Positions 1-54,819 of a stretch of DNA of 54,819 nucleotides are shown in pieces. The first letter of the stretch is position 1. Each line of letters starts with the position of its first letter. The stretch comes from Acidiphilium iwatense. Its GTDB lineage: Bacteria; Pseudomonadota; Alphaproteobacteria; Acetobacterales; Acetobacteraceae. The stretch spans positions 1-54,819 of the forward strand of contig NZ_JAKGBZ010000023.1 in the NCBI RefSeq assembly GCF_021556475.1, in the 5' to 3' direction. The translations under genes and the position numbers were made by a program. Under the pieces are notes generated by a model. The model saw nothing but the letters and a program-made list of their open reading frames with translations. It was not told the origin of the DNA and did not search any database.

Positions 1-110
1 AGCAGGCTCTGGCCGACAATTACTGGGGCGATGGGGCGACGACCCTGGAATGGACCGTGCCGTCCCCCGCGCCGCACCACACCTTCGAGGATGTTCCGGT
101 GATCCGATGA
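1..110 (+). CDS. ctaD: Cytochrome c oxidase subunit I, C-terminal fragment
   Basis: This is the last 36 codons (35 residues) of a gene that begins before the window; the frame opens at base 3 and stops at TGA 108-110. The translation ends in [20 protein letters not shown], the typical tail of aa3-type oxidase subunit I, which follows the last membrane helix. The protein is the catalytic heme a/a3-CuB subunit of the terminal oxidase in the cytoplasmic membrane. Its stop codon overlaps the ctaB start (ATGA), as expected in a cta operon. The catalytic part is not visible here. Confidence 0.9.
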
Positions 111-1066
111 GGTCGTCGCCAGCAGCCATCTTCCGTCAGGGCGCTGTCGCGGGCGAGTCCGTTCTCGCGGATTCGGTGCTGCTGGGCGCGACGACGGCGG
201 ATTGGATCGCGCTGCTCAAGCCGCGCGTGATGGTTCTGGTGGTGTTCACCGGGATCGTCGGGCTGCTGCTGGCGCCGGGCGGGATCAATCCGGTGCTCGG
301 CTTCGCCGCGATTCTGTGCATCGCGGTGGCGGCGGGTGCGGCGGGGGCGATCAATATGTGGTACGACCGCGATATCGACGCGATCATGCGGCGCACCGCC
401 AAACGGCCGATTCCGGCCGGGCGGATCGCGCCGGGCGGCGCGCTGAGCTTCGGGGTGGCGCTGTCGTTCTTCTCGGTGCTGGTGATGTGGCTCGCGACCA
501 ACCTTCTGGCGGCGGCGCTGCTGGCGGGGTCGATCGGGTTTTACGTGTTCGTCTACACCATGGGGCTGAAGCGCCGGACGCCACAGAATATCGTGATCGG
601 CGGGGCGGCGGGCGCGTTTCCGCCGGTGATCGGCTGGGCGGCGGTGACCGGGCATGTCGGCCTGCTGCCGGTTCTGCTGTTCGCGATCATTTTCTTCTGG
701 ACGCCGCCGCATTTCTGGTCGCTTTCGCTGTTCGCCTCGGCCGATTACGAGCGCGCCGGGGTGCCGATGCTGCCGGTGGTGGCCGGGGCGCGAAAAACCC
801 GGCTCGCGGTGATGCGCTATACGCTGTGGCTGGTACCCATTTCGCTGCTGCCTTTCGTGCTGCATCTGGCCGGGCCGGTCTATGGCGCGAGCGCCATGAT
901 GCTCGGCCTCGCCTTCGTCTGGTATGCGTGGCGGGTGATGCGCGACGCACAGGATGCCACCGGCGTCAGCCTGACGCGCGACGCGCCGGCCAGGGCGGCG
1001 TTCAAATACTCGATCCTGTACCTGTTCCTGATTTTCGGCGCCCTGGTGCTGGACCGGCTGGTATGA
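107..1066 (+). CDS. ctaB: Protoheme IX farnesyltransferase (heme O synthase)
   Basis: This membrane prenyltransferase attaches the farnesyl chain to heme b, giving heme O, the first step toward the heme a of the oxidase encoded just upstream. The 319-residue UbiA-type protein is multi-spanning and starts with [14 protein letters not shown]. It carries the first Asp-rich motif [15 protein letters not shown] and a second conserved loop near [13 protein letters not shown]. The ATG at 107 overlaps the ctaD stop and gives the usual family length. The frame is open 57 nt further upstream, but that stretch is ctaD coding sequence. The stop overlaps the coxF start, so translational coupling is likely. 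Confidence 0.95.
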
Positions 1067-1230
1067 CCGACCCGATCGTCGACATGCATTGGACACCGGA
1101 GCAGAAGGCCGAATTCGTGCGCCGGCGGCGCGGACGCAACTGGGCGCTGCTCGGCGCGCTGGTGGCGCTGTGCCTGCTGATCTATGCGATCGCGGTGGTG
1201 AAGCTGTTGCATAGCGGGCATATGTGGTGA
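1063..1230 (+). CDS. coxF: CoxF-like small membrane protein
   Basis: A 55-residue protein with a charged N-terminal part ([12 protein letters not shown]) followed by one membrane segment ([23 protein letters not shown]). Small single-span proteins of this type (CoxF) sit between ctaB and the Cox11 gene in alphaproteobacterial cytochrome oxidase operons. Their precise role in oxidase biogenesis is not established. The start overlaps the ctaB stop (ATGA). The next gene is ctaE, 34 bases downstream; the Cox11 gene often found in this position is absent. Assignment rests on size, topology and position. Confidence 0.8.
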
Positions 1231-1264
1231 AACGAAATCTGGGCGGTTCTGGGAGGATCGAGGA

Positions 1265-2116
1265 ATGAGCGGTGAACTTCATACGGCGGAAGGGCAGATC
1301 GCGGGGCGCGTGCCGCACCCGTATCATCTGGTCGAGCCCAGCATCTGGCCGGTATGCGGCGCCGTCTCCGCGATCCTGATCGCCACCGGGATCATTTTCG
1401 TCGCCCACTACAACGATTACTGGTTCCTGATCGCGGGTATGATCGGCGCCTTTACCACCATGTATGTCTGGTGGCGCGACGTGATCGCGGAAACCCGCAC
1501 CCCCGGCCTGCACAAGCTGATCACCCAGATCGGGCTGCGCTACGGCATGGCGCTGTTCATCACCTCGGAGGTGATGTTCTTCGTCTCGTTTTTCTGGGCC
1601 TATTTCAACTTCTTCTTCTTCCCGGCCCATATGGGCTACATGCATGTCGCGGTCTGGCCGCCGCAGCACATCACCACCATCGATCCGTTCGCGGTGCCGC
1701 TGTTCAACACCATGGTGCTGCTGCTGTCGGGCACCACGATCACCTGGGCGCATCACGCACTGATCGAGGACGACCGGCGCGGGCTCATCATGGGGCTCGC
1801 CTGCACCGTGCTGCTCGGGCTGACCTTCCTCGCCGGACAGACCTACGAATACACCCACTCGCCGTTCAACTTCTATCATGGCGGGATTTTCCCCTCGGTG
1901 TTTTTCATCGCGACCGGGTTTCACGGGTTTCACGTGATCGTCGGCACCTCGTTCCTGATCGTGAATTTCTTCCGTGCGGTGAAGGGGCAGTTCAGCGTCA
2001 AGCGGCATTTCGGCTTCGAGGCGGCGGCCTGGTACTGGCACTTCGTCGACGTGGTGTGGCTGTTCCTGTTCGTCTGCATCTATTATTTCGGCCGCAGCGC
2101 GATCACCGCCGCCTAG
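1265..2116 (+). CDS. ctaE: Cytochrome c oxidase subunit III
   Basis: A 283-residue subunit III of the aa3-type oxidase, with seven predicted membrane helices. Family segments visible include HPYHLVEPSIWP, MALFITSEVMFFVSFFWAYF, LLSGTTITWAHHAL, GQTYEYTHSPF and YWHFVDVVWLFLFVCIYY. This subunit stabilises the catalytic core and probably shapes oxygen access; it is not catalytic. The ATG at 1265 follows GGAGG with good spacing. The TAG stop (2114-2116) forms the first bases of a paired-hairpin repeat that separates this gene from surf1. Confidence 0.96.
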   Translation: MSGELHTAEGQIAGRVPHPYHLVEPSIWPVCGAVSAILIATGIIFVAHYNDYWFLIAGMIGAFTTMYVWWRDVIAETRTPGLHKLITQIGLRYGMALFITSEVMFFVSFFWAYFNFFFFPAHMGYMHVAVWPPQHITTIDPFAVPLFNTMVLLLSGTTITWAHHALIEDDRRGLIMGLACTVLLGLTFLAGQTYEYTHSPFNFYHGGIFPSVFFIATGFHGFHVIVGTSFLIVNFFRAVKGQFSVKRHFGFEAAAWYWHFVDVVWLFLFVCIYYFGRSAITAA

Positions 2117-2275
2117 TGTGGTGGTTCTGAAGTTCTTGCGCATATGCGGCGGCGCTTTTTAGGAACTTCAGAACCAAAAACCACACTAGAATCATATACT
2201 TGCTAGTGTCCTTTCGATTCGGAAGTTCGTATGGTGCGGGTTTGACGATAGCGAACTTCCGAATCGGGACACTAG
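2114..2275 (+). repeat. Paired-hairpin repeat element, copy A
   Basis: Two consecutive inverted repeats fill the ctaE-surf1 gap. Hairpin 1: outer arms TAGTGTGG (2114-2121) and CCACACTA (2181-2188); inner arms GGTTCTGAAGTTC (2123-2135) and GAACTTCAGAACC (2163-2175). Hairpin 2: outer arms CTAGTGTCC (2203-2211) and GGACACTAG (2267-2275); inner arms CGATTCGGAAGTTCG (2215-2229) and CGAACTTCCGAATCG (2252-2266). The same architecture with compensated base changes recurs at 19044-19208. There is no U-tract, so it is not a standard terminator. It could be a non-autonomous mobile element or a processing or attenuation structure. Confidence 0.85.
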
Positions 2276-2279
2276 TCCC

Positions 2280-2996
2280 GTGATCGGTCGGGGGCTGCCG
2301 CGCGCGCCCCGGCGGCGCCTGATCGGGATGGGGATGTTCAGTTTCGTCTCGTTCTGGCTGCTGATCGCGCTCGGGGTCTGGCAGGTGCATCGCTGGCACC
2401 ACAAGGACCGGGTGCAGCGGCGGATCGACGCGGCGCAACTGGCCCCGCCGGTGCCGCTGCCATCGCATCCCACGCCCTATCAGAAGGTCGCGATCGCCGG
2501 GCACTGGATCGCCGGTCGCGCGGCGTTCTTCGGCGATCAGGTGCGCAACTCGGTGGCCGGGCCGGTGCGGGGCGCGCAGCTCGTCATGCCGTTCCGGCGC
2601 GACAATGGCGATGTGGTGATGGTCGATCTCGGCTGGGTTCCGGGCACGGCGCCCAAGCCGGTGCCGGTGCCGGCCGGACCGACCCAGGTTTCGGGCTACG
2701 TGCAGGCGGCACAGAAGCCCGGCCTGTTCAGCGCACAGGATAACGTGGCGGGACGCATTTTCTACACGCTCGACCCGAGGCGGATCGGCGCCGGGCTCGG
2801 TTTGAATCGCGTGGCCGATTTCACCCTGATCGTGGTGGGGCCCAAGCCGCTTGCCGGCGGACCGGTGCCGGCGCCGCGCCTGCCGCACCCGCCCAACAAT
2901 TCCGAGCAATACGCACTGACCTGGTTCGGGCTTGCCATGGTCGTGGTGTTCGAGTTTTTCTTCTACGCCCGCAAACAGCTTGGAGAGAGTTCATGA
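2280..2996 (+). CDS. SURF1 family oxidase assembly protein
   Basis: SURF1 proteins aid heme a insertion and assembly of cytochrome c oxidase. This 238-residue protein has the family layout: an N-terminal helix (FVSFWLLIALGVWQVHRW), a periplasmic domain with PYQKVAIAGHWI and VDLGWVP, and a C-terminal helix (YALTWFGLAMVVVFEFFFYA). The GTG at 2280 lies just after copy A of the paired-hairpin repeat; ATG 2328 is an alternative but would leave almost no N-terminal region before the helix. It closes the visible oxidase operon and overlaps the next gene by ATGA. Confidence 0.9.
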   Translation: MIGRGLPRAPRRRLIGMGMFSFVSFWLLIALGVWQVHRWHHKDRVQRRIDAAQLAPPVPLPSHPTPYQKVAIAGHWIAGRAAFFGDQVRNSVAGPVRGAQLVMPFRRDNGDVVMVDLGWVPGTAPKPVPVPAGPTQVSGYVQAAQKPGLFSAQDNVAGRIFYTLDPRRIGAGLGLNRVADFTLIVVGPKPLAGGPVPAPRLPHPPNNSEQYALTWFGLAMVVVFEFFFYARKQLGESS

Positions 2997-4486
2997 CCGA
3001 CGCCTATGACCGCCTGACCCGGCGCTTCGCCCGGATGGCGACGGTCGAGGAGGCCGTTGCGATGCTCGGCTGGGACGAGGCGGCGGTGATGCCGGATGGC
3101 GGCGCCGAGGCGCGGGCGGATCAGCTCGCCACATTGTCCGGCATCGCGCACGGAATGCTGGTGGAACCGGAGGTCGCCGCCGATCTCGCCGTCGCCGAAG
3201 CCGCGCCTCCCGCGGATGATGCGGCGCGGCGCAACCTCGCGCTGATGCGCCGCGCGCATCGCCAGGCGACGGCGGTACCGGGCGAGCTGGTCGAGGCGCT
3301 GGCGCGGCAATCCTCGACTTGCGAGAAAATCTGGCGCGCGGCGCGCAAGGCGGGCGATTTCGCGATGGTGGCAGGGCCGCTCGGCGAGCTGCTCGCGCTG
3401 GTGCGCGTGCAGGCTTCGGCGCTCGGCGCGGCGTTCGGGCTGGCGCCGTATGACGCGCTGATCGACCAGCATCAGCAAGGCGTGCTCGCCGGCGAGATCG
3501 CGCCGGTTTTCGCGCGCTACGAGGCGTTTCTGCGCGAGGCGCTGCCACGCGCCGAGGCGTTGCAGGCAAAGCGCGACGCCGCGCTGCCGGGTGCGGCGCC
3601 CTTTGCCGAATCGGTGCAGGAGGCGCTGTGCCGCCGGCTCGCGGCCGAGGCCGGGCTCGATTTCGCGCAGGCAAGACTCGACCGCTCGACCCATCCGTTC
3701 TGCGGCGGCACGCCGAGCGATATCCGCATCACCACCCGCTATGACGAAGCCGATTTTTGCTCCGCCCTGATGGGTGTTCTGCACGAAACCGGTCACGCCT
3801 TGTATGAAGCGGGCCTGCCGCGCGGGTTCGCGCGCCAGCCGGTGGGGTTCGCCGCCGGTATGGCGGCGCATGAAAGCCAGTCGCTGATCGTCGAGATGCA
3901 GGCGGCGCGGTCGGATGCGTATCTCGGTTTTCTCGGCCCGATGCTCGCCGAGGCGTTCGGCCAGGATGCGGCGGATTTTTCGCTGCCCCGGTTGAGTGCG
4001 CGGCTGCGCCATGTGACGCGCAGTTGCATCCGCGTCGAGGCCGACGAACTGACCTATCCGGCCCATGTCATTCTGCGGTTCCGGCTGGAGGCGGCGATGA
4101 TCGCCGGCGATCTCGCGGTGGCCGATCTGCCCGAGGCGTGGAACCAAGGGATGCGCGACCTGCTCGGCATCACCCCGCCGGACGATGCGCGCGGCTGCCT
4201 GCAGGACATCCACTGGTATTGCGGGACATTCGGCTATTTCCCGAGCTATACGCTTGGCGCGATGGCGGCGGCGCAACTGATGGCGGCGGCGCGGCGTGCG
4301 GTGCCGGATTTGGACTTGGCACTGGCGCGGGGCGATTTCTCGCCGCTGCTGGGTTGGCTGCGCGCGAATGTCCACGCCCATGGTGCGCGGTTCGGCTTCA
4401 ACGAGCTGCTCCGGCAAGCGACCGGCAAGATGCTCGACCCCGCCGATTTCGAGGCGCATCTGGCGGCGCGTTATTTGGTGGGGTGA
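2993..4486 (+). CDS. M32 family metallocarboxypeptidase (Taq type)
   Basis: A 497-residue cytoplasmic zinc carboxypeptidase that removes C-terminal residues from peptides. The zinc motif HETGH lies at residues 264-268 (GVLHETGHALYEAG), and the family segments IRITTRYDE, ADELTYPAHVILRF and YFPSYTLGAMAAAQLM are all present. Length is normal for the family. The start overlaps the surf1 stop (ATGA), so it is probably cotranscribed with the oxidase assembly genes, although a functional link is not obvious. No signal peptide is seen. Confidence 0.93.
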   Translation: MTDAYDRLTRRFARMATVEEAVAMLGWDEAAVMPDGGAEARADQLATLSGIAHGMLVEPEVAADLAVAEAAPPADDAARRNLALMRRAHRQATAVPGELVEALARQSSTCEKIWRAARKAGDFAMVAGPLGELLALVRVQASALGAAFGLAPYDALIDQHQQGVLAGEIAPVFARYEAFLREALPRAEALQAKRDAALPGAAPFAESVQEALCRRLAAEAGLDFAQARLDRSTHPFCGGTPSDIRITTRYDEADFCSALMGVLHETGHALYEAGLPRGFARQPVGFAAGMAAHESQSLIVEMQAARSDAYLGFLGPMLAEAFGQDAADFSLPRLSARLRHVTRSCIRVEADELTYPAHVILRFRLEAAMIAGDLAVADLPEAWNQGMRDLLGITPPDDARGCLQDIHWYCGTFGYFPSYTLGAMAAAQLMAAARRAVPDLDLALARGDFSPLLGWLRANVHAHGARFGFNELLRQATGKMLDPADFEAHLAARYLVG

Positions 4487-4513
4487 AAAAGAAAACCGCC
4501 GCACAAAGATCGC

Positions 4514-4554
4514 TTGACAAAATTCCATATCTCCAATATATTGGAAATATGGAA
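4514..4554 (+). promoter_or_regulatory. arsR promoter and 32-bp ArsR operator
   Basis: A near-consensus promoter is visible: TTGACA at 4514-4519, a 17-bp spacer, then TATATT at 4537-4542. A 32-bp palindrome at 4523-4554 (half-sites TTCCATATCTCCAATA and TATTGGAAATATGGAA, one mismatch) covers the -10 box, the predicted transcription start and the ATG at 4549. This predicts autorepression by the encoded ArsR and a leaderless message. The operator role is inferred from position and symmetry. Confidence 0.8.
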
Positions 4555-4929
4555 AAAACGCACGCTTTGGCAACCCTCGCGGCACTCGCGCAGGAAACCC
4601 GGCTCGATATCTTCCGCCTTCTGGTGCAGGCGGGACATGGAGGACTTCCCGTCGGGCAGATCGGAGAACGGCTCGGGTTGCCGTCGGCTACTCTGTCTTT
4701 CCATCTTGCCCAACTGAAGCAAGCGGGGCTGATCAGCTTTCATCGAAAAAGCCGCTCGCTGATTTATGCAGTCAATTATCCCGCGATGACCGGCCTGATG
4801 GATTACCTGGCCGAGAACTGCTGCCGTTTGGGGGATGGACGGGAAGCGTGCTGCCACGGCGCGTTGGGCGGGCCAGGGAGCGGGACCATCGAATCTTCGG
4901 CCAACATCGGAAAAGAGGTAAAGCCATGA
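4549..4929 (+). CDS. arsR: ArsR-family repressor, organoarsenical/metalloid-responsive type
   Basis: A 126-residue winged-helix repressor. The helix-turn-helix spans about residues 34-60 (VGQIGERLGLPSATLSFHLAQLKQAG), followed by the wing RKSRSLIYAVNY. Two vicinal cysteine pairs near the C-terminus (C91-C92 and C101-C102) are probable trivalent arsenical ligands. The ATG at 4549 sits about 7 nt after the -10 box with no clear Shine-Dalgarno, so a leaderless message is inferred. The stop overlaps the arsI start. Together with the downstream lyase this is an organoarsenical sensing and degradation pair. The region is less GC-rich than its neighbours, consistent with acquisition. Confidence 0.9.
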   Translation: MEKTHALATLAALAQETRLDIFRLLVQAGHGGLPVGQIGERLGLPSATLSFHLAQLKQAGLISFHRKSRSLIYAVNYPAMTGLMDYLAENCCRLGDGREACCHGALGGPGSGTIESSANIGKEVKP

Positions 4930-5417
4930 AGCGCTTGCACGTTCATGTGTCCGTTGATAATCTTGCCGCATCCATCCGGTTCTACAGTGCGGTTTTTGCG
5001 ACTGAGCCGGTGGTTGTGAAATCCGATTATGCGAAGTGGATGCTCGATGACCCGCGCGCCAACTTCGCGATTTCAACACGCGGCAGCCGAACCGGCCTCA
5101 ATCATCTGGGCATCCAGGTGGAGACGCCAGAGGAATTACAGGAGGTCTATGCCCGGCTTCAGCACGCCGAGAGACCCGTGTTCGAAGAAGGGCAGACGAT
5201 TTGCTGCTACGCCCGGTCGGAAAAGGCTTGGATTTCCGATCCGCAGGGTCTTCGGTGGGAGACCTTTCGCACCTATGGCGACAGCACGACCTATGGGAAT
5301 GATCCTGATCCCGAATCCATTCGAGTGGCGGTAGAGTCCAGCGCTTTACCGAAGACGTCGAACGATTCTTGCTGCGCATCGAAGCAGGAAACCGCGAACC
5401 GTCAAGCTGACGCATGA
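4926..5417 (+). CDS. arsI: ArsI-type C-As lyase (VOC superfamily dioxygenase)
   Basis: ArsI enzymes are Fe(II)-dependent extradiol-type dioxygenases that cleave the carbon-arsenic bond of trivalent organoarsenicals such as methylarsenite. This 163-residue protein starts MKRLHVHVSVDNLAASIRFY and has the vicinal pair C93-C94 (ICCYARSEKAW) that binds the arsenical. Likely metal ligands are H5, H60 (GLNHLG) and E112 (WETF). A second CC pair lies at 149-150. GAGGTAA precedes the ATG, which overlaps the arsR stop. No arsenite exporter, reductase or ArsM gene follows, so detoxification would depend on genes elsewhere. Confidence 0.9.
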   Translation: MKRLHVHVSVDNLAASIRFYSAVFATEPVVVKSDYAKWMLDDPRANFAISTRGSRTGLNHLGIQVETPEELQEVYARLQHAERPVFEEGQTICCYARSEKAWISDPQGLRWETFRTYGDSTTYGNDPDPESIRVAVESSALPKTSNDSCCASKQETANRQADA

Positions 5418-5616
5418 TGCCGCAGCCGATTTCCGGCTCGTCATTCTGCACGGGAACGTTAGCGCGCGACCTGCCGTGGGTTGATCTGCGATGTTATCAA
5501 GGGTTCGTCGTTCTCACGACGATTTGCCTCGCTTTTGTATTGCTGATCATTCTCCTCGACAGTTCGAGTGATTGAGATCGGCGGGGAGGGCGTTCTCCGG
5601 CGGCTGGGGCAAAAAA

Positions 5617-6513
5617 TCACGCGGCCTCGTGGCGGCGCAGTCCCGCCTGGAGCGAGCGGCGGGAGGTGGCGAGATGGGCGGCGAGAGCGCGTTTCGCCGC
5701 GTCCGCGCGGCCGGCGAGCAGCGCGTTCAGCACCGCGAGATGTTCGGCGATCGCGACCTTGCTGCGCTCGATCTCCTGATGCTTGTCCCACTGGTAATGG
5801 TAGTGGAACAGGAAGGAGACGATGTCGAAGAAATCATGGGCGAAGCGGTTCTTCAGCCTGCCGATGATCCACAGGTGAAAATCCCGGTCGAGCGCGGGGA
5901 ATTCGGAATAACGGCTGGTCAGGGCAGCCTCGATCGCGCGATGGCGCTCGATCAGCGCCTCGGTCGCCGCGCGGAAGGCCGGGTCCGGCGCGCGCGGAAT
6001 GCGCGCGATCGCCGCCATTTCGATCAGTTCGCGCATGTCGGCCACCTCGGCGGCGAAACCGGCATGGAATTCGCGCAGGGTCCAGCCGCCGCGCGGCTGT
6101 TTCGCGATGAGCCCGAAGCGGGAGAAGCCGATCAGGAATTCCCGCACCGAGACGGTGCTGGCATTGCTCTCGCGCGCGAGCTCGGCTTCGGAGAACACGT
6201 GGCCGGGGCGCCAGTCGCCCAGCAGCACGCGCTGCATGAATTCCCGCTCGATCAGTTCCTGCGGCCCGTCGGTTTCGGTTTCGGCGAAGTAGTCGCCTTG
6301 TTGAGGTTTTCGCCGCACGGCGAAGCCGGTCTCGCCGCGCGCCAGGATGCCGGTGCCGACGAAACGCTCGATCGCGTTGCGGATGGTGGTGCGGCTGACA
6401 TTGAATTGCCGGGCCAGCGCGCTGTCCGACGCGAGTATCGTGCCGTTCATCGTGGCGATATGGTCGAGCAGGGCATTGCTCGTGCGTTTGAGCAGGGTGT
6501 TCGGCTTGGCCAT
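5617..6513 (-). CDS. GntR/FadR-type regulator with two HTH segments
   Basis: A 298-residue regulator. An N-terminal HTH-like segment (residues about 14-60, DSALARQFNVSRTTIRNAIERFVGTGILAR) is followed by a second winged-HTH segment (about 85-145, SEAELARESNASTVSVREFLIGFSRFGL) and then an alpha-helical FCD-type ligand domain (about 150-290) with the R-x-x-E start MRELIEMAAIARI. Typical FadR-family proteins have one HTH and 220-250 residues, so this one is longer. It is divergent from the LysR gene at 6715. The effector is unknown; FCD proteins usually sense small carboxylates. Confidence 0.85.
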   Translation of the reverse strand: MAKPNTLLKRTSNALLDHIATMNGTILASDSALARQFNVSRTTIRNAIERFVGTGILARGETGFAVRRKPQQGDYFAETETDGPQELIEREFMQRVLLGDWRPGHVFSEAELARESNASTVSVREFLIGFSRFGLIAKQPRGGWTLREFHAGFAAEVADMRELIEMAAIARIPRAPDPAFRAATEALIERHRAIEAALTSRYSEFPALDRDFHLWIIGRLKNRFAHDFFDIVSFLFHYHYQWDKHQEIERSKVAIAEHLAVLNALLAGRADAAKRALAAHLATSRRSLQAGLRRHEAA

Positions 6514-6635
6514 GGGTCAGGGTCGCCCGGCGATCCGGCGGAGCAGGGGCAAATTTCTCAAGACGTTCTCCTATTATTATCGGCCCGTTACGAGCATCAT
6601 CCATTTAGCCAGTTCCGCCATCCGGGACCAGTATT

Positions 6636-6653
6636 TATTCGCAAAAACGAATA
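6636..6653. promoter_or_regulatory. Candidate LysR-type operator
   Basis: The 201-bp divergent gap between the GntR and LysR genes holds an exact inverted repeat TATTCG-CAAAAA-CGAATA. It contains the T-N11-A pattern typical of LysR-type boxes and lies 61 bp upstream of the LysR start codon. Binding by the adjacent LysR protein is inferred from position and symmetry. Confidence 0.5.
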
Positions 6654-6714
6654 GTGACGGACGCGACCCGCTTCCATGCTTGCCGGGACGCAAGACAGGC
6701 TCTACCGGAACATC

Positions 6715-7617
6715 ATGACGCTGGAGCAGTTGCGGATTTTCGTCGCGGTGGCCGAGCGCGAGCACGTGACCCGCGCGGCCGAGGCGCTTGATCTGACCCA
6801 GTCTGCCGCGTCCGGCGCGATCGCGGCGCTGGAGCGCGAATTCGGCACCAAATTGTTCCACCGGGTCGGGCGCGGCATCGCCCTGACCGAGGCCGGGCGG
6901 GTGTTTCTCGGCGAGGCGCGGGCGATCCTCAAGCGCGCCGAGGCGGCTTCGGCGGCGATGCGCGAATTGTCCGGCCTCGCGCGCGGGCGGCTCGCGATCA
7001 AGGCGAGCCAGACCATCGCCAATCATTTCCTGCCGCTGCATCTGGTCGCGTTTCATCGCGCCTATCCGGGGGTCAATCTCGCGGTGTCGGTCGGCAATTC
7101 GGCGCAGGTGGCGCAGGCGATCATCGAGGGATCGGTCGAGCTCGGCTTCGTCGAAGGGCCGGGTGAGAGCCTGAACAACCCGCTGATCGCCGCCGAGCTG
7201 ATCGCACAGGACCGGTTGGTTCTGGTGGTCGCTTCCGGGCATCCATGGGCCGGGCGGAACGGTCTGGGCGCGCGCGATCTCGCCGCCGGGCGCTGGGTGC
7301 TGCGCGAGGACGGCTCAGGCACCCGCGCGGTGTTCATCGACGCGATCGCGGCGCTCGGCGTGCCCTATGCGCAGCTCGATATCGCGATCGAACTGCCATC
7401 GAACGAGGCGGTGCTCGCGGCGGTGATCGGCGGGGCGGGAGCGACCGTGCTGTCGGAGAGCGTGTGCGCCGATAGCATCGCCTCGGGGCGGCTGGCCAGG
7501 GTCGAGCTGCCGGTGCAGAGCCGGCCCTATTACGCGGTGCAGCATGTCGATCGCTATCGCTCGCGCGCGGTCGCCGCCCTGCTCGGGATGCTGCGCGAGG
7601 CGGAAACGCGAGTATAA
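6715..7617 (+). CDS. LysR-family transcriptional regulator
   Basis: A 300-residue LysR regulator. The N-terminal winged HTH (residues 1-60) reads MTLEQLRIFVAVAEREHVTRAAEALDLTQSAASGAIAALE and is followed by a linker helix and a type-2 periplasmic-binding fold (about 90-295). The ATG at 6715 was chosen because the family starts almost directly with the HTH; an in-frame ATG at 6676 would add 13 atypical residues. The neighbours are a divergent GntR gene and the convergent hemF, so the target is not evident. The effector is unknown. Confidence 0.9.
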   Translation: MTLEQLRIFVAVAEREHVTRAAEALDLTQSAASGAIAALEREFGTKLFHRVGRGIALTEAGRVFLGEARAILKRAEAASAAMRELSGLARGRLAIKASQTIANHFLPLHLVAFHRAYPGVNLAVSVGNSAQVAQAIIEGSVELGFVEGPGESLNNPLIAAELIAQDRLVLVVASGHPWAGRNGLGARDLAAGRWVLREDGSGTRAVFIDAIAALGVPYAQLDIAIELPSNEAVLAAVIGGAGATVLSESVCADSIASGRLARVELPVQSRPYYAVQHVDRYRSRAVAALLGMLREAETRV

Positions 7618-7643
7618 ATAACCTTACGTCAGAACAACTGCCA

Positions 7644-7663
7644 TTTGTTTCACGTGAAACAAA
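7644..7663. other. parS: parS centromere site (ParB binding)
   Basis: The 20-bp perfect palindrome TTTGTTTCACGTGAAACAAA contains the complete 16-bp ParB consensus TGTTTCACGTGAAACA. It lies in the gap between the convergent LysR and hemF genes. An identical 20-mer is at 39742-39761. parS sites cluster near the replication origin in most bacteria and nucleate the ParB-CTP partition complex. Confidence 0.95.
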
Positions 7664-7684
7664 GCATACCGATCCTGTCCTATT

Positions 7685-8572
7685 TTACGGCCATTTCACT
7701 TCGGGGGGCAGACTCATCAGGATCGCCTCGGTATTGCCGCCGGTTTTCAGGCCGAAGGTGGTGCCGCGATCGTACAGCAGGTTGAATTCGACGTAGCGGC
7801 CGCGGCGGATCAACTGGGCTTCGCGTTCCGCCTCGGTCCAGGGCTCGGTCATCCGGCGGCGGACGATCGCGGGGTAGCAATCCAGGAAGGCGAGGCCGAC
7901 ATCGCGGGTGAAGGCAAAATCCGCCTCCTGGTCGCCGCTGTCGAGATGATCGTAGAAAATCCCGCCCGCGCCACGGGTTTCGTCGCGGTGGGGTAAATAA
8001 AAATACTCGTCGCACCATTTTTTGAAACGGAGATAATAATCTGGATCGTACGAGTCGCAAGCATGCTTGAACGCGGCGTGGAAACTGGCCGCGTCTTCCG
8101 CCGCCGCCTCGGTGCCGGGTTGCAGTGGGGTGAGATCGCCGCCGCCGCCGAACCAGCCCTTGGTGGTGACGATCATGCGGGTGTTCATGTGCGCCGCCGG
8201 CACGCGCGGGCTGCGGAGATGCGCGACCAGGCTGATCCCCGCCGCCCAGAAGCGCGGATCGTCCGCCGCGCCGTGGATATTTTGGCTGAATTCGGGGCTG
8301 AACGTGCCGCTCACCACCGAGATGTTGACCCCGACCTTCTCGAATACCCGGCCGCGCATCACGCTCATCGCCCCGCCGCCTTCCAGATGGTTCTTGCCAT
8401 CGTCGGCGCGGGTCCATTCGGTGCGGACGAACCGGCAAGGAGGATGGTCGGTCTCCCGATACTCGTCCTCGATTTTCTCGAATTCCAAGCAGATGCGGTC
8501 GCGCAATTCGGCGAACCACGCCGTGGCGCGGGGCTTGAGGGCGTCGTGGGGGATGGCGGTCGGTTCGGTCAT
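7685..8572 (-). CDS. hemF: Oxygen-dependent coproporphyrinogen III oxidase
   Basis: Converts coproporphyrinogen III to protoporphyrinogen IX by oxidative decarboxylation with O2, a late heme-synthesis step in the cytoplasm. The 295-residue protein shows the family hallmarks: [19 protein letters not shown] near the N-terminus, [22 protein letters not shown], and the signature [23 protein letters not shown]. It ends with [17 protein letters not shown]. Its presence fits the aerobic life indicated by the oxidase genes. It is convergent with the LysR gene, with a parS site between. Confidence 0.97.
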
Positions 8573-8612
8573 GGGCGGTTCTATAGCCGATTCGTTCGCG
8601 GATGCATCGAGA

Positions 8613-8648
8613 TGGATCGTTTCACCGCTTTGCGGTTCGCGATGACGG
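8613..8648. repeat. REP-like palindrome, copy 1
   Basis: Starts TGGATCGTTTCACCGC and ends GGTTCGCGATGACGG, in the hemF-petA gap. It is a degenerate relative of the elements at 17506-17577, 44019-44097 and 47883-47913, which share the form TGGATYGCTTCGCCTTCGG followed by YTCGCRATGACG. Such elements are common short dispersed palindromes in proteobacterial genomes. Confidence 0.6.
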
Positions 8649-8729
8649 CGGAGAGGGATGAGCGGCGGGGTTGAAATTTCCTCATTTTCCGGTCATGCGA
8701 AACCAGGGCTTCGAGAGACCGGAGGCGGG

Positions 8730-9284
8730 ATGGCTGAGAACGGTGCGACCTCAGGCGCGCATGAGGGCGAAGAGCGGCGCGATTTCCTGAAAATCCTGTT
8801 CGGTGCGACCGCCGCCGTGGGCGCCGGGGCGATCGTGTGGTCGTTCGGCGCGGCGCTGGAGCCCGGCGAAGCGGCGCGCGACCAGTCGGTGTTCGATGTC
8901 GATCTGGCGCCGATCGAGCCGAATTCGGGAATTTCGCTCCGCTGGCGCGGCAAGCCGGTGTTCATCCGGCATCTGACCGCCGAACAGGTGAGCGCGGTCG
9001 AGGCGACGCCGATGAAGGATCTGCTCGATCCGGTGCCGGTCAAGCAGCGGGTCAGGCCGGGGCACCATCAATATGCGGTGGTGATCGGCATCTGCCCGCA
9101 TCGCGGCTGTATTCCGGTCGGCAACAAGGCGTCCGACCCGCGCGGGCCGTATGATGGCTGGCTCTGCCCGTGCCATGGCGCCGCGTTCGACGCGGTGGGC
9201 CGGGTGCGGCGCGGCCCGGCGCGGCAAAATCTGGCGATCCCGCCGTATCGGTTCGTGTCCGATACGCTGATCCGGCTCGGTTGA
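8730..9284 (+). CDS. petA: Rieske iron-sulfur subunit of a bc1-type complex (atypical)
   Basis: A 184-residue Rieske protein with a Tat-like N-terminus (RRDFLKILFGATAAVG) that also acts as membrane anchor. The [2Fe-2S] ligands are in place: C122 and H124 (CPHRGC) and C146 and H149 (CPCHG), with the disulfide pair C127/C148. In mitochondrial-type proteins the second motif continues GSHYD; here it is GAAFD (150-154), so the Ser and Tyr that hydrogen-bond the cluster and raise its potential are Ala and Phe. A lower midpoint potential is expected. The ATG at 8730 follows GGAGG; the in-frame start at 8658 would bury the Tat motif. First gene of petABC. Confidence 0.93.
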   Translation: MAENGATSGAHEGEERRDFLKILFGATAAVGAGAIVWSFGAALEPGEAARDQSVFDVDLAPIEPNSGISLRWRGKPVFIRHLTAEQVSAVEATPMKDLLDPVPVKQRVRPGHHQYAVVIGICPHRGCIPVGNKASDPRGPYDGWLCPCHGAAFDAVGRVRRGPARQNLAIPPYRFVSDTLIRLG

Positions 9285-9291
9285 GGTGATC

Positions 9292-10488
9292 ATGGACAAA
9301 TCCGAATCCGAAGCGGCGCCAGGCTGGCTGGAGACCCGCCTGCCGCTTTGCGCCGTCTGGCGCACGCAGTGGCGCGATCATCTGGTGCCTGCCAACCTGA
9401 CCCTGGTTTGGTCGTTCGGCGTGCTGGTCGCGGTGGCGCTGGGGGTGCTGACGCTGAGCGGGATCTGGCTCGGGTTTGCCTATGTGCCGACCACGCAGGG
9501 GGCGGCCTTGTCGATCGAGCGCTATACGCGCGCGGTGAATTTCGGCTGGCTGATCCGCGATCTGCACCGCGACGGGGCGACCATGCTGTTCGGCGTGGTG
9601 TTCATCGAGCTGTTTCGGGGGATTTATTACGGCAGCTACCGCAATAGGCGGGAACTTGCCTGGATCATCGAGGTGGTGCGGTTCTTCGCGTTTCTGGCGG
9701 TCGGGTTTTTCGGGTTCGCGATGACCGGCGGGGCGGTGGCCGATGCGGCGGTGACGATCATGGCGGCGCATATCGCCGCGATTCCGCTGTTCGGTTCGGC
9801 GCTGGCGCACTGGTTTCTCGGCGGTTTCATGGTCGGGTCGGCGACCGCGCCGCGCCTCGCGATGGCACATGAGACGATCGGGTTTCTGGTGCTGCTGATC
9901 GCGCTGCTCGGCTTTATGGCATCGCGCGCGGCACCGCCGGCCAATCCCGACGGAATCGCCGTGCCCGACCCGCGCGACATGGTGCCGCAATCGGCCTATG
10001 CCGGAAAATTGTTCACCGCCTTCATGATTTTCGCGCTGATTTTCGCGGTGATCGTCGCCTTCGCACCGGGGCTGGGCCAGCCGGCGGGAATGAGCCTGAC
10101 CTCGCCGATGGCGATGCCGGTGCAGCCGGTGCCGCCCTGGTATCTGCTCGGGTTTCACGGTTTGGCGCGGGCCGGGCAGAGCGCGGGCGGCGGGACGCTG
10201 CTGACGGTCGCGGCACTCGTGCTGCTGGGCGCGCTGCCCTGGCTGGATCAAGGGATCGTGGCGAGCGGGCGCTACCGGCCGCTCTATGCCGGATTCGTGA
10301 TCGTCCTGGCGATCGACTGGGTGGTGCTGTCGGTGGCGGCGGCGCAGCCGGCGACCGGGATCTGGCCGGCGGTGATCGATATCGCCACGATCTATGTTTT
10401 CGTCCATTTCATCGTCATCACGCCGCTGGTGACCATGCTGGAGCGCGCGCATCCGGTGCCGGCGCGCATCGCCAGGAGGACCGCCTGA
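9292..10488 (+). CDS. petB: Divergent cytochrome b subunit lacking heme bH ligands
   Basis: A 398-residue cytochrome b-like protein in the normal petABC position. Recognisable parts are VNFGWLIRDLHRDGAT (helix B), RGIYYGSY and a PPWY segment. Heme bL ligands H92 and H193 are present. At the exact +14 spacing, where the heme bH histidines should be, are E106 and G207. The PEWY motif of the quinol site is PPWY (281-284), and the PWGQMSFWG loop is replaced by a TGGA-containing stretch. ATG 9292 follows GAGGTGATC; a GTG at 9286 is possible. It may carry a single heme b. Whether it supports a Q cycle is doubtful. Confidence 0.88.
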   Translation: MDKSESEAAPGWLETRLPLCAVWRTQWRDHLVPANLTLVWSFGVLVAVALGVLTLSGIWLGFAYVPTTQGAALSIERYTRAVNFGWLIRDLHRDGATMLFGVVFIELFRGIYYGSYRNRRELAWIIEVVRFFAFLAVGFFGFAMTGGAVADAAVTIMAAHIAAIPLFGSALAHWFLGGFMVGSATAPRLAMAHETIGFLVLLIALLGFMASRAAPPANPDGIAVPDPRDMVPQSAYAGKLFTAFMIFALIFAVIVAFAPGLGQPAGMSLTSPMAMPVQPVPPWYLLGFHGLARAGQSAGGGTLLTVAALVLLGALPWLDQGIVASGRYRPLYAGFVIVLAIDWVVLSVAAAQPATGIWPAVIDIATIYVFVHFIVITPLVTMLERAHPVPARIARRTA

Positions 10489-11234
10489 TGCGCCGCCTGT
10501 TGTTCGCCGCCGCCGTTGCGCTGACCGCGCTCGGCCTTGGGCAATCCGCCCGCGCCGAGACGCGGACGCCGCAGAGCTTCCGGTTTCAGTCGCTGTTCGG
10601 CACCTACAACAAGGCGAGCCTGCAGGTTGGTTTTGCCGTCTATCAGGCCGATTGCGCGAGCTGCCACGGGCTGAGCCTGGTGCATTACCGCGATCTCGCG
10701 CATCTCGGCCTGAGCCCGCAGGATATCGCGGCCATCGTGTCGCACATCAAGGTGCAAAAGGGCGTCGATCCGGCGGGCAAGCCCGTGCTGGCGCCGGCGA
10801 TGGCGCGCGATGCGTTCAAATCGCCGTTCCCGGACGAAGCGGCGGCGGAGAAAAAGTTTCACGGCGCGATCCCGCCCGATCTGTCGCTGATCGAGCGGGG
10901 CCATCGGGACGGCGCGGATTTCGTTTTTTCTCTCCTGATGGGGTACCGGGCCGCACCGCCGAACGTGACGATGCCGCCGCATCATTTCTACAACATCGCC
11001 TATCCGGGCGGGCTGATCGCGATGGCGCCGCCGCTCAAGCCCGGCTCGGTCACCCTGGCCGACGGCAAGAAGCCGGACGTTCAGGCAATGGCGCATGACG
11101 TGGCGGAGTTTCTCGCCTGGACGGCCGACCCGACGCTCGACCAGCGCAAGGCGGTGGGGCTGCGGATCATTATTTTTCTGCTGATCCTGGGCGCGCTCGG
11201 CGGGTTCGCGATCAGGGCGGGACGGCGGACATGA
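10488..11234 (+). CDS. petC: Cytochrome c1
   Basis: A 248-residue cytochrome c1 with a Sec signal peptide (cleavage near ARA-ET, residue 23) and a C-terminal anchor helix (GLRIIIFLLILGALGGF). The heme c site C56-A-S-C-H60 and the likely axial Met M179 (GLIAMAPPL) are intact, as are AYPGGLIAM and MAHDVAEFLAW. It passes electrons from the Rieske protein to a soluble or membrane cytochrome c. Unlike its petA and petB partners it keeps all expected ligands. It starts at the last base of the petB stop and overlaps mtnP by ATGA. Confidence 0.94.
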   Translation: MRRLLFAAAVALTALGLGQSARAETRTPQSFRFQSLFGTYNKASLQVGFAVYQADCASCHGLSLVHYRDLAHLGLSPQDIAAIVSHIKVQKGVDPAGKPVLAPAMARDAFKSPFPDEAAAEKKFHGAIPPDLSLIERGHRDGADFVFSLLMGYRAAPPNVTMPPHHFYNIAYPGGLIAMAPPLKPGSVTLADGKKPDVQAMAHDVAEFLAWTADPTLDQRKAVGLRIIIFLLILGALGGFAIRAGRRT

Positions 11235-12133
11235 GCGACGCGGGGCGCAAGCCGCTGATCGGCATCATCGGCGGATCGGGCCTCTACGATATCGCGGGGC
11301 TTGAGGACAAACGCTGGGAACGGGTTTCGACGCCCTGGGGCGAGACGTCCGACGAGTTGCTGTTCGGTACGCTGGACGGGGTTTCGGTGGTGTTTCTGCC
11401 GCGTCATGGACGAGAGCACAGAATATCGCCGACCGATTTGAATTACCGGGCGAATATCGACGCGCTGAAGCGCGTCGGGGTGACCGATGTGCTCGCGCTC
11501 TCGGCGGTGGGCAGTCTGCGGGCGGATTTGCCGCCGGGGCATTTCGTGATCGTCGATCAGTTCATCGACCGAACCTTCGCGCGGCCGAAGAGCTTCTTCG
11601 GCGCGGGTTGTGTCGCTCATGTGTCGATGGCCGATCCGGTGTGTTCGCGGCTGGGCGACGCGCTGGAAGCGGCGGCGCGCGGGCTCGATGTGCCGGTGAC
11701 GCGCGGCGGGACCTATCTCGCGATGGAGGGGCCGCAATTCTCGACGCGCGCGGAGAGCAACCTGTACCGGAGCTGGGGCTGTTCGGTGATCGGCATGACC
11801 AACATGCCGGAAGCGAAACTCGCGCGCGAGGCGGAGCTTTGCTACGCGACCGTCGCCATGGTGACCGACTACGATTGCTGGCACGACGACCACGACGCGG
11901 TGACGGTGGAGCAGGTGGTGAAAGTTCTGCACGGCAATGCCGATCGCGTGCGGGCGCTGGTGCGCGCGGTGGTGCCCAGGCTTGGCGGTCAGGCGCATGG
12001 CGGCGAGCGGCATGATTGCCCGGCGGGATGCGACCATGCGCTGGATCACGCGATCATCACTGCCGAGGGTGCGCGCGACCCCGATCTGGTGGCGCGGCTC
12101 GATGCCGTGGCGGGGCGGGTCCTGGGCGACTGA
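11231..12133 (+). CDS. mtnP: S-methyl-5'-thioadenosine phosphorylase
   Basis: Splits 5'-methylthioadenosine into adenine and methylthioribose-1-phosphate, recycling the by-product of polyamine synthesis. The 300-residue protein shows the PNP/MTAP family pattern: IGIIGGSGLYDI, FLPRHGREHRISPTDLNYRANI, the substrate motif GGTYLAMEGPQFSTRAES and the late MVTDYDCW. Translation is coupled to petC (ATGA). Its position behind petABC probably reflects lineage synteny and not shared function. Confidence 0.96.
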   Translation: MSDAGRKPLIGIIGGSGLYDIAGLEDKRWERVSTPWGETSDELLFGTLDGVSVVFLPRHGREHRISPTDLNYRANIDALKRVGVTDVLALSAVGSLRADLPPGHFVIVDQFIDRTFARPKSFFGAGCVAHVSMADPVCSRLGDALEAAARGLDVPVTRGGTYLAMEGPQFSTRAESNLYRSWGCSVIGMTNMPEAKLAREAELCYATVAMVTDYDCWHDDHDAVTVEQVVKVLHGNADRVRALVRAVVPRLGGQAHGGERHDCPAGCDHALDHAIITAEGARDPDLVARLDAVAGRVLGD

Positions 12134-12170
12134 TTAAGCGCCTTCCCAAGTGCTTGGGTTTTTGATATAG

Positions 12171-12420
12171 ATGCCAACGGTCCTGCGGATCGGTGGGCTG
12201 CGGGTCGTTGTGTATCCAAACGACCATCGGCCGCCGCATGTTCATGTTACTCGGTACGGAAACCGAGGCGGTGTTTATTTTGAACTGTCCGAATGGACCG
12301 CCGAGCCTGCGCGGGAGTTTCGGGTTTTCCACGGCCGAACTGAACCGCATCGCTTCGGCGCTTGCTGCCAGTCTGGCAGCGCTTTGTGGTGGATGGGAGC
12401 GGATTCATGACGATTACTGA
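12171..12420 (+). pseudogene. DUF4160 family gene, frameshifted
   Basis: Two frames together give one DUF4160-like protein. The first encodes MPTVLRIGGLRVVVYPNDHRPPHVHV from ATG 12171. The second encodes the rest, ending GFSTAELNRIASALAASLAALCGGWERIHDDY at 12420. They are offset by one base, so a 1-nt insertion (or 2-nt deletion) lies at about 12244-12262, just after the HVHV motif. The reconstructed tail overlaps the downstream DUF2442 gene by 14 nt, as in intact DUF4160-DUF2442 pairs, which are thought to be toxin-antitoxin-like. Sequencing error and programmed frameshifting are alternatives. Confidence 0.7.
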
Positions 12421-12811
12421 TCGTGACCGGGTTGTGGCTGAAGCAGAGATGAAAGACCAGCCTCGCGCGGTGCGGGCGCGGTTTGACCGGCGTGTGTCGC
12501 GGGTAGTGATCGGGTTGGATAATGGTTTGGAGCTGACGTTTCCGCCGCGTCTCGCACAGGGGCTGGAGCAGGCGACGCCGGAGGAGCTGGGCAATATCGA
12601 GATCAGCCCCGCCGGGGATGGTCTGCACTGGCCGGCTATCGACGCCGACTTGTATGTGCCGGCCCTGCTACAGGGCATGTTTGGGTCCAGGAGTTGGATG
12701 GCGCGCCAGCTTGGCGGTACGGGCGGAAGGTCACGGTCGCATGCCAAGGGTGCGGCTGCGCGGGAAAACGGCCGCAAGGGTGGCCGGCCGCGCAAATTGG
12801 CAAACGGGTAG
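12407..12811 (+). CDS. DUF2442 domain protein
   Basis: A 134-residue protein. Residues about 25-85 have the DUF2442 pattern: IGLDNGLELTFPPRLAQGLEQATPEELGNIEISPAGDGLHWPAIDADLYVPALLQGMFG. A basic tail follows (ARENGRKGGRPRKLANG), a C-terminal form seen in DUF2442 proteins that may bind DNA. DUF2442 genes often follow DUF4160 genes, as here, in a layout like small two-gene regulatory or TA modules. The biochemical role is not established. ATG 12407 was chosen over upstream in-frame starts because the family begins near it. Confidence 0.8.
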   Translation: MTITDRDRVVAEAEMKDQPRAVRARFDRRVSRVVIGLDNGLELTFPPRLAQGLEQATPEELGNIEISPAGDGLHWPAIDADLYVPALLQGMFGSRSWMARQLGGTGGRSRSHAKGAAARENGRKGGRPRKLANG

Positions 12812-12956
12812 AGCGGGCGAGAGCGTCATGCCTGCCGCTTTCGCGGGCGGAGGATGATGGTTTCGGAAGCGATTTCGTTTGAGTCGCGGGCCTGATTCCG
12901 GCATGAGTCTTGCTGAGCCGAATCGGTGTCCGTGTCGTGAACCCTGGAGCAAAACA

Positions 12957-14321
12957 ATGGCCGAAGCCGCGCCTCTGACAATCGAGACCAAGGGGATCGC
13001 CCCGGTGACGGTGGCGGAGTCGCATGGCAGGCCACGCGCCCTGTTCGGGTTGTGGATGGCGGCGAATGTCGAATTCGCGACGATCACCACCGGCGCGCTG
13101 GCGACCGGCGCGTTCGGCCTTTCGGCGAGCGATGCGATCGCGGCGATCATTCTGGGCAACGTGATCGGTGCCGTGCTGCTCGCGGTGTTCTCGACGCTTG
13201 GGGTGGAATACGGCTTGCCGCAGATGATCCAGGGTGCGGCCTGGTTCGGCCGGCGCGGCAACAAGCTGCCGTCGTTCCTGAATTTTTTCGGCGGGTTTTC
13301 CTGGTTCGGGGTGAACACCATCATCGGTGGCTATGCCCTGCAATACATGCTCGGCACCAGCCTGATCGGCAATATCGTGGTGCTGTGCGTGGTTCAGGTC
13401 GCGATCGCCACGGTCGGGCACGACCTGATCCATGCGGCGGAGCGATATTTCTTCTATCTCCTGGTCGCGATTTTCCTGGTGCTCAGCGTGATCGCCGCCG
13501 GCCATATCGGCCATCTGCCGGCGGCGAACCCCAAGCTTTTGAAAAATGTCGGCGGCAGGTCGGGTGCGTTCATCCTGACCACCTCGATCGTGGTGGCCTA
13601 TGTGCTGGGCTGGATTCCCTATTCGTCGGATTACACGCGCTATCTCAACCATCAGGGCGAGGCGGCGGCGACCAAGCGCGCGGTGTTCGCCAACGCGTTC
13701 TGGGGCACGCTGATTTCCTGCATCTGGATGGAGGTGCTGGGTGCTGTCATCGGCGCGACCGTGACGTTGAGCAAGCCGTCCGACCTGTTCACCGCATGGA
13801 TGCCGCACTGGTTTCATGCGCCGCTGATCATCGCCATCGTGATCGGCACGGTGAGCGCGAATATCCTGAACATCTATTCGGCGACCTTGTCGTCGCTGGC
13901 ACTGGGGATCAGGCTGAAACAGTCGCAGGCAGCGCTGATCTGCGGCGGGATCGGCACGGTGATCTCGGTGCTGGCGGCCACCAATTTCATCAAGAATTAC
14001 GAGGATTTTTTGTTTTTCCTCGGCTACTGGACCGCGCCCTGGGTGGTGGTGATGCTGCTCGGCCATGCCACGCGGCGCCATTCGCGGCTCGGCGCGGTGA
14101 GTGCCGGGTTCGTCGCCTGGATCGTCGGGATCGCGGCGAGCGTGCCGTTCTTCAACCAGTATCCGCTGTTCGTCGGCGCCTTCGCCGCGACCCATCCCGG
14201 CTTCGGCGATATTTCGTTCCTCATCTCGGCGGTGGTGGCCGGCGTGGTCTATCTGGCGCTGACCACCTCGGACGAGACCGCCGCGCGGTTCAATCGGCCG
14301 CACGAGGCGATGCGGGTGTGA
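12957..14321 (+). CDS. NCS1 family purine/cytosine-type permease
   Basis: A 454-residue membrane transporter with about 12 hydrophobic helices. Family features include the cytosine-permease-like start of TM1 (FGLWMAANVEFATITTGALATGAFGLS), SWFGVNTIIGGYALQYM, the helix with YVLGWIPYSSDYTRY, and FIKNYEDFLFFLGYWTAPWVVVML. NCS1 proteins import nucleobases, hydantoins or related vitamins with Na+ or H+. The substrate cannot be read from sequence, and no catabolic or thiamine gene adjoins it. ATG 12957 follows CTGGAGC; an upstream in-frame start at 12879 would add an unlikely Cys-rich tail. The 3' end overlaps the convergent DUF4188 gene by 32 bp. Confidence 0.9.
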   Translation: MAEAAPLTIETKGIAPVTVAESHGRPRALFGLWMAANVEFATITTGALATGAFGLSASDAIAAIILGNVIGAVLLAVFSTLGVEYGLPQMIQGAAWFGRRGNKLPSFLNFFGGFSWFGVNTIIGGYALQYMLGTSLIGNIVVLCVVQVAIATVGHDLIHAAERYFFYLLVAIFLVLSVIAAGHIGHLPAANPKLLKNVGGRSGAFILTTSIVVAYVLGWIPYSSDYTRYLNHQGEAAATKRAVFANAFWGTLISCIWMEVLGAVIGATVTLSKPSDLFTAWMPHWFHAPLIIAIVIGTVSANILNIYSATLSSLALGIRLKQSQAALICGGIGTVISVLAATNFIKNYEDFLFFLGYWTAPWVVVMLLGHATRRHSRLGAVSAGFVAWIVGIAASVPFFNQYPLFVGAFAATHPGFGDISFLISAVVAGVVYLALTTSDETAARFNRPHEAMRV

Positions 14322-14775
14322 TATCGGCGTCGAGCCGTTTGCGCGCGGTGGCGAAGCCGCCCGCGCGGTCGCGATGCGGGGCGAAGGTGGCGAAGCCGAT
14401 CGGCTTCGGCACGCCGAGATAGATCGCCTCCATGCCGCCGGATTTGCGGTAGGTTTCGTGCCAGAAGGCGGTGCCGCGCGGATTGCCGAGGAAATCCGAC
14501 CACCAGGTTTTATGCGGATCGGCACGGGTGAAGCGCTCCAGCGATTCGAAATCGCGCCAGTACTGGCGGATGCCGACATGGTCGATCTGCCAGAGGAAAT
14601 TTTCGTGGTGAAGCAGGCCGTCCGGCTTGTCGCGGGCGAGGGCAGCGAGCGGCCGGCCGAAGCCGAGCAGGGTGCGGATGCCGGCGAGCCGGGTGATCTT
14701 CATGCCGAGATAGACCACGGTGAGATCGGGATAGGCGGTGAGATCGACGGCGACGGGTTGCATGCTGGGCGGCAT
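14290..14775 (-). CDS. DUF4188 family protein
   Basis: A 161-residue protein matching the DUF4188 pattern: VVYLGMKITRLAGIRTLLGFGRPLAAL, HHENFLWQIDHVGIRQYWRDFESLERFTRADPHKTWW and the C-terminal GTAFWHETYRKSGGMEAIYLGVPKPIGFATFAP. Members have a dimeric alpha-beta-barrel-like fold, and some are annotated as monooxygenases; no activity is proven for this one. The start chosen (14775) gives the family N-terminus; the frame also extends upstream into the regulatory gap. It is divergent from a TetR gene with shared operators, so it is probably the target of that repressor. Confidence 0.82.
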   Translation of the reverse strand: MPPSMQPVAVDLTAYPDLTVVYLGMKITRLAGIRTLLGFGRPLAALARDKPDGLLHHENFLWQIDHVGIRQYWRDFESLERFTRADPHKTWWSDFLGNPRGTAFWHETYRKSGGMEAIYLGVPKPIGFATFAPHRDRAGGFATARKRLDADITPASPRAAD

Positions 14776-14787
14776 GGTGGCATCTCC

Positions 14788-14832
14788 ATGTTGACGACGT
14801 AAACATAGGGCCAAAGTTAACAATGTCAACAT
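14788..14832. promoter_or_regulatory. Clustered TetR half-sites in the DUF4188/tetR gap
   Basis: Four related 7-mers lie within 43 bp: TGTTGAC (14789-14795), GTAAACA (14799-14805), GTTAACA (14816-14822) and GTCAACA (14825-14831). The first pair forms an inverted repeat with a 3-bp centre. The outermost 8-mers ATGTTGAC and GTCAACAT are exact inverted complements. The cluster covers the start region of both divergent genes. Binding by the adjacent TetR protein is inferred. Confidence 0.55.
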
Positions 14833-14843
14833 CAAAAGCGCTC

Positions 14844-15401
14844 ATGCCGTATCATCATGGTGATTTGCGCAATTCCCTGATCGAGGCAGGGATGTCGCTG
14901 CTGCGCGGCGGCGGGGTCGCGGCGCTGACCTTGCGGGGGGCCGCGCGCGCGGCGGGGGTGTCGGCGACGGCGACCTATCGGCATTTCGCCGATAAGGAGG
15001 CGCTGCTGGCCGCGATCGCGGCGGAGGGTTTCAGCCGGTTTGGCGCCGCCCTCGCGGCGGCGGACCAAGCCGGTGAGGGGGTTGCGGCGCTGCGGGCGCA
15101 GGGTGTGGCTTATGTGGAATTCGCGGTCGCCGAGCCGGCCTTGTTCCGGCTGATGTTCGGCGCGGCGAAGCCATGCGGGGACGACACGCTGAGCGAGGCG
15201 GCCAGGGCGGCGTTCGGCATTCTGGCGTCACGGGTTGCGGCGCTGGCCGGTGAGGCGGATGCGGAGACGGTGACGCTGGCGGCATGGTCGATCGTTCATG
15301 GGCTGGCCTGCCTGATCGTCGATGGTCAGATTACCGCCGCCGACCCCGCCGAACTCGCGGCGCGGATCGGCGAACGGTTGAGGATCGGTCAGCTTCGGTA
15401 G
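14844..15401 (+). CDS. TetR-family repressor
   Basis: A 185-residue TetR regulator beginning MPYHHGDLRNSLIEAGMSLL, a common start for this subgroup. The HTH is at about residues 28-50 (LRGAARAAGVSATATYRHFADKEALL), followed by a TetR C-terminal domain of the WHG type (SIVHGLACLI near the end). An in-frame ATG at 14823 would add MSTSKAL but lies inside the operator cluster. It is divergent from the DUF4188 gene and probably represses it and itself. The inducer is unknown. Confidence 0.86.
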   Translation: MPYHHGDLRNSLIEAGMSLLRGGGVAALTLRGAARAAGVSATATYRHFADKEALLAAIAAEGFSRFGAALAAADQAGEGVAALRAQGVAYVEFAVAEPALFRLMFGAAKPCGDDTLSEAARAAFGILASRVAALAGEADAETVTLAAWSIVHGLACLIVDGQITAADPAELAARIGERLRIGQLR

Positions 15402-16171
15402 TCGGTGGGGCCGTCCTCGACCAGGCGAAGCGCGGATTGCCACGCCATTTCGTAATGCGCCATGCGCATCGCCTCGTCCATGCGGAACTGGGCGGCGGTG
15501 TGTTCGCAGACCTCGCGCGGCGGGATGACCAATTTGGCGCCGCCCGACAGCGCCGCGACCTGGGCCTGGCAGGCGCGTTCGAGGAAATAAATCTCGTGGA
15601 ACGCTTCCTGGATTGTCCGCCCGCCGACCAGCAGCCCATGGTTGCGCAGGATCATCGCCTTGTTCTGGCCGAGATCGGACACGATGCGTTCGCGTTCGTC
15701 GAGATCGAGCGCGATGCCCTCATAGCCGTGATAGGACAGGCAGCCGTAGAATTTCATCGCGTGCTGGCTGATCGGCAGCAGCCCCTGTTCCTGCGCCGCG
15801 ACGGCGATGCCGGCCGAGGTGTGGGTGTGGACGACGCACATCAGGTCGGGGCGGGCCATGTGGATCGCCGAATGGATGGTGAAGCCGGCCTGATTGACGG
15901 TTTTGCCGGTCTGCGCTGGGGTTTCGACGCGATTGCCGGCGAGGTCGATTTTCACCAGGTCGGAGGCGCGCATTTCGTGGAACATCACGCCGTAATCGTT
16001 GATCAGGAAATGGTGGTCCGGGCCGGGCAGGCGCGCGCTGATATGGGTGTAGATGAAATCGGTCATGCGGAAATGCGCGACCAGCCGGTAGAGGGCGGCG
16101 AGGTCGCAGCGGATCTGCCATTCGGCGGCATCGATGCCCGGCGGCGGGGCGATTTTGGTGGTGACGTTCAT
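15389..16171 (-). CDS. Class II aldolase/adducin family protein
   Basis: A 260-residue protein of the class II aldolase/adducin domain, the zinc enzymes that include fuculose-1-phosphate aldolase. Metal-binding histidines are visible in VVHTHTSAGIAVAA and in LRNHGLLVGG. The conserved SARLPGPDHHFLINDYGVMFHEMRASDLVKID near the N-terminus is typical of the short-chain bacterial subgroup annotated as class II aldolase/adducin. Substrate is unknown. It overlaps the convergent TetR gene by 13 bp. No transporter or kinase gene adjoins it. Confidence 0.88.
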   Translation of the reverse strand: MNVTTKIAPPPGIDAAEWQIRCDLAALYRLVAHFRMTDFIYTHISARLPGPDHHFLINDYGVMFHEMRASDLVKIDLAGNRVETPAQTGKTVNQAGFTIHSAIHMARPDLMCVVHTHTSAGIAVAAQEQGLLPISQHAMKFYGCLSYHGYEGIALDLDERERIVSDLGQNKAMILRNHGLLVGGRTIQEAFHEIYFLERACQAQVAALSGGAKLVIPPREVCEHTAAQFRMDEAMRMAHYEMAWQSALRLVEDGPTDYRS

Positions 16172-16343
16172 GGTCCGGTCCTCCTATTTTATCCGATGCT
16201 CGGACCGATTGCCGTTTGCGTCAAGCATCGGGCCGGGAGTTATGCCGGTTTCGGGCGGTGACGTTCGGACATGTTGCGGATCGGCAGCCTTGTTCGTATG
16301 ATTTTCCGAATGCCGCCGAATGCGGGTGCGGGGAACCGGAGCA

Positions 16344-16694
16344 ATGGCAGCCATCAACCTGGAAGCAAAACTGGCTCTGTTTTCCGAGCTTTGGTCGCCG
16401 AAGATCGTCAACTCGTTCAACGGCCATGACGTCATGGTGGTCAAGCTCAAGGGCGAGTTCGTCTGGCATTCCCACCCGGATACCGATGATTTCTTCCTGG
16501 TCCTGAAGGGAAATCTGACCATCAGGCTCCGGGATGACGATGTGCATCTTGGGCCTGGCGATCTTTATGTCGTGCCGAAAGGGGTCGAGCATTGTCCGGT
16601 CGCCAGGGATGAGGTTCATCTGTTGCTGATCGAGCCGGCCGGGACGCCGAACACCGGCGATGCGGCAACCGCGGTCGCGAAGGAAACGATCTGA
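16344..16694 (+). CDS. Small cupin-domain protein
   Basis: A 116-residue single-domain cupin. Motif 1 is seen as GEFVWHSHPDTDDFFLVLKGNLTI (H-x-H plus acidic residues, likely metal ligands) and motif 2 as LGPGDLYVVPKGVEHCPVA. The wide cupin fold gives no substrate; related stand-alone proteins are often mannose-6-phosphate-isomerase-like or unassigned. ATG 16344 follows CCGGAGC. A start at 16320 is possible but lacks a clear ribosome site. Confidence 0.85.
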   Translation: MAAINLEAKLALFSELWSPKIVNSFNGHDVMVVKLKGEFVWHSHPDTDDFFLVLKGNLTIRLRDDDVHLGPGDLYVVPKGVEHCPVARDEVHLLLIEPAGTPNTGDAATAVAKETI

Positions 16695-16734
16695 TGTCGC
16701 GGCTATGCCGGGTTTTCCGTGATTGGGGGACGGG

Positions 16735-16925
16735 ATGAGCAAAAGCGGCCACGTTCTCCACACCGGCCGTCTGATCTAGCGCGACTGGCGGGACTCGGAT
16801 CGGGAAGCGTTCGCGGCGATGAACGCCGATCCCGACGTAATGGAGGATTTTGGCGGCCCTTTGAACCGCACCGAAAGCGATGCGAAGTTCGACCGCTATG
16901 CCAGCGCCTTCGAACAACACGGCTT
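16735..16925 (+). pseudogene. GNAT acetyltransferase remnant
   Basis: Translation from ATG 16735 gives MSKSGHVLHTGRLI, a TAG stop at 16777-16779, then in the same frame RDWRDSDREAFAAMNADPDVMEDFGGPLNRTESDAKFDRYASAFEQHGF. This matches the N-terminal third of RimJ/RimL-type GNAT acetyltransferases. After HGF the similarity is lost, so the acetyl-CoA-binding part is missing. One nonsense codon and a 3' deletion make it non-functional. Confidence 0.8.
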
Positions 16926-17054
16926 CTGCCGATCCAGGACCACGCAGGTTCCGGTCGCTGCTTTCAAACCGACAGTGACCCTATGCGCGATAAGGTTGCT
17001 GCGCCGGCCGATATCCTCTTTAATTTGCGCGGAAATACATGAAGGCGGGGCAAA

Positions 17055-17480
17055 ATGGCGACATTCGTTACCGGGCGATGCTTCTGCGGAGTGGTCCGGT
17101 TCCAATCCGAAAAAAGGCCAGTCGCCGTGCGCGCCTGTTGGTGCAGGGATTGCCAATACCTGTCCTCGGGCAATGCGTCGATCAACGCGATATTCAAAAC
17201 CGAGGCCTTCGAAATCACCGGCGAGGTCAGCGAATACGTCAGCAGGGCAGATAGCGGCAATGTCATGCGCCGGCGTTTTTGCCCCAGATGCGGGACGCCA
17301 TTGTTCAGCGAGTCGCTATCCCGGCCGAACCTGATCGTGGTCCGAGTCGGTGCGTTGGACGACCCGGAGATCGGGCGGCCGGAGAATTTTATCTGGACGG
17401 CATCTTCGCCTTCCTGGGGCTTTGTCGATTCAGAACTTCCGAACTGTGACGGCCAGCCCGCTGCCATCCCCCGGCATTAG
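17055..17480 (+). CDS. GFA family (DUF636) zinc protein
   Basis: A 141-residue protein of the family named after glutathione-dependent formaldehyde-activating enzyme. Zinc-binding cysteines are in GRCFCGVVRF (residues about 8-12), CWCRDCQ and RRRFCPRCGTPLF. Most members are of unknown activity; catalysis of glutathione-formaldehyde adduct formation is proven for only a few. The ATG at 17055 gives the standard N-terminus. The upstream 130 bp after the acetyltransferase remnant hold nothing recognisable. Confidence 0.88.
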   Translation: MATFVTGRCFCGVVRFQSEKRPVAVRACWCRDCQYLSSGNASINAIFKTEAFEITGEVSEYVSRADSGNVMRRRFCPRCGTPLFSESLSRPNLIVVRVGALDDPEIGRPENFIWTASSPSWGFVDSELPNCDGQPAAIPRH

Positions 17481-17505
17481 GATTCCCAATCAGGGGCGGT
17501 TCTCC

Positions 17506-17577
17506 CGCCAATGCGAGGAGGAAGCAAACCAGTCTTTCCGATCACTGGATTGCTTCGCCTTCGGTTCGCAATGACGG
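17506..17577. repeat. REP-like bipartite palindrome, copy 2
   Basis: The left part CGCCAATGCGAGGAGGAAGC and the right part TGGATTGCTTCGCC (17546 onward, ending CGCAATGACGG at 17577) are inverted relatives. This gives the bipartite palindrome common in proteobacterial intergenic DNA. It lies between the GFA gene and the convergent lipoprotein gene. The right half is nearly identical to the copies at 44019-44097 and 47883-47913. Confidence 0.75.
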
Positions 17578-17591
17578 CCTGGGGGGCAGGA

Positions 17592-17966
17592 TCAGCAGTC
17601 GTTGCCGCGCAGCATGAAGGACTGCACGATGTTGTTCTTCAGCGCGAAGGTGGTGGTGCAACTGCTGGTATAGGCCGTGGCGGGGAAACCGCCATCGCCA
17701 TAGAACGGGCCGTAGAATCCGCCGACCGGATAGAAGAACGGGCCCATGCCGTACGAGCCGGACGAATAGTGGAAATGCCGGTGAACATAGGCGAAATAGG
17801 TGACGCCGGCGACGTCGATGCGCCGGTTCGGCACGCCGAGCCCGGCGACCAGGGCGGATTCCGGCCGCCCGACATAGGCGGACATCCGTTCGGACAGGCT
17901 CGGCCCGGTCGCACACCCGGCAAGCGCCGCGGCGGCGAGCGGGGCTGTCAGGATCAGCTTACGCAT
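17592..17966 (-). CDS. Small lipoprotein of unknown function
   Basis: A 124-residue protein with a lipoprotein signal peptide (MRKLILTAPLAAAALAGC, lipobox LAGC). The mature part begins with a short helical segment (SLSERMSAYVGRPESALVAGLGVPNRRIDVAGVTYFAYVH) that resembles the region after the lipobox in small SmpA/OmlA-like lipoproteins. A Gly/Tyr/Phe-rich stretch follows (FHYSSGSYGMGPFFYPVGGFYGPFYGDGG), and the protein ends TFALKNNIVQSFMLRGNDC. The start at 17966 gives the signal peptide directly. Probably membrane-anchored; the role is unknown. Confidence 0.8.
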   Translation of the reverse strand: MRKLILTAPLAAAALAGCATGPSLSERMSAYVGRPESALVAGLGVPNRRIDVAGVTYFAYVHRHFHYSSGSYGMGPFFYPVGGFYGPFYGDGGFPATAYTSSCTTTFALKNNIVQSFMLRGNDC

Positions 17967-18034
17967 GATCGGCTCCCGAGTTCTGGTCTTTCGACCGTTA
18001 CCGTATTGTATTATGGGACTGTATCCCCCGTGTG

Positions 18035-19024
18035 TCAGAGCCATAACACATCCGTGATCCGGTTGGCAGAGCCGGCGATCATGGCGAGGCGGTCGAAGCC
18101 GAGTGCGATGCCGGCGCAGGGCGGGAGATCGGCGACGGCGGCAAGAAAATCCTCGTCGAGCGGCCAGTCCTCGCGGGTGTTCATTGCATGGCGGCGGGCG
18201 CGATCAGCCTCGAACCGGGCGCGCTGTTCGGCCGGATCGGTGAGTTCGGCGAAGGCGTTGGCGAGTTCGATGCCGCAGACATAGAGCTCGAAGCGCTCGG
18301 CGACGCGCGGATCGCTGGCACTCCTGCGCGCGAGCGCCGCCAGAGGCGCCGGCCAATGTGTGATGAAGGTGGGATTTTTTCGCCCGAGATACGGCTCGAT
18401 CCGGCCGAGCATGAGGCGGAAGAACAGATCCTCCCAGGTTTCGCCGGCACGGAGCGGGGTACGGGACTCGGCGGCGAGGGTTTCGGCATCGCCGATGCTG
18501 GCGAGCACGTCGATGCCGAGATGGCGACGGAAGGCTTCGGCGACGGTGAGGATTTCGATGTCGGCGAGGCTGGTGGTGATGCCGCGACAGGTGACTTCGG
18601 GCGGCAGTACGGCGCGGAGGAAAGCGATGGTTTCATCGATCAGGTCAGGGAGCGTGGCGCCAATTCGATACCATTCGAGGAGCGAAAATTCGGCGGCGTG
18701 GGTGTCCGACCCCTCGCCGTTGCGCCAGACGCGGGCGAGCTGGAAGATGTTGCCGGTGCCGCCGGCGAGGAGCTTCTTCATCGCGAATTCGGGTGAGGTG
18801 TGCAGCCAGAGTTTTTCTCCGGTGCCGTCGGGGAAGATGCGGGTGGTTTCGAAAGCGGAAAGATGAACTTCCTCGCCGGGCGCCGGGACCGCGTAGGGGG
18901 TTTCGACTTCCAGATAGTCGCGCGCGGTGAAAAAGGCGCGGGTCGCCTCCCTGAGCAGCGCGCGGCGGCGGAGATGCGGCAGGCGGGCGGCGAGGCGGTC
19001 GGGCGCCCATGCTTGTGCGGTCAT
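18035..19024 (-). CDS. epmA: EF-P lysyltransferase-like protein (class II LysRS paralog)
   Basis: EpmA is a truncated lysyl-tRNA-synthetase paralog that attaches (R)-beta-lysine to a conserved lysine of elongation factor P. This 329-residue protein has only the class II catalytic core: motif 1 region RDYLEVETPYAVP, motif 2 WLHTSPEFAMKKLLAGG plus IFQLARVWRNGE, and motif 3 PCAGIALGFDRLAM. It has no N-terminal anticodon-binding domain. The start at 19024 was chosen because the upstream 20 codons lie in a repeat. It is divergent from epmB, its partner. The EF-P gene is not in the window. Confidence 0.92.
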   Translation of the reverse strand: MTAQAWAPDRLAARLPHLRRRALLREATRAFFTARDYLEVETPYAVPAPGEEVHLSAFETTRIFPDGTGEKLWLHTSPEFAMKKLLAGGTGNIFQLARVWRNGEGSDTHAAEFSLLEWYRIGATLPDLIDETIAFLRAVLPPEVTCRGITTSLADIEILTVAEAFRRHLGIDVLASIGDAETLAAESRTPLRAGETWEDLFFRLMLGRIEPYLGRKNPTFITHWPAPLAALARRSASDPRVAERFELYVCGIELANAFAELTDPAEQRARFEADRARRHAMNTREDWPLDEDFLAAVADLPPCAGIALGFDRLAMIAGSANRITDVLWL

Positions 19025-19043
19025 GCCGGTTTGGATAGCACTC

Positions 19044-19208
19044 AGTGGGACGATTCTGAAATTCCTACCCGATTGCTGCGGCAATTTTTAGGAATTTCAG
19101 AATCAAAGACCACACTGGAAAGTTTTGATTTTCCTAGTGTTCTATCGTTTCGGGAATTCGTAGAACGCTATGGGCAATGCAAACGAATTTCCGAAACGGA
19201 ACACTAGG
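19044..19208 (+). repeat. Paired-hairpin repeat element, copy B
   Basis: Lies in the divergent epmA-epmB gap. Hairpin 1 inner arms are GATTCTGAAATTCCTA (19052-19067) and TAGGAATTTCAGAATC (19089-19104), with weaker outer arms ending CACACT at 19116. Hairpin 2 has outer arms CCTAGTGTTC (19133-19142) and GAACACTAGG (19199-19208), and inner arms CGTTTCGGGAATTCGT (19146-19161) and ACGAATTTCCGAAACG (19183-19198). Order, spacing and orientation match copy A at 2114-2275. Several arm positions differ from copy A on both sides in a pair-preserving way. It ends 2 bp before the epmB start codon. Confidence 0.85.
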
Positions 19209-19210
19209 CC

Positions 19211-20176
19211 ATGACAGCGCGCACCCTTCGCACCCCGGATGAGTTGATCGCGGCCGGTTTCGCGCCGGAAGCGGCGCGTGCCGGGCTGGAACGGGTCGCG
19301 GCGCGCTATGCGACGTCGATCCCCCCTGCCCTCGCCGCCTTGATCGAGCGGCCGGACGATCCGGTCGGACGGCAATTCATCCCCGATCCGGCGGAACTGG
19401 TGGTCGCGGCTCATGAGAGCGCCGATCCGATCGGCGACGATGCGCTGTCGCCGATCAAGGGGGTGGTGCATCGCTATCCCGACCGGGCGTTGCTGAAGCC
19501 CACCCTCGCCTGCCCGGTCTATTGCCGATTCTGCTTTCGCCGCGAGCATGTCGGGCCGGATGGCGGGGTGTTGACCGCGGCGGAACTGGATGCGGCGATC
19601 GGCTGGATCGCGGATCATACGGGGATCAGCGAGGTGATTTTGACCGGCGGCGACCCGCTTATTCTCTCCGCAAGGCGGGTGCGTTCGGTCCTGGACCGGC
19701 TTTCGGCGATTCCGCATGTGAAGCGGCTGCGCATCCATACCCGCGTGCCGGTGGCCGCACCCGAATTCGTCACCCAGGCGCTGGCCGACGCGCTGGATGT
19801 GGCGACGCCGCTGTTCGTGGTGATCCATGCCAATCATGCGCGCGAATTCACCGATGCGTCGCGAGCGGCACTCGACCTGCTGCGGCGCGGCGGGGTGCCG
19901 CTGCTCGGCCAGTCGGTGCTGCTGCGCGGGGTGAACGATTCCGTTCCGGCGCTGCGGGACCTGTTCGAGGCGATGTTGGCGGCGCGGGTGAAGCCGTATT
20001 ATCTGCACCAGCTCGACCCGGCGCCGGGGACGGCGCGGTTCCATGTGCCGATCGCCGAAGGCCGCGCGCTGCTCGCGGCGCTGCGCGGGACGATTTCGGG
20101 AACCGCCCTGCCCGCCTATATCCTGGATGCGCCGACCGGCAAGATGGTGCTGGAGCCGAGTCCGGTCGCCGGTTAG
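19211..20176 (+). CDS. epmB: EF-P lysine 2,3-aminomutase-type radical SAM enzyme
   Basis: A 321-residue radical SAM enzyme that isomerises (S)-alpha-lysine to (R)-beta-lysine for EF-P modification by EpmA. The cluster motif is C101-x3-C105-x2-C108 (LACPVYCRFCFRR), and PLP-site and family segments such as EVILTGGDPLILS, RLRIHTRVPVA and YYLHQLDPAPGTARFHV are present. The protein lacks the long C-terminal region of catabolic lysine aminomutases, as EpmB proteins do. The start codon directly follows the hairpin repeat, which could affect translation. Confidence 0.93.
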   Translation: MTARTLRTPDELIAAGFAPEAARAGLERVAARYATSIPPALAALIERPDDPVGRQFIPDPAELVVAAHESADPIGDDALSPIKGVVHRYPDRALLKPTLACPVYCRFCFRREHVGPDGGVLTAAELDAAIGWIADHTGISEVILTGGDPLILSARRVRSVLDRLSAIPHVKRLRIHTRVPVAAPEFVTQALADALDVATPLFVVIHANHAREFTDASRAALDLLRRGGVPLLGQSVLLRGVNDSVPALRDLFEAMLAARVKPYYLHQLDPAPGTARFHVPIAEGRALLAALRGTISGTALPAYILDAPTGKMVLEPSPVAG

Positions 20177-20499
20177 AGTATCCGTTGTGGTCAAGCGTGA
20201 TTAGGCTGCCACTTGTTGCGACCTGCCTTGAGCAAGGCATCGGCGAGGATGCTGGACTGGCCGTCCGACTTGCGCGCCCGTCGCGGCCACGCTCTAACCG
20301 GCCTCTCGGTGTGGATTATACGATGCGCCTCGATGTATATGGGAGCGATCTCCGGGCTACACGGCGCCCGGACCAAAAAGCTGTCCGTACGGACGTTGTG
20401 CTGGGGCAATGTACGCGCTGGGCGTAACATCAATCGTCCGCGTCGACTTTTCGTCGTAGGCCATGATGGATCAGTCGGTTGCGTACATCGCAGGTTTGA
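20177..20499. other. Intergenic stretch without recognisable gene
   Basis: 323 bp between epmB and a small minus-strand gene. An open frame exists on the minus strand (20191-20433) but shows no family resemblance, signal peptide or ribosome site. A short palindrome GTCCGTACGGAC lies near 20390. It could be decayed mobile DNA; nothing firm is seen. Confidence 0.5.
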
Positions 20500-20772
20500 T
20501 CAGGGAACGCCTAGATAGAAACTGATCCCAGGCGGCGGTTGAGGTGGCCCATACACGACTGGCGGCTGCGCGTAATAGCCGTTTTGTCCATATTGTCCAT
20601 AATATCCCGCCATTGGCCGGGGTCGCCGAAAATGCCGAAAGCGCTCCGGCGGATGATAATAACCCGGCTGACCCCAGGGTTGCCGCCGCCCGTGTTGATC
20701 GGCTGCTGCCGGGTTCATGGCCAGCACGAGAACGATCCCGATTGCCGGGCCGAGTGTGATCCAGTTTTTCAT
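20500..20772 (-). CDS. Small exported Gly/Pro/Tyr-rich protein
   Basis: A 90-residue protein with a Sec signal peptide (MKNWITLGPAIGIVLVLAMNPAAA). The mature part is low-complexity, rich in Pro, Gly, Tyr and Gln (GYYHPPERFRHFRRPRP, GYYGQYGQNGYYAQPP). Its ATG overlaps the stop of the upstream LTXXQ-type gene (TGATG), so the two are cotranslated. Such short periplasmic proteins with tyrosine/glycine tails occur widely in Acetobacteraceae-like genomes without known function. No catalytic motif is visible. Confidence 0.65.
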   Translation of the reverse strand: MKNWITLGPAIGIVLVLAMNPAAADQHGRRQPWGQPGYYHPPERFRHFRRPRPMAGYYGQYGQNGYYAQPPVVYGPPQPPPGISFYLGVP

Positions 20773-21242
20773 CACTGAGTCTTTCTGGCGCCGCTAGCAA
20801 CGGCGACCCGATTTTCGAACAACTCATCGGCGGTTTTTTTCTGTGTGGGGGATAACACTCCGTAGAGTTTCGTGAAAGCCGGGATCAACTTGTTGAGGGC
20901 AGCCAGATGCGCCCGCGTGAACTCGCGGTAAGATTTTAGGATTTCAACCGCGGTCATGGTTTCGGCATTCCGTGAACGCTGTTTATAAAGCGTTTCCATC
21001 TGCGTCGCATTCTGACGCATGACTGAGGCAAGCGCGTCCCATTGCGAGCGCTGTGCGGAGGTAATTTTAAGTTCAGTCCGCAATTTGTTGATATGCGCCT
21101 TGATTTCCGACGCAGGGCTGGTTGTGGCGGCTGACGATGCAGCGGGCGCTGTACTCTGCGTACTCTGCGCGAAAGCAGGAGACAGGCCGGCGATCAGCAG
21201 TCCAGCACTCAGCACCGTGGCTGAGATGAAACGCGGCATCAT
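20772..21242 (-). CDS. Periplasmic Spy/CpxP-like (LTXXQ motif) protein
   Basis: A 156-residue exported protein. The signal peptide ends at PAFA-QS (about residue 26), then an Ala/Ser/Thr linker, then an alpha-helical domain. Two LTxxQ-like repeats are visible, LKITSAQRSQW and LSPTQKKTADELF, the signature of the CpxP/Spy family of periplasmic stress proteins. These act as ATP-independent chaperones or sensor modulators. ATG 21242 follows GGAGTTTGACC on the minus strand. The gene is translationally coupled to the small Pro/Tyr-rich protein downstream; a shared envelope function is plausible but unproven. Confidence 0.8.
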   Translation of the reverse strand: MMPRFISATVLSAGLLIAGLSPAFAQSTQSTAPAASSAATTSPASEIKAHINKLRTELKITSAQRSQWDALASVMRQNATQMETLYKQRSRNAETMTAVEILKSYREFTRAHLAALNKLIPAFTKLYGVLSPTQKKTADELFENRVAVASGARKTQ

Positions 21243-21805
21243 GGTCAAACTCCAATGTTTGAATAACAGTCCTCCAAAAACCGCAGATGTCAAGCAATAT
21301 ATGGGCTCTCAGAATGAGAATATTACATCAGCGTCATTAATATTCAATGTATAATAGCAATTTCTATACATCGGCCCGCTGTGTTGCCCGTTGCCGACAA
21401 TACTTCAAAAGCAACCAGAGACGAATAGATGCACGCGTTACCGACAGCTTTGGGTCATGATGGGTCGGTCTGGCCCAGCCGGCCAAGCGACGCCTTTGGC
21501 TCGAGAACGGAATGTCAAGCTTGCCCGCGACTGAAACTTTTCCAATGTGCTGCGGCGCAATTTCACTCCCGTTTCACTTTTCATCTTCTTTTGCGGCCAC
21601 GCGATTCCGTTTCCCGATCGCCGCGCCGGATGATTCAGCCACTTCCCGCCCGATCAGCGTCAGCCATGGCGGCGTCCGGCGCGCATTCAGCGTCGACCAC
21701 AGCGAATCCTTCGGCCGATGACGCTTCAGCGGACCCGTCGCCACCATGGACGGAATTTACCGCCGAATTCTTTCGGTTGAGTAAATATTCAGGTTCGAAT
21801 GACGG
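21243..21805. other. Long intergenic stretch, nothing firm
   Basis: 563 bp between the divergent-facing Spy-like gene start and the glcF end. The first 130 bp are AT-rich and probably hold the promoter of the minus-strand gene (a TTGACA-like box is at 21288-21293 on the minus strand). A plus-strand frame at 21429-21854 runs into glcF and lacks a ribosome site, a recognisable domain or plausible composition, so it is not called. Confidence 0.5.
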
Positions 21806-23176
21806 TCAGACCCAGCCCGGTTCACCGTCCGTTTCCAGCTCGGGGTGCGGCTGAGTCGCGGCGATCGCCGCCTCGGCGGGCAGTTGCGCCGGTCTTGGCC
21901 CGCCGGCCATCCAGTCCAGCAACTCAACGGTATGGATGGTCGAAAGACCAGCTCCGCCAAGCTGCGTGAGGCAGCCAATATTGCCGGCGGCGATCGCATG
22001 CGGCTTCAAGGGCTTGATCGTCTCCAGCTTGCGCGCGCGCAACTGCCCCGCGATGTCCGGCTGCAGGATGTTGTAGGTGCCCGCCGACCCGCAGCACAGA
22101 TGCGCATCGCGCGGTTCGGCCACGGTGAAGCCAGCGCGCTTGAGCAGAATTTTCGGCGCATCGGTGATTTTCTGGCCGTGCTGGAGCGAGCAGGCGGCAT
22201 GATAGGCGAGGGTGATCGGCTGTTCCGGCGGCCGGCTCGGCTGATAGTCGAGCCGGAGCAGAAGCTCCGAAATATCCACCGCGAGCGAAGCGATCCGCGC
22301 CGCGCGCTCCGCCTCCGGCGTGTCGCGAAGCAGAAATCCGTAATCCTTCAGCACCGTGCCGCAGCCCGAGGTGTCGGTGACGATCGCGTCCAGCCCGTCC
22401 GTGTCGATTTCCCGGCTCCAGGCCGCCACGTTCGCCCGCGCGAAATCGAGCGCCGCCGCGTGCTTGCCAAGATGGTGGGTCAGCGCGCCGCAACATCCCG
22501 CGCCCCTGGCGACCACCACCTCGACCCCCATGCGGGTCAGCAGACGGATCGTGGCGTCATGAATGCCGGGGTCGAGCACCTGTTGCGCGCAGCCGGCGAG
22601 CAGCGCCACCCGTGCGCGCCGCGTGCCCTGCGGGGGAAACACGCCTTGCCGCTCGGTCGCGCCCCGCCCCGGCAGCGCGCCGGGAGCCAGATCGAGCATC
22701 GCGCGCAGCCGTTGCGCGAACAGCGTTTCGCCGCCGATCAACCCGCCGGCGAAGCGGGCCAGCCGTGCGCCGCGCAGCGCCGCCCGCAGCCGCGCGGGAT
22801 AGGGCAGAATCGCCGCCAGCAGCGCGCGCAGCGCCCGGTCGTGGCGCGGCCGCTGATAGGTTTCCTCCACCCTGACCCGCGCATAATCGATCAGATGCAT
22901 GTAATCGACGCCGGACGGGCAGGTGGTCATGCAGGCAAGGCAGGAGAGGCAGCGGTCGAGATGGAACGCCACCGGCTCGCTCGCCGGCGCTCCGGTCTCC
23001 AGCATGTCCTTGATGAGATAAATCCGCCCGCGCGGGCTGTCGTCCTCGTCGCCGACGACCACGAAACTCGGGCAGGTCGCGGTGCAGAAGCCGCAATGCA
23101 CGCAGGAGCGCAGAATCCGGTCGGCAATGGCGATGTCCGGGGCGGCGAGCTGTTCGGCGGTGAAACTGGTTTGCAT
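21806..23176 (-). CDS. glcF: Glycolate oxidase iron-sulfur subunit
   Basis: A 456-residue subunit of the glycolate dehydrogenase complex, which oxidises glycolate to glyoxylate and feeds electrons to the quinone pool. Two ferredoxin-like [4Fe-4S] motifs are at C25-C28-C31-C35 (CVHCGFCTATCP) and C76-C79-C82-C86 (CLSCLACMTTCP). Two CCG domains follow (GAGCCGALTHHLGKH and LCCGSAGTYNILQP), typical of heterodisulfide-reductase-like subunits. It is the last gene of glcD-glcE-glcF. Confidence 0.95.
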   Translation of the reverse strand: MQTSFTAEQLAAPDIAIADRILRSCVHCGFCTATCPSFVVVGDEDDSPRGRIYLIKDMLETGAPASEPVAFHLDRCLSCLACMTTCPSGVDYMHLIDYARVRVEETYQRPRHDRALRALLAAILPYPARLRAALRGARLARFAGGLIGGETLFAQRLRAMLDLAPGALPGRGATERQGVFPPQGTRRARVALLAGCAQQVLDPGIHDATIRLLTRMGVEVVVARGAGCCGALTHHLGKHAAALDFARANVAAWSREIDTDGLDAIVTDTSGCGTVLKDYGFLLRDTPEAERAARIASLAVDISELLLRLDYQPSRPPEQPITLAYHAACSLQHGQKITDAPKILLKRAGFTVAEPRDAHLCCGSAGTYNILQPDIAGQLRARKLETIKPLKPHAIAAGNIGCLTQLGGAGLSTIHTVELLDWMAGGPRPAQLPAEAAIAATQPHPELETDGEPGWV

Positions 23177-23195
23177 GAGAACCTAAATCTTCTCT

Positions 23196-24374
23196 TCAGG
23201 CGGCGAACAGCCGGCCGGGGTTAAGAATCCCGGCGGGGTCGAACGAAGCGACCACGCGCCTTCGGATCGCCGCGAGCGCCTCGGGCTCCGGCGGTGCCAC
23301 GTCCACACTGCGGCGCAACGGCTCCGGCGCGCGCATCAGCCACCAGGTGCCCTTGGCGCGCCGCGCGGCGGCCATCACGGCCGCGTGGGCCTCCACCGTC
23401 GCCGGCCCGGTCAGAAACACCAGCCCGCCGCCCCAGTCGAGATAGCCGAACATCCCCGCGTCCTGCGCCTTCCGCAGAACCGACGGGCCGTAGGAAGGCT
23501 GTACCGAAACCCGCCAGATCGCGTCCGCCGGCTGCACCGGCAGCGCCTCGCCGTCGCGCACCGCGCGCCACAGCGTGCGGCTCGCTTCGGTGGCCAGTTT
23601 CTCGACAATGCCGAACCGGTGCAGCAACGCGCACAGCCGGTCGAGCCGATAGGTCACCGACTCGGCGAAATCCTCGATCCTGGCGATTGTCACCGGGCGC
23701 TCGAATCCCAGCGCCATCGCCGCCTCCTGCGGCAGATAGGCCGCGCCCGAAACCGAATAGGGCGACCCCAGCGCCGCCGAGAGCGCCTCGACCGCGTCGT
23801 GCGGGTCCAGTCCCCGCAGCAGCACGGTGCCGGTGGCTTCCGGCGCGGGCAGCACTTTCAGCGTCACCTCGGTCATCACCCCGAGCGTGCCGTAGGAACC
23901 GGCGAACAGCTTGCACAGATCGAGCCCGGTCACATTCTTCAGCACCCGGCCACCCGAACGGATGAGTTCGCCGCGCCCGGTCACCGCGCGTATCCCCAGC
24001 ACGTGGTCGCGCATCGCCCCCCAGGCGACGCGGCGCGGCCCGGACAGATTGGTCGCGACGATGCCGCCCACCGTCTGCGCCCTGGCATCGAGAAAGCCGT
24101 AATGCGGCGGCTCGGCGATCAGATGCTGCCCGGCCTCGGCGAGTTTCGCTTCGAGCGCCGCGAGCGTCGTCCCCGCGCGCACCGTCACGATCAGCTCCTT
24201 CGGTGCATGGAGCGGAATGCCGGAAAAATTCCGCGTACTCAGCGTGTCGGCGACCTGGATCGGGCGCAGAAAACCGGATTTCGAGCCGAGGCCCTCGATC
24301 GCGAGCGGTTCGCGTGCGGCCGCCGCCGCGCGGATCGCCACGGCAAATCCCTCCTCCTCGTCGGGCGCGATCAT
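23196..24374 (-). CDS. glcE: Glycolate oxidase FAD-binding subunit GlcE
   Basis: A 392-residue FAD-binding type 4 (PCMH) subunit, shorter than GlcD. It has the FAD segment AIEGLGSKSGF, then LIAEPPHYGFLDARAQTVGGIVATNLSGPRRVAWGAMRDHVLGI and GGRVLKNVTGLDLCKLFAGSYGTLGVMTEVTLKVLP. With GlcD and GlcF it forms the membrane-associated glycolate dehydrogenase. The start overlaps the glcD stop by 4 nt. Confidence 0.94.
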   Translation of the reverse strand: MIAPDEEEGFAVAIRAAAAAREPLAIEGLGSKSGFLRPIQVADTLSTRNFSGIPLHAPKELIVTVRAGTTLAALEAKLAEAGQHLIAEPPHYGFLDARAQTVGGIVATNLSGPRRVAWGAMRDHVLGIRAVTGRGELIRSGGRVLKNVTGLDLCKLFAGSYGTLGVMTEVTLKVLPAPEATGTVLLRGLDPHDAVEALSAALGSPYSVSGAAYLPQEAAMALGFERPVTIARIEDFAESVTYRLDRLCALLHRFGIVEKLATEASRTLWRAVRDGEALPVQPADAIWRVSVQPSYGPSVLRKAQDAGMFGYLDWGGGLVFLTGPATVEAHAAVMAAARRAKGTWWLMRAPEPLRRSVDVAPPEPEALAAIRRRVVASFDPAGILNPGRLFAA

Positions 24375-25810
24375 GCGGCCCGAGGGATCGTATCGGAGAG
24401 CGGAAACACTTTCGCGGTATTGAGCAGCCAGTCCGGGTCGAACGCGGTCTTGATCCGGCGCTGCTGGTCAAGCTCGGTGTCGGTGAACTGGACGCCCATC
24501 AGGTCGCGCTTTTCCACGCCGACGCCGTGCTCGCCGGTCAGGCACCCGCCCACCTCGACGCAGAGACGCAGGATATCCGCGCCGAACGCCTCGGCTTTGT
24601 GCATGCTGTCCGCGTTATTGGCGTCGAACATGATCAGCGGGTGCAGATTGCCGTCGCCGGCATGGAAAATATTGGCGACCTGCAATCCGTATTGCGCGCT
24701 CATCTCGCCGATCCGGTGCAACACGCGCGGCAGGGTGCTGGTGGGGATGGTGCCGTCCATGCACAGATAATCCGGGCTGATCCGCCCGATCGCGCCGAAC
24801 GCGCCCTTGCGCCCCTTCCAGATCGCCGCCGATTCCTCGTCCGATTGCGACACTTTCAGGCTGATCGGGTCGAATTGCGCGCAAATCTCCTTGATCCGGC
24901 CCAGCAGCGCGTCCTGCTCGGCAACCGACCCCTCCACCTCGATGATCAGCATCGCCTCGGCATCGAGCGGATAGCCGGCATGGGCGAAGGCCTCGCAGGC
25001 ATGAATCGCCGGCCGGTCCATGAATTCCAGCGCCACCGGAATGATCCCCGAGCCGATGATCGCATCGACGCAGGCGCCCGCGACCTCGTTGGCGCGGAAC
25101 GCGGCGAGCATCGCGCGCGTGCCTTCCGGCGCGCGCAGAATCCGCACGATGATTTCGGTGGCGATGCCGAGCTGGCCTTCGCTGCCGATCGCGAGGCCGA
25201 GCCAGTCATAGCCGGCGGTATCCAGATGGGTGCCGCCGAGCTTGACGATCTCGCCCTCGATGGTCACCAGGGTGATGCCGAGCACGTTGTTCGCGGTCAC
25301 GCCGTATTTCAGGCAGTGCGCGCCGCCCGAATTCATCCCGATATTGCCGCCGATCATGCAGGCGAGCTGGCTCGACGGATCGGGCGCATAGAAAAATCCG
25401 TCCGCTTCCACCGCCTTGGTGATGCCGAGATTGGTCACCCCGGCCTGCACCACGGCATATCGGTCGCCGTAATTCGCCTCCAGAATGCGGTTCATCCGCA
25501 TCATGCCGACCACCACGGCATCGGCGAGCGGCAGCGCCCCGCCCGACAGCGAGGTGCCCGCGCCGCGCGGCACCACGCGCACGCCGTTCTGGTGGCAGAA
25601 GCGCAGCACCGCGGCCACCTGTTCGGTCGTCTCGGGCAGCACCACGGCAAACGGCATCTGCCGATAGGAGGACAGCCCATCGGTCTCGTAGGGTTTCAGC
25701 CTGGCGGGATCGGTGATCACGCCGCGCGCCGGCAGAATCGCGCGCAGCCCCTCATACACGGCATCGCGCCGGTCCAGCACGTCCTGTTTTGGTGCGGGCA
25801 GGTCGATCAA
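24371..25810 (-). CDS. glcD: Glycolate oxidase FAD subunit GlcD
   Basis: The catalytic flavoprotein of glycolate dehydrogenase, 479 residues. FAD-binding features include VVPRGAGTSLSGGALPLADAVVVGM and IGGNIGMNSGGAHCLKYGVTANNVLGI. C-terminal segments NIFHAGDGNLHPLIMFD and LTGEHGVGVEKRDLM match the GlcD/D-lactate dehydrogenase family. The start chosen is TTG 25810, 6 nt after GGGGGAG; an upstream TTG at 25825 also fits the frame but lies before that ribosome site. The upstream leader contains a strong hairpin. Confidence 0.94.
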   Translation of the reverse strand: MIDLPAPKQDVLDRRDAVYEGLRAILPARGVITDPARLKPYETDGLSSYRQMPFAVVLPETTEQVAAVLRFCHQNGVRVVPRGAGTSLSGGALPLADAVVVGMMRMNRILEANYGDRYAVVQAGVTNLGITKAVEADGFFYAPDPSSQLACMIGGNIGMNSGGAHCLKYGVTANNVLGITLVTIEGEIVKLGGTHLDTAGYDWLGLAIGSEGQLGIATEIIVRILRAPEGTRAMLAAFRANEVAGACVDAIIGSGIIPVALEFMDRPAIHACEAFAHAGYPLDAEAMLIIEVEGSVAEQDALLGRIKEICAQFDPISLKVSQSDEESAAIWKGRKGAFGAIGRISPDYLCMDGTIPTSTLPRVLHRIGEMSAQYGLQVANIFHAGDGNLHPLIMFDANNADSMHKAEAFGADILRLCVEVGGCLTGEHGVGVEKRDLMGVQFTDTELDQQRRIKTAFDPDWLLNTAKVFPLSDTIPRAA

Positions 25811-25851
25811 GACTGGCTCCCCCAATCGTTATGAGGGAATATAACACCGCC

Positions 25852-25878
25852 AGCGGCTCTCGCAAAGCGCGAGCCGCT
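25852..25878. terminator. Strong hairpin between rpmJ and glcD
   Basis: Arms AGCGGCTCTCGC (25852-25863) and GCGCGAGCCGCT (25867-25878) pair with one mismatch around an AAA loop. It follows rpmJ and precedes glcD, both on the minus strand. No T-run lies next to it, so it may be a Rho-assisted terminator or an RNA-stabilising stem. A weak stem with T6 (25907-25939, minus strand) is a second candidate end for rpmJ. Confidence 0.5.
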
Positions 25879-25962
25879 CAAACTAATTCGCCGTCGAATG
25901 AATTATAAAAAATCCAGATTCGGCCGTCCGCCGTGGCCGGCCCGCGCGGCGGCGCGCTCGAT

Positions 25963-26088
25963 TCAGCCCTGGCGGGCCTTCATCCTTGGGTTCTTCTTGT
26001 TGATCACATAGACGCGGCCATGGCGGCGCACGACGCGGCAATTCTTGTCGCGGGTCTTGGCGGAGCGGAGGGAGTTGCGGATTTTCAT
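25963..26088 (-). CDS. rpmJ: 50S ribosomal protein L36
   Basis: A 41-residue basic ribosomal protein: it starts [17 protein letters not shown] and ends [18 protein letters not shown]. It has a single cysteine, so it is the zinc-free (C-minus) form common in alphaproteobacteria, without the four-ligand zinc knuckle. It is a monocistronic minus-strand gene with its own promoter upstream at 26124-26152. Confidence 0.95.
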
Positions 26089-26123
26089 GACATGATCTCG
26101 GGTTGGCCGTTCGGGTTGCGCGG

Positions 26124-26152
26124 CTTATGGAAAGCAAGCCGCCTCCTGTCAA
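26124..26152 (-). promoter_or_regulatory. Predicted rpmJ promoter
   Basis: On the minus strand TTGACA (26152-26147) is followed by a 17-bp spacer and CATAAG (26129-26124). The predicted start near 26117 leaves a leader of about 29 nt before the rpmJ ATG. Confidence 0.6.
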
Positions 26153-26234
26153 CCTCGGCCAACCCTGCCACGGCCCGATTGACGCGCGGGCCGGCGGGCC
26201 GCATGGAACGCCGATCGCATAAGGAACGGGGACG

Positions 26235-26675
26235 ATGGCGGAGCGGGAACGGGTTTCGGTCCAGCGGATCGGCATGATGCTGACCGGGTTTCTGATGCTC
26301 GCGCTGATCGGCGTCTTTGCGACCTATGCCGCCCCGATCCCGGCGATGCGCGGGGTGATCGCCGAGACCGCGATCGCCCGCGCCGCCGCCTCGGGCGATC
26401 TGGCGGCGATCCGCGCGGCGCTCGCGGCAGCCAAACCCCTGCTCGGCCGGCGCGGCCAGCAAACCCTCGCATCGCTCGCGCCCGATCGCGCCGGCCTGGG
26501 CGAGGCAGCGACCGTGCTCTCGGCCGAAACCGCCGAGGCCAGCCGCCTCGTCGCATACCGGCTGCGCCTGATGGTGATCGTCATCGGCGTGGTCGCCGGC
26601 TTGTTCGGCGTCGCCCTGCTCGGTATCCGTGACGCGAAACCCACAAGGACCATCACCACCGGCCCCCGACCCTGA
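26235..26675 (+). CDS. Two-helix membrane protein of unknown function
   Basis: A 146-residue protein with membrane segments at about 12-33 (GMMLTGFLMLALIGVFATYAAP) and 110-131 (LRLMVIVIGVVAGLFGVALL). They flank an Ala-rich, probably helical periplasmic stretch (IARAAASGDLAAIRAALAAAKPLLGRRGQQTLASLAP). No known family is recognised. It precedes dat by 18 bp and is probably cotranscribed with it. Confidence 0.7.
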   Translation: MAERERVSVQRIGMMLTGFLMLALIGVFATYAAPIPAMRGVIAETAIARAAASGDLAAIRAALAAAKPLLGRRGQQTLASLAPDRAGLGEAATVLSAETAEASRLVAYRLRLMVIVIGVVAGLFGVALLGIRDAKPTRTITTGPRP

Positions 26676-26693
26676 ACCCGGACGAGAAACGCC

Positions 26694-27605
26694 ATGAGCC
26701 GAATCGCCTATGTCAACGGACGCTACCTGCCCCAGCGCGACGCCTGCGTGAACATCGAGGATCGCGGCTATCAGTTCGGCGACGGCATCTACGAAGTCCT
26801 CCATATCCATGACGGGCATTTCGTCGATACCGACCTGCATCTCGCCCGCCTCGCCCGCTCCCTGCGCGAAATGGCGCTCGCCCGTCCGATGAGCGATGCC
26901 GCCTTGCTCGCCGTGCTGCGCGAGGTGGCGCGCCGCAACCGGGTGACCGAAGGCATCGTCTATATGCAGATCACCCGCGGCGTCGCCCGGCGCGACCATG
27001 CCTTCCCGCGCGCCGGAACCGCGCCCGCCCTGGTGGTCACCGCGCGCCACGGCAATGCCTTCCCGCGCGATATCGATGCCTGGGCCGCCGGCGCGATCAC
27101 CGTGACGGATATCCGCTGGGGCCGCTGCGACATCAAATCGGTCAATCTGCTGCCCAACGTGCTGGCCAAGCAGAAGGCGCGCGAGGCCGGGGTTTACGAG
27201 GCGATCCTGATCGACGCCTCGGGCAATGTCACCGAGGGGTCGTCCACCACGGTCTGGGCGGTCGATGCGAACGGCGTGCTGCGCACGCGGCAGCTCGACG
27301 ATCACATTCTCCCCGGCTGCACCCGCGCCGCCCTCGCCGCGATCCTCGCGGAAAACGCCGTCGCATTCGAGGAACGCGGCCTCAGCGAAACCGAATTCCG
27401 CGCCGCGCGCGAGGTTTTCCTCACCAGCGCCACCTCCTTCGTCAAGCCCATCGTGACGCTGGACGGCGCCACGGTGGGCGACGGCAAACCCGGCCCGGTC
27501 GCGCGCCGCCTGTTCGCCCTGTTCGCCCGCCACGCCGATGGCGATGCCCATAATTCACTGTCCGCTTGCACAGCACCCGCGAATGGGATGAAACCGCACC
27601 GATGA
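26694..27605 (+). CDS. dat: D-amino acid aminotransferase (class IV PLP enzyme)
   Basis: A 303-residue fold-type IV transaminase that makes D-glutamate or D-alanine by transamination, useful for peptidoglycan. The N-terminus [36 protein letters not shown] is characteristic. The PLP lysine lies in [22 protein letters not shown], and the motif [10 protein letters not shown] follows the usual spacing. Branched-chain transaminase is less likely because the D-amino-acid-type segment [17 protein letters not shown] is so close. The stop overlaps the pyrH start (ATGA). Confidence 0.88.
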
Positions 27606-28342
27606 ACGACAGGACAACCAATTCCAACGGTCACTACCGCCGGGTTCTGCTGAAGGTCTCCGGCGAGGCGCTGATGGGGCGGTGCGATTACGGGCTCGAT
27701 ACCGAAACCGTCGCCGCCATCGCCCAGGATATCAAGGATGTTGTCGCCCTCGGCGTCCAGGTCTGTCTGGTGATCGGCGGCGGCAACATCTTTCGCGGCG
27801 TGTCGGGTGCGGCAGGGGGGATGGATCGCGCCCAGGCCGACTACATCGGCATGCTGGCGACCGTGATGAACGCGCTCGCCATGCAATCGGCTCTGGAGAA
27901 ATGCGGCGTGCCGACCCGCGTGCAATCGGCGATCCCGATGTCGGCGGTGTGCGAGCCCTATATCCGCCGCCGCGCCGAGCGCCACATGGAAAAGGGCAGG
28001 GTGGTGATTTTTGCCGCCGGCACCGGCAATCCGTTCTTCACCACCGACACCGCCGCCGCCCTGCGCGCCACCGAAATGAAGTGCGACGCCCTGCTCAAGG
28101 GCACCCAGGTCGACGGCGTCTATTCCGCCGATCCGCGCAAATTCGCCGGCGCCGAGCGTTATCAGGAACTGACCTATCTCGATGTCCTCGCGCGCGACCT
28201 TTCGGTGATGGATGCCGCCGCCATCAGCCTCGCCCGCGAAAACGACCTGCCGATCATCGTCTTCAACATTCGCGCGCCGGGTGCTTTCGCCGCCGTCATG
28301 CGCGGCGAGGGGCGATTCACCCGCATCGTGGAACAGCGTTAG
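27602..28342 (+). CDS. pyrH: UMP kinase
   Basis: Phosphorylates UMP to UDP, the entry to UTP, CTP and nucleotide sugars. The 246-residue amino-acid-kinase fold protein shows [48 protein letters not shown] and [20 protein letters not shown], all typical of bacterial PyrH. The ATG at 27602 overlaps the dat stop. It heads the conserved pyrH-frr-uppS-cdsA-dxr-rseP operon. Confidence 0.97.
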
Positions 28343-28351
28343 GAGCATCCA

Positions 28352-28918
28352 ATGCCAGCCGATCTCGACAGTATCAAACAAGATTTGTCGCGCCGGATGG
28401 ATGGCGCGATGGACACGCTGAAGCGCGAATTCAGCGGGCTGCGCACCGGCCGCGCCAATCCCGCTTTGCTCGACCCGGTGAAGGTCGAGGCCTATGGCAC
28501 GATGATGCCGCTCAACCAGGTCGCCACCGTCGCGGTGCCGGAATCGCGCATGCTCACGGTCCAGGTCTGGGACCGCTCGATGGTCAACGCCACCGTCGCC
28601 GCGATCCGCGATTGCGGCCTCGGCCTCAACCCGCAGCCGGACGGCCAGTTGATCCGCGTGCCCTTGCCGATCCTGACCGAGGAGCGGCGCAACGAACTCG
28701 CCAGGGCCGCCGGCAAATACGCCGAGGGGGCGCGGATCGCGGTGCGCGGCGTGCGGCGCGACGGCATGGAAACCATCAAGGCGCTGGAGAAGAAGCACGA
28801 AATCGGCGAGGACCAGAGCCGTGACTGGTCCGATGACGTGCAGAAACTGACCGACGCGATGATCAAGCGGATCGACGAGCTTCTCGCCGAGAAGGAAAAG
28901 GACATCAGGCAGGTCTGA
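28352..28918 (+). CDS. frr: Ribosome recycling factor
   Basis: A 188-residue RRF that splits post-termination ribosomes together with EF-G. The family start (DSIKQDLSRRMDGAMDTLKREFSGLRTGRANPALLDPVKVEAYG) and the end (DEIMIKRIDEL-like ALKKYEI region, here EKKHEIGEDQSRDWSDDVQKLTD) are clear. It has two domains: a long three-helix bundle and a small beta domain inserted near residues 35-105. AGGAGC precedes the ATG, and the gene sits 9 bp behind pyrH. Confidence 0.97.
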   Translation: MPADLDSIKQDLSRRMDGAMDTLKREFSGLRTGRANPALLDPVKVEAYGTMMPLNQVATVAVPESRMLTVQVWDRSMVNATVAAIRDCGLGLNPQPDGQLIRVPLPILTEERRNELARAAGKYAEGARIAVRGVRRDGMETIKALEKKHEIGEDQSRDWSDDVQKLTDAMIKRIDELLAEKEKDIRQV

Positions 28919-28926
28919 CCCACGCA

Positions 28927-29685
28927 ATGGCCCACCGCGCCGCGCCATCCAGCGCCCCGCGCCATATCGCCATCATCATGGATGGCAATGGCCGCTGGGC
29001 GACCCGCCGGGGCCTGCCGCGCGTGGCGGGCCATCGCGAAGGCGCGCGCGCGGTGCGCCGCACGGTGGAAGCGGCGATCGAACAAGGAATCGGCTGGCTG
29101 ACCCTGTTCGCCTTTTCGTCGGAAAACTGGCGCCGCCCGGCCGAGGAAGTGACCGACCTCACCGGCTTGCTGCGGCACTATCTCCGCTCGGAGCTGAACG
29201 AACTGGCGGAGGCCGGCGTGCGCCTGCGCGTGATCGGCGAGCGCGACCGGTTCGGCCCGGCGGTGCAGCAGGAACTGGCGGATGCCGAGGTCCGCACCGA
29301 AGCCAATACGACGCTCAATCTCGTCATCGCCCTGTCCTATGGCGCGCGCGCCGAAATCGCCGCCGCCGCACGGCGCATCGCGGAAGCGGCCAAGGCAGGC
29401 CGCCTGGAGCCTGCGTCAATCGACGAGGCCGGCTTCGCCGCCCATCTCGCCACCGCCGGGATGCCGGACCCCGATCTGGTCATCCGCACCAGCGGCGAGC
29501 AGCGGCTGTCGAATTTCCTGCTCTGGCAGGCCGCCTATGCCGAGCTGATTTTCGACGATGTGCTCTGGCCCGATTTCGGCGCAGCCAATCTGGCTGGTGC
29601 GATCGCCGAATATACAAGGCGCGAGCGGCGCTTCGGGGCCCGTCCCGCGCATACCGGCGCCGCCCGGCCCGAAGCGTCACGATGA
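28927..29685 (+). CDS. uppS: Undecaprenyl diphosphate synthase
   Basis: A cis-prenyltransferase that builds the C55 lipid carrier for cell wall and lipopolysaccharide. The 252-residue protein shows HIAIIMDGNGRWATRRGLPRVAGHREGARAV (catalytic Asp and P-loop-like segment), LTLFAFSSENWRRPAEEV and the C-terminal DLVIRTSGEQRLSNFLLWQAAYAELIF. Its 3' end overlaps cdsA by 4 nt. It is a cytoplasmic, membrane-associated enzyme. Confidence 0.97.
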   Translation: MAHRAAPSSAPRHIAIIMDGNGRWATRRGLPRVAGHREGARAVRRTVEAAIEQGIGWLTLFAFSSENWRRPAEEVTDLTGLLRHYLRSELNELAEAGVRLRVIGERDRFGPAVQQELADAEVRTEANTTLNLVIALSYGARAEIAAAARRIAEAAKAGRLEPASIDEAGFAAHLATAGMPDPDLVIRTSGEQRLSNFLLWQAAYAELIFDDVLWPDFGAANLAGAIAEYTRRERRFGARPAHTGAARPEASR

Positions 29686-30374
29686 GCGCGCAATTGGCCG
29701 AATCACCCCCCCGCTCGACCAATCGGTTCCACGATCTCGGCATCCGCACCGCCTCCGCCGCCGTGCTGATCCCGCTTGCCGTCGCCGCCCTGATTCTCGG
29801 CGGCTGGGCCTGGAGACTGCTGATCCTGGCATTCCTCGCCGGGCTGTTATGGGAATGGCGCGCGCTGAGCCGGCATGTCGCGGCCCCGAACCGCAAAGCG
29901 TTCGCCGTTGCCGGCCTCGCCTATGCCGGGCTTCCGGCGATCGCGCTGCTCTGGCTGCGCTTCCTGCCCCATGGCCCCGCCGACATCCTGTTCCTTCTCG
30001 TCGTGGTCTGGGCGACCGATATCGGCGCCTATGCCGCCGGAAGGCTGATCGGCGGCGCGAAGCTTGCCCCCGCCGTCTCGCCGGGCAAAACCATCAGCGG
30101 GGCGATCGGCGGCCTCGCCATCGGCATTCTTGCCGGCGTCATCATTGCGCGCGGTCCATCCGGCATCCTGCCCGCCGCATTGCTCAGCGCGGTGTCCCAG
30201 GCTGGCGATCTCGCGGAAAGCGCTTTGAAACGCCGGCTCGGCGTCAAAGATTCCGGCCGGACCATCCCCGGCCATGGCGGGCTGTTCGACCGGCTGGACG
30301 GGGTTCTCGCCGCCGCACCCATTGCCGCCGGTCTCGCGTTGCTCGCCCAGGGAGGAGTTCCGCTATGGCGGTGA
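29682..30374 (+). CDS. cdsA: Phosphatidate cytidylyltransferase
   Basis: Makes CDP-diacylglycerol from phosphatidate and CTP, the branch point for all phospholipids. The 230-residue membrane protein contains the family signature near the C-terminus: SPGKTISGAIGGL, then SQAGDLAESALKRRLGVKDSGRTIPGHGGLFDRLDG. It is somewhat shorter than the Escherichia coli enzyme, with fewer N-terminal helices, like many alphaproteobacterial CdsA proteins. Its end overlaps dxr by 10 nt. Confidence 0.95.
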   Translation: MSAQLAESPPRSTNRFHDLGIRTASAAVLIPLAVAALILGGWAWRLLILAFLAGLLWEWRALSRHVAAPNRKAFAVAGLAYAGLPAIALLWLRFLPHGPADILFLLVVVWATDIGAYAAGRLIGGAKLAPAVSPGKTISGAIGGLAIGILAGVIIARGPSGILPAALLSAVSQAGDLAESALKRRLGVKDSGRTIPGHGGLFDRLDGVLAAAPIAAGLALLAQGGVPLWR

Positions 30375-31540
30375 AGACAGTCACGGTTCTCGGCTCGACC
30401 GGCAGCGTCGGTACCCAGACGCTCGACCTTCTCGCGGCGTCGCCCGAGCGGTTCCGGGTGCGCGCCTTGATCGCCGGGAACAATGTGGCGCGCCTCGCCG
30501 AACAGGCGCGCCTGCACCGCCCCGAAATCGCGGTCATTGCGGAAGAATCAGCCTATCCCGCCCTGCGCGATGCCCTCGCGGGAACCGGCATCCGCGCCGA
30601 AGCCGGCCGCCAGGCCGCGATCGGCGCCGCCGGTATGAAAGCGGACTGGACCATGGCGGCGATCACCGGCACCGCCGGGCTGGAACCCACCCTGGCGGCG
30701 ATCCGCAACGGCGGCGCCATCGCGCTCGCCAACAAGGAGGCACTGGTCTCCGCCGGCGATGTGTTTCTCCGCGCGATCGACGCCGCCGGCGCCACCCTGC
30801 TGCCGGTCGATTCCGAGCACAACGCGATTTTTCAGGCGCTTGCCGACGGCAATCGCCGATCGCTCGAAAAAATCATCCTTACCGCCTCGGGCGGGCCGTT
30901 CCGCGAGGCGAGCCTCGCCGACATGCGCGAGGCCACGCCGGAACGCGCGCTGAAACACCCGGTCTGGTCGATGGGCGCGAAAATCTCGATCGATTCCGCC
31001 ACCTTGTTCAACAAGGGGCTGGAGGTGATCGAAGCCGCCCGCATCTTCGCGCTGGCCCCGCACGAAATCGAGGTTCTGGTCCATCCGCAATCGATCGTCC
31101 ACGGCATGGTCTGCTATCGCGACGGCAGCGTTCTCGCCCAGATGGGCGCGCCGGACATGCGCATCCCGATCGCCCATACCCTGGCCTGGCCGGAGCGCCT
31201 GGAAACCCGTTCGCCCCGGCTCGACCTCGCCGCCGCCGCGAAACTCGAATTTTTCGCACCCGATCCCGTGCGTTTCCCGGCGCTGCGCCTCGCCCGCGAA
31301 GCGCTCGTCGCCGGGCAGGGCGCCTCGACCGTGCTGAACGCGGCGAACGAGGTCACGGTGGCCGCCTTCCTCGCAAGGCGCATCGGCTTTCTCGACATCG
31401 CCATCGTCGTCGAACGCACCATGCAGCGGCTCGGCGCGCCGCCTCTACCCGATCTCGAAGCCGTGCTCGCGCTCGACGCCGAGGCCCGTGTCATCACGGA
31501 ATCGGAATTGCAGCGTACAGGTGCCTCCCGCGCCGCATGA
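30365..31540 (+). CDS. dxr: 1-deoxy-D-xylulose 5-phosphate reductoisomerase
   Basis: Converts DXP to MEP in the non-mevalonate isoprenoid pathway, using NADPH and a divalent metal. The 391-residue protein starts VTVLGSTGSVGTQTLDLL (NADPH fold) and has LANKEALVSAG, LLPVDSEHNAIFQAL (metal site), GGPFRE and HPVWSMGAKISIDSATLFNKGLEVIEA. ATG 30365 lies inside the cdsA end. The last 26 bp of its body are the left copy of a direct repeat; the stop that follows (ATGA context) belongs to an inserted segment, yet the predicted C-terminus RTGASRAA is the same as the ancestral one. Confidence 0.97.
   Translation: MAVKTVTVLGSTGSVGTQTLDLLAASPERFRVRALIAGNNVARLAEQARLHRPEIAVIAEESAYPALRDALAGTGIRAEAGRQAAIGAAGMKADWTMAAITGTAGLEPTLAAIRNGGAIALANKEALVSAGDVFLRAIDAAGATLLPVDSEHNAIFQALADGNRRSLEKIILTASGGPFREASLADMREATPERALKHPVWSMGAKISIDSATLFNKGLEVIEAARIFALAPHEIEVLVHPQSIVHGMVCYRDGSVLAQMGAPDMRIPIAHTLAWPERLETRSPRLDLAAAAKLEFFAPDPVRFPALRLAREALVAGQGASTVLNAANEVTVAAFLARRIGFLDIAIVVERTMQRLGAPPLPDLEAVLALDAEARVITESELQRTGASRAA
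31511..31536 (+). repeat. Left direct repeat at the dxr 3' end (attL-like)
   Basis: A 26-bp sequence beginning CAGCGTACAGGTGCC and ending CCCGCGCCGC. It is identical to 32585-32610 and encodes the Dxr residues QRTGASRA. The base before it (G) and the base after it (A) differ from those at the right copy (T and C), so the identity is exactly 26 bp. Confidence 0.9.
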
Positions 31541-31649
31541 GCAGGTTCACGCTGACTGAAATCGCTTCGGCGAGGCCACTTCGTCCGATAGTCTGCTCGG
31601 AAATCAGGAGAACACTTGAATATCAATGGAATATTTTGTGATAATCTCC

Positions 31650-31678
31650 TTGAGTTCTAAACTTTTAACCGCTATATA
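31650..31678 (+). promoter_or_regulatory. Predicted promoter of the DUF3800 gene
   Basis: TTGAGT at 31650-31655, a 17-bp spacer and TATATA at 31673-31678. The start would fall near 31685, leaving an 85-nt leader that contains a long hairpin. Confidence 0.6.
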
Positions 31679-31718
31679 TCATTCGGGTCGCGATGGATAA
31701 ACCCGTTGCGCCCCGTTC

Positions 31719-31752
31719 CGGAAGCCCGTGCAACTTGTTGCGCGGGCTTCCG
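31719..31752 (+). other. Long hairpin in the DUF3800 leader
   Basis: Arms CGGAAGCCCGTGCAAC (31719-31734) and GTTGCGCGGGCTTCCG (31737-31752) form a 16-bp stem with one G-U pair and a TT centre. It ends 7 nt before the GGAGG (31760-31764) of the DUF3800 gene. Its GC content stands out in an AT-rich insert. It could regulate translation, mark a small RNA, or be a recombination site. Confidence 0.7.
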
Positions 31753-31770
31753 TGTATTTGGAGGCGATAA

Positions 31771-32538
31771 ATGCATCTGGCGTTCTTGGATGAGTTTGGT
31801 CATATTGGACCGTATATTAGCCGTAATCACTCTGCTCACAATGCGAGCCCGGTATTTGGCTTGGCGGGATATATTTTACCTCATGACAAAGCGCGTCAGT
31901 TTGCGACATGGTTTTTTAAACTTAAAAGTCATTTATTGGAAGCTGAATTAAGACAATCACAAAAACATCCTGCGACGTGGGAAAAAAAGGGAACTGAATT
32001 ATTTAATACACGGAATATTAAAAAATACCCCCATATTAAAGAAGGGGCTATTCGGACAATAAATAAAATATACAAACTGGAAGGCAAGCTTTTTTATTAC
32101 GGCAGACAAAAATATCAATCACCAGAAAACTCTCATCCTGGAGGGTTATATACAACCGTTTTGGGACATTCCATTCGTCAACTTGATAAATATTGTTCTT
32201 TGAATAAATCATCTTTTTTGATGATATTAGATCAGCATAGTGATAGAATAAAATTATTGGAGGTTTCTGCAAAAACCATGTTTGGCAATGAACCCGCTCG
32301 ATGTTTAATCGAACCGCCTTTCCATGTTGAAAGTCATCTTTACCAAACGATTCAAGCCGCAGATTGGGTTGCGACTTTAATCGCGCGTCTATTGGCTTAT
32401 CGACTGTCTCCGGCAGAATATCCTGATTGGGAGTGGGCCGAAAGGATATTCGGCGATTTGATAGACAACCGCACGACTCATAGCATTCTTTATAAGCCAA
32501 AAGAAGCTCAAGGACGCTTACCTCTCGGAAAAAATTGA
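31771..32538 (+). CDS. DUF3800 domain protein
   Basis: A 255-residue protein with the DUF3800 signs: an N-terminal acidic motif after a short strand (MHLAFLDEFG, D7-E8), a mid-protein strand with acidic residues (FLMILDQHSDRIKLLE) and the late QTIQAADWVATLIARLLAY. The spacing of conserved acids suggests a nuclease-like active site, but no activity is proven for this protein. DUF3800 genes are frequent in phages and genomic islands. It has lower GC than every neighbour and different codon use, so it is probably foreign. Its ribosome site is GGAGG at 31760-31764. Confidence 0.82.
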   Translation: MHLAFLDEFGHIGPYISRNHSAHNASPVFGLAGYILPHDKARQFATWFFKLKSHLLEAELRQSQKHPATWEKKGTELFNTRNIKKYPHIKEGAIRTINKIYKLEGKLFYYGRQKYQSPENSHPGGLYTTVLGHSIRQLDKYCSLNKSSFLMILDQHSDRIKLLEVSAKTMFGNEPARCLIEPPFHVESHLYQTIQAADWVATLIARLLAYRLSPAEYPDWEWAERIFGDLIDNRTTHSILYKPKEAQGRLPLGKN

Positions 32539-32584
32539 TTGTCGACGGTTTCCATAAAAACCCAAACATAAGATACTCTCGTTT

Positions 32585-32610
32585 CAGCGTACAGGTGCCT
32601 CCCGCGCCGC
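32585..32610 (+). repeat. Right direct repeat (attR-like)
   Basis: A 26-bp perfect copy of 31511-31536. It is followed by CTGA, which would complete the ancestral dxr reading frame (AA, then stop TGA at 32612-32614), 20 bp before the rseP start. It probably marks the original dxr 3' end. Confidence 0.9.
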
Positions 32611-32634
32611 CTGAACTTCCTATATGATGGGCGC

Positions 32635-33723
32635 ATGATCGACTTCATCCGCTCGCTCGCCGCCTTCGTCGTGGTGCTCGGCATTCTCGTCACCGTGCAC
32701 GAGCTTGGCCATTATCTGGTCGCGCGCTGGCGCGGCGTCGCGGTCGAGGCTTTCTCGATCGGCTTCGGCCCGGCGCTGCTGAGCCGTACCGACCGCCACG
32801 GCACGGTCTGGAAACTCTCCGCCATCCCGCTCGGCGGCTATGTCCGCATGAAGGGCTGGGCCGAACTCGGCGGAGCGACCAGGGGCGAGACCGATCCCGG
32901 CAGTTTCCGCACCAAATCGCTCGGCTCCCGTGCGCTGGTCGTCGCCGCCGGCCCGGCCGCCAACATGGTGCTCGCCTTCGTGCTGTTCACCCTGGTGTTC
33001 GCGACCGCCGGCGCCCCGGTGGTCCGGCCCGTGGTGAGTTCGGTGCTACCCAACTCACCGGCCGCTGCTGTGGGCATCGTCAAGGGCGACCGCATCGCCA
33101 GCATCGACGGACGAACGATCAAGACCTTCCGCGACATCCAGAACATCATCCTGACCAGACCGGACGACCGGATCGCGATCACCTTCACCCATGACGGCGC
33201 GACCCACGGCGCCAACCTCACCACCAGATCCCGCATGGTCGATGGCCGGCAGGTCGGCGAACTCGGCATCGTCGGCGCGGATGTCGTCTATCGACGTCTT
33301 GGTCCTGTCGCGACAATTGTCGCGGGTGCCCGCGAAACCTATGCCGCCGCCGCCGCCACGCTCGGCGGGCTGTGGAATCTCGTGGTCTATCAAAAAGGCG
33401 TGAAAAACCTTGGGGGGCCGGTGCGCATCGCGCAAATCTCCGGCCAGGCCGCCGCACTCGGCATCGCCGATTTCGTCTCGTTCATCGCGCTGCTGTCGGT
33501 CAATCTCGGCCTGATCAACCTGATCCCGATCCCGATCCTCGATGGCGGGCATCTGCTGTTCTACGCCGCCGAGGCGCTGTATGGCCGCGCTTTGCCGCGC
33601 CGCGCGCAGGAACTCGCCATCCAGATCGGCGCCGCCATCCTCGCGACCCTGATCATCTTCGTCACCTGGCACGATCTCGGCCATATCGGCCTGATCCACT
33701 GGGTGTCGCACCTGCTGGGCTGA
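32635..33723 (+). CDS. rseP: RseP-type site-2 protease
   Basis: An intramembrane zinc metalloprotease that cuts anti-sigma factors and signal peptide remnants. The 362-residue protein has the HELGH motif at residues 22-26 (TVHELGHYLVARW), an FSIGFGPAL segment, one PDZ domain (about 125-200, VVSSVLPNSPAAAVGIVKGDRIASIDG) and the C-terminal NLIPIPILDGGHLLF that supplies the third zinc ligand. It would normally be cotranscribed from pyrH through dxr; the DUF3800 insertion now intervenes. bamA, which usually follows, is not in the window; an accessory island does instead. Confidence 0.95.
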   Translation: MIDFIRSLAAFVVVLGILVTVHELGHYLVARWRGVAVEAFSIGFGPALLSRTDRHGTVWKLSAIPLGGYVRMKGWAELGGATRGETDPGSFRTKSLGSRALVVAAGPAANMVLAFVLFTLVFATAGAPVVRPVVSSVLPNSPAAAVGIVKGDRIASIDGRTIKTFRDIQNIILTRPDDRIAITFTHDGATHGANLTTRSRMVDGRQVGELGIVGADVVYRRLGPVATIVAGARETYAAAAATLGGLWNLVVYQKGVKNLGGPVRIAQISGQAAALGIADFVSFIALLSVNLGLINLIPIPILDGGHLLFYAAEALYGRALPRRAQELAIQIGAAILATLIIFVTWHDLGHIGLIHWVSHLLG

Positions 33724-33779
33724 TCCAAAGGCCGTCTTAAGTCCAGGACCGTCATTGCGAACCCGCGTAAGCGGGTGAA

Positions 33780-33982
33780 GGGGAGCCGACACGAAAGTAT
33801 CTTCGCTGTACGCCAGACATGAACGCCGCAAGAACGTTTGTCCGTTTTCCCGTCCGAAAACTGGCCCACCGTCCGCATCGGTGCGGAAACTGGCTTGTCC
33901 GCGATCTCGTCGGCTCGCATGATTCTCGGACGCTTTCGAAGCGGTCCGATAATCCTCGATTTTTGGACAAACGTACGTAAAT
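33780..33982 (-). repeat. MITE-like element, copy 1 (one terminal repeat lost)
   Basis: About 200 bp inverted relative to 35687-35883 and similar over nearly its full length; the first 80 bp are almost identical. It begins with the terminal sequence GGGGAGCCGACACGAAAG (33780 onward). The other end (around 33982) lacks the matching terminal repeat, so it is probably truncated. The preceding bases (33751-33779) contain another short repeat, TCATTGCGAACCCGCGTAAG, also seen near 36632. Confidence 0.75.
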
Positions 33983-33983
33983 G

Positions 33984-34724
33984 CTATGGATCTGGGTTAT
34001 CCGGGGGTGGATCGTCTAGCTGTGCATGCCACCGGACTATTTGATGTGTTCCATTATCATCGCTGCAGTATTGAGTTGGAACGCACGCTTGGCTAACAAC
34101 CTGCCCATCTTTTACGCTTGTTCCAAGCCAGCGGAAAGCAGTTACTATCGCACCCGCTTCGCTAGCATTGTCTTCTGGCAAAGGAGTGCTTACCAGTACG
34201 CGAGCACTTGGATCGCATGTCTCGACTAGGATCTCGTTTCGCAACTCAAGCGGGTTGTGCAGGAGATGGATACCGAAGCGACGCAGTTTGTTTCGGTGTG
34301 CTAGAATTTTGGCGACGCCCATTAAGGTCTCCGTGTCCGATTCTCCGATTGGAATCACGCCTGCGAGTAAGCCACTATCTGCAAATTCCAGACCGATGCC
34401 CCCGATGTTCACCGCGCTGGGGCCATCTGAGTCGAACATAAGCCTTGTGACTGCAAGGCCAGCAGGAGCGTCAGAGGTAGGACGTGAAATGAGGCGTCGG
34501 GTAGAATAATTAGCGGTTTCAACGCAGATCTCATCTGCGTCAATGGTAAAGTGCTTATGCAACAATATTACGCCAAATCGGTTATGCGCGTGTTTCGATA
34601 ACAGATGACATCCAATGTCATCGAGGCAGCCTTGGTCATCTGCCAAAAAATCGCCGACACCTGCGTTGTCGATGTGAGGAAGTTCAGCATAGTCCTGAGT
34701 ACGATGTGCGCGTATTTCTAACAT
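33984..34724 (-). CDS. Unknown protein with internal duplication
   Basis: A 246-residue protein of unrecognised function. Two halves align: HNRFGVILLHKHFTIDADEICVETANYSTRRLIS in the first and LRRFGIHLLHNPLELRNEILVETCDPSARVLVS in the second, each starting RFG-x2-LLH and continuing with E-I/L-VET and R-x-L-x-S. This points to an ancient tandem duplication of a domain of about 100 residues. No signal peptide or membrane segment is seen. The start at 34724 has AGGAGG eight bases upstream. It lies between two inverted MITE-like copies, and its codon use is less GC-rich than that of the core genes. Confidence 0.7.
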   Translation of the reverse strand: MLEIRAHRTQDYAELPHIDNAGVGDFLADDQGCLDDIGCHLLSKHAHNRFGVILLHKHFTIDADEICVETANYSTRRLISRPTSDAPAGLAVTRLMFDSDGPSAVNIGGIGLEFADSGLLAGVIPIGESDTETLMGVAKILAHRNKLRRFGIHLLHNPLELRNEILVETCDPSARVLVSTPLPEDNASEAGAIVTAFRWLGTSVKDGQVVSQACVPTQYCSDDNGTHQIVRWHAQLDDPPPDNPDP

Positions 34725-34853
34725 AGCCAATCCTCCTGTTGATCTGCGAAAAGTGTTGTGCTTTGCCAGACTGCAGTTGATTTTTTTACGATATCGGGCT
34801 GGTATTAAATCAGACTGCAAAGGCATATATTTGACGACCGACGCACCGCCTTT

Positions 34854-35411
34854 TCATCGGGTATTTCTCTTTACAAAAACCAGCCGGAAGCTGGCCGAAC
34901 CGCCCACCTCGGCGCCAGTTCCCAAAAATCCCACTTTCCCCGAGCCATTGACTGCCAATTCGACGGAAAATTGCTTTAATTCAAAACGGTGCGGTTCCTT
35001 CACTCCATTGTTTATATTATCTAGAGAGCTGAGCAAGCTGGAGCTTATATTTTTGATTTTGTTCAAAATTTTGTTTTCATTTACGTTTATCGCAATTAGT
35101 TTATTTTGAATCATGTAGTATTTTAGGGATTGATTTTTAGTTTGTTTTTGGATCGCTAGCATATGTTCTTCAATTTTGGATTTCTGGCTGGGCGGCACAT
35201 TGGGCACGCTTACGAAAACGACAAAATCCTTCGATTTCATGATTTCGGCTGCGGGCCGCTCTCCCGGCACAGCGTGGGTTAGGAGCTGCGACTTCGCGGG
35301 TCCAGCACCGCAGAGCAAAATTGGAAGCATAAGACATGCTGCCAGCCCGCCGACCGAAACACTTCGAATGCGCAAGGCCATCCTCTTTTGCCAAGAGAGT
35401 CGCCATTTCAA
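34854..35411 (-). CDS. Exported protein of unknown function
   Basis: A 185-residue AT-rich gene. The N-terminus carries a signal sequence (RIRSVSVGGLAACLMLPILLCGAGPAKS); mature residues include a coiled, Asn/Lys-rich middle (KIEEHMLAIQKQTKNQSLKYYMIQNKLIAINVNENKILNKIKNISSSLLSSLDNINNG). The C-terminal segment ELAVNGSGKVGFLGTGAEVGGSASFRLVFVKR looks like the glycine-rich C-terminal beta segment of small domains found with trypsin-like proteases in bacterial conflict systems. That resemblance is weak and from memory. Start choice is uncertain (35411 or 35381). Confidence 0.55.
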   Translation of the reverse strand: MKWRLSWQKRMALRIRSVSVGGLAACLMLPILLCGAGPAKSQLLTHAVPGERPAAEIMKSKDFVVFVSVPNVPPSQKSKIEEHMLAIQKQTKNQSLKYYMIQNKLIAINVNENKILNKIKNISSSLLSSLDNINNGVKEPHRFELKQFSVELAVNGSGKVGFLGTGAEVGGSASFRLVFVKRNTR

Positions 35412-35686
35412 GGCTTGATGGCCTTATCTTAGCTGCATTGGAGCTTATCTGTCATCTTTTATTTCGATGTCGGTTCCAGAATCTGTTGAAACGGCACCAT
35501 CAAGTTGAGCGGGCTGCAGCATGGCGGTGACGACTTGATGGGCGTGGAAAGCTGGTCGGTTGTGATTTAGGAGCCTTGTGCAGTGGCGACCCGATCACGC
35601 GCCGGTTCGATCAGCTCAGATGGCGAGCGTCCGTTCAGATCGAAGCGCGGTTGCGTGAACCGGGTTGCCATGCTCCGCTCCTATCC
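35412..35686. other. Intergenic stretch before the second MITE copy
   Basis: 275 bp with no gene supported. Short frames exist on both strands but none has a ribosome site or family resemblance. Together with the MITE-like element (35687-35883) and the vapBC promoter it makes a 580-bp gene-free stretch between 35412 and 35991. Confidence 0.5.
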
Positions 35687-35883
35687 GGGGTCCCGACACG
35701 AAAGTATCGTTTACGTACGCTTGTCCGGGAATCGAGAATTTATCGGACGGTTTCAAGAATGTCCGAGAACCTCGCCAGCCAATGAGAACATGGACAAGGC
35801 CGTTTTCGGGCGGGAAAACGGACAAACGTTCTTGCGGCGTTCATGTCTGGTGTACAGCGAAGATGCTTTCGTGTCGGCTCCCC
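35687..35883 (+). repeat. MITE-like element, copy 2 (both terminal repeats)
   Basis: A 197-bp element with 22-bp terminal inverted repeats that match at 19 positions: left GGGGTCCCGACACGAAAGT (35687 onward), right the complement of GGGGAGCCGACACGAAAGC (ending 35883). It has no coding capacity for a transposase. Its interior matches copy 1 at 33780-33982 in inverted orientation. The size, terminal repeats and lack of genes fit a non-autonomous transposon. Confidence 0.75.
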
Positions 35884-35933
35884 GTGAAGCAATTCATCGC
35901 GGGGCATAGCCCCTGGGTTAATCGTATATCCGA

Positions 35934-35962
35934 TTGACATATCCCGCCCCGATGGGTATACA
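35934..35962 (+). promoter_or_regulatory. vapBC promoter
   Basis: TTGACA at 35934-35939, a 17-bp spacer and TATACA at 35957-35962, 30 bp upstream of the vapB ATG. AT-rich symmetric bits (GTATAT, GTATAC) around the -10 are candidate VapB/VapBC binding sites, in line with the usual autoregulation. Confidence 0.7.
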
Positions 35963-35991
35963 TTCCTGATATCCTGAAGGTACGAACTCCG

Positions 35992-36213
35992 ATGACCCAA
36001 ACCACCCTGTTTCAAACCAATCGGTCGCAAGCCGTCCGTCTGCCGAAAAATGTGGCCTTCCCGCCAGGTGTCCGCGAAGTCGTGATCCTGCGGGACGGCG
36101 CGCGCCGGGTGATCGTGCCGGCGAATTCGGTGTGGGACGATTTCTTCGACGCGCCCGGCATCGATCTCGGCAGTCGCGATCAGCCCGAACCGCAGGCCCG
36201 CGAGTCGTTCTAA
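35992..36213 (+). CDS. vapB: VapB antitoxin (AbrB/SpoVT type)
   Basis: A 73-residue antitoxin with an N-terminal swapped-hairpin DNA-binding domain (TLFQTNRSQAVRLPKNVAFPPGVREVVILRDGARRVIVP) and a C-terminal tail (SVWDDFFDAPGI) that wraps around the toxin. It is followed by vapC one base after its stop. It should neutralise VapC and repress its own operon. Confidence 0.92.
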   Translation: MTQTTLFQTNRSQAVRLPKNVAFPPGVREVVILRDGARRVIVPANSVWDDFFDAPGIDLGSRDQPEPQARESF

Positions 36214-36214
36214 C

Positions 36215-36628
36215 ATGCTGCGCTACATGCTCGATACCAATCTGTGCATCCGGGTGCTGCGCGATCGCCCGAAAGGATTGCGCGAGCGGTTCAATGCCGA
36301 GGTCGCTTCATTGTGCATCTCGACGGTTATTCTATCCGAATTGCTTTATGGCGCTGAAAAATCCGCTCGCTCTGTCGAAAACCGCCACGAGGTCGAGCGA
36401 TTCGCCGCACGCCTCGAAATCCTGGCTTTCGATGAAGCTGCGGCGGCACACGCGGCTGAAATTCGGATGACTCTGGGTCGCCGAGGTTTTCCGATCGGCG
36501 GCTATGATGTGCTGATCGCCGGCCATGCCCGCAGCCGTGGCCTGATCGTCGTCACCGGCAATCTCGGAGAATTCAGCCGCGTCGACGGCTTGCGCTCCGA
36601 AGACTGGCTGAGCCCCGCCGCGACATGA
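36215..36628 (+). CDS. vapC: VapC toxin, PIN-domain ribonuclease
   Basis: A 137-residue PIN-domain endoribonuclease. Active-site acids are D7 (MLDTNLCI), E42 (SELLYGAEKS) and D98 (GGYDVLIAGHARSRGL), with the late motif GNLGEF. The sequence is of the enterobacterial VapC subgroup (AEKS, IAGHARSRGLIVVT), members of which cleave initiator tRNA in the anticodon loop; the same target here is inference. Complete and in frame, so the module is probably active. It lies in the accessory island between rseP and ilvC. Confidence 0.93.
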   Translation: MLRYMLDTNLCIRVLRDRPKGLRERFNAEVASLCISTVILSELLYGAEKSARSVENRHEVERFAARLEILAFDEAAAAHAAEIRMTLGRRGFPIGGYDVLIAGHARSRGLIVVTGNLGEFSRVDGLRSEDWLSPAAT

Positions 36629-36699
36629 TATCAAATCCGTCGTTGCGAACCCGCGTCACGCGAATTCGTGCAGCCGCAAGGTCATGGGAGTGAGCGCAC

Positions 36700-36906
36700 A
36701 TGGACGAAGACAAGTTCAACATGGACGTCCGCAAATTTCTCAAGGTGGTCGGTGTTACCTCGCAACGCGAGATCGACAACGCCGTCCGCGAGGCGGTGAA
36801 GGCTGGCCGCCTCAAAGGCAACGAGAAACTCAGGGCAAAGATGACGCTTGAGATCAGCGCCATAGACGTTCGGCATGAGATCGATGGCGAAATCGAAATC
36901 GGGTAG
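36700..36906 (+). CDS. DUF6494 family small protein
   Basis: A 68-residue protein: MDEDKFNMDVRKFLKVVGVTSQREIDNAVREAVKAGRLKGNEKL and the end LEISAIDVRHEIDGEIEIG match the short conserved family DUF6494 of alphaproteobacteria. It appears helical with a beta tail. Function is unknown. It sits between vapC and ilvC with no operon partner. Confidence 0.8.
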   Translation: MDEDKFNMDVRKFLKVVGVTSQREIDNAVREAVKAGRLKGNEKLRAKMTLEISAIDVRHEIDGEIEIG

Positions 36907-36972
36907 CGCAACCTCCCCGATTCCGACGCCCCCGGCATCGAGCCTGGCGAGCGCGATCAGCCGGAACCATAA

Positions 36973-38130
<1,158 letters not shown>

Positions 38131-38168
38131 ACCGATAGTCCGGGCATAACGCCAGGAGGAGCAAACCC

Positions 38169-39101
38169 ATGAAAATCGCCAAGGACGCGACCGAACTGGT
38201 CGGCAACACGCCGCTCGTGCGGATCAACCGGCTTGCCGCCGGCCTGCCCGGCGAGATCGTCGCGAAACTGGAGTTTTTCAGCCCGGCCAATTCGGTGAAG
38301 GACCGTATCGGTGTCGCGATGATCGAGGCCGCCGAGCGCGAGGGGATGATCGATCGGGACAGCATCATCGTCGAACCCACTTCGGGCAATACCGGCATCG
38401 CCATCGCCATGGTCTGCGCGGCCCGCGGCTATCGCTGCATCCTGACCATGCCCGAAACCATGAGCCGCGAGCGCCGCGCCGTGCTGCGCGCCTATGGCGC
38501 GGAACTCGTGCTCACGCCGGGGCCGGAGGGCATCGCCGGCTCGATCAAGAAGGCCGAGGAAATCGTCGCCTCGGGACCGAACTACTTCATGCCCCAGCAG
38601 TTCAAGAATGTCGCCAACCCGGCGGTGCACCGGCGCACCACCGCCGAGGAAATCTGGGCCGACACCGACGGCCGCGCCGATATCCTGATCTCCGGCGTTG
38701 GCACCGGCGGCACCATCACCGGGGTGGGCGAGGTGATCAAGGCGCGCAAGCCCTCGTTCCGCTGCATTGCCGTCGAACCCGATTCCTCGCCGGTTCTGTC
38801 GGGCGGCCCCAAAGGCCCGCACCAGATCCAGGGGCTCGGCGCCGGCTTCGTGCCCGAGATTCTGAACACCGCGATCTATGACGAGGTGATCCGCGTCACC
38901 AACGAGGATTCCTTCGCGATGGCGCGCCGTGCCGCGCGCGAGGAAGGGCTGATGGTCGGCATTTCCTCGGGCGCGGCGCTCTGGGCGGCGATCGAGGTCG
39001 CCAGGCGCCCCGACAGCGAGGGCAAGATGATCGTCGCCATCATCCCCTCCTATGGCGAGCGCTACCTTTCGACGCCACTGTTCGCCGGCCTGACCGATTG
39101 A
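38169..39101 (+). CDS. cysK: Cysteine synthase (O-acetylserine sulfhydrylase A)
   Basis: PLP enzyme making cysteine from O-acetylserine and sulfide. The 310-residue protein has the lysine motif [14 protein letters not shown] (K44), the substrate loop [21 protein letters not shown] and the phosphate loop [14 protein letters not shown]. The C-terminus [39 protein letters not shown] is typical of CysK. AGGAGG lies before the ATG. It ends with an overlap of the DedA gene (TTGA). Confidence 0.96.
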
Positions 39102-39715
39102 TTCCAGCGCTCGCGCATTTCGTCATCGCGACGATTTCGGCTCTCGGCTACGCCGGAATCGCCGCCCTGATGGCGCTGGAATCCGCCTGCGTCCCGATTC
39201 CGTCCGAAGTCATCCTGCCCTTCGCGGGCTATCTGGTGTCCACCGGAAGGTTCGACCTCTGGCTGGTGGCGCTGGTCGGCGCGATCGGCTGCAATATCGG
39301 CTCGACGATCGCCTATGGCGTCGGCTACGCGGGCGGCAGGCCGCTGGTCGAGCGCTGGGGCCGCTACATTCTGCTCGACCGCGCGGAACTCGACCGGGTG
39401 GATCACTTCTTCGCGCGCTTCGGCAGCGTCACCGTTCTGGTCAGCCGGGTGCTGCCGGTGATCCGCACCTATATCGCCCTGCCAGCCGGCATCGCGCGGA
39501 TGAATTTCTGGAAATTCCAGCTCTACACCTTCATCGGCTCGCTGCCCTGGTGCTTTGCCCTCGCCTATGCCGGGTTTCGGCTCGGCCGGGCCTGGCAGAC
39601 CAGCCCGCGCCTGCAGGCCACGATGCACGATTTCACCCTTGCCACTATCGCCGGCCTATTTCTGCTTCTGGCCTGGTATTTCGCCAGATTATGGCGGAGC
39701 CGCAGGACTGCTTAA
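39098..39715 (+). CDS. DedA family membrane protein
   Basis: A 205-residue DedA (VTT/SNARE-associated) membrane protein, probably involved in lipid carrier or phospholipid flipping across the inner membrane. Family marks: [32 protein letters not shown] (with the conserved acidic residue), GRYILL and [28 protein letters not shown], which holds the two conserved arginines. TTG 39098 overlaps the cysK stop, suggesting coupled translation. There are four or five predicted membrane segments. Confidence 0.9.
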
Positions 39716-39741
39716 GCATGAGTTAGGTATAATAACGGCCC

Positions 39742-39761
39742 TTTGTTTCACGTGAAACAAA
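39742..39761. other. parS: parS centromere site, second copy
   Basis: Exact copy of the palindrome TTTGTTTCACGTGAAACAAA at 7644-7663, lying between the convergent DedA and rsmB genes. Both sites are in non-coding gaps, as expected for selected parS sites. Confidence 0.95.
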
Positions 39762-39770
39762 AGACAGCAT

Positions 39771-41021
39771 CTATGACCTAATCAGCCGCGCGGCGAAAAA
39801 TCCGTCCATCCCGCCGCGATCGGGCCATAGTCCGGGATGGGTGGCAAGATCGCCCGAAGCCGTGATCGCCTCGGTCAGGCCCGGAACCTCGCCCGGTTCG
39901 AGCGGGTCGCGCCTGAGCCCGAGCCGGGCGCAGGCGGCGTCGATGCGTTCGGCGCCTTCGTCGTTTTGCAGTGAGCAGACCGCATAGACGAGCCGCCCGC
40001 CGGGGGTGAGCATTGATGCCGCGGCGTCGAGCAGGCGGTCCTGAATCGCGGCACAGGCGGCGATGTCGTGCTTGCGGCGGAGGTGAAGAATTTCCGGGTG
40101 GCGGCGGATCGTCCCGGTCGCCGAACAGGGCGCGTCGAGCAGGATTGCGTCGAATTTTGGCTCGGGCCGCCACTCCAGCGCGTCGGCGGCGATGGTTTCG
40201 GCGGTGAGATCGAGCCGCGCCAGATTGCCGCGCAGCCGCTCCAGCCGCGCCGGGTCGCGATCGAGCGCGGTGACGATGGCGCCGGCAGCGGCGAGCTGCG
40301 CGGTCTTGCCGCCGGGGGCGGCGCAGAGATCGAGCACGCGCTGGCCGGCAACGTCGCCGAGCAGGCGCGCGGGCAGGGCGGCGGCGGCGTCCTGCACCCA
40401 GAAATCGCCATCCGCGAAGCCGGCAAGGGTGGTGACATCGGTGCCGGCGGGCAGGCGCGCCGAGCCGGTCGGCAGCAGAACGGCGCCTTCAGGTGGTTTG
40501 GCGCCAGGTTTGAGCGACAGATCGAGCGGGGCTTCGTTCTGATGCGCGGTGGCGATGGCGCGGCCATCGGCACCCCACGAGGCCCAGAGCCATTGGGGTG
40601 TGTCGAGCCGCGGCGCATCGAGCGCATCGAGCGCCGCCTTCCCTTCGGTCGCGACACGGCGCAGCACCGCGTTCACCAGCCCGGCGAATTTGCCGAGGCC
40701 GCGCGCATGGGCGAGGCCGACGGCGGTGCTCACCGCGGCATGGGCGGGTGCGCCGAGCAACAGAAGCTGCGCCGTGCCGATCCGCAGCGCGTGGCGCACC
40801 GGGATCGGCGGCGCCTTGGTCAGATAGGCATCGAGCACCGCATCGAGACTGCCGGTGCGGCGCAGCACGGCGGCGGCGATCCGGTGGGCGGCGGCGCGGT
40901 CGCGCGCCGGGATCGCCCGAAGGCTGTCGAGTGCCGTATCGAGCGGGGCGTGCCGGTCGAACACGGCGCTGAGCAGCGCGAACGCGGCTTCACGGGTCGG
41001 GTCGCTGGTCTGGGGTTTCAT
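39771..41021 (-). CDS. rsmB: 16S rRNA m5C methyltransferase (RsmB type)
   Basis: A 416-residue protein with an N-terminal NusB-like RNA-binding domain (about 1-130) and a C-terminal SAM-dependent methyltransferase (about 200-416). Family motifs: [17 protein letters not shown] (SAM), [17 protein letters not shown] (motif IV cysteine) and [14 protein letters not shown] (motif VI cysteine). The probable target is C967 in 16S rRNA. The start at 41021 gives the standard N-terminus, and the remaining upstream frame overlaps the tRNA. A tRNA gene lies directly upstream. Confidence 0.9.
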
Positions 41022-41039
41022 GATCACCGCGAAAGGGGA

Positions 41040-41115
41040 TGGTGGAGCTGAGGGGAATCGAACCCCTGACCTCCTCATTGCGAACGAGGCGCTCTCCCAA
41101 CTGAGCTACAGCCCC
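41040..41115 (-). tRNA. tRNA-Ala(CGC)
   Basis: The minus strand folds as a standard cloverleaf. The acceptor stem is GGGGCTG with CAGCTCC, the D arm is GCTCAGTTGGGAGAGC, and the anticodon stem-loop CCTCG-TTCGCAA-TGAGG gives anticodon CGC. The T arm is GGGGTTCGATTCCCC, and the 3' CCA is encoded. Acceptor and T arms pair, with one G-U. It lies between rsmB and yggT. Confidence 0.93.
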
Positions 41116-41222
41116 ATCCCGACGCGCCGCATCGCGCAACCGGGATGAGAAGTCAAGCCGGGCGGCGACATTGCGCGATCGCGCGGGCTTCGCTAACCCC
41201 AAGGCGATCCTTGGAGGTGACG

Positions 41223-41528
41223 ATGCTCGCAGCGATTTTCTGGTTCGTCGAAGAACTGATCCAACTCTATATCTATGTCATGATCGCGGCGGCCGTGTTC
41301 AGTTGGCTGCTCGCTTTCGGCGTGCTGGATACCCGCAACCGGATCGTCTACCGGATCGAGGATTTTCTGATCCGTGCGACCGAGCCGGTGCTTGCTCCGC
41401 TTCGCCGGTTCATCCCTATGCTCGGCGGCATCGATATCAGTTTCATCATCGCGTTTCTGCTTCTGGAGGTCTTGCATAATTTCCTGGTGCCCGACCTGTT
41501 CGCCCATCTGGTGATGGCGGGGCTGTAA
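41223..41528 (+). CDS. YggT family membrane protein
   Basis: A 101-residue protein with two membrane helices ([23 protein letters not shown] and [20 protein letters not shown]) and the conserved cytoplasmic/linker motif [24 protein letters not shown]. YggT proteins are linked to osmotic stress, and in other bacteria to division-site assembly. Its stop overlaps the folD start, so the two are coupled. GGAGGTGACG precedes the ATG. Confidence 0.9.
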
Positions 41529-42370
41529 TGACCGCGCGACCGATCGACGGCAAAGCCCTCGCCGCCGCACTGCGCGCCGAGGTCGCGGCGCGGGCGGCGG
41601 CGTTGCCCTACCGACCTGGCCTTGTGGTGGTTCTGGTCGGCGAGGATGCGGCCAGCACCCTCTATGTCCGCAATAAGGAACGGGCGGCGCGGGCGGCCGG
41701 GTTCGAGTCGCGCACCATCCGCCTGCCGGCGGAGACCGGCGAGGCCGAGCTGCTGTCAGTCATCGCCGGGCTGAACGCGGACGATGCGGTGGACGGGATT
41801 CTGGTGCAGTTGCCATTACCCGCGCAGATCCGCACAGGAGCGATCATCCGCGCGATCGATCCGGCGAAGGATGTCGACGGGTTTCACCCCGAAAACGTCG
41901 CGGCACTCGCGCTGGGCGCGCCGCGCCTCGCGCCCTGCACACCGCGCGGGATTTTCCTCCTGCTTCGCGCGGCGGGGGTCGAGCCGCGCGGCGCGCGGGC
42001 GCTGGTGCTCGGCCGGTCGAACATCGTCGGCCGGCCGATGGCGGCCTTGCTGCTCGCCGGCGACGCGACCGTGACGATCGCGCATTCGCGCACCCGCGAT
42101 CTTGCCGCCGAATGCCGGCGCGCGGAAATCCTGATCGCCGCCGTCGGCCGGCCCGCGATGGTGAAGGGCGACTGGATCGCACCGGGCGCGACGGTGATCG
42201 ATGTCGGGATCAATCGCGGCGCGGACGGCGCGCTGGTGGGCGATGTGGATTACCAGGCGGCGCTGGGCGTGGCCGGCGCGATCACCCCGGTGCCGGGCGG
42301 GGTGGGGCCGATGACCATCGCGTGCCTGCTGGAGAATACGCTGATCGCCGCCGCCGCACGGCGGGGCTGA
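41528..42370 (+). CDS. folD: Methylenetetrahydrofolate dehydrogenase/cyclohydrolase
   Basis: Bifunctional FolD interconverts 5,10-methylene- and 10-formyl-tetrahydrofolate, supplying one-carbon units for purines. The 280-residue protein has [28 protein letters not shown] (with the catalytic Lys in VRNKER), [13 protein letters not shown], the nucleotide motif [16 protein letters not shown] and [18 protein letters not shown]. Its product pool feeds the purQ/purL pathway in the window. The start overlaps the YggT stop. Confidence 0.96.
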
Positions 42371-42377
42371 ATCTGAA

Positions 42378-42411
42378 AACAGCGAAACGTAGTGCAGCGC
42401 GTTTCGCTGTT
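42378..42411. terminator. Bidirectional hairpin between folD and the transglycosylase gene
   Basis: The perfect 12-bp arms AACAGCGAAACG (42378-42389) and CGTTTCGCTGTT (42400-42411) enclose a 10-nt loop in the convergent gap. A short A-run precedes it and TAAGC follows, so U-tracts are weak. It probably ends both transcripts. Confidence 0.75.
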
Positions 42412-42424
42412 AAGCCTCAATGGA

Positions 42425-43678
42425 TTATTCGGCCGCGGGGGAAATCACCGCGCAGCCGGTAGGGCCGCGATTGAGTCGCTGGCAGGCCTGCACCGCCTGT
42501 TCATGCGGCAGGTTCACGAAGCGCGCGCGGTAGAACAGGCCATGCGCGGTCGAGACCGACTGGACCACCGGCTGGCCCTTGATCAGCATCGCGACCGCCG
42601 AAAGCTCGGCGATGCCGAGGGCGGCCTTGGCGTGGGCCGGACTGTCATAGGCGCCGACCTGGATGCCCCAGCGCGACCCGGTGCCTGACGACCCGGCGGA
42701 CGGCGTCTCGGCTGACGGTGCCGGCGGCATGGGCGGCGGTGCCGCGGCCTCGGCGGTGGGCATCAGGGCGAAGCCGGTATTGCGTTGGACCGGCGGCATC
42801 GAGCGGGTGATCGGCGGGGTATAGCGCGGCCGCTCGACCACCGGCGGCGGGGTGAGTGCCGCCATCTGGATCGGCGCGGAAGGGGGAATCGGTGCCGGCT
42901 GCGGCGCCGGCGATCCGGGCGGCGTGTCGGCGGCAAGCTGGCCTTTGTTCAGCGATTCCGTGGTGGACTGGTCGTAGCCGGGCCGAAGCCCCGGCGCGAT
43001 ATTATCGGGCAGCGTGTTCATCGCGACCTGGACCGCGCCCGACTGAACCCCACCAGATTGGCCGGACGGATAGACGCCGGCGATGTTGGGCGCGATCATC
43101 GCGACATACTGGCGGGTCTGGTTGGGCAGCGGCTCCTTGTAGTCGAGATAGTCGTCGAGCCGGCCCGGCCCGGCGTTGTAGGCGGCGAGAAAACCGGGCG
43201 AGCCGTAGATTTCATACATTTCGTGGATATAGGCGGTGCCGGCCATGATGTTGTTATAAGGGTTGAACGGGTCCTTCCCGAGCCCGTAGCGCGCGGCCAT
43301 TTCCCGGTAGGTTTCCGGCTCGAGCTGCATCAGCCCCATCGCCCCGGCATAGGAGACGGTGAGATGCCCGTTCATGTATTCCTGGCCGCCGGATTCGACG
43401 CGCATGACCTGGCGAATCCAGCGCTGTGGCACGTCGAACCGGGCCGAGGCCTGCTTGATATAGGGACCCCACGGATCGCTCGGCGGGCCGGGCGGAGCAT
43501 AATTGCCCGGCGAATGGGCCGCGTAATAGGCGGCTTGCTGGCTCGGCGGCAGGTTCGATTGGTGCGAGGCGCAGGCGGAGAGCAGGGCCAGTGTCGCGAT
43601 ACCGGATGCTTTTCCGAGCCAGTGCGGTATTCGGGGCAAGGATCGGCGCGCTGACGTTTCGCGCGGCGCCGGTGTCAT
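42425..43678 (-). CDS. Lytic transglycosylase lipoprotein with SPOR domain
   Basis: A 417-residue lipoprotein (lipobox LLSAC, residues 32-36) with a lysozyme-like SLT domain at about 60-200: RWIRQVMRVESGGQEYMNGHLTVSYAGAMGLMQLEPETYREMAARYGLG (catalytic Glu in VESGG) and GTAYIHEMYEIYGSPGFLAAYNAGPGRLDDYL. After a Pro-rich linker of about 110 residues comes a C-terminal SPOR domain (GSRWGIQVGAYDSPAHAKAALG), which binds denuded glycan strands. It probably works in septal peptidoglycan turnover. An alternative start at 43717 has a better ribosome site but gives a longer signal peptide. Confidence 0.88.
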   Translation of the reverse strand: MTPAPRETSARRSLPRIPHWLGKASGIATLALLSACASHQSNLPPSQQAAYYAAHSPGNYAPPGPPSDPWGPYIKQASARFDVPQRWIRQVMRVESGGQEYMNGHLTVSYAGAMGLMQLEPETYREMAARYGLGKDPFNPYNNIMAGTAYIHEMYEIYGSPGFLAAYNAGPGRLDDYLDYKEPLPNQTRQYVAMIAPNIAGVYPSGQSGGVQSGAVQVAMNTLPDNIAPGLRPGYDQSTTESLNKGQLAADTPPGSPAPQPAPIPPSAPIQMAALTPPPVVERPRYTPPITRSMPPVQRNTGFALMPTAEAAAPPPMPPAPSAETPSAGSSGTGSRWGIQVGAYDSPAHAKAALGIAELSAVAMLIKGQPVVQSVSTAHGLFYRARFVNLPHEQAVQACQRLNRGPTGCAVISPAAE

Positions 43679-43717
43679 CGCTGGCCCATCTTCCACTGGC
43701 AGGTCTCCCAATCGCAT

Positions 43718-44018
43718 CCCGTGCTCCCGATCCGGGCGCCGTTGACGGTGCCAGAGGGGGTTTCGCCGCAAGCCTCGGGCGGCGAATGAACTTTATCGTA
43801 TAACCCCCTAACTTAATGGCGATTCCAAGGCAACTATATTCGTGATCCTGCGGTGCGAATTATCAGGGACGGAATTTTAATGTGGTAGCCGCGCGGGGGT
43901 GAGAACTTCAGACCACCGCCATGTGGGTACGCACCCTAATGGATGGACAGGCGGATGATTCGGGTTATGTCATGCGTTGAGACCAAATCACCGCCTATGA
44001 AAATCCGTCCCGGCGAAC
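43718..44018. other. Gap between divergent lipoprotein genes
   Basis: About 300 bp upstream of the transglycosylase. It is AT-richer around 43790-43880 and probably holds that gene's promoter on the minus strand. No RNA gene or reading frame is supported. Confidence 0.45.
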
Positions 44019-44097
44019 GTCATGACGAGCAAAGTTATCCAGAATCGTTGCCCCTGTCCGCATGCTGGATCGCTTCGCCTTCGGCTCGCGATGACGG
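44019..44097. repeat. REP-like bipartite palindrome, copy 3
   Basis: The left part GTCATGACGAGCAAAGTTAT and the right part from TGGATCGCTTCGCCTTCGGC (44065) to ATGACGG (44097) are inverted relatives. The right half is almost identical to copies 2 and 4. It lies just upstream of a small lipoprotein gene. Confidence 0.75.
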
Positions 44098-44134
44098 GTT
44101 CTGGTATGATGGCTGGCATCGGAGGACCGCGACC

Positions 44135-44521
44135 ATGATCGGAGCCTGGACGTTTCGCGCTCTTGCCGTGTTGGGGGTGATCGCCGGTCTCGCCGGCTGT
44201 GCGGCAACGCCGCCGCCGGCCGCCGTGACCGATGGCCGGCTGCCGGCGCTGACCGGAACGATCGTTTCCGCCCGGCCGGTCATGCTGCAGGTCGCCGGTG
44301 CCGAAGGCGGCGTGCTCGGTGCGCTCGGCGCGCCGCGCGATGCGGACGAAACCCTGGCTCCGGCGATCGAATTCATCGTCCGCGAGGCCGGCGGGCGCAT
44401 CGTTTCGGTGATCCAGCCCGCGCCGACCGTGCTGCATCCGGGCGAGACGGTGCGGATTCTGCGCGGCACCGTCACCCGGCTTGCGCCGCTCGCACCCTCG
44501 GCCCCGGAGGGCCAGACGTGA
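44135..44521 (+). CDS. Small outer-membrane-type lipoprotein
   Basis: A 128-residue protein with a lipoprotein signal (MIGAWTFRALAVLGVIAGLAGC, lipobox LAGC). The mature domain (LTGTIVSARPVMLQVAGAEGGVLGALGAP, then a conserved FIVREAGGRIVSVIQPAPTVLHPGETVRIL) resembles the SlyB/glycine-zipper-like Pcp outer membrane lipoproteins, but with the glycine-zipper region missing. That likeness is partial. ATG 44135 follows GGAGGACC; the in-frame start at 43943 includes the REP element and is rejected. Confidence 0.75.
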   Translation: MIGAWTFRALAVLGVIAGLAGCAATPPPAAVTDGRLPALTGTIVSARPVMLQVAGAEGGVLGALGAPRDADETLAPAIEFIVREAGGRIVSVIQPAPTVLHPGETVRILRGTVTRLAPLAPSAPEGQT

Positions 44522-44696
44522 CGCTCTGGCCGCCGGTCATATACCCCATGGACCATGCCCGGACCATGTACCGGAGTTCCGCGCCGGAAAAATGCGCACC
44601 GCGCTATAGGACGAAGGCGGCGCGTATTTCGTGATTTTCGCGTCGCCTTGTCGGCTATGGTGGAAGCGGACGTTGCTCAGCGTCATCTCGTCGCTG

Positions 44697-44753
44697 GAGC
44701 AAGGTAGGTTTTGATTGAACCATAGGGTTCGATCAAAACCGGCCAACTTGCTC
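44697..44753 (+). repeat. Second hairpin family, copy C
   Basis: Outer arms GAGCAAG (44697-44703) and CTTGCTC (44747-44753); inner arms GGTTTTGATTGAACC (44707-44721) and GGTTCGATCAAAACC (44726-44740), with a G-T/C-A difference in the middle. Its reverse complement matches 49195-49251 over about 57 bp, including the flank TTGGCGAGCAAG. It lies between the lipoprotein gene and the tetR stop, in a 247-bp gap otherwise without a gene. Confidence 0.8.
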
Positions 44754-44768
44754 GCCAAAATATGATCG

Positions 44769-45398
44769 CTATGGCCGCGCCGACCTCGGATGATCGTTCC
44801 GAGCCGCCGCGATCAGGGCGCGCGTCATCTGGAGGAGGATCGACGTAGCGTCGTCGTCGGCCAGAACCTGGGAGCTGACGAACGCTCCATTGATGACAAC
44901 CGACAACTGGGCCGCAAGATCGTCGGGCCGGTCGACCCGCAGCCGCACGGCGATGTCCCGCAGCCGGCGGCGCAGTTCCTGCTTGTGCGACCGGGCCACG
45001 ACTCGCGCGGGGTGATCCTCCTCTGGAAACTCGGCGGCGACGTTGAGTTGTGGGCAGCCGCGATAGTTGGGCCGCCCGACCCGCTCGCCGATCCAGGCCA
45101 GATGCGCCTCGAGTTCGGCTTCGCCGTCCTGCGCGTGGCGCGCCGCCACACGATCCCAGCAGGCCCAGAAATCCTTGTCCTCCCGCTGCAGAAACGCGGC
45201 GATGAGGTCGTCCTTGGTTCGAAAGTACCGGTAGAGGCTCGTCTTCGCGACGCCCGCCGCCTCAACGACGACATCGACGCCGACAGCGCGCACGCCCCGG
45301 CGGTAGAAAAGGTCGGAGGCGGTCTCGAGGATGCGCTCGCGCACATCCACTTGGCCTGATTCTTCACCACGTCGGCCGCCCGCCTGCTCCATGCTCAT
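44769..45398 (-). CDS. TetR/AcrR-family repressor
   Basis: A 209-residue TetR repressor. The HTH is at about residues 35-60 (VDVVVEAAGVAKTSLYRYFRTKDDLIAAFL) after RERILETASDLFYRRGVRAVG. The ligand-binding domain has RGCPQLNVAAEFPEEDHPARVVA, typical of the AcrR-like group with a conserved Cys-Pro. It is divergent from the oxidoreductase-like gene at 45506, and two identical palindromes lie in the shared promoter. It should repress both genes and be released by an unknown, perhaps electrophilic, ligand. Confidence 0.9.
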   Translation of the reverse strand: MSMEQAGGRRGEESGQVDVRERILETASDLFYRRGVRAVGVDVVVEAAGVAKTSLYRYFRTKDDLIAAFLQREDKDFWACWDRVAARHAQDGEAELEAHLAWIGERVGRPNYRGCPQLNVAAEFPEEDHPARVVARSHKQELRRRLRDIAVRLRVDRPDDLAAQLSVVINGAFVSSQVLADDDATSILLQMTRALIAAARNDHPRSARP

Positions 45399-45442
45399 AG
45401 GTTGCGCTCCTCGAACCGGAGGAACGATAACAGATTTTCGCT

Positions 45443-45491
45443 TGACGCGCTACAGACCAGTCTGTATCAAACATGAACAGACAGGTCTGTA
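45443..45491 (+). promoter_or_regulatory. Promoter with two identical TetR operators
   Basis: TTGACG (45443-45448), a 17-bp spacer and TATCAA (45466-45471). Two palindromes of the form ACAGAC-N2-GTCTGT are at 45453-45466 (centre CA) and 45478-45491 (centre AG), 25 bp apart centre to centre. The first covers the spacer and the -10 edge; the second covers the predicted transcription start. Both should block this promoter when the adjacent TetR protein is bound. Confidence 0.8.
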
Positions 45492-45505
45492 GCGATAGGA
45501 AAGTC

Positions 45506-46531
45506 ATGAACGAACGTCTTTCAAAGGCCGGTGGTCGCCGGCAAGTGGTCGCGGTCTACGGAGCGGCCGGACATACCGGCCGCTTCGTGATCAGAGAGCT
45601 GTCGCGGCGCGGCTTCACGGCCATCGCGATCGGCCGCAACGCGGCGAACCTGGCGGCGGCCGACTTCCCGGCCGGCGTCAGACGGGAGGTCGCCGCCCTC
45701 GATGATCCCGCCTCGGTTGCCCGCGCCCTCACCGGCGCCGACGCGGTCGTAAACTGCGCGGGGCCATTCCTCGACACGGCCGAACCCCTGGTCTCGGCGG
45801 CGTTGCGGGCGGGCATCCATTATTTCGACGTGACGGCCGAGCAAGCCAGCGCTCAGGGGATTTTCGAGCGATATTCCGCGGCCGCGGAAGAGGCCGGCGT
45901 CACGGTCATCCCCGCCATGGGCTTCTACGGCGGACTGGGCGACCTGCTGGCGACGGCCGCCATAGGCGACTGGACCCGCGCCGACGAGGCCCGCATCGGG
46001 ATCGCTCTGGACAGTTGGAAGCCGACCGAGGGGACGCGCGTCACAGGGCGGCGCAACACGGCCCGCCGCCTGATGCTCTCCGAGGGGAAGCTGCGGCCGC
46101 TGGCCGATCCGGCACCGAACGCCGTCTGGCCGTTCGCGGAACCCTTCGGCGCGCAGGAGATGGTCGAACTGCCCTTCACAGAGGCGATCCTGATCGGGCG
46201 CCATCTCCAGGTGTCCGAACTCCACACCTACTTGAACACTGCGCCGCTGCGCGATCTTCGGGACACCACCACCCCTCCGCCGGTCGCGGCTGACGCGTCC
46301 GGACGCTCGGCGCAAACATTCCTCGTTGAGGTCGAGGTCCGCCAAGGAAGCATGGTGCGTCGGGCGTCGGCCCGCGGACGAGACATATATGCGATCACCG
46401 GGCCTCTGGTGGTCGAAGCCGTCGAGAGAATCCTGAACGACGCGAGGGTTCAGGGCGGCGTCTTCGCTCCGGGCGCGCTTTTCGACGCCCGGAACTTCCT
46501 GGCGGCGCTCACCCCCGACGTCTTGTCCTGA
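45506..46531 (+). CDS. Saccharopine-dehydrogenase-like NAD(P)-binding protein
   Basis: A 341-residue protein with an N-terminal Rossmann fold (VVAVYGAAGHTGRFVIRELSRRGFTAIAIGRN) and the SDH-like layout AVVNCAGPFLDTAEPLVSAALRAGIHYFDVTAEQ. It resembles saccharopine-dehydrogenase NADP-binding-domain proteins, including the trans-acting enoyl reductase group, but the substrate is unknown. The start at 45506 lies 15 bp after operator 2. An ATG at 45473 is inside the promoter and rejected. TetR control fits a role in defence against small reactive compounds. Confidence 0.82.
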   Translation: MNERLSKAGGRRQVVAVYGAAGHTGRFVIRELSRRGFTAIAIGRNAANLAAADFPAGVRREVAALDDPASVARALTGADAVVNCAGPFLDTAEPLVSAALRAGIHYFDVTAEQASAQGIFERYSAAAEEAGVTVIPAMGFYGGLGDLLATAAIGDWTRADEARIGIALDSWKPTEGTRVTGRRNTARRLMLSEGKLRPLADPAPNAVWPFAEPFGAQEMVELPFTEAILIGRHLQVSELHTYLNTAPLRDLRDTTTPPPVAADASGRSAQTFLVEVEVRQGSMVRRASARGRDIYAITGPLVVEAVERILNDARVQGGVFAPGALFDARNFLAALTPDVLS

Positions 46532-46883
46532 TCACAGATTGCGCCACGCGGTGAATTGCTTGGCCGTATAGTGCTTCGCTGGGCGGTCAGGCGATAGATC
46601 GGTCATGGCGCTCACGGTAAGGGAAGAATATCGTCGATGATCGGCAGGTCCGGCTCTTCCGGCAAGGTGGCTGTGTCCGGCGGCGGCCCTTGCGGGGACA
46701 CGGGAGCGACCTTGGGCGGCGGCATCGGCCCGTCGCTTTCCGGGCAGGAATCGGCGGTGAAACCGGCCTCTTGCGGGGAGCGTATCCTAAACTTTGCTCG
46801 ATGTCGCTTGCCAAGGCCGCCTGATCGGCCACATGAAGGGCGGGTCGCCTCGGCGATCCGATCCATTCCGGTGGAGAGTGTCG
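46532..46883. other. Intergenic stretch with a doubtful small gene
   Basis: 352 bp before the aldo/keto reductase. A minus-strand frame (46612-46866, 84 residues) ends with a Pro-rich, acidic tail (PPPKVAPVSPQGPPPDTATLPEEPDLPIIDDILPLP) that looks like a real low-complexity C-terminus, but there is no ribosome site or family match. It may be a small unknown gene or the end of a lost one. Confidence 0.4.
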
Positions 46884-47867
<984 letters not shown>

Positions 47868-47882
47868 GGGGCAATACATGGA

Positions 47883-47913
47883 TGGATCGCTTCGCCTTCG
47901 GCTCGCGATGACG
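47883..47913. repeat. REP-like palindrome, copy 4 (half)
   Basis: TGGATCGCTTCGCCTTCGGC followed by TCGCGATGACG, nearly identical to the right halves of copies 2 and 3. It fills most of the gap between the convergent AKR and glycosyltransferase genes. The left half is missing. Confidence 0.7.
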
Positions 47914-47918
47914 ATCTC

Positions 47919-49172
47919 TCACGTCTCCAGCAGATCGGTCAGCGACGCGAAGACGTGATCGGCGGCGTAGTGCCGGCCGATATAGGCGATCGCATCGGAA
48001 TCGTCGGGCTGCTGGGCGAGGGCGGCGAGGATCGTGGCGCCGAAGGACGAGGGCGAATCCGCGACGAAGACCGGCGGCCGCACATCCTCGGCCAATCCCG
48101 TCCGCGCCGCGTGCGTCGCCACCGTCCATAGACCGTGGCGCGCATAGTCGAGCAGCTTGACCTTGAGTCCCGAGCCGGTGCGCAGCGGGGCGATCGCCAG
48201 GGCGGCGTTGTGCAGGGCGGGGGCGAGATCGGCCAGCCGGCCGAGGCGCCGCACGCCGGCCGGCAGGCGGCCGAGGGCTGCCGCGCAATCGCCGACCAGA
48301 TCGAGCCGGATCGCCGGCCGTGCTCCGCGCAGCCCCGGCCAGATCGCGCCGAAGAACCAGCGCAGCCCGTCGAGATTGGGCAGAGCGTCGCTGCCGACGA
48401 AGACCAGACGGTCCGGGTTGCGCCGGACCGCGGCCGGGCGCGGCGCCGCCGGCGCGGGCATCGGCACCGCGATCACGGTTCGGTCGGGGCAGAGTTCCCG
48501 CAGCAGCCTGGCTTCGTCGGGCTGGATCGCGACGATCGTTGCCGCCCGGCGCAGCAGGGCCGCTTCATCCTCGCGGCTCAGCGCCGGCGGTGCGATCCGG
48601 TAGCCGGCGAGGCTGAGGGCGGCGTGACGGCGATGGAACACGTCATGGGTGACGAGCACCGACGGGATGCCCGCTAGAAGCGGCTGATCCAGCAGGGGCG
48701 CACGGAAAATCGTGTCGATCAGGATCGCATCCGGCGGCTTCGTATCGGGCAAGGCGGAGGCGATGTGCGCCGCGATCCAGGCGGCATCCGCCGTGTCGAT
48801 GAGGTTGCCGAGGACCACATCGGCGGCGCGGGTTTTGCGCCGGGCCCGGCTGCGCAGCAGGTGCAGGGTACTGCCGGGCAGCACCATCCGCGCCATCGAG
48901 GCGGCGGCGGCGCGGGGTTCGGCGGCGATCAGCCAGCCGCCCGCCTGGATCAGCCGGGGGCCGGCGACCGTGCCGCCGGGCGCGAAATCGGGCTTGCGCA
49001 GGATCGGGCACGGCAGGCGCGGGCGGGTCAGATACAGGGTGACCGCATGGCCGCGCGCCGCCAGATGGGCGATCAGCGCGTGGTTGTAGGCAAGATGCCC
49101 GGCGGCGCCGGGTCTCGGCAATTCGTCGGTGACGAAACTGAGACGTTTAGAGTGTGATGATTTCAAGCTCAT
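47919..49172 (-). CDS. Family 4-type glycosyltransferase
   Basis: A 417-residue GT-B glycosyltransferase. The N-terminal domain begins RLSFVTDELPRPGAAGHLAYNHALIAHLAARGHAV; the C-terminal domain has RLVFVGSDALPNLDGLRWFFGAIWPGL and the nucleotide-sugar region PLRTGSGLKVKLLDYARHGLWTVATHAARTGL. Such enzymes transfer sugars to lipids or polysaccharides; donor and acceptor are unknown. The start (ATG 49172) lies inside a perfect hairpin belonging to the repeat at 49148-49251, so the true N-terminus may have been replaced by repeat-derived codons (SLKSSHSK). Confidence 0.83.
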   Translation of the reverse strand: MSLKSSHSKRLSFVTDELPRPGAAGHLAYNHALIAHLAARGHAVTLYLTRPRLPCPILRKPDFAPGGTVAGPRLIQAGGWLIAAEPRAAAASMARMVLPGSTLHLLRSRARRKTRAADVVLGNLIDTADAAWIAAHIASALPDTKPPDAILIDTIFRAPLLDQPLLAGIPSVLVTHDVFHRRHAALSLAGYRIAPPALSREDEAALLRRAATIVAIQPDEARLLRELCPDRTVIAVPMPAPAAPRPAAVRRNPDRLVFVGSDALPNLDGLRWFFGAIWPGLRGARPAIRLDLVGDCAAALGRLPAGVRRLGRLADLAPALHNAALAIAPLRTGSGLKVKLLDYARHGLWTVATHAARTGLAEDVRPPVFVADSPSSFGATILAALAQQPDDSDAIAYIGRHYAADHVFASLTDLLET

Positions 49173-49251
49173 CACACTCTACTCATTGTTTGGCGAGCAA
49201 GCTGGCCGGTTTTGATTGAACGAAACGGCTCAATCAAAACCTATCTTGCTC
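49148..49251 (+). repeat. Second hairpin family, copy D, with partner hairpin
   Basis: Partner hairpin: TAGAGTGTGATGA (49148-49160) and TCATCACACTCTA (49169-49181), perfect 13-bp arms. Family hairpin: outer arms GAGCAAG (49195-49201) and CTTGCTC (49245-49251), inner arms GGTTTTGATTGA (49208-49219) and TCAATCAAAACC (49230-49241). The family hairpin is an inverted copy of 44697-44753. It lies between the glycosyltransferase start and the grxD stop. Confidence 0.82.
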
Positions 49252-49256
49252 TGGGC

Positions 49257-49610
49257 CTAGGCCGCAGGGGTTTTGGCGATGCCGTTCTTTTCGAACAGCG
49301 TCTGCAATTCGCCGGACTGGAACATTTCGGTCACGATGTCGCAGCCGCCGACGAATTCGCCCTTCACATAGAGCTGCGGGATGGTCGGCCAGTTGGAGAA
49401 CTGCTTGATCCCTTCGCGCAATTCGGCATCTTCCAGCACGTTCGCGGTCTTGAAGGGCACGCCCATATGGGTGAGGATCTGCACCACGCGGGCGGAGAAG
49501 CCGCATTGCGGAAACATCGCGGTGCCCTTCATGAACAGCATGACGGGATTTTCCGCCACGCTGGCCTTGATGGTGTCGATCGCGGGATTGTCGGTGGTCT
49601 GGGTGGTCAT
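49257..49610 (-). CDS. grxD: Monothiol glutaredoxin (Grx4/GrxD type)
   Basis: A 117-residue CGFS-type glutaredoxin that binds and transfers [2Fe-2S] clusters with glutathione. The active site is C36 in [12 protein letters not shown]; the glutathione-site [20 protein letters not shown] follows. The next gene encodes BolA, its known partner, which together help iron regulation and cluster trafficking. It is the last gene of the purQ-purL-bolA-grxD run on the minus strand. Confidence 0.96.
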
Positions 49611-49642
49611 ATCATGAGGTCTCCTGGGGAAAGCCGTCAGGC

Positions 49643-49876
49643 CTATTCGGGTGCGGAGGTTTGCAGGGCGAGCGCGTGCAGCGCGCCGCCCATGCGGCCC
49701 TGCAGGGCGCTGTAGACCAACTGGTGCTGGCGCACGCGGGGCAGGCCGCGAAACCGCTCGCTCACCACCGTCGCGGCATAGTGGTCGCCGTCGCCGGCGA
49801 GGTCTTCGACGGTGATCTTGGCGTCCGGCAGGGCGGTCTTGATCAGGGCTTCGATATCGGCGGCCGACATGGCCAT
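49643..49876 (-). CDS. bolA: BolA family protein
   Basis: A 77-residue BolA-fold protein, [64 protein letters not shown]. It has the conserved His of the RVRQHQLVY motif, which coordinates a shared iron-sulfur cluster with monothiol glutaredoxin. The start at 49876 was chosen for the GAGGA ribosome site. It sits between grxD and purL. Confidence 0.94.
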
Positions 49877-49892
49877 GGCTTGATCCTCGGTG

Positions 49893-52073
<2,181 letters not shown>

Positions 52074-52074
52074 G

Positions 52075-52770
52075 TCAGGCGGCCTTCCCGATATCCGCGA
52101 GGCTGTCGAACAAAGGCTTGCCGTCGGCGCCGCCCATCAGCTTGTCCACCAGGTTTTCCGGGTGCGGCATCAGTCCGAGCACGCGCAGATTGGGGCTGAG
52201 AATGCCGGCGATGTTGCGCGCCGAGCCATTGAGATTGGCGCGGGCGGTGATCGCGCCGTCCGGCTCGGCGTAGCGCAAGGCGACCAGGTTTTCGCCCTCT
52301 AGCCGGTCCAGCGTGGCGGCGTCGGCGAAGTAGTTGCCGTCGCCATGGGCCATCGGCGCGCGGAAAACCTGGCCGCGCTGATAGTGGCCGGTGAACACCG
52401 TGTCGCTGCGTTCGACGCGCAGGTGGCAATCCATCGACAGGAAGCGCAGCCCGGCATTGCGCAGCAGCGCGCCGGGCAGCAGGCCGGTTTCGGTGAGAAT
52501 CTGGAATCCGTTGCACACGCCGAGCACGTAGCCGCCGCGCGCGGCGTGGTCGGCGACCGCGCGCATCACCGGCGATTGCGCGGCCATCGCGCCTGCCCGC
52601 AAATAATCGCCATAGGAAAAGCCGCCGGGAATCACCGCGAGGTCGATGCCGGCAAGCTCGGTCTCGCGATGCCAGATCAGGCGCGGTTTGTGGCCGAGGC
52701 TTTGCTCAAGCGCGATTGCGATGTCGCGTTCGCGGTTGATGCCGGGAAACAGGATGATGCCAGCGCGCAT
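52075..52770 (-). CDS. purQ: FGAM synthase glutaminase subunit PurQ
   Basis: The class I glutaminase of the split FGAM synthase, 231 residues. It supplies ammonia to PurL. It has [33 protein letters not shown], the nucleophile motif GVCNGFQIL and the late [11 protein letters not shown] with the catalytic His/Glu. The start at 52770 fits the family N-terminus. PurS is normally next to it but is not here, since the adjacent upstream gene is a divergent ArsR. Confidence 0.96.
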
Positions 52771-52876
52771 GACGATGCTCCGATTCCGCCGCCTCTTGCC
52801 CGGCAATGGCGGCGGAGGCAAGCGGCGCGGGCAAGGAGCTCTCAATCGGCACGCCGGCGGGGACGGGCGATATCAC

Positions 52877-52924
52877 TTAAGCTATTGCTTATCTATTTGG
52901 GCCATGATACTAAAGCATATGCTT
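52877..52924 (+). promoter_or_regulatory. Promoter and two palindromic operators of the arsR-like gene
   Basis: Two related palindromes are AAGCTATTGCTT (52879-52890) and AAGCATATGCTT (52913-52924), 34 bp apart centre to centre. A promoter TTGCTT (52885-52890), a 17-bp spacer and TACTAA (52908-52913) lies between them. The second palindrome covers the ATG at 52919, and the predicted transcription start coincides with it, so the message may be leaderless, as for the arsR at 4549. Confidence 0.65.
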
Positions 52925-53275
52925 AACCAATTATCGCCGCTTGATGTCGCGTTTCAGGCGCTCGCCGACCCGACCCGGCGGGCGATGGTCGAACGCCTGT
53001 CGCGCGGCCCGGCTTCGGTCAGCGAACTCGCACGTCCGTTCGCCATGTCCCTGCCGGCGGTGATGCAGCATCTGGCCTTGCTGGAAGGCTCGGGGCTGGT
53101 GGTCTCGGAAAAGATCGGCCGGGTCAGGACCTGCCGGATCGAGCCACGCGCGCTGAGCCTCGCGGAAGACTGGATCAACGCCCGGCGCACCGCGTGGGAA
53201 CGCAGGCTCGACCGGCTGGGCGATTATCTCGAGGAGCTGAAAAACAATGGAGACGACAATGCTTCAGGCACATGA
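52919..53275 (+). CDS. ArsR-family winged-helix regulator
   Basis: A 118-residue ArsR-type regulator: ALADPTRRAMVERLSRGPASVSELARPFAMSLPAVMQHLALLEGSGLVVSEKIGRVRTCRIEPRAL with HTH at about 33-60. It has no metal-binding cysteine motif, so it belongs to the non-metal subgroup that usually sits with SRPBCC genes. The start is ATG 52919 inside the second operator; ATG 52904 is possible. Its last 29 bp overlap the next gene, so the two are coupled. Confidence 0.88.
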   Translation: MLNQLSPLDVAFQALADPTRRAMVERLSRGPASVSELARPFAMSLPAVMQHLALLEGSGLVVSEKIGRVRTCRIEPRALSLAEDWINARRTAWERRLDRLGDYLEELKNNGDDNASGT

Positions 53276-54194
53276 CGACAAGACCGGCATCAAACCGGAA
53301 CCCCTGGTGATCACCCGCAATTTCGCCGCACCCCGCGCCCTGGTGTTCAAAGCATGGAGCAGTGCCGAGAACATGAAGCGATGGTTCTGCCCGGAATGCT
53401 ATACCGTTCCTGAGGCCGAGATCGATTTCCGGCCGGGGGGCGTCTGCGCCATCTGCATGCGCTCGCCCGAGGGGCAGGATTTCTGGTCCAGGGGCGAATA
53501 TATCGAGATCGCGCCGCCGGACCGGCTGGTGTTTTCCGGCACCGTCGCGGTCGGCGGCTCGCCGAAATTCAGCACCCGCACCACCGTTACCTTCGAGGAT
53601 GACGGCGCCGGAACCCGCATGAGCGTGCATCAAGCCTATGAGATTTTCGATGAGGCCTTCCTGTTCGCCGTCGAGGGCGCTTCGGAGGGCTGGCGCACCA
53701 CGCTCGACAAGTTGGAGCGGGAAGTGGCGCGCATCCAGGCCGAAGGCAGCGTGGTTCACGCGACCTTCTCGATCGAGCGCATCTACGATGCCTCGCCGGC
53801 GCGGGTGTTTCATGCGTTGTCGGACCAGGCGGTCAAGGCGCGCTGGTTCACGGGCGTCGACGGCTATACGGTGCTGGAGTGCGACATGGATGTGCGTCCC
53901 GGCGGGCGCGAGCGCGTGAAGGGACGCTGGGCGAGCGGCGTGGTCGCGACCTTCGACGCGAGTTATTTCGATGTCGTTCCGAATCGGCGGCTGGTCTATG
54001 CCTATGAGATGCAGCTCGACGAGCGGAAGATTTCGGTGTCCCTCGCTACCATGGAATTAAAGCCCGAGGGCGCGGGGACTAGGCTCGTGATGACCGAACA
54101 GGGCGCGTTCCTCGACGGCTATGACGATGCCGGCGGACGCGAGCACGGTACCGGCTTTATGCTGGACCGGCTGGGCGCATCGCTCAAGGATTAA
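53247..54194 (+). CDS. Tandem AHSA1/SRPBCC-domain protein
   Basis: A 315-residue protein made of two AHSA1-type START-like domains. Domain 1 (about 18-160) begins LVITRNFAAPRALVFKAWSSAENMKRWF. Domain 2 (about 168-310) begins VVHATFSIERIYDASPARVFHALSDQAVKARWF and contains LECDMDVRPGGRERVKGRW. Each is normally a single-domain protein of 140-170 residues, so this is a fusion. ArsR-AHSA1 pairs are a common two-gene arrangement; the ligand is unknown. It overlaps the regulator gene. Confidence 0.86.
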   Translation: METTMLQAHDDKTGIKPEPLVITRNFAAPRALVFKAWSSAENMKRWFCPECYTVPEAEIDFRPGGVCAICMRSPEGQDFWSRGEYIEIAPPDRLVFSGTVAVGGSPKFSTRTTVTFEDDGAGTRMSVHQAYEIFDEAFLFAVEGASEGWRTTLDKLEREVARIQAEGSVVHATFSIERIYDASPARVFHALSDQAVKARWFTGVDGYTVLECDMDVRPGGRERVKGRWASGVVATFDASYFDVVPNRRLVYAYEMQLDERKISVSLATMELKPEGAGTRLVMTEQGAFLDGYDDAGGREHGTGFMLDRLGASLKD

Positions 54195-54208
54195 TCCGCC
54201 GAAGACTT

Positions 54209-54237
54209 CCCGCCCCAGACCCACCAGCCGGGGCGGG
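54209..54237. terminator. Hairpin between convergent SRPBCC and tautomerase genes
   Basis: Arms CCCGCCCC (54209-54216) and GGGGCGGG (54230-54237) are perfect, with a 13-nt loop, in the 81-bp convergent gap. No U-tract follows. It probably acts as a weak or Rho-helped terminator for both genes. Confidence 0.55.
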
Positions 54238-54275
54238 CGAGGCTGGCGGCGGCTCGGGCGGCGAACTGCGCCGGC

Positions 54276-54680
54276 TCAGATCGTCGGTGCAAGACCGGGT
54301 GCGAGCTGAGACAGGCCATGTGCAAACGACCAATCAATTCGCTCGTTTTCACGCAGCACGATAAAAACGTCGTCCGGTCGCACTCCCGCATCGACGCCGA
54401 GGTGTTCGACAACGCGGCGGTAGAAGGCACGTTTCATCTCTGGCGTGCGGCCGCCGCGTAACGTCACTTCGATGAACACGATTCCGTCGGAACGGTCCGC
54501 GCCAAGATAATGGCGATCGAAGATAAGCGTACCGGGAGCATGTTCCGCATGCACCTGAAACAGGTCATCCTCCGGCACACCCTCCAACGTCTCGATCATC
54601 GCCCGGTGTACGCCTTCGCCCACGGCCTTGCGCCACCCTGCGCTTTGGCCGGAGTGATAGGACAATCTGATTAAAGGCAT
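54276..54680 (-). CDS. Tautomerase-superfamily protein
   Basis: A 134-residue protein starting MPLIRLSYHSGQSAGWRKAVGEGVHRAMIETLEGVPEDDLFQVHAEH, with the catalytic proline exposed after Met removal. The length and the sequence GTLIFDRHYLGADRSDGIVFIEVTLRGGRTPEMKRAFYRRVVEHLGVDAGVRPDDVFIVLREN match the longer (about 130-residue) tautomerase group related to malonate semialdehyde decarboxylase. The substrate is unknown. It is convergent with the SRPBCC gene. Confidence 0.85.
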   Translation of the reverse strand: MPLIRLSYHSGQSAGWRKAVGEGVHRAMIETLEGVPEDDLFQVHAEHAPGTLIFDRHYLGADRSDGIVFIEVTLRGGRTPEMKRAFYRRVVEHLGVDAGVRPDDVFIVLRENERIDWSFAHGLSQLAPGLAPTI

Positions 54681-54819
54681 ATCCTTTTTCCCTTAGTCTT
54701 ACTGTGTCACAAAATTCTTGCAGCGATTCGTTGACGCGTGTGAGTGGGTAGAGATTCTGACTCGTGGAGGCGGGTGGTGGGTCTCGAATCGAACACGCAA
54801 GGCAGCGAATCACGTCTGG

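Follow-up and report, generated by a model that had tools for sequence, protein, structure and literature searches.

Loss of the heme bH ligands of cytochrome b has been reported for the bc1 complexes of Acidiphilium and Acidocella (Degli Esposti et al. 2023, PMC10715153, which also cites a 2014 paper for this loss). As described in the available part of that work, Acidiphilium has no Rieske gene, the Acidocella Rieske protein is without three or four of its cluster ligands, and alterations at bH are said to be "always associated" with alterations of the Rieske protein; a linear path from quinol to cytochrome c1 was therefore excluded, and a structural role, for example stabilising Complex I, was proposed. 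The same source describes linear flow for bc1 with bH blocked by antimycin and for a cytochrome b6 mutant, which is cited there as sustaining partial photosynthetic electron flow. Among the matches listed in our literature search no further paper on bH loss in this group was found, the available portions of PMC7677001, PMC8790237 and PMC4013037 contain nothing bearing on it, and a search on PEWY together with PPWY found no paper.

The petABC genes of Acidiphilium iwatense analysed here (Table 1) lie in a stretch of 54,819 nucleotides, hereafter the window. Like the 'deranged' bc1 complexes of Acidiphilium and Acidocella, as far as these are described in the accessible text of PMC10715153, the window complex has lost the bH histidines and retains cytochrome c1, in the same taxa and the same operon, but it differs from them in that all Rieske ligands are present rather than the Rieske protein being absent or ligand-poor. 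It resembles canonical proteobacterial bc1 in gene order, sequence families and the bL, Rieske and c1 ligands, and departs from it in lacking the bH ligands, PEWY, the PWGQ loop and the Qi histidine and aspartate. With the R. capsulatus H212N mutant (PMC4330944) and the chloroplast b6 'broken Q-cycle' mutant it shares, according to the parts of those reports available, a heme bL without a working bH; these are however laboratory mutants of otherwise canonical complexes, whereas the window complex is natural, old and altered more widely. The initial annotation had taken bH loss as the possible mark of a new complex type, which does not hold for the loss alone, already published and read as degeneration (PMC10715153, available part). 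What appears to be new here, judged from the sequences compared, is a bH-less complex with all its Rieske ligands in place, a feature that the initial annotation does not mention and an exception to the published rule.

Table 1. Features of the petABC locus (positions within the window)
Feature	Position	Strand	Evidence or remark
petA, full-length Rieske iron-sulfur protein, all cluster ligands kept	8658..9284	+	TIGR01416, Pfam, PDB relatives
Rieske box I, C146-P-H148-R-G-C151, with two ligands and one Cys of the disulfide kept; T to P and L to R relative to the family	9093..9110	+	
Rieske box II, C170-P-C172-H173-G-A-A-F, with two ligands and the second Cys of the disulfide kept; Ala and Phe where the family has Ser and Tyr	9165..9188	+	
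petB, cytochrome b without heme bH ligands	9286..10488	+	Pfam, alignments; the genome's only PF00033 match
bL ligand His94 (His92 from ATG 9292), kept	9565..9567	+	Alignment
bH position 1, Glu108 (Glu106 from ATG 9292)	9607..9609	+	Alignment; genus E, T, G, A or Q, His 0/11
Qo cd1 loop, PWGQMSFWG replaced by TGGAVADAA	9724..9750	+	Alignment
His162, in the altered cd1 segment, invariant in the genus (11/11), non-His in all remaining alignment rows	9769..9771	+	Alignment
bL ligand His195 (His193 from ATG 9292), kept	9868..9870	+	Alignment
bH position 2, Gly209 (Gly207 from ATG 9292)	9910..9912	+	Alignment; genus G or T, His 0/11
PPWY instead of PEWY	10132..10143	+	Alignment
petC, cytochrome c1, CASCH and Met ligand (IAM methionine) kept	10488..11234	+	PF02167 214 bits; alignment

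Cytochrome b and cytochrome c1

The window petB matches the Pfam family Cytochrome_B (E 7.6e-35), has a reading frame that is open throughout and starts at GTG 9286 or ATG 9292, the two numberings differing by 2 residues. Counted from the ATG, the histidine pair assigned to bL and the Glu106 and Gly207 assigned to bH in the initial annotation are correct: alignments to four solved cytochromes b, ungapped in helix B in all four and in helix D in all except the 8smr row with its single one-residue gap, offer no alternative histidine at either bH position, and a 63-row alignment gives the same bL and bH columns, so that the four heme b histidines of canonical bc1 read H, E, H, G. The annotated replacement of PEWY and absence of the PWGQMSFWG loop are likewise borne out by alignment, leaving neither Qo motif (PPWY, TGGA), and the Qi histidine and aspartate are lost as well; the Qi and Qo roles are those we take these residues to have, apart from points cited to PMC10715153. 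With bH, Qi and Qo motifs all gone, electron bifurcation is very unlikely, and with it the classical Q cycle that the initial annotation had already considered incompatible with this protein. A canonical motif hidden by a frameshift was rejected on the open frame and the ungapped helix-B alignment, and a second canonical petB on a PF00033 search (E <= 0.001) of the 4.16 Mb genome (99.93% complete), in which the window petB was the sole match. An AlphaFold model built from six rows had a pLDDT of 39 and was set aside.

A petB match is present in 11 of the 13 Acidiphilium genomes, that of the window counted, and all 11 genes have lost both bH histidines and kept both bL histidines. This shared loss excludes chance, as well as the sequencing error against which the initial annotation had argued; the adaptation it favoured instead is not established, as the Qo and Qi residues are also eroded, a pattern that fits decay as well as remodelling. 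The varied residues at the genus bH positions show that these sites went on drifting after the loss. In the petB tree the 11 genes group as one clade (100/99), adjoined by the sister genus g69 (100/99), for which 38 genomes were available, 35 with a petA match and 31 with residues read (one being G197, locus L069). One or both bH ligands are gone in all 31 and 16 retain one; two g69 rows are perhaps misaligned, L157 with Leu as its second bL residue and L148 gapped where the second bH residue would stand. The g69 rows have xGGA or ADGA where PWGQ would stand, and loss of PWGQ is common to both genera. A third genus, g54, has Asn at the first bH position in two rows, and all four heme b histidines occur in the 39 remaining family rows with a full reading and in two outgroup rows. 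These readings cover the genus, the 30 best-scoring genomes and 20 chosen low- or middle-scoring ones from a family sample of 299 genomes drawn from a larger group (PF00033 in 262), and another exception may exist elsewhere. Loci L070, L073 and L077 have a partial petB that gives no full ligand reading, and L078-L080, second pieces of loci already included, were left out of the alignments.

In loci L075 and L076 of genus g30, PPWY coexists with the complete set of four heme histidines and a complete Rieske motif; by itself PPWY is therefore no mark of a dead complex. Neither petA, petB nor petC was matched in the Acidiphilium genomes G012 (99% complete) and G001 (83% complete), where a short petA anchor could evade the profile search, as happened in G002 and G007; at least one Acidiphilium species seems to have lost the complex.

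The initial annotation was also right that cytochrome c1 next door keeps its heme ligands, with both the CxxCH and the methionine motif in place. Both motifs are kept in 6 of the 10 genus sisters. The petC genes of L021, L023 and L024 retain CxxCH, and no counterpart of the Met-ligand region could be aligned in them. Cytochrome c1 may also be decaying in some lineages. The operon is flanked by coproporphyrinogen oxidase (hemF) and a phosphorylase-superfamily gene, presumably mtnP, and likewise in relatives where the contig extends. These observations bear on the idea of a remodelled complex with a single heme b, in which the Rieske/c1 arm would be fed by a non-quinol donor or a new partner and His162 would be a new catalytic or binding residue. 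The restriction of this histidine to the genus, the bL pair kept in 11/11 and the c1 motifs kept in most sisters are all in its favour; His162 is however present also in rows without a Rieske head, hence not tied to the Rieske arm, and the flanking genes suggest no obvious partner. We regard such remodelling as improbable.

Rieske proteins with and without cluster ligands

The window petA scores 161.8 bits against the proteobacterial equivalog model TIGR01416 Rieske_proteo (cut-off 97.4), matches Rieske and UCR_Fe-S_N in Pfam, and may in reality start at an internal ATG at 8730. The C-x-H and C-x-x-H ligands (C146, H148, C170, H173) and the disulfide pair C151/C172 are all present. The surroundings of the cluster have changed: given the docking and hydrogen-bonding roles that we presume for these residues of PetA, the Leu-to-Arg substitution in box I may weaken docking, and Ser-to-Ala together with Tyr-to-Phe by the cluster is predicted to lower its potential. 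The Tyr-to-Phe change is described in the available text of PMC10715153 as removing a hydrogen bond to a cluster ligand and lowering activity. The window's genome has 11 Rieske domain matches, petA among them. In the petA tree the window falls with its own genus and g69 in one clade (99/95), and for this reason petA was most likely inherited. Import from outside the group finds no support in this tree, in which long branches leave the exact placement uncertain. Within the clade the window head lies outside the set formed by the other four genus heads and g69 (88/78), a grouping that perhaps reflects fast-changing rows attracting each other.

The window complex is the only one of the 44 bH-mutated complexes read (11 from the genus, 31 from g69, 2 from g54) to have all four Rieske ligands; in the other 43 at least two of the four, or the whole head, are gone. 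Each of the 31 g69 heads is short of three or four ligands; in g54 both heads miss the two histidine ligands. Among the 10 other genus members, four have a head bearing none of the four ligands and six retain petA as an anchor only. These anchors (L018, L019, L020, L021, L022, L024) are 43-73 aa long, have a single TM helix and end at or near the petB start, and for the six genomes the published 'lacks the ISP gene' is better put as 'keeps its anchor'. The anchor frames look to be under selection in L020/L022 (dN/dS 0.13 over 73 codons) and less so in L018/L019 (0.41 over 67 codons). The ligand-poor heads of g69 (L139-L168, L060-L074) carry a near-constant replacement, G[LM]NT[GA]..C and [CS]PCDGS.YD, as though selection acted on the fold without its cluster. 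A relocated second Rieske protein in a sister was also considered; the single extra match, in G010, lies on the opposite strand to a transposase-like frame (judged by eye) and was taken as chance.

Such patterns speak for the published reading (PMC10715153, available part), a structural relic: a redox-dead membrane scaffold, stabilising for example Complex I, of which the window would hold the least decayed head, its cluster perhaps aiding folding. Anchors alone in 6 of the 11 genus genomes, the motif shared by the g69 heads, and petB dN/dS of 0.12-0.48 in five pairs of close relatives that lack a Rieske cluster make selection without redox function plausible, and the erosion of Qo and Qi points the same way. 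What a relic leaves unexplained is the window itself, with its six Cys/His, both c1 ligand motifs and the least-changed petB. We consider this explanation possible, though open to real doubt, and place it second, as the chief alternative to a linear reductase.

Selection and decay in the window lineage

Since the nearest relatives have no ligand-bearing head, dN/dS of the window petA head was replaced by a neutral simulation of the 133-codon head, in which indels were ignored and distances taken from half the pairwise dS. Of 4000 runs at each distance, those that kept all six Cys/His and acquired no stop numbered 75 at 0.20 substitutions per site, 7 at 0.33 and 1 at 0.45; the range 0.33-0.45 is roughly one half of the dS between the window and L018, for petB as for hemF/mtnP. 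Survival of the head is relevant to a further explanation, that the window petA lost its function too lately for its ligands to have been hit. Docking and hydrogen-bond residues already altered in PetA would agree with this, and a loss restricted to the tip of the branch would be compatible with the data; against it, the petB tree places bH loss before the genus split, and drift over the whole window lineage would rarely leave the head intact. We judge recent decay very improbable.

Measured in petB from the fork that joins it to its five nearest relatives, the window branch is the shortest (0.16); for these five head-less sisters the values are 0.28, 0.37, 0.49, 0.50 and 0.52, with the branching order at this fork not fixed. 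The window petB also retains more canonical residues than each of the 10 sisters (34 v 13 for L018, 41 v 10 for L022; p 1.5e-5 to 0.019); the ten comparisons have history in common and are not independent of one another. When L026, an outgroup from within the genus, is used, the asymmetry is significant against only one of five sisters (L021, p=0.024). The hemF and mtnP controls, run with outgroup L026 only, had no asymmetry. For petC the window lies below L018 (14 v 29, p=0.03), is no different from five sisters, and lies above L021, L023, L024 and L025, the last of which ends at a contig edge with gaps scored as losses. Taken at the level of sequence, these tests give moderate support to a kept function of the window complex.

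Electron transfer and the order of losses

In the window's genome coxB, which scores above the cut-off of its family, precedes coxA. The genome also has a second COX1 accompanied by a COX2-cytochrome c fusion, 17 matches to cytochrome c domains, a quinol oxidase of bo3-like type whose CyoB falls below its family cut-off, and a RuBisCO_large match; a profile search of this genome for a photosynthetic reaction centre gave no match. Given these oxidase and cytochrome c genes, reduced cytochrome c has a use. A. iwatense is described in the available part of PMC10715153 as non-photosynthetic, with Rubisco and an incomplete COX operon. The coxB-coxA pair (L116) lies at the end of contig G000:C67, where coxA runs off the contig, and the incomplete look of the operon may be an assembly break.

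We tentatively favour, at somewhat short of an even chance, an ancestral bH-less, Rieske-intact complex that would still move electrons as a linear, non-bifurcating quinol:cytochrome c reductase. A canonical bc1 ancestor would have lost the bH site, the Qi residues and PWGQ/PEWY before the genus radiated, as the petB tree suggests. Quinol or another donor would then reduce the Rieske cluster, the head would hand electrons singly to c1, and soluble cytochrome c would take them from c1 to cytochrome c oxidase; heme bL would be retained for folding or as a side acceptor, with neither bifurcation nor Q-cycle proton gain, and the activity would possibly be slow or low-yield. In the sisters the remaining redox route would also have been lost, the complex becoming a scaffold. 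For a linear reductase we count the six Cys/His, the TIGR01416 match, the petA placement, the simulation, petB retention, the c1 ligands, the oxidase genes and the precedents for linear flow described in PMC10715153 (bc1 with bH blocked, and the b6 mutant). Against it stand the lost Qo and Qi, the Rieske-box substitutions, the outgroup dependence of the petB test, the mixed petC result, the petA-tree position, the two genus genomes without petABC and a PWGQ loss held in common with g69, where the Rieske protein is ligand-poor.

Ligands are hard to regain, and those of the window Rieske protein are therefore most simply ancestral. This suggests that in the genus bH went before the Rieske centre, which most lineages lost afterwards. 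The order may have been reversed in g69, Rieske first, because Rieske ligands are lost in 31/31 and one bH histidine is left in 16. The change of PWGQ to xGGA or ADGA, found in both genera, may be older still.

It has long been asked by what means short circuits are avoided in bc1 and whether the complex is of use without bifurcation, and knock-outs made in the laboratory have served to study this. A bH-less complex that occurs in nature and keeps its Rieske centre offers a wild-type test of the question. We posit, as a working proposal with the balance leaning against it, a natural bc1 permanently without bH and the Q cycle that nevertheless acts as a linear quinol:cytochrome c oxidoreductase through Rieske and c1. 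The window complex is an exception to the rule published for acidophiles and makes the order of decay readable from living species, suggesting for the genus that bH loss preceded Rieske loss. If the proposal is true, the window complex would represent a living intermediate that preceded the scaffold-only complexes of its sisters and gave rise to them.
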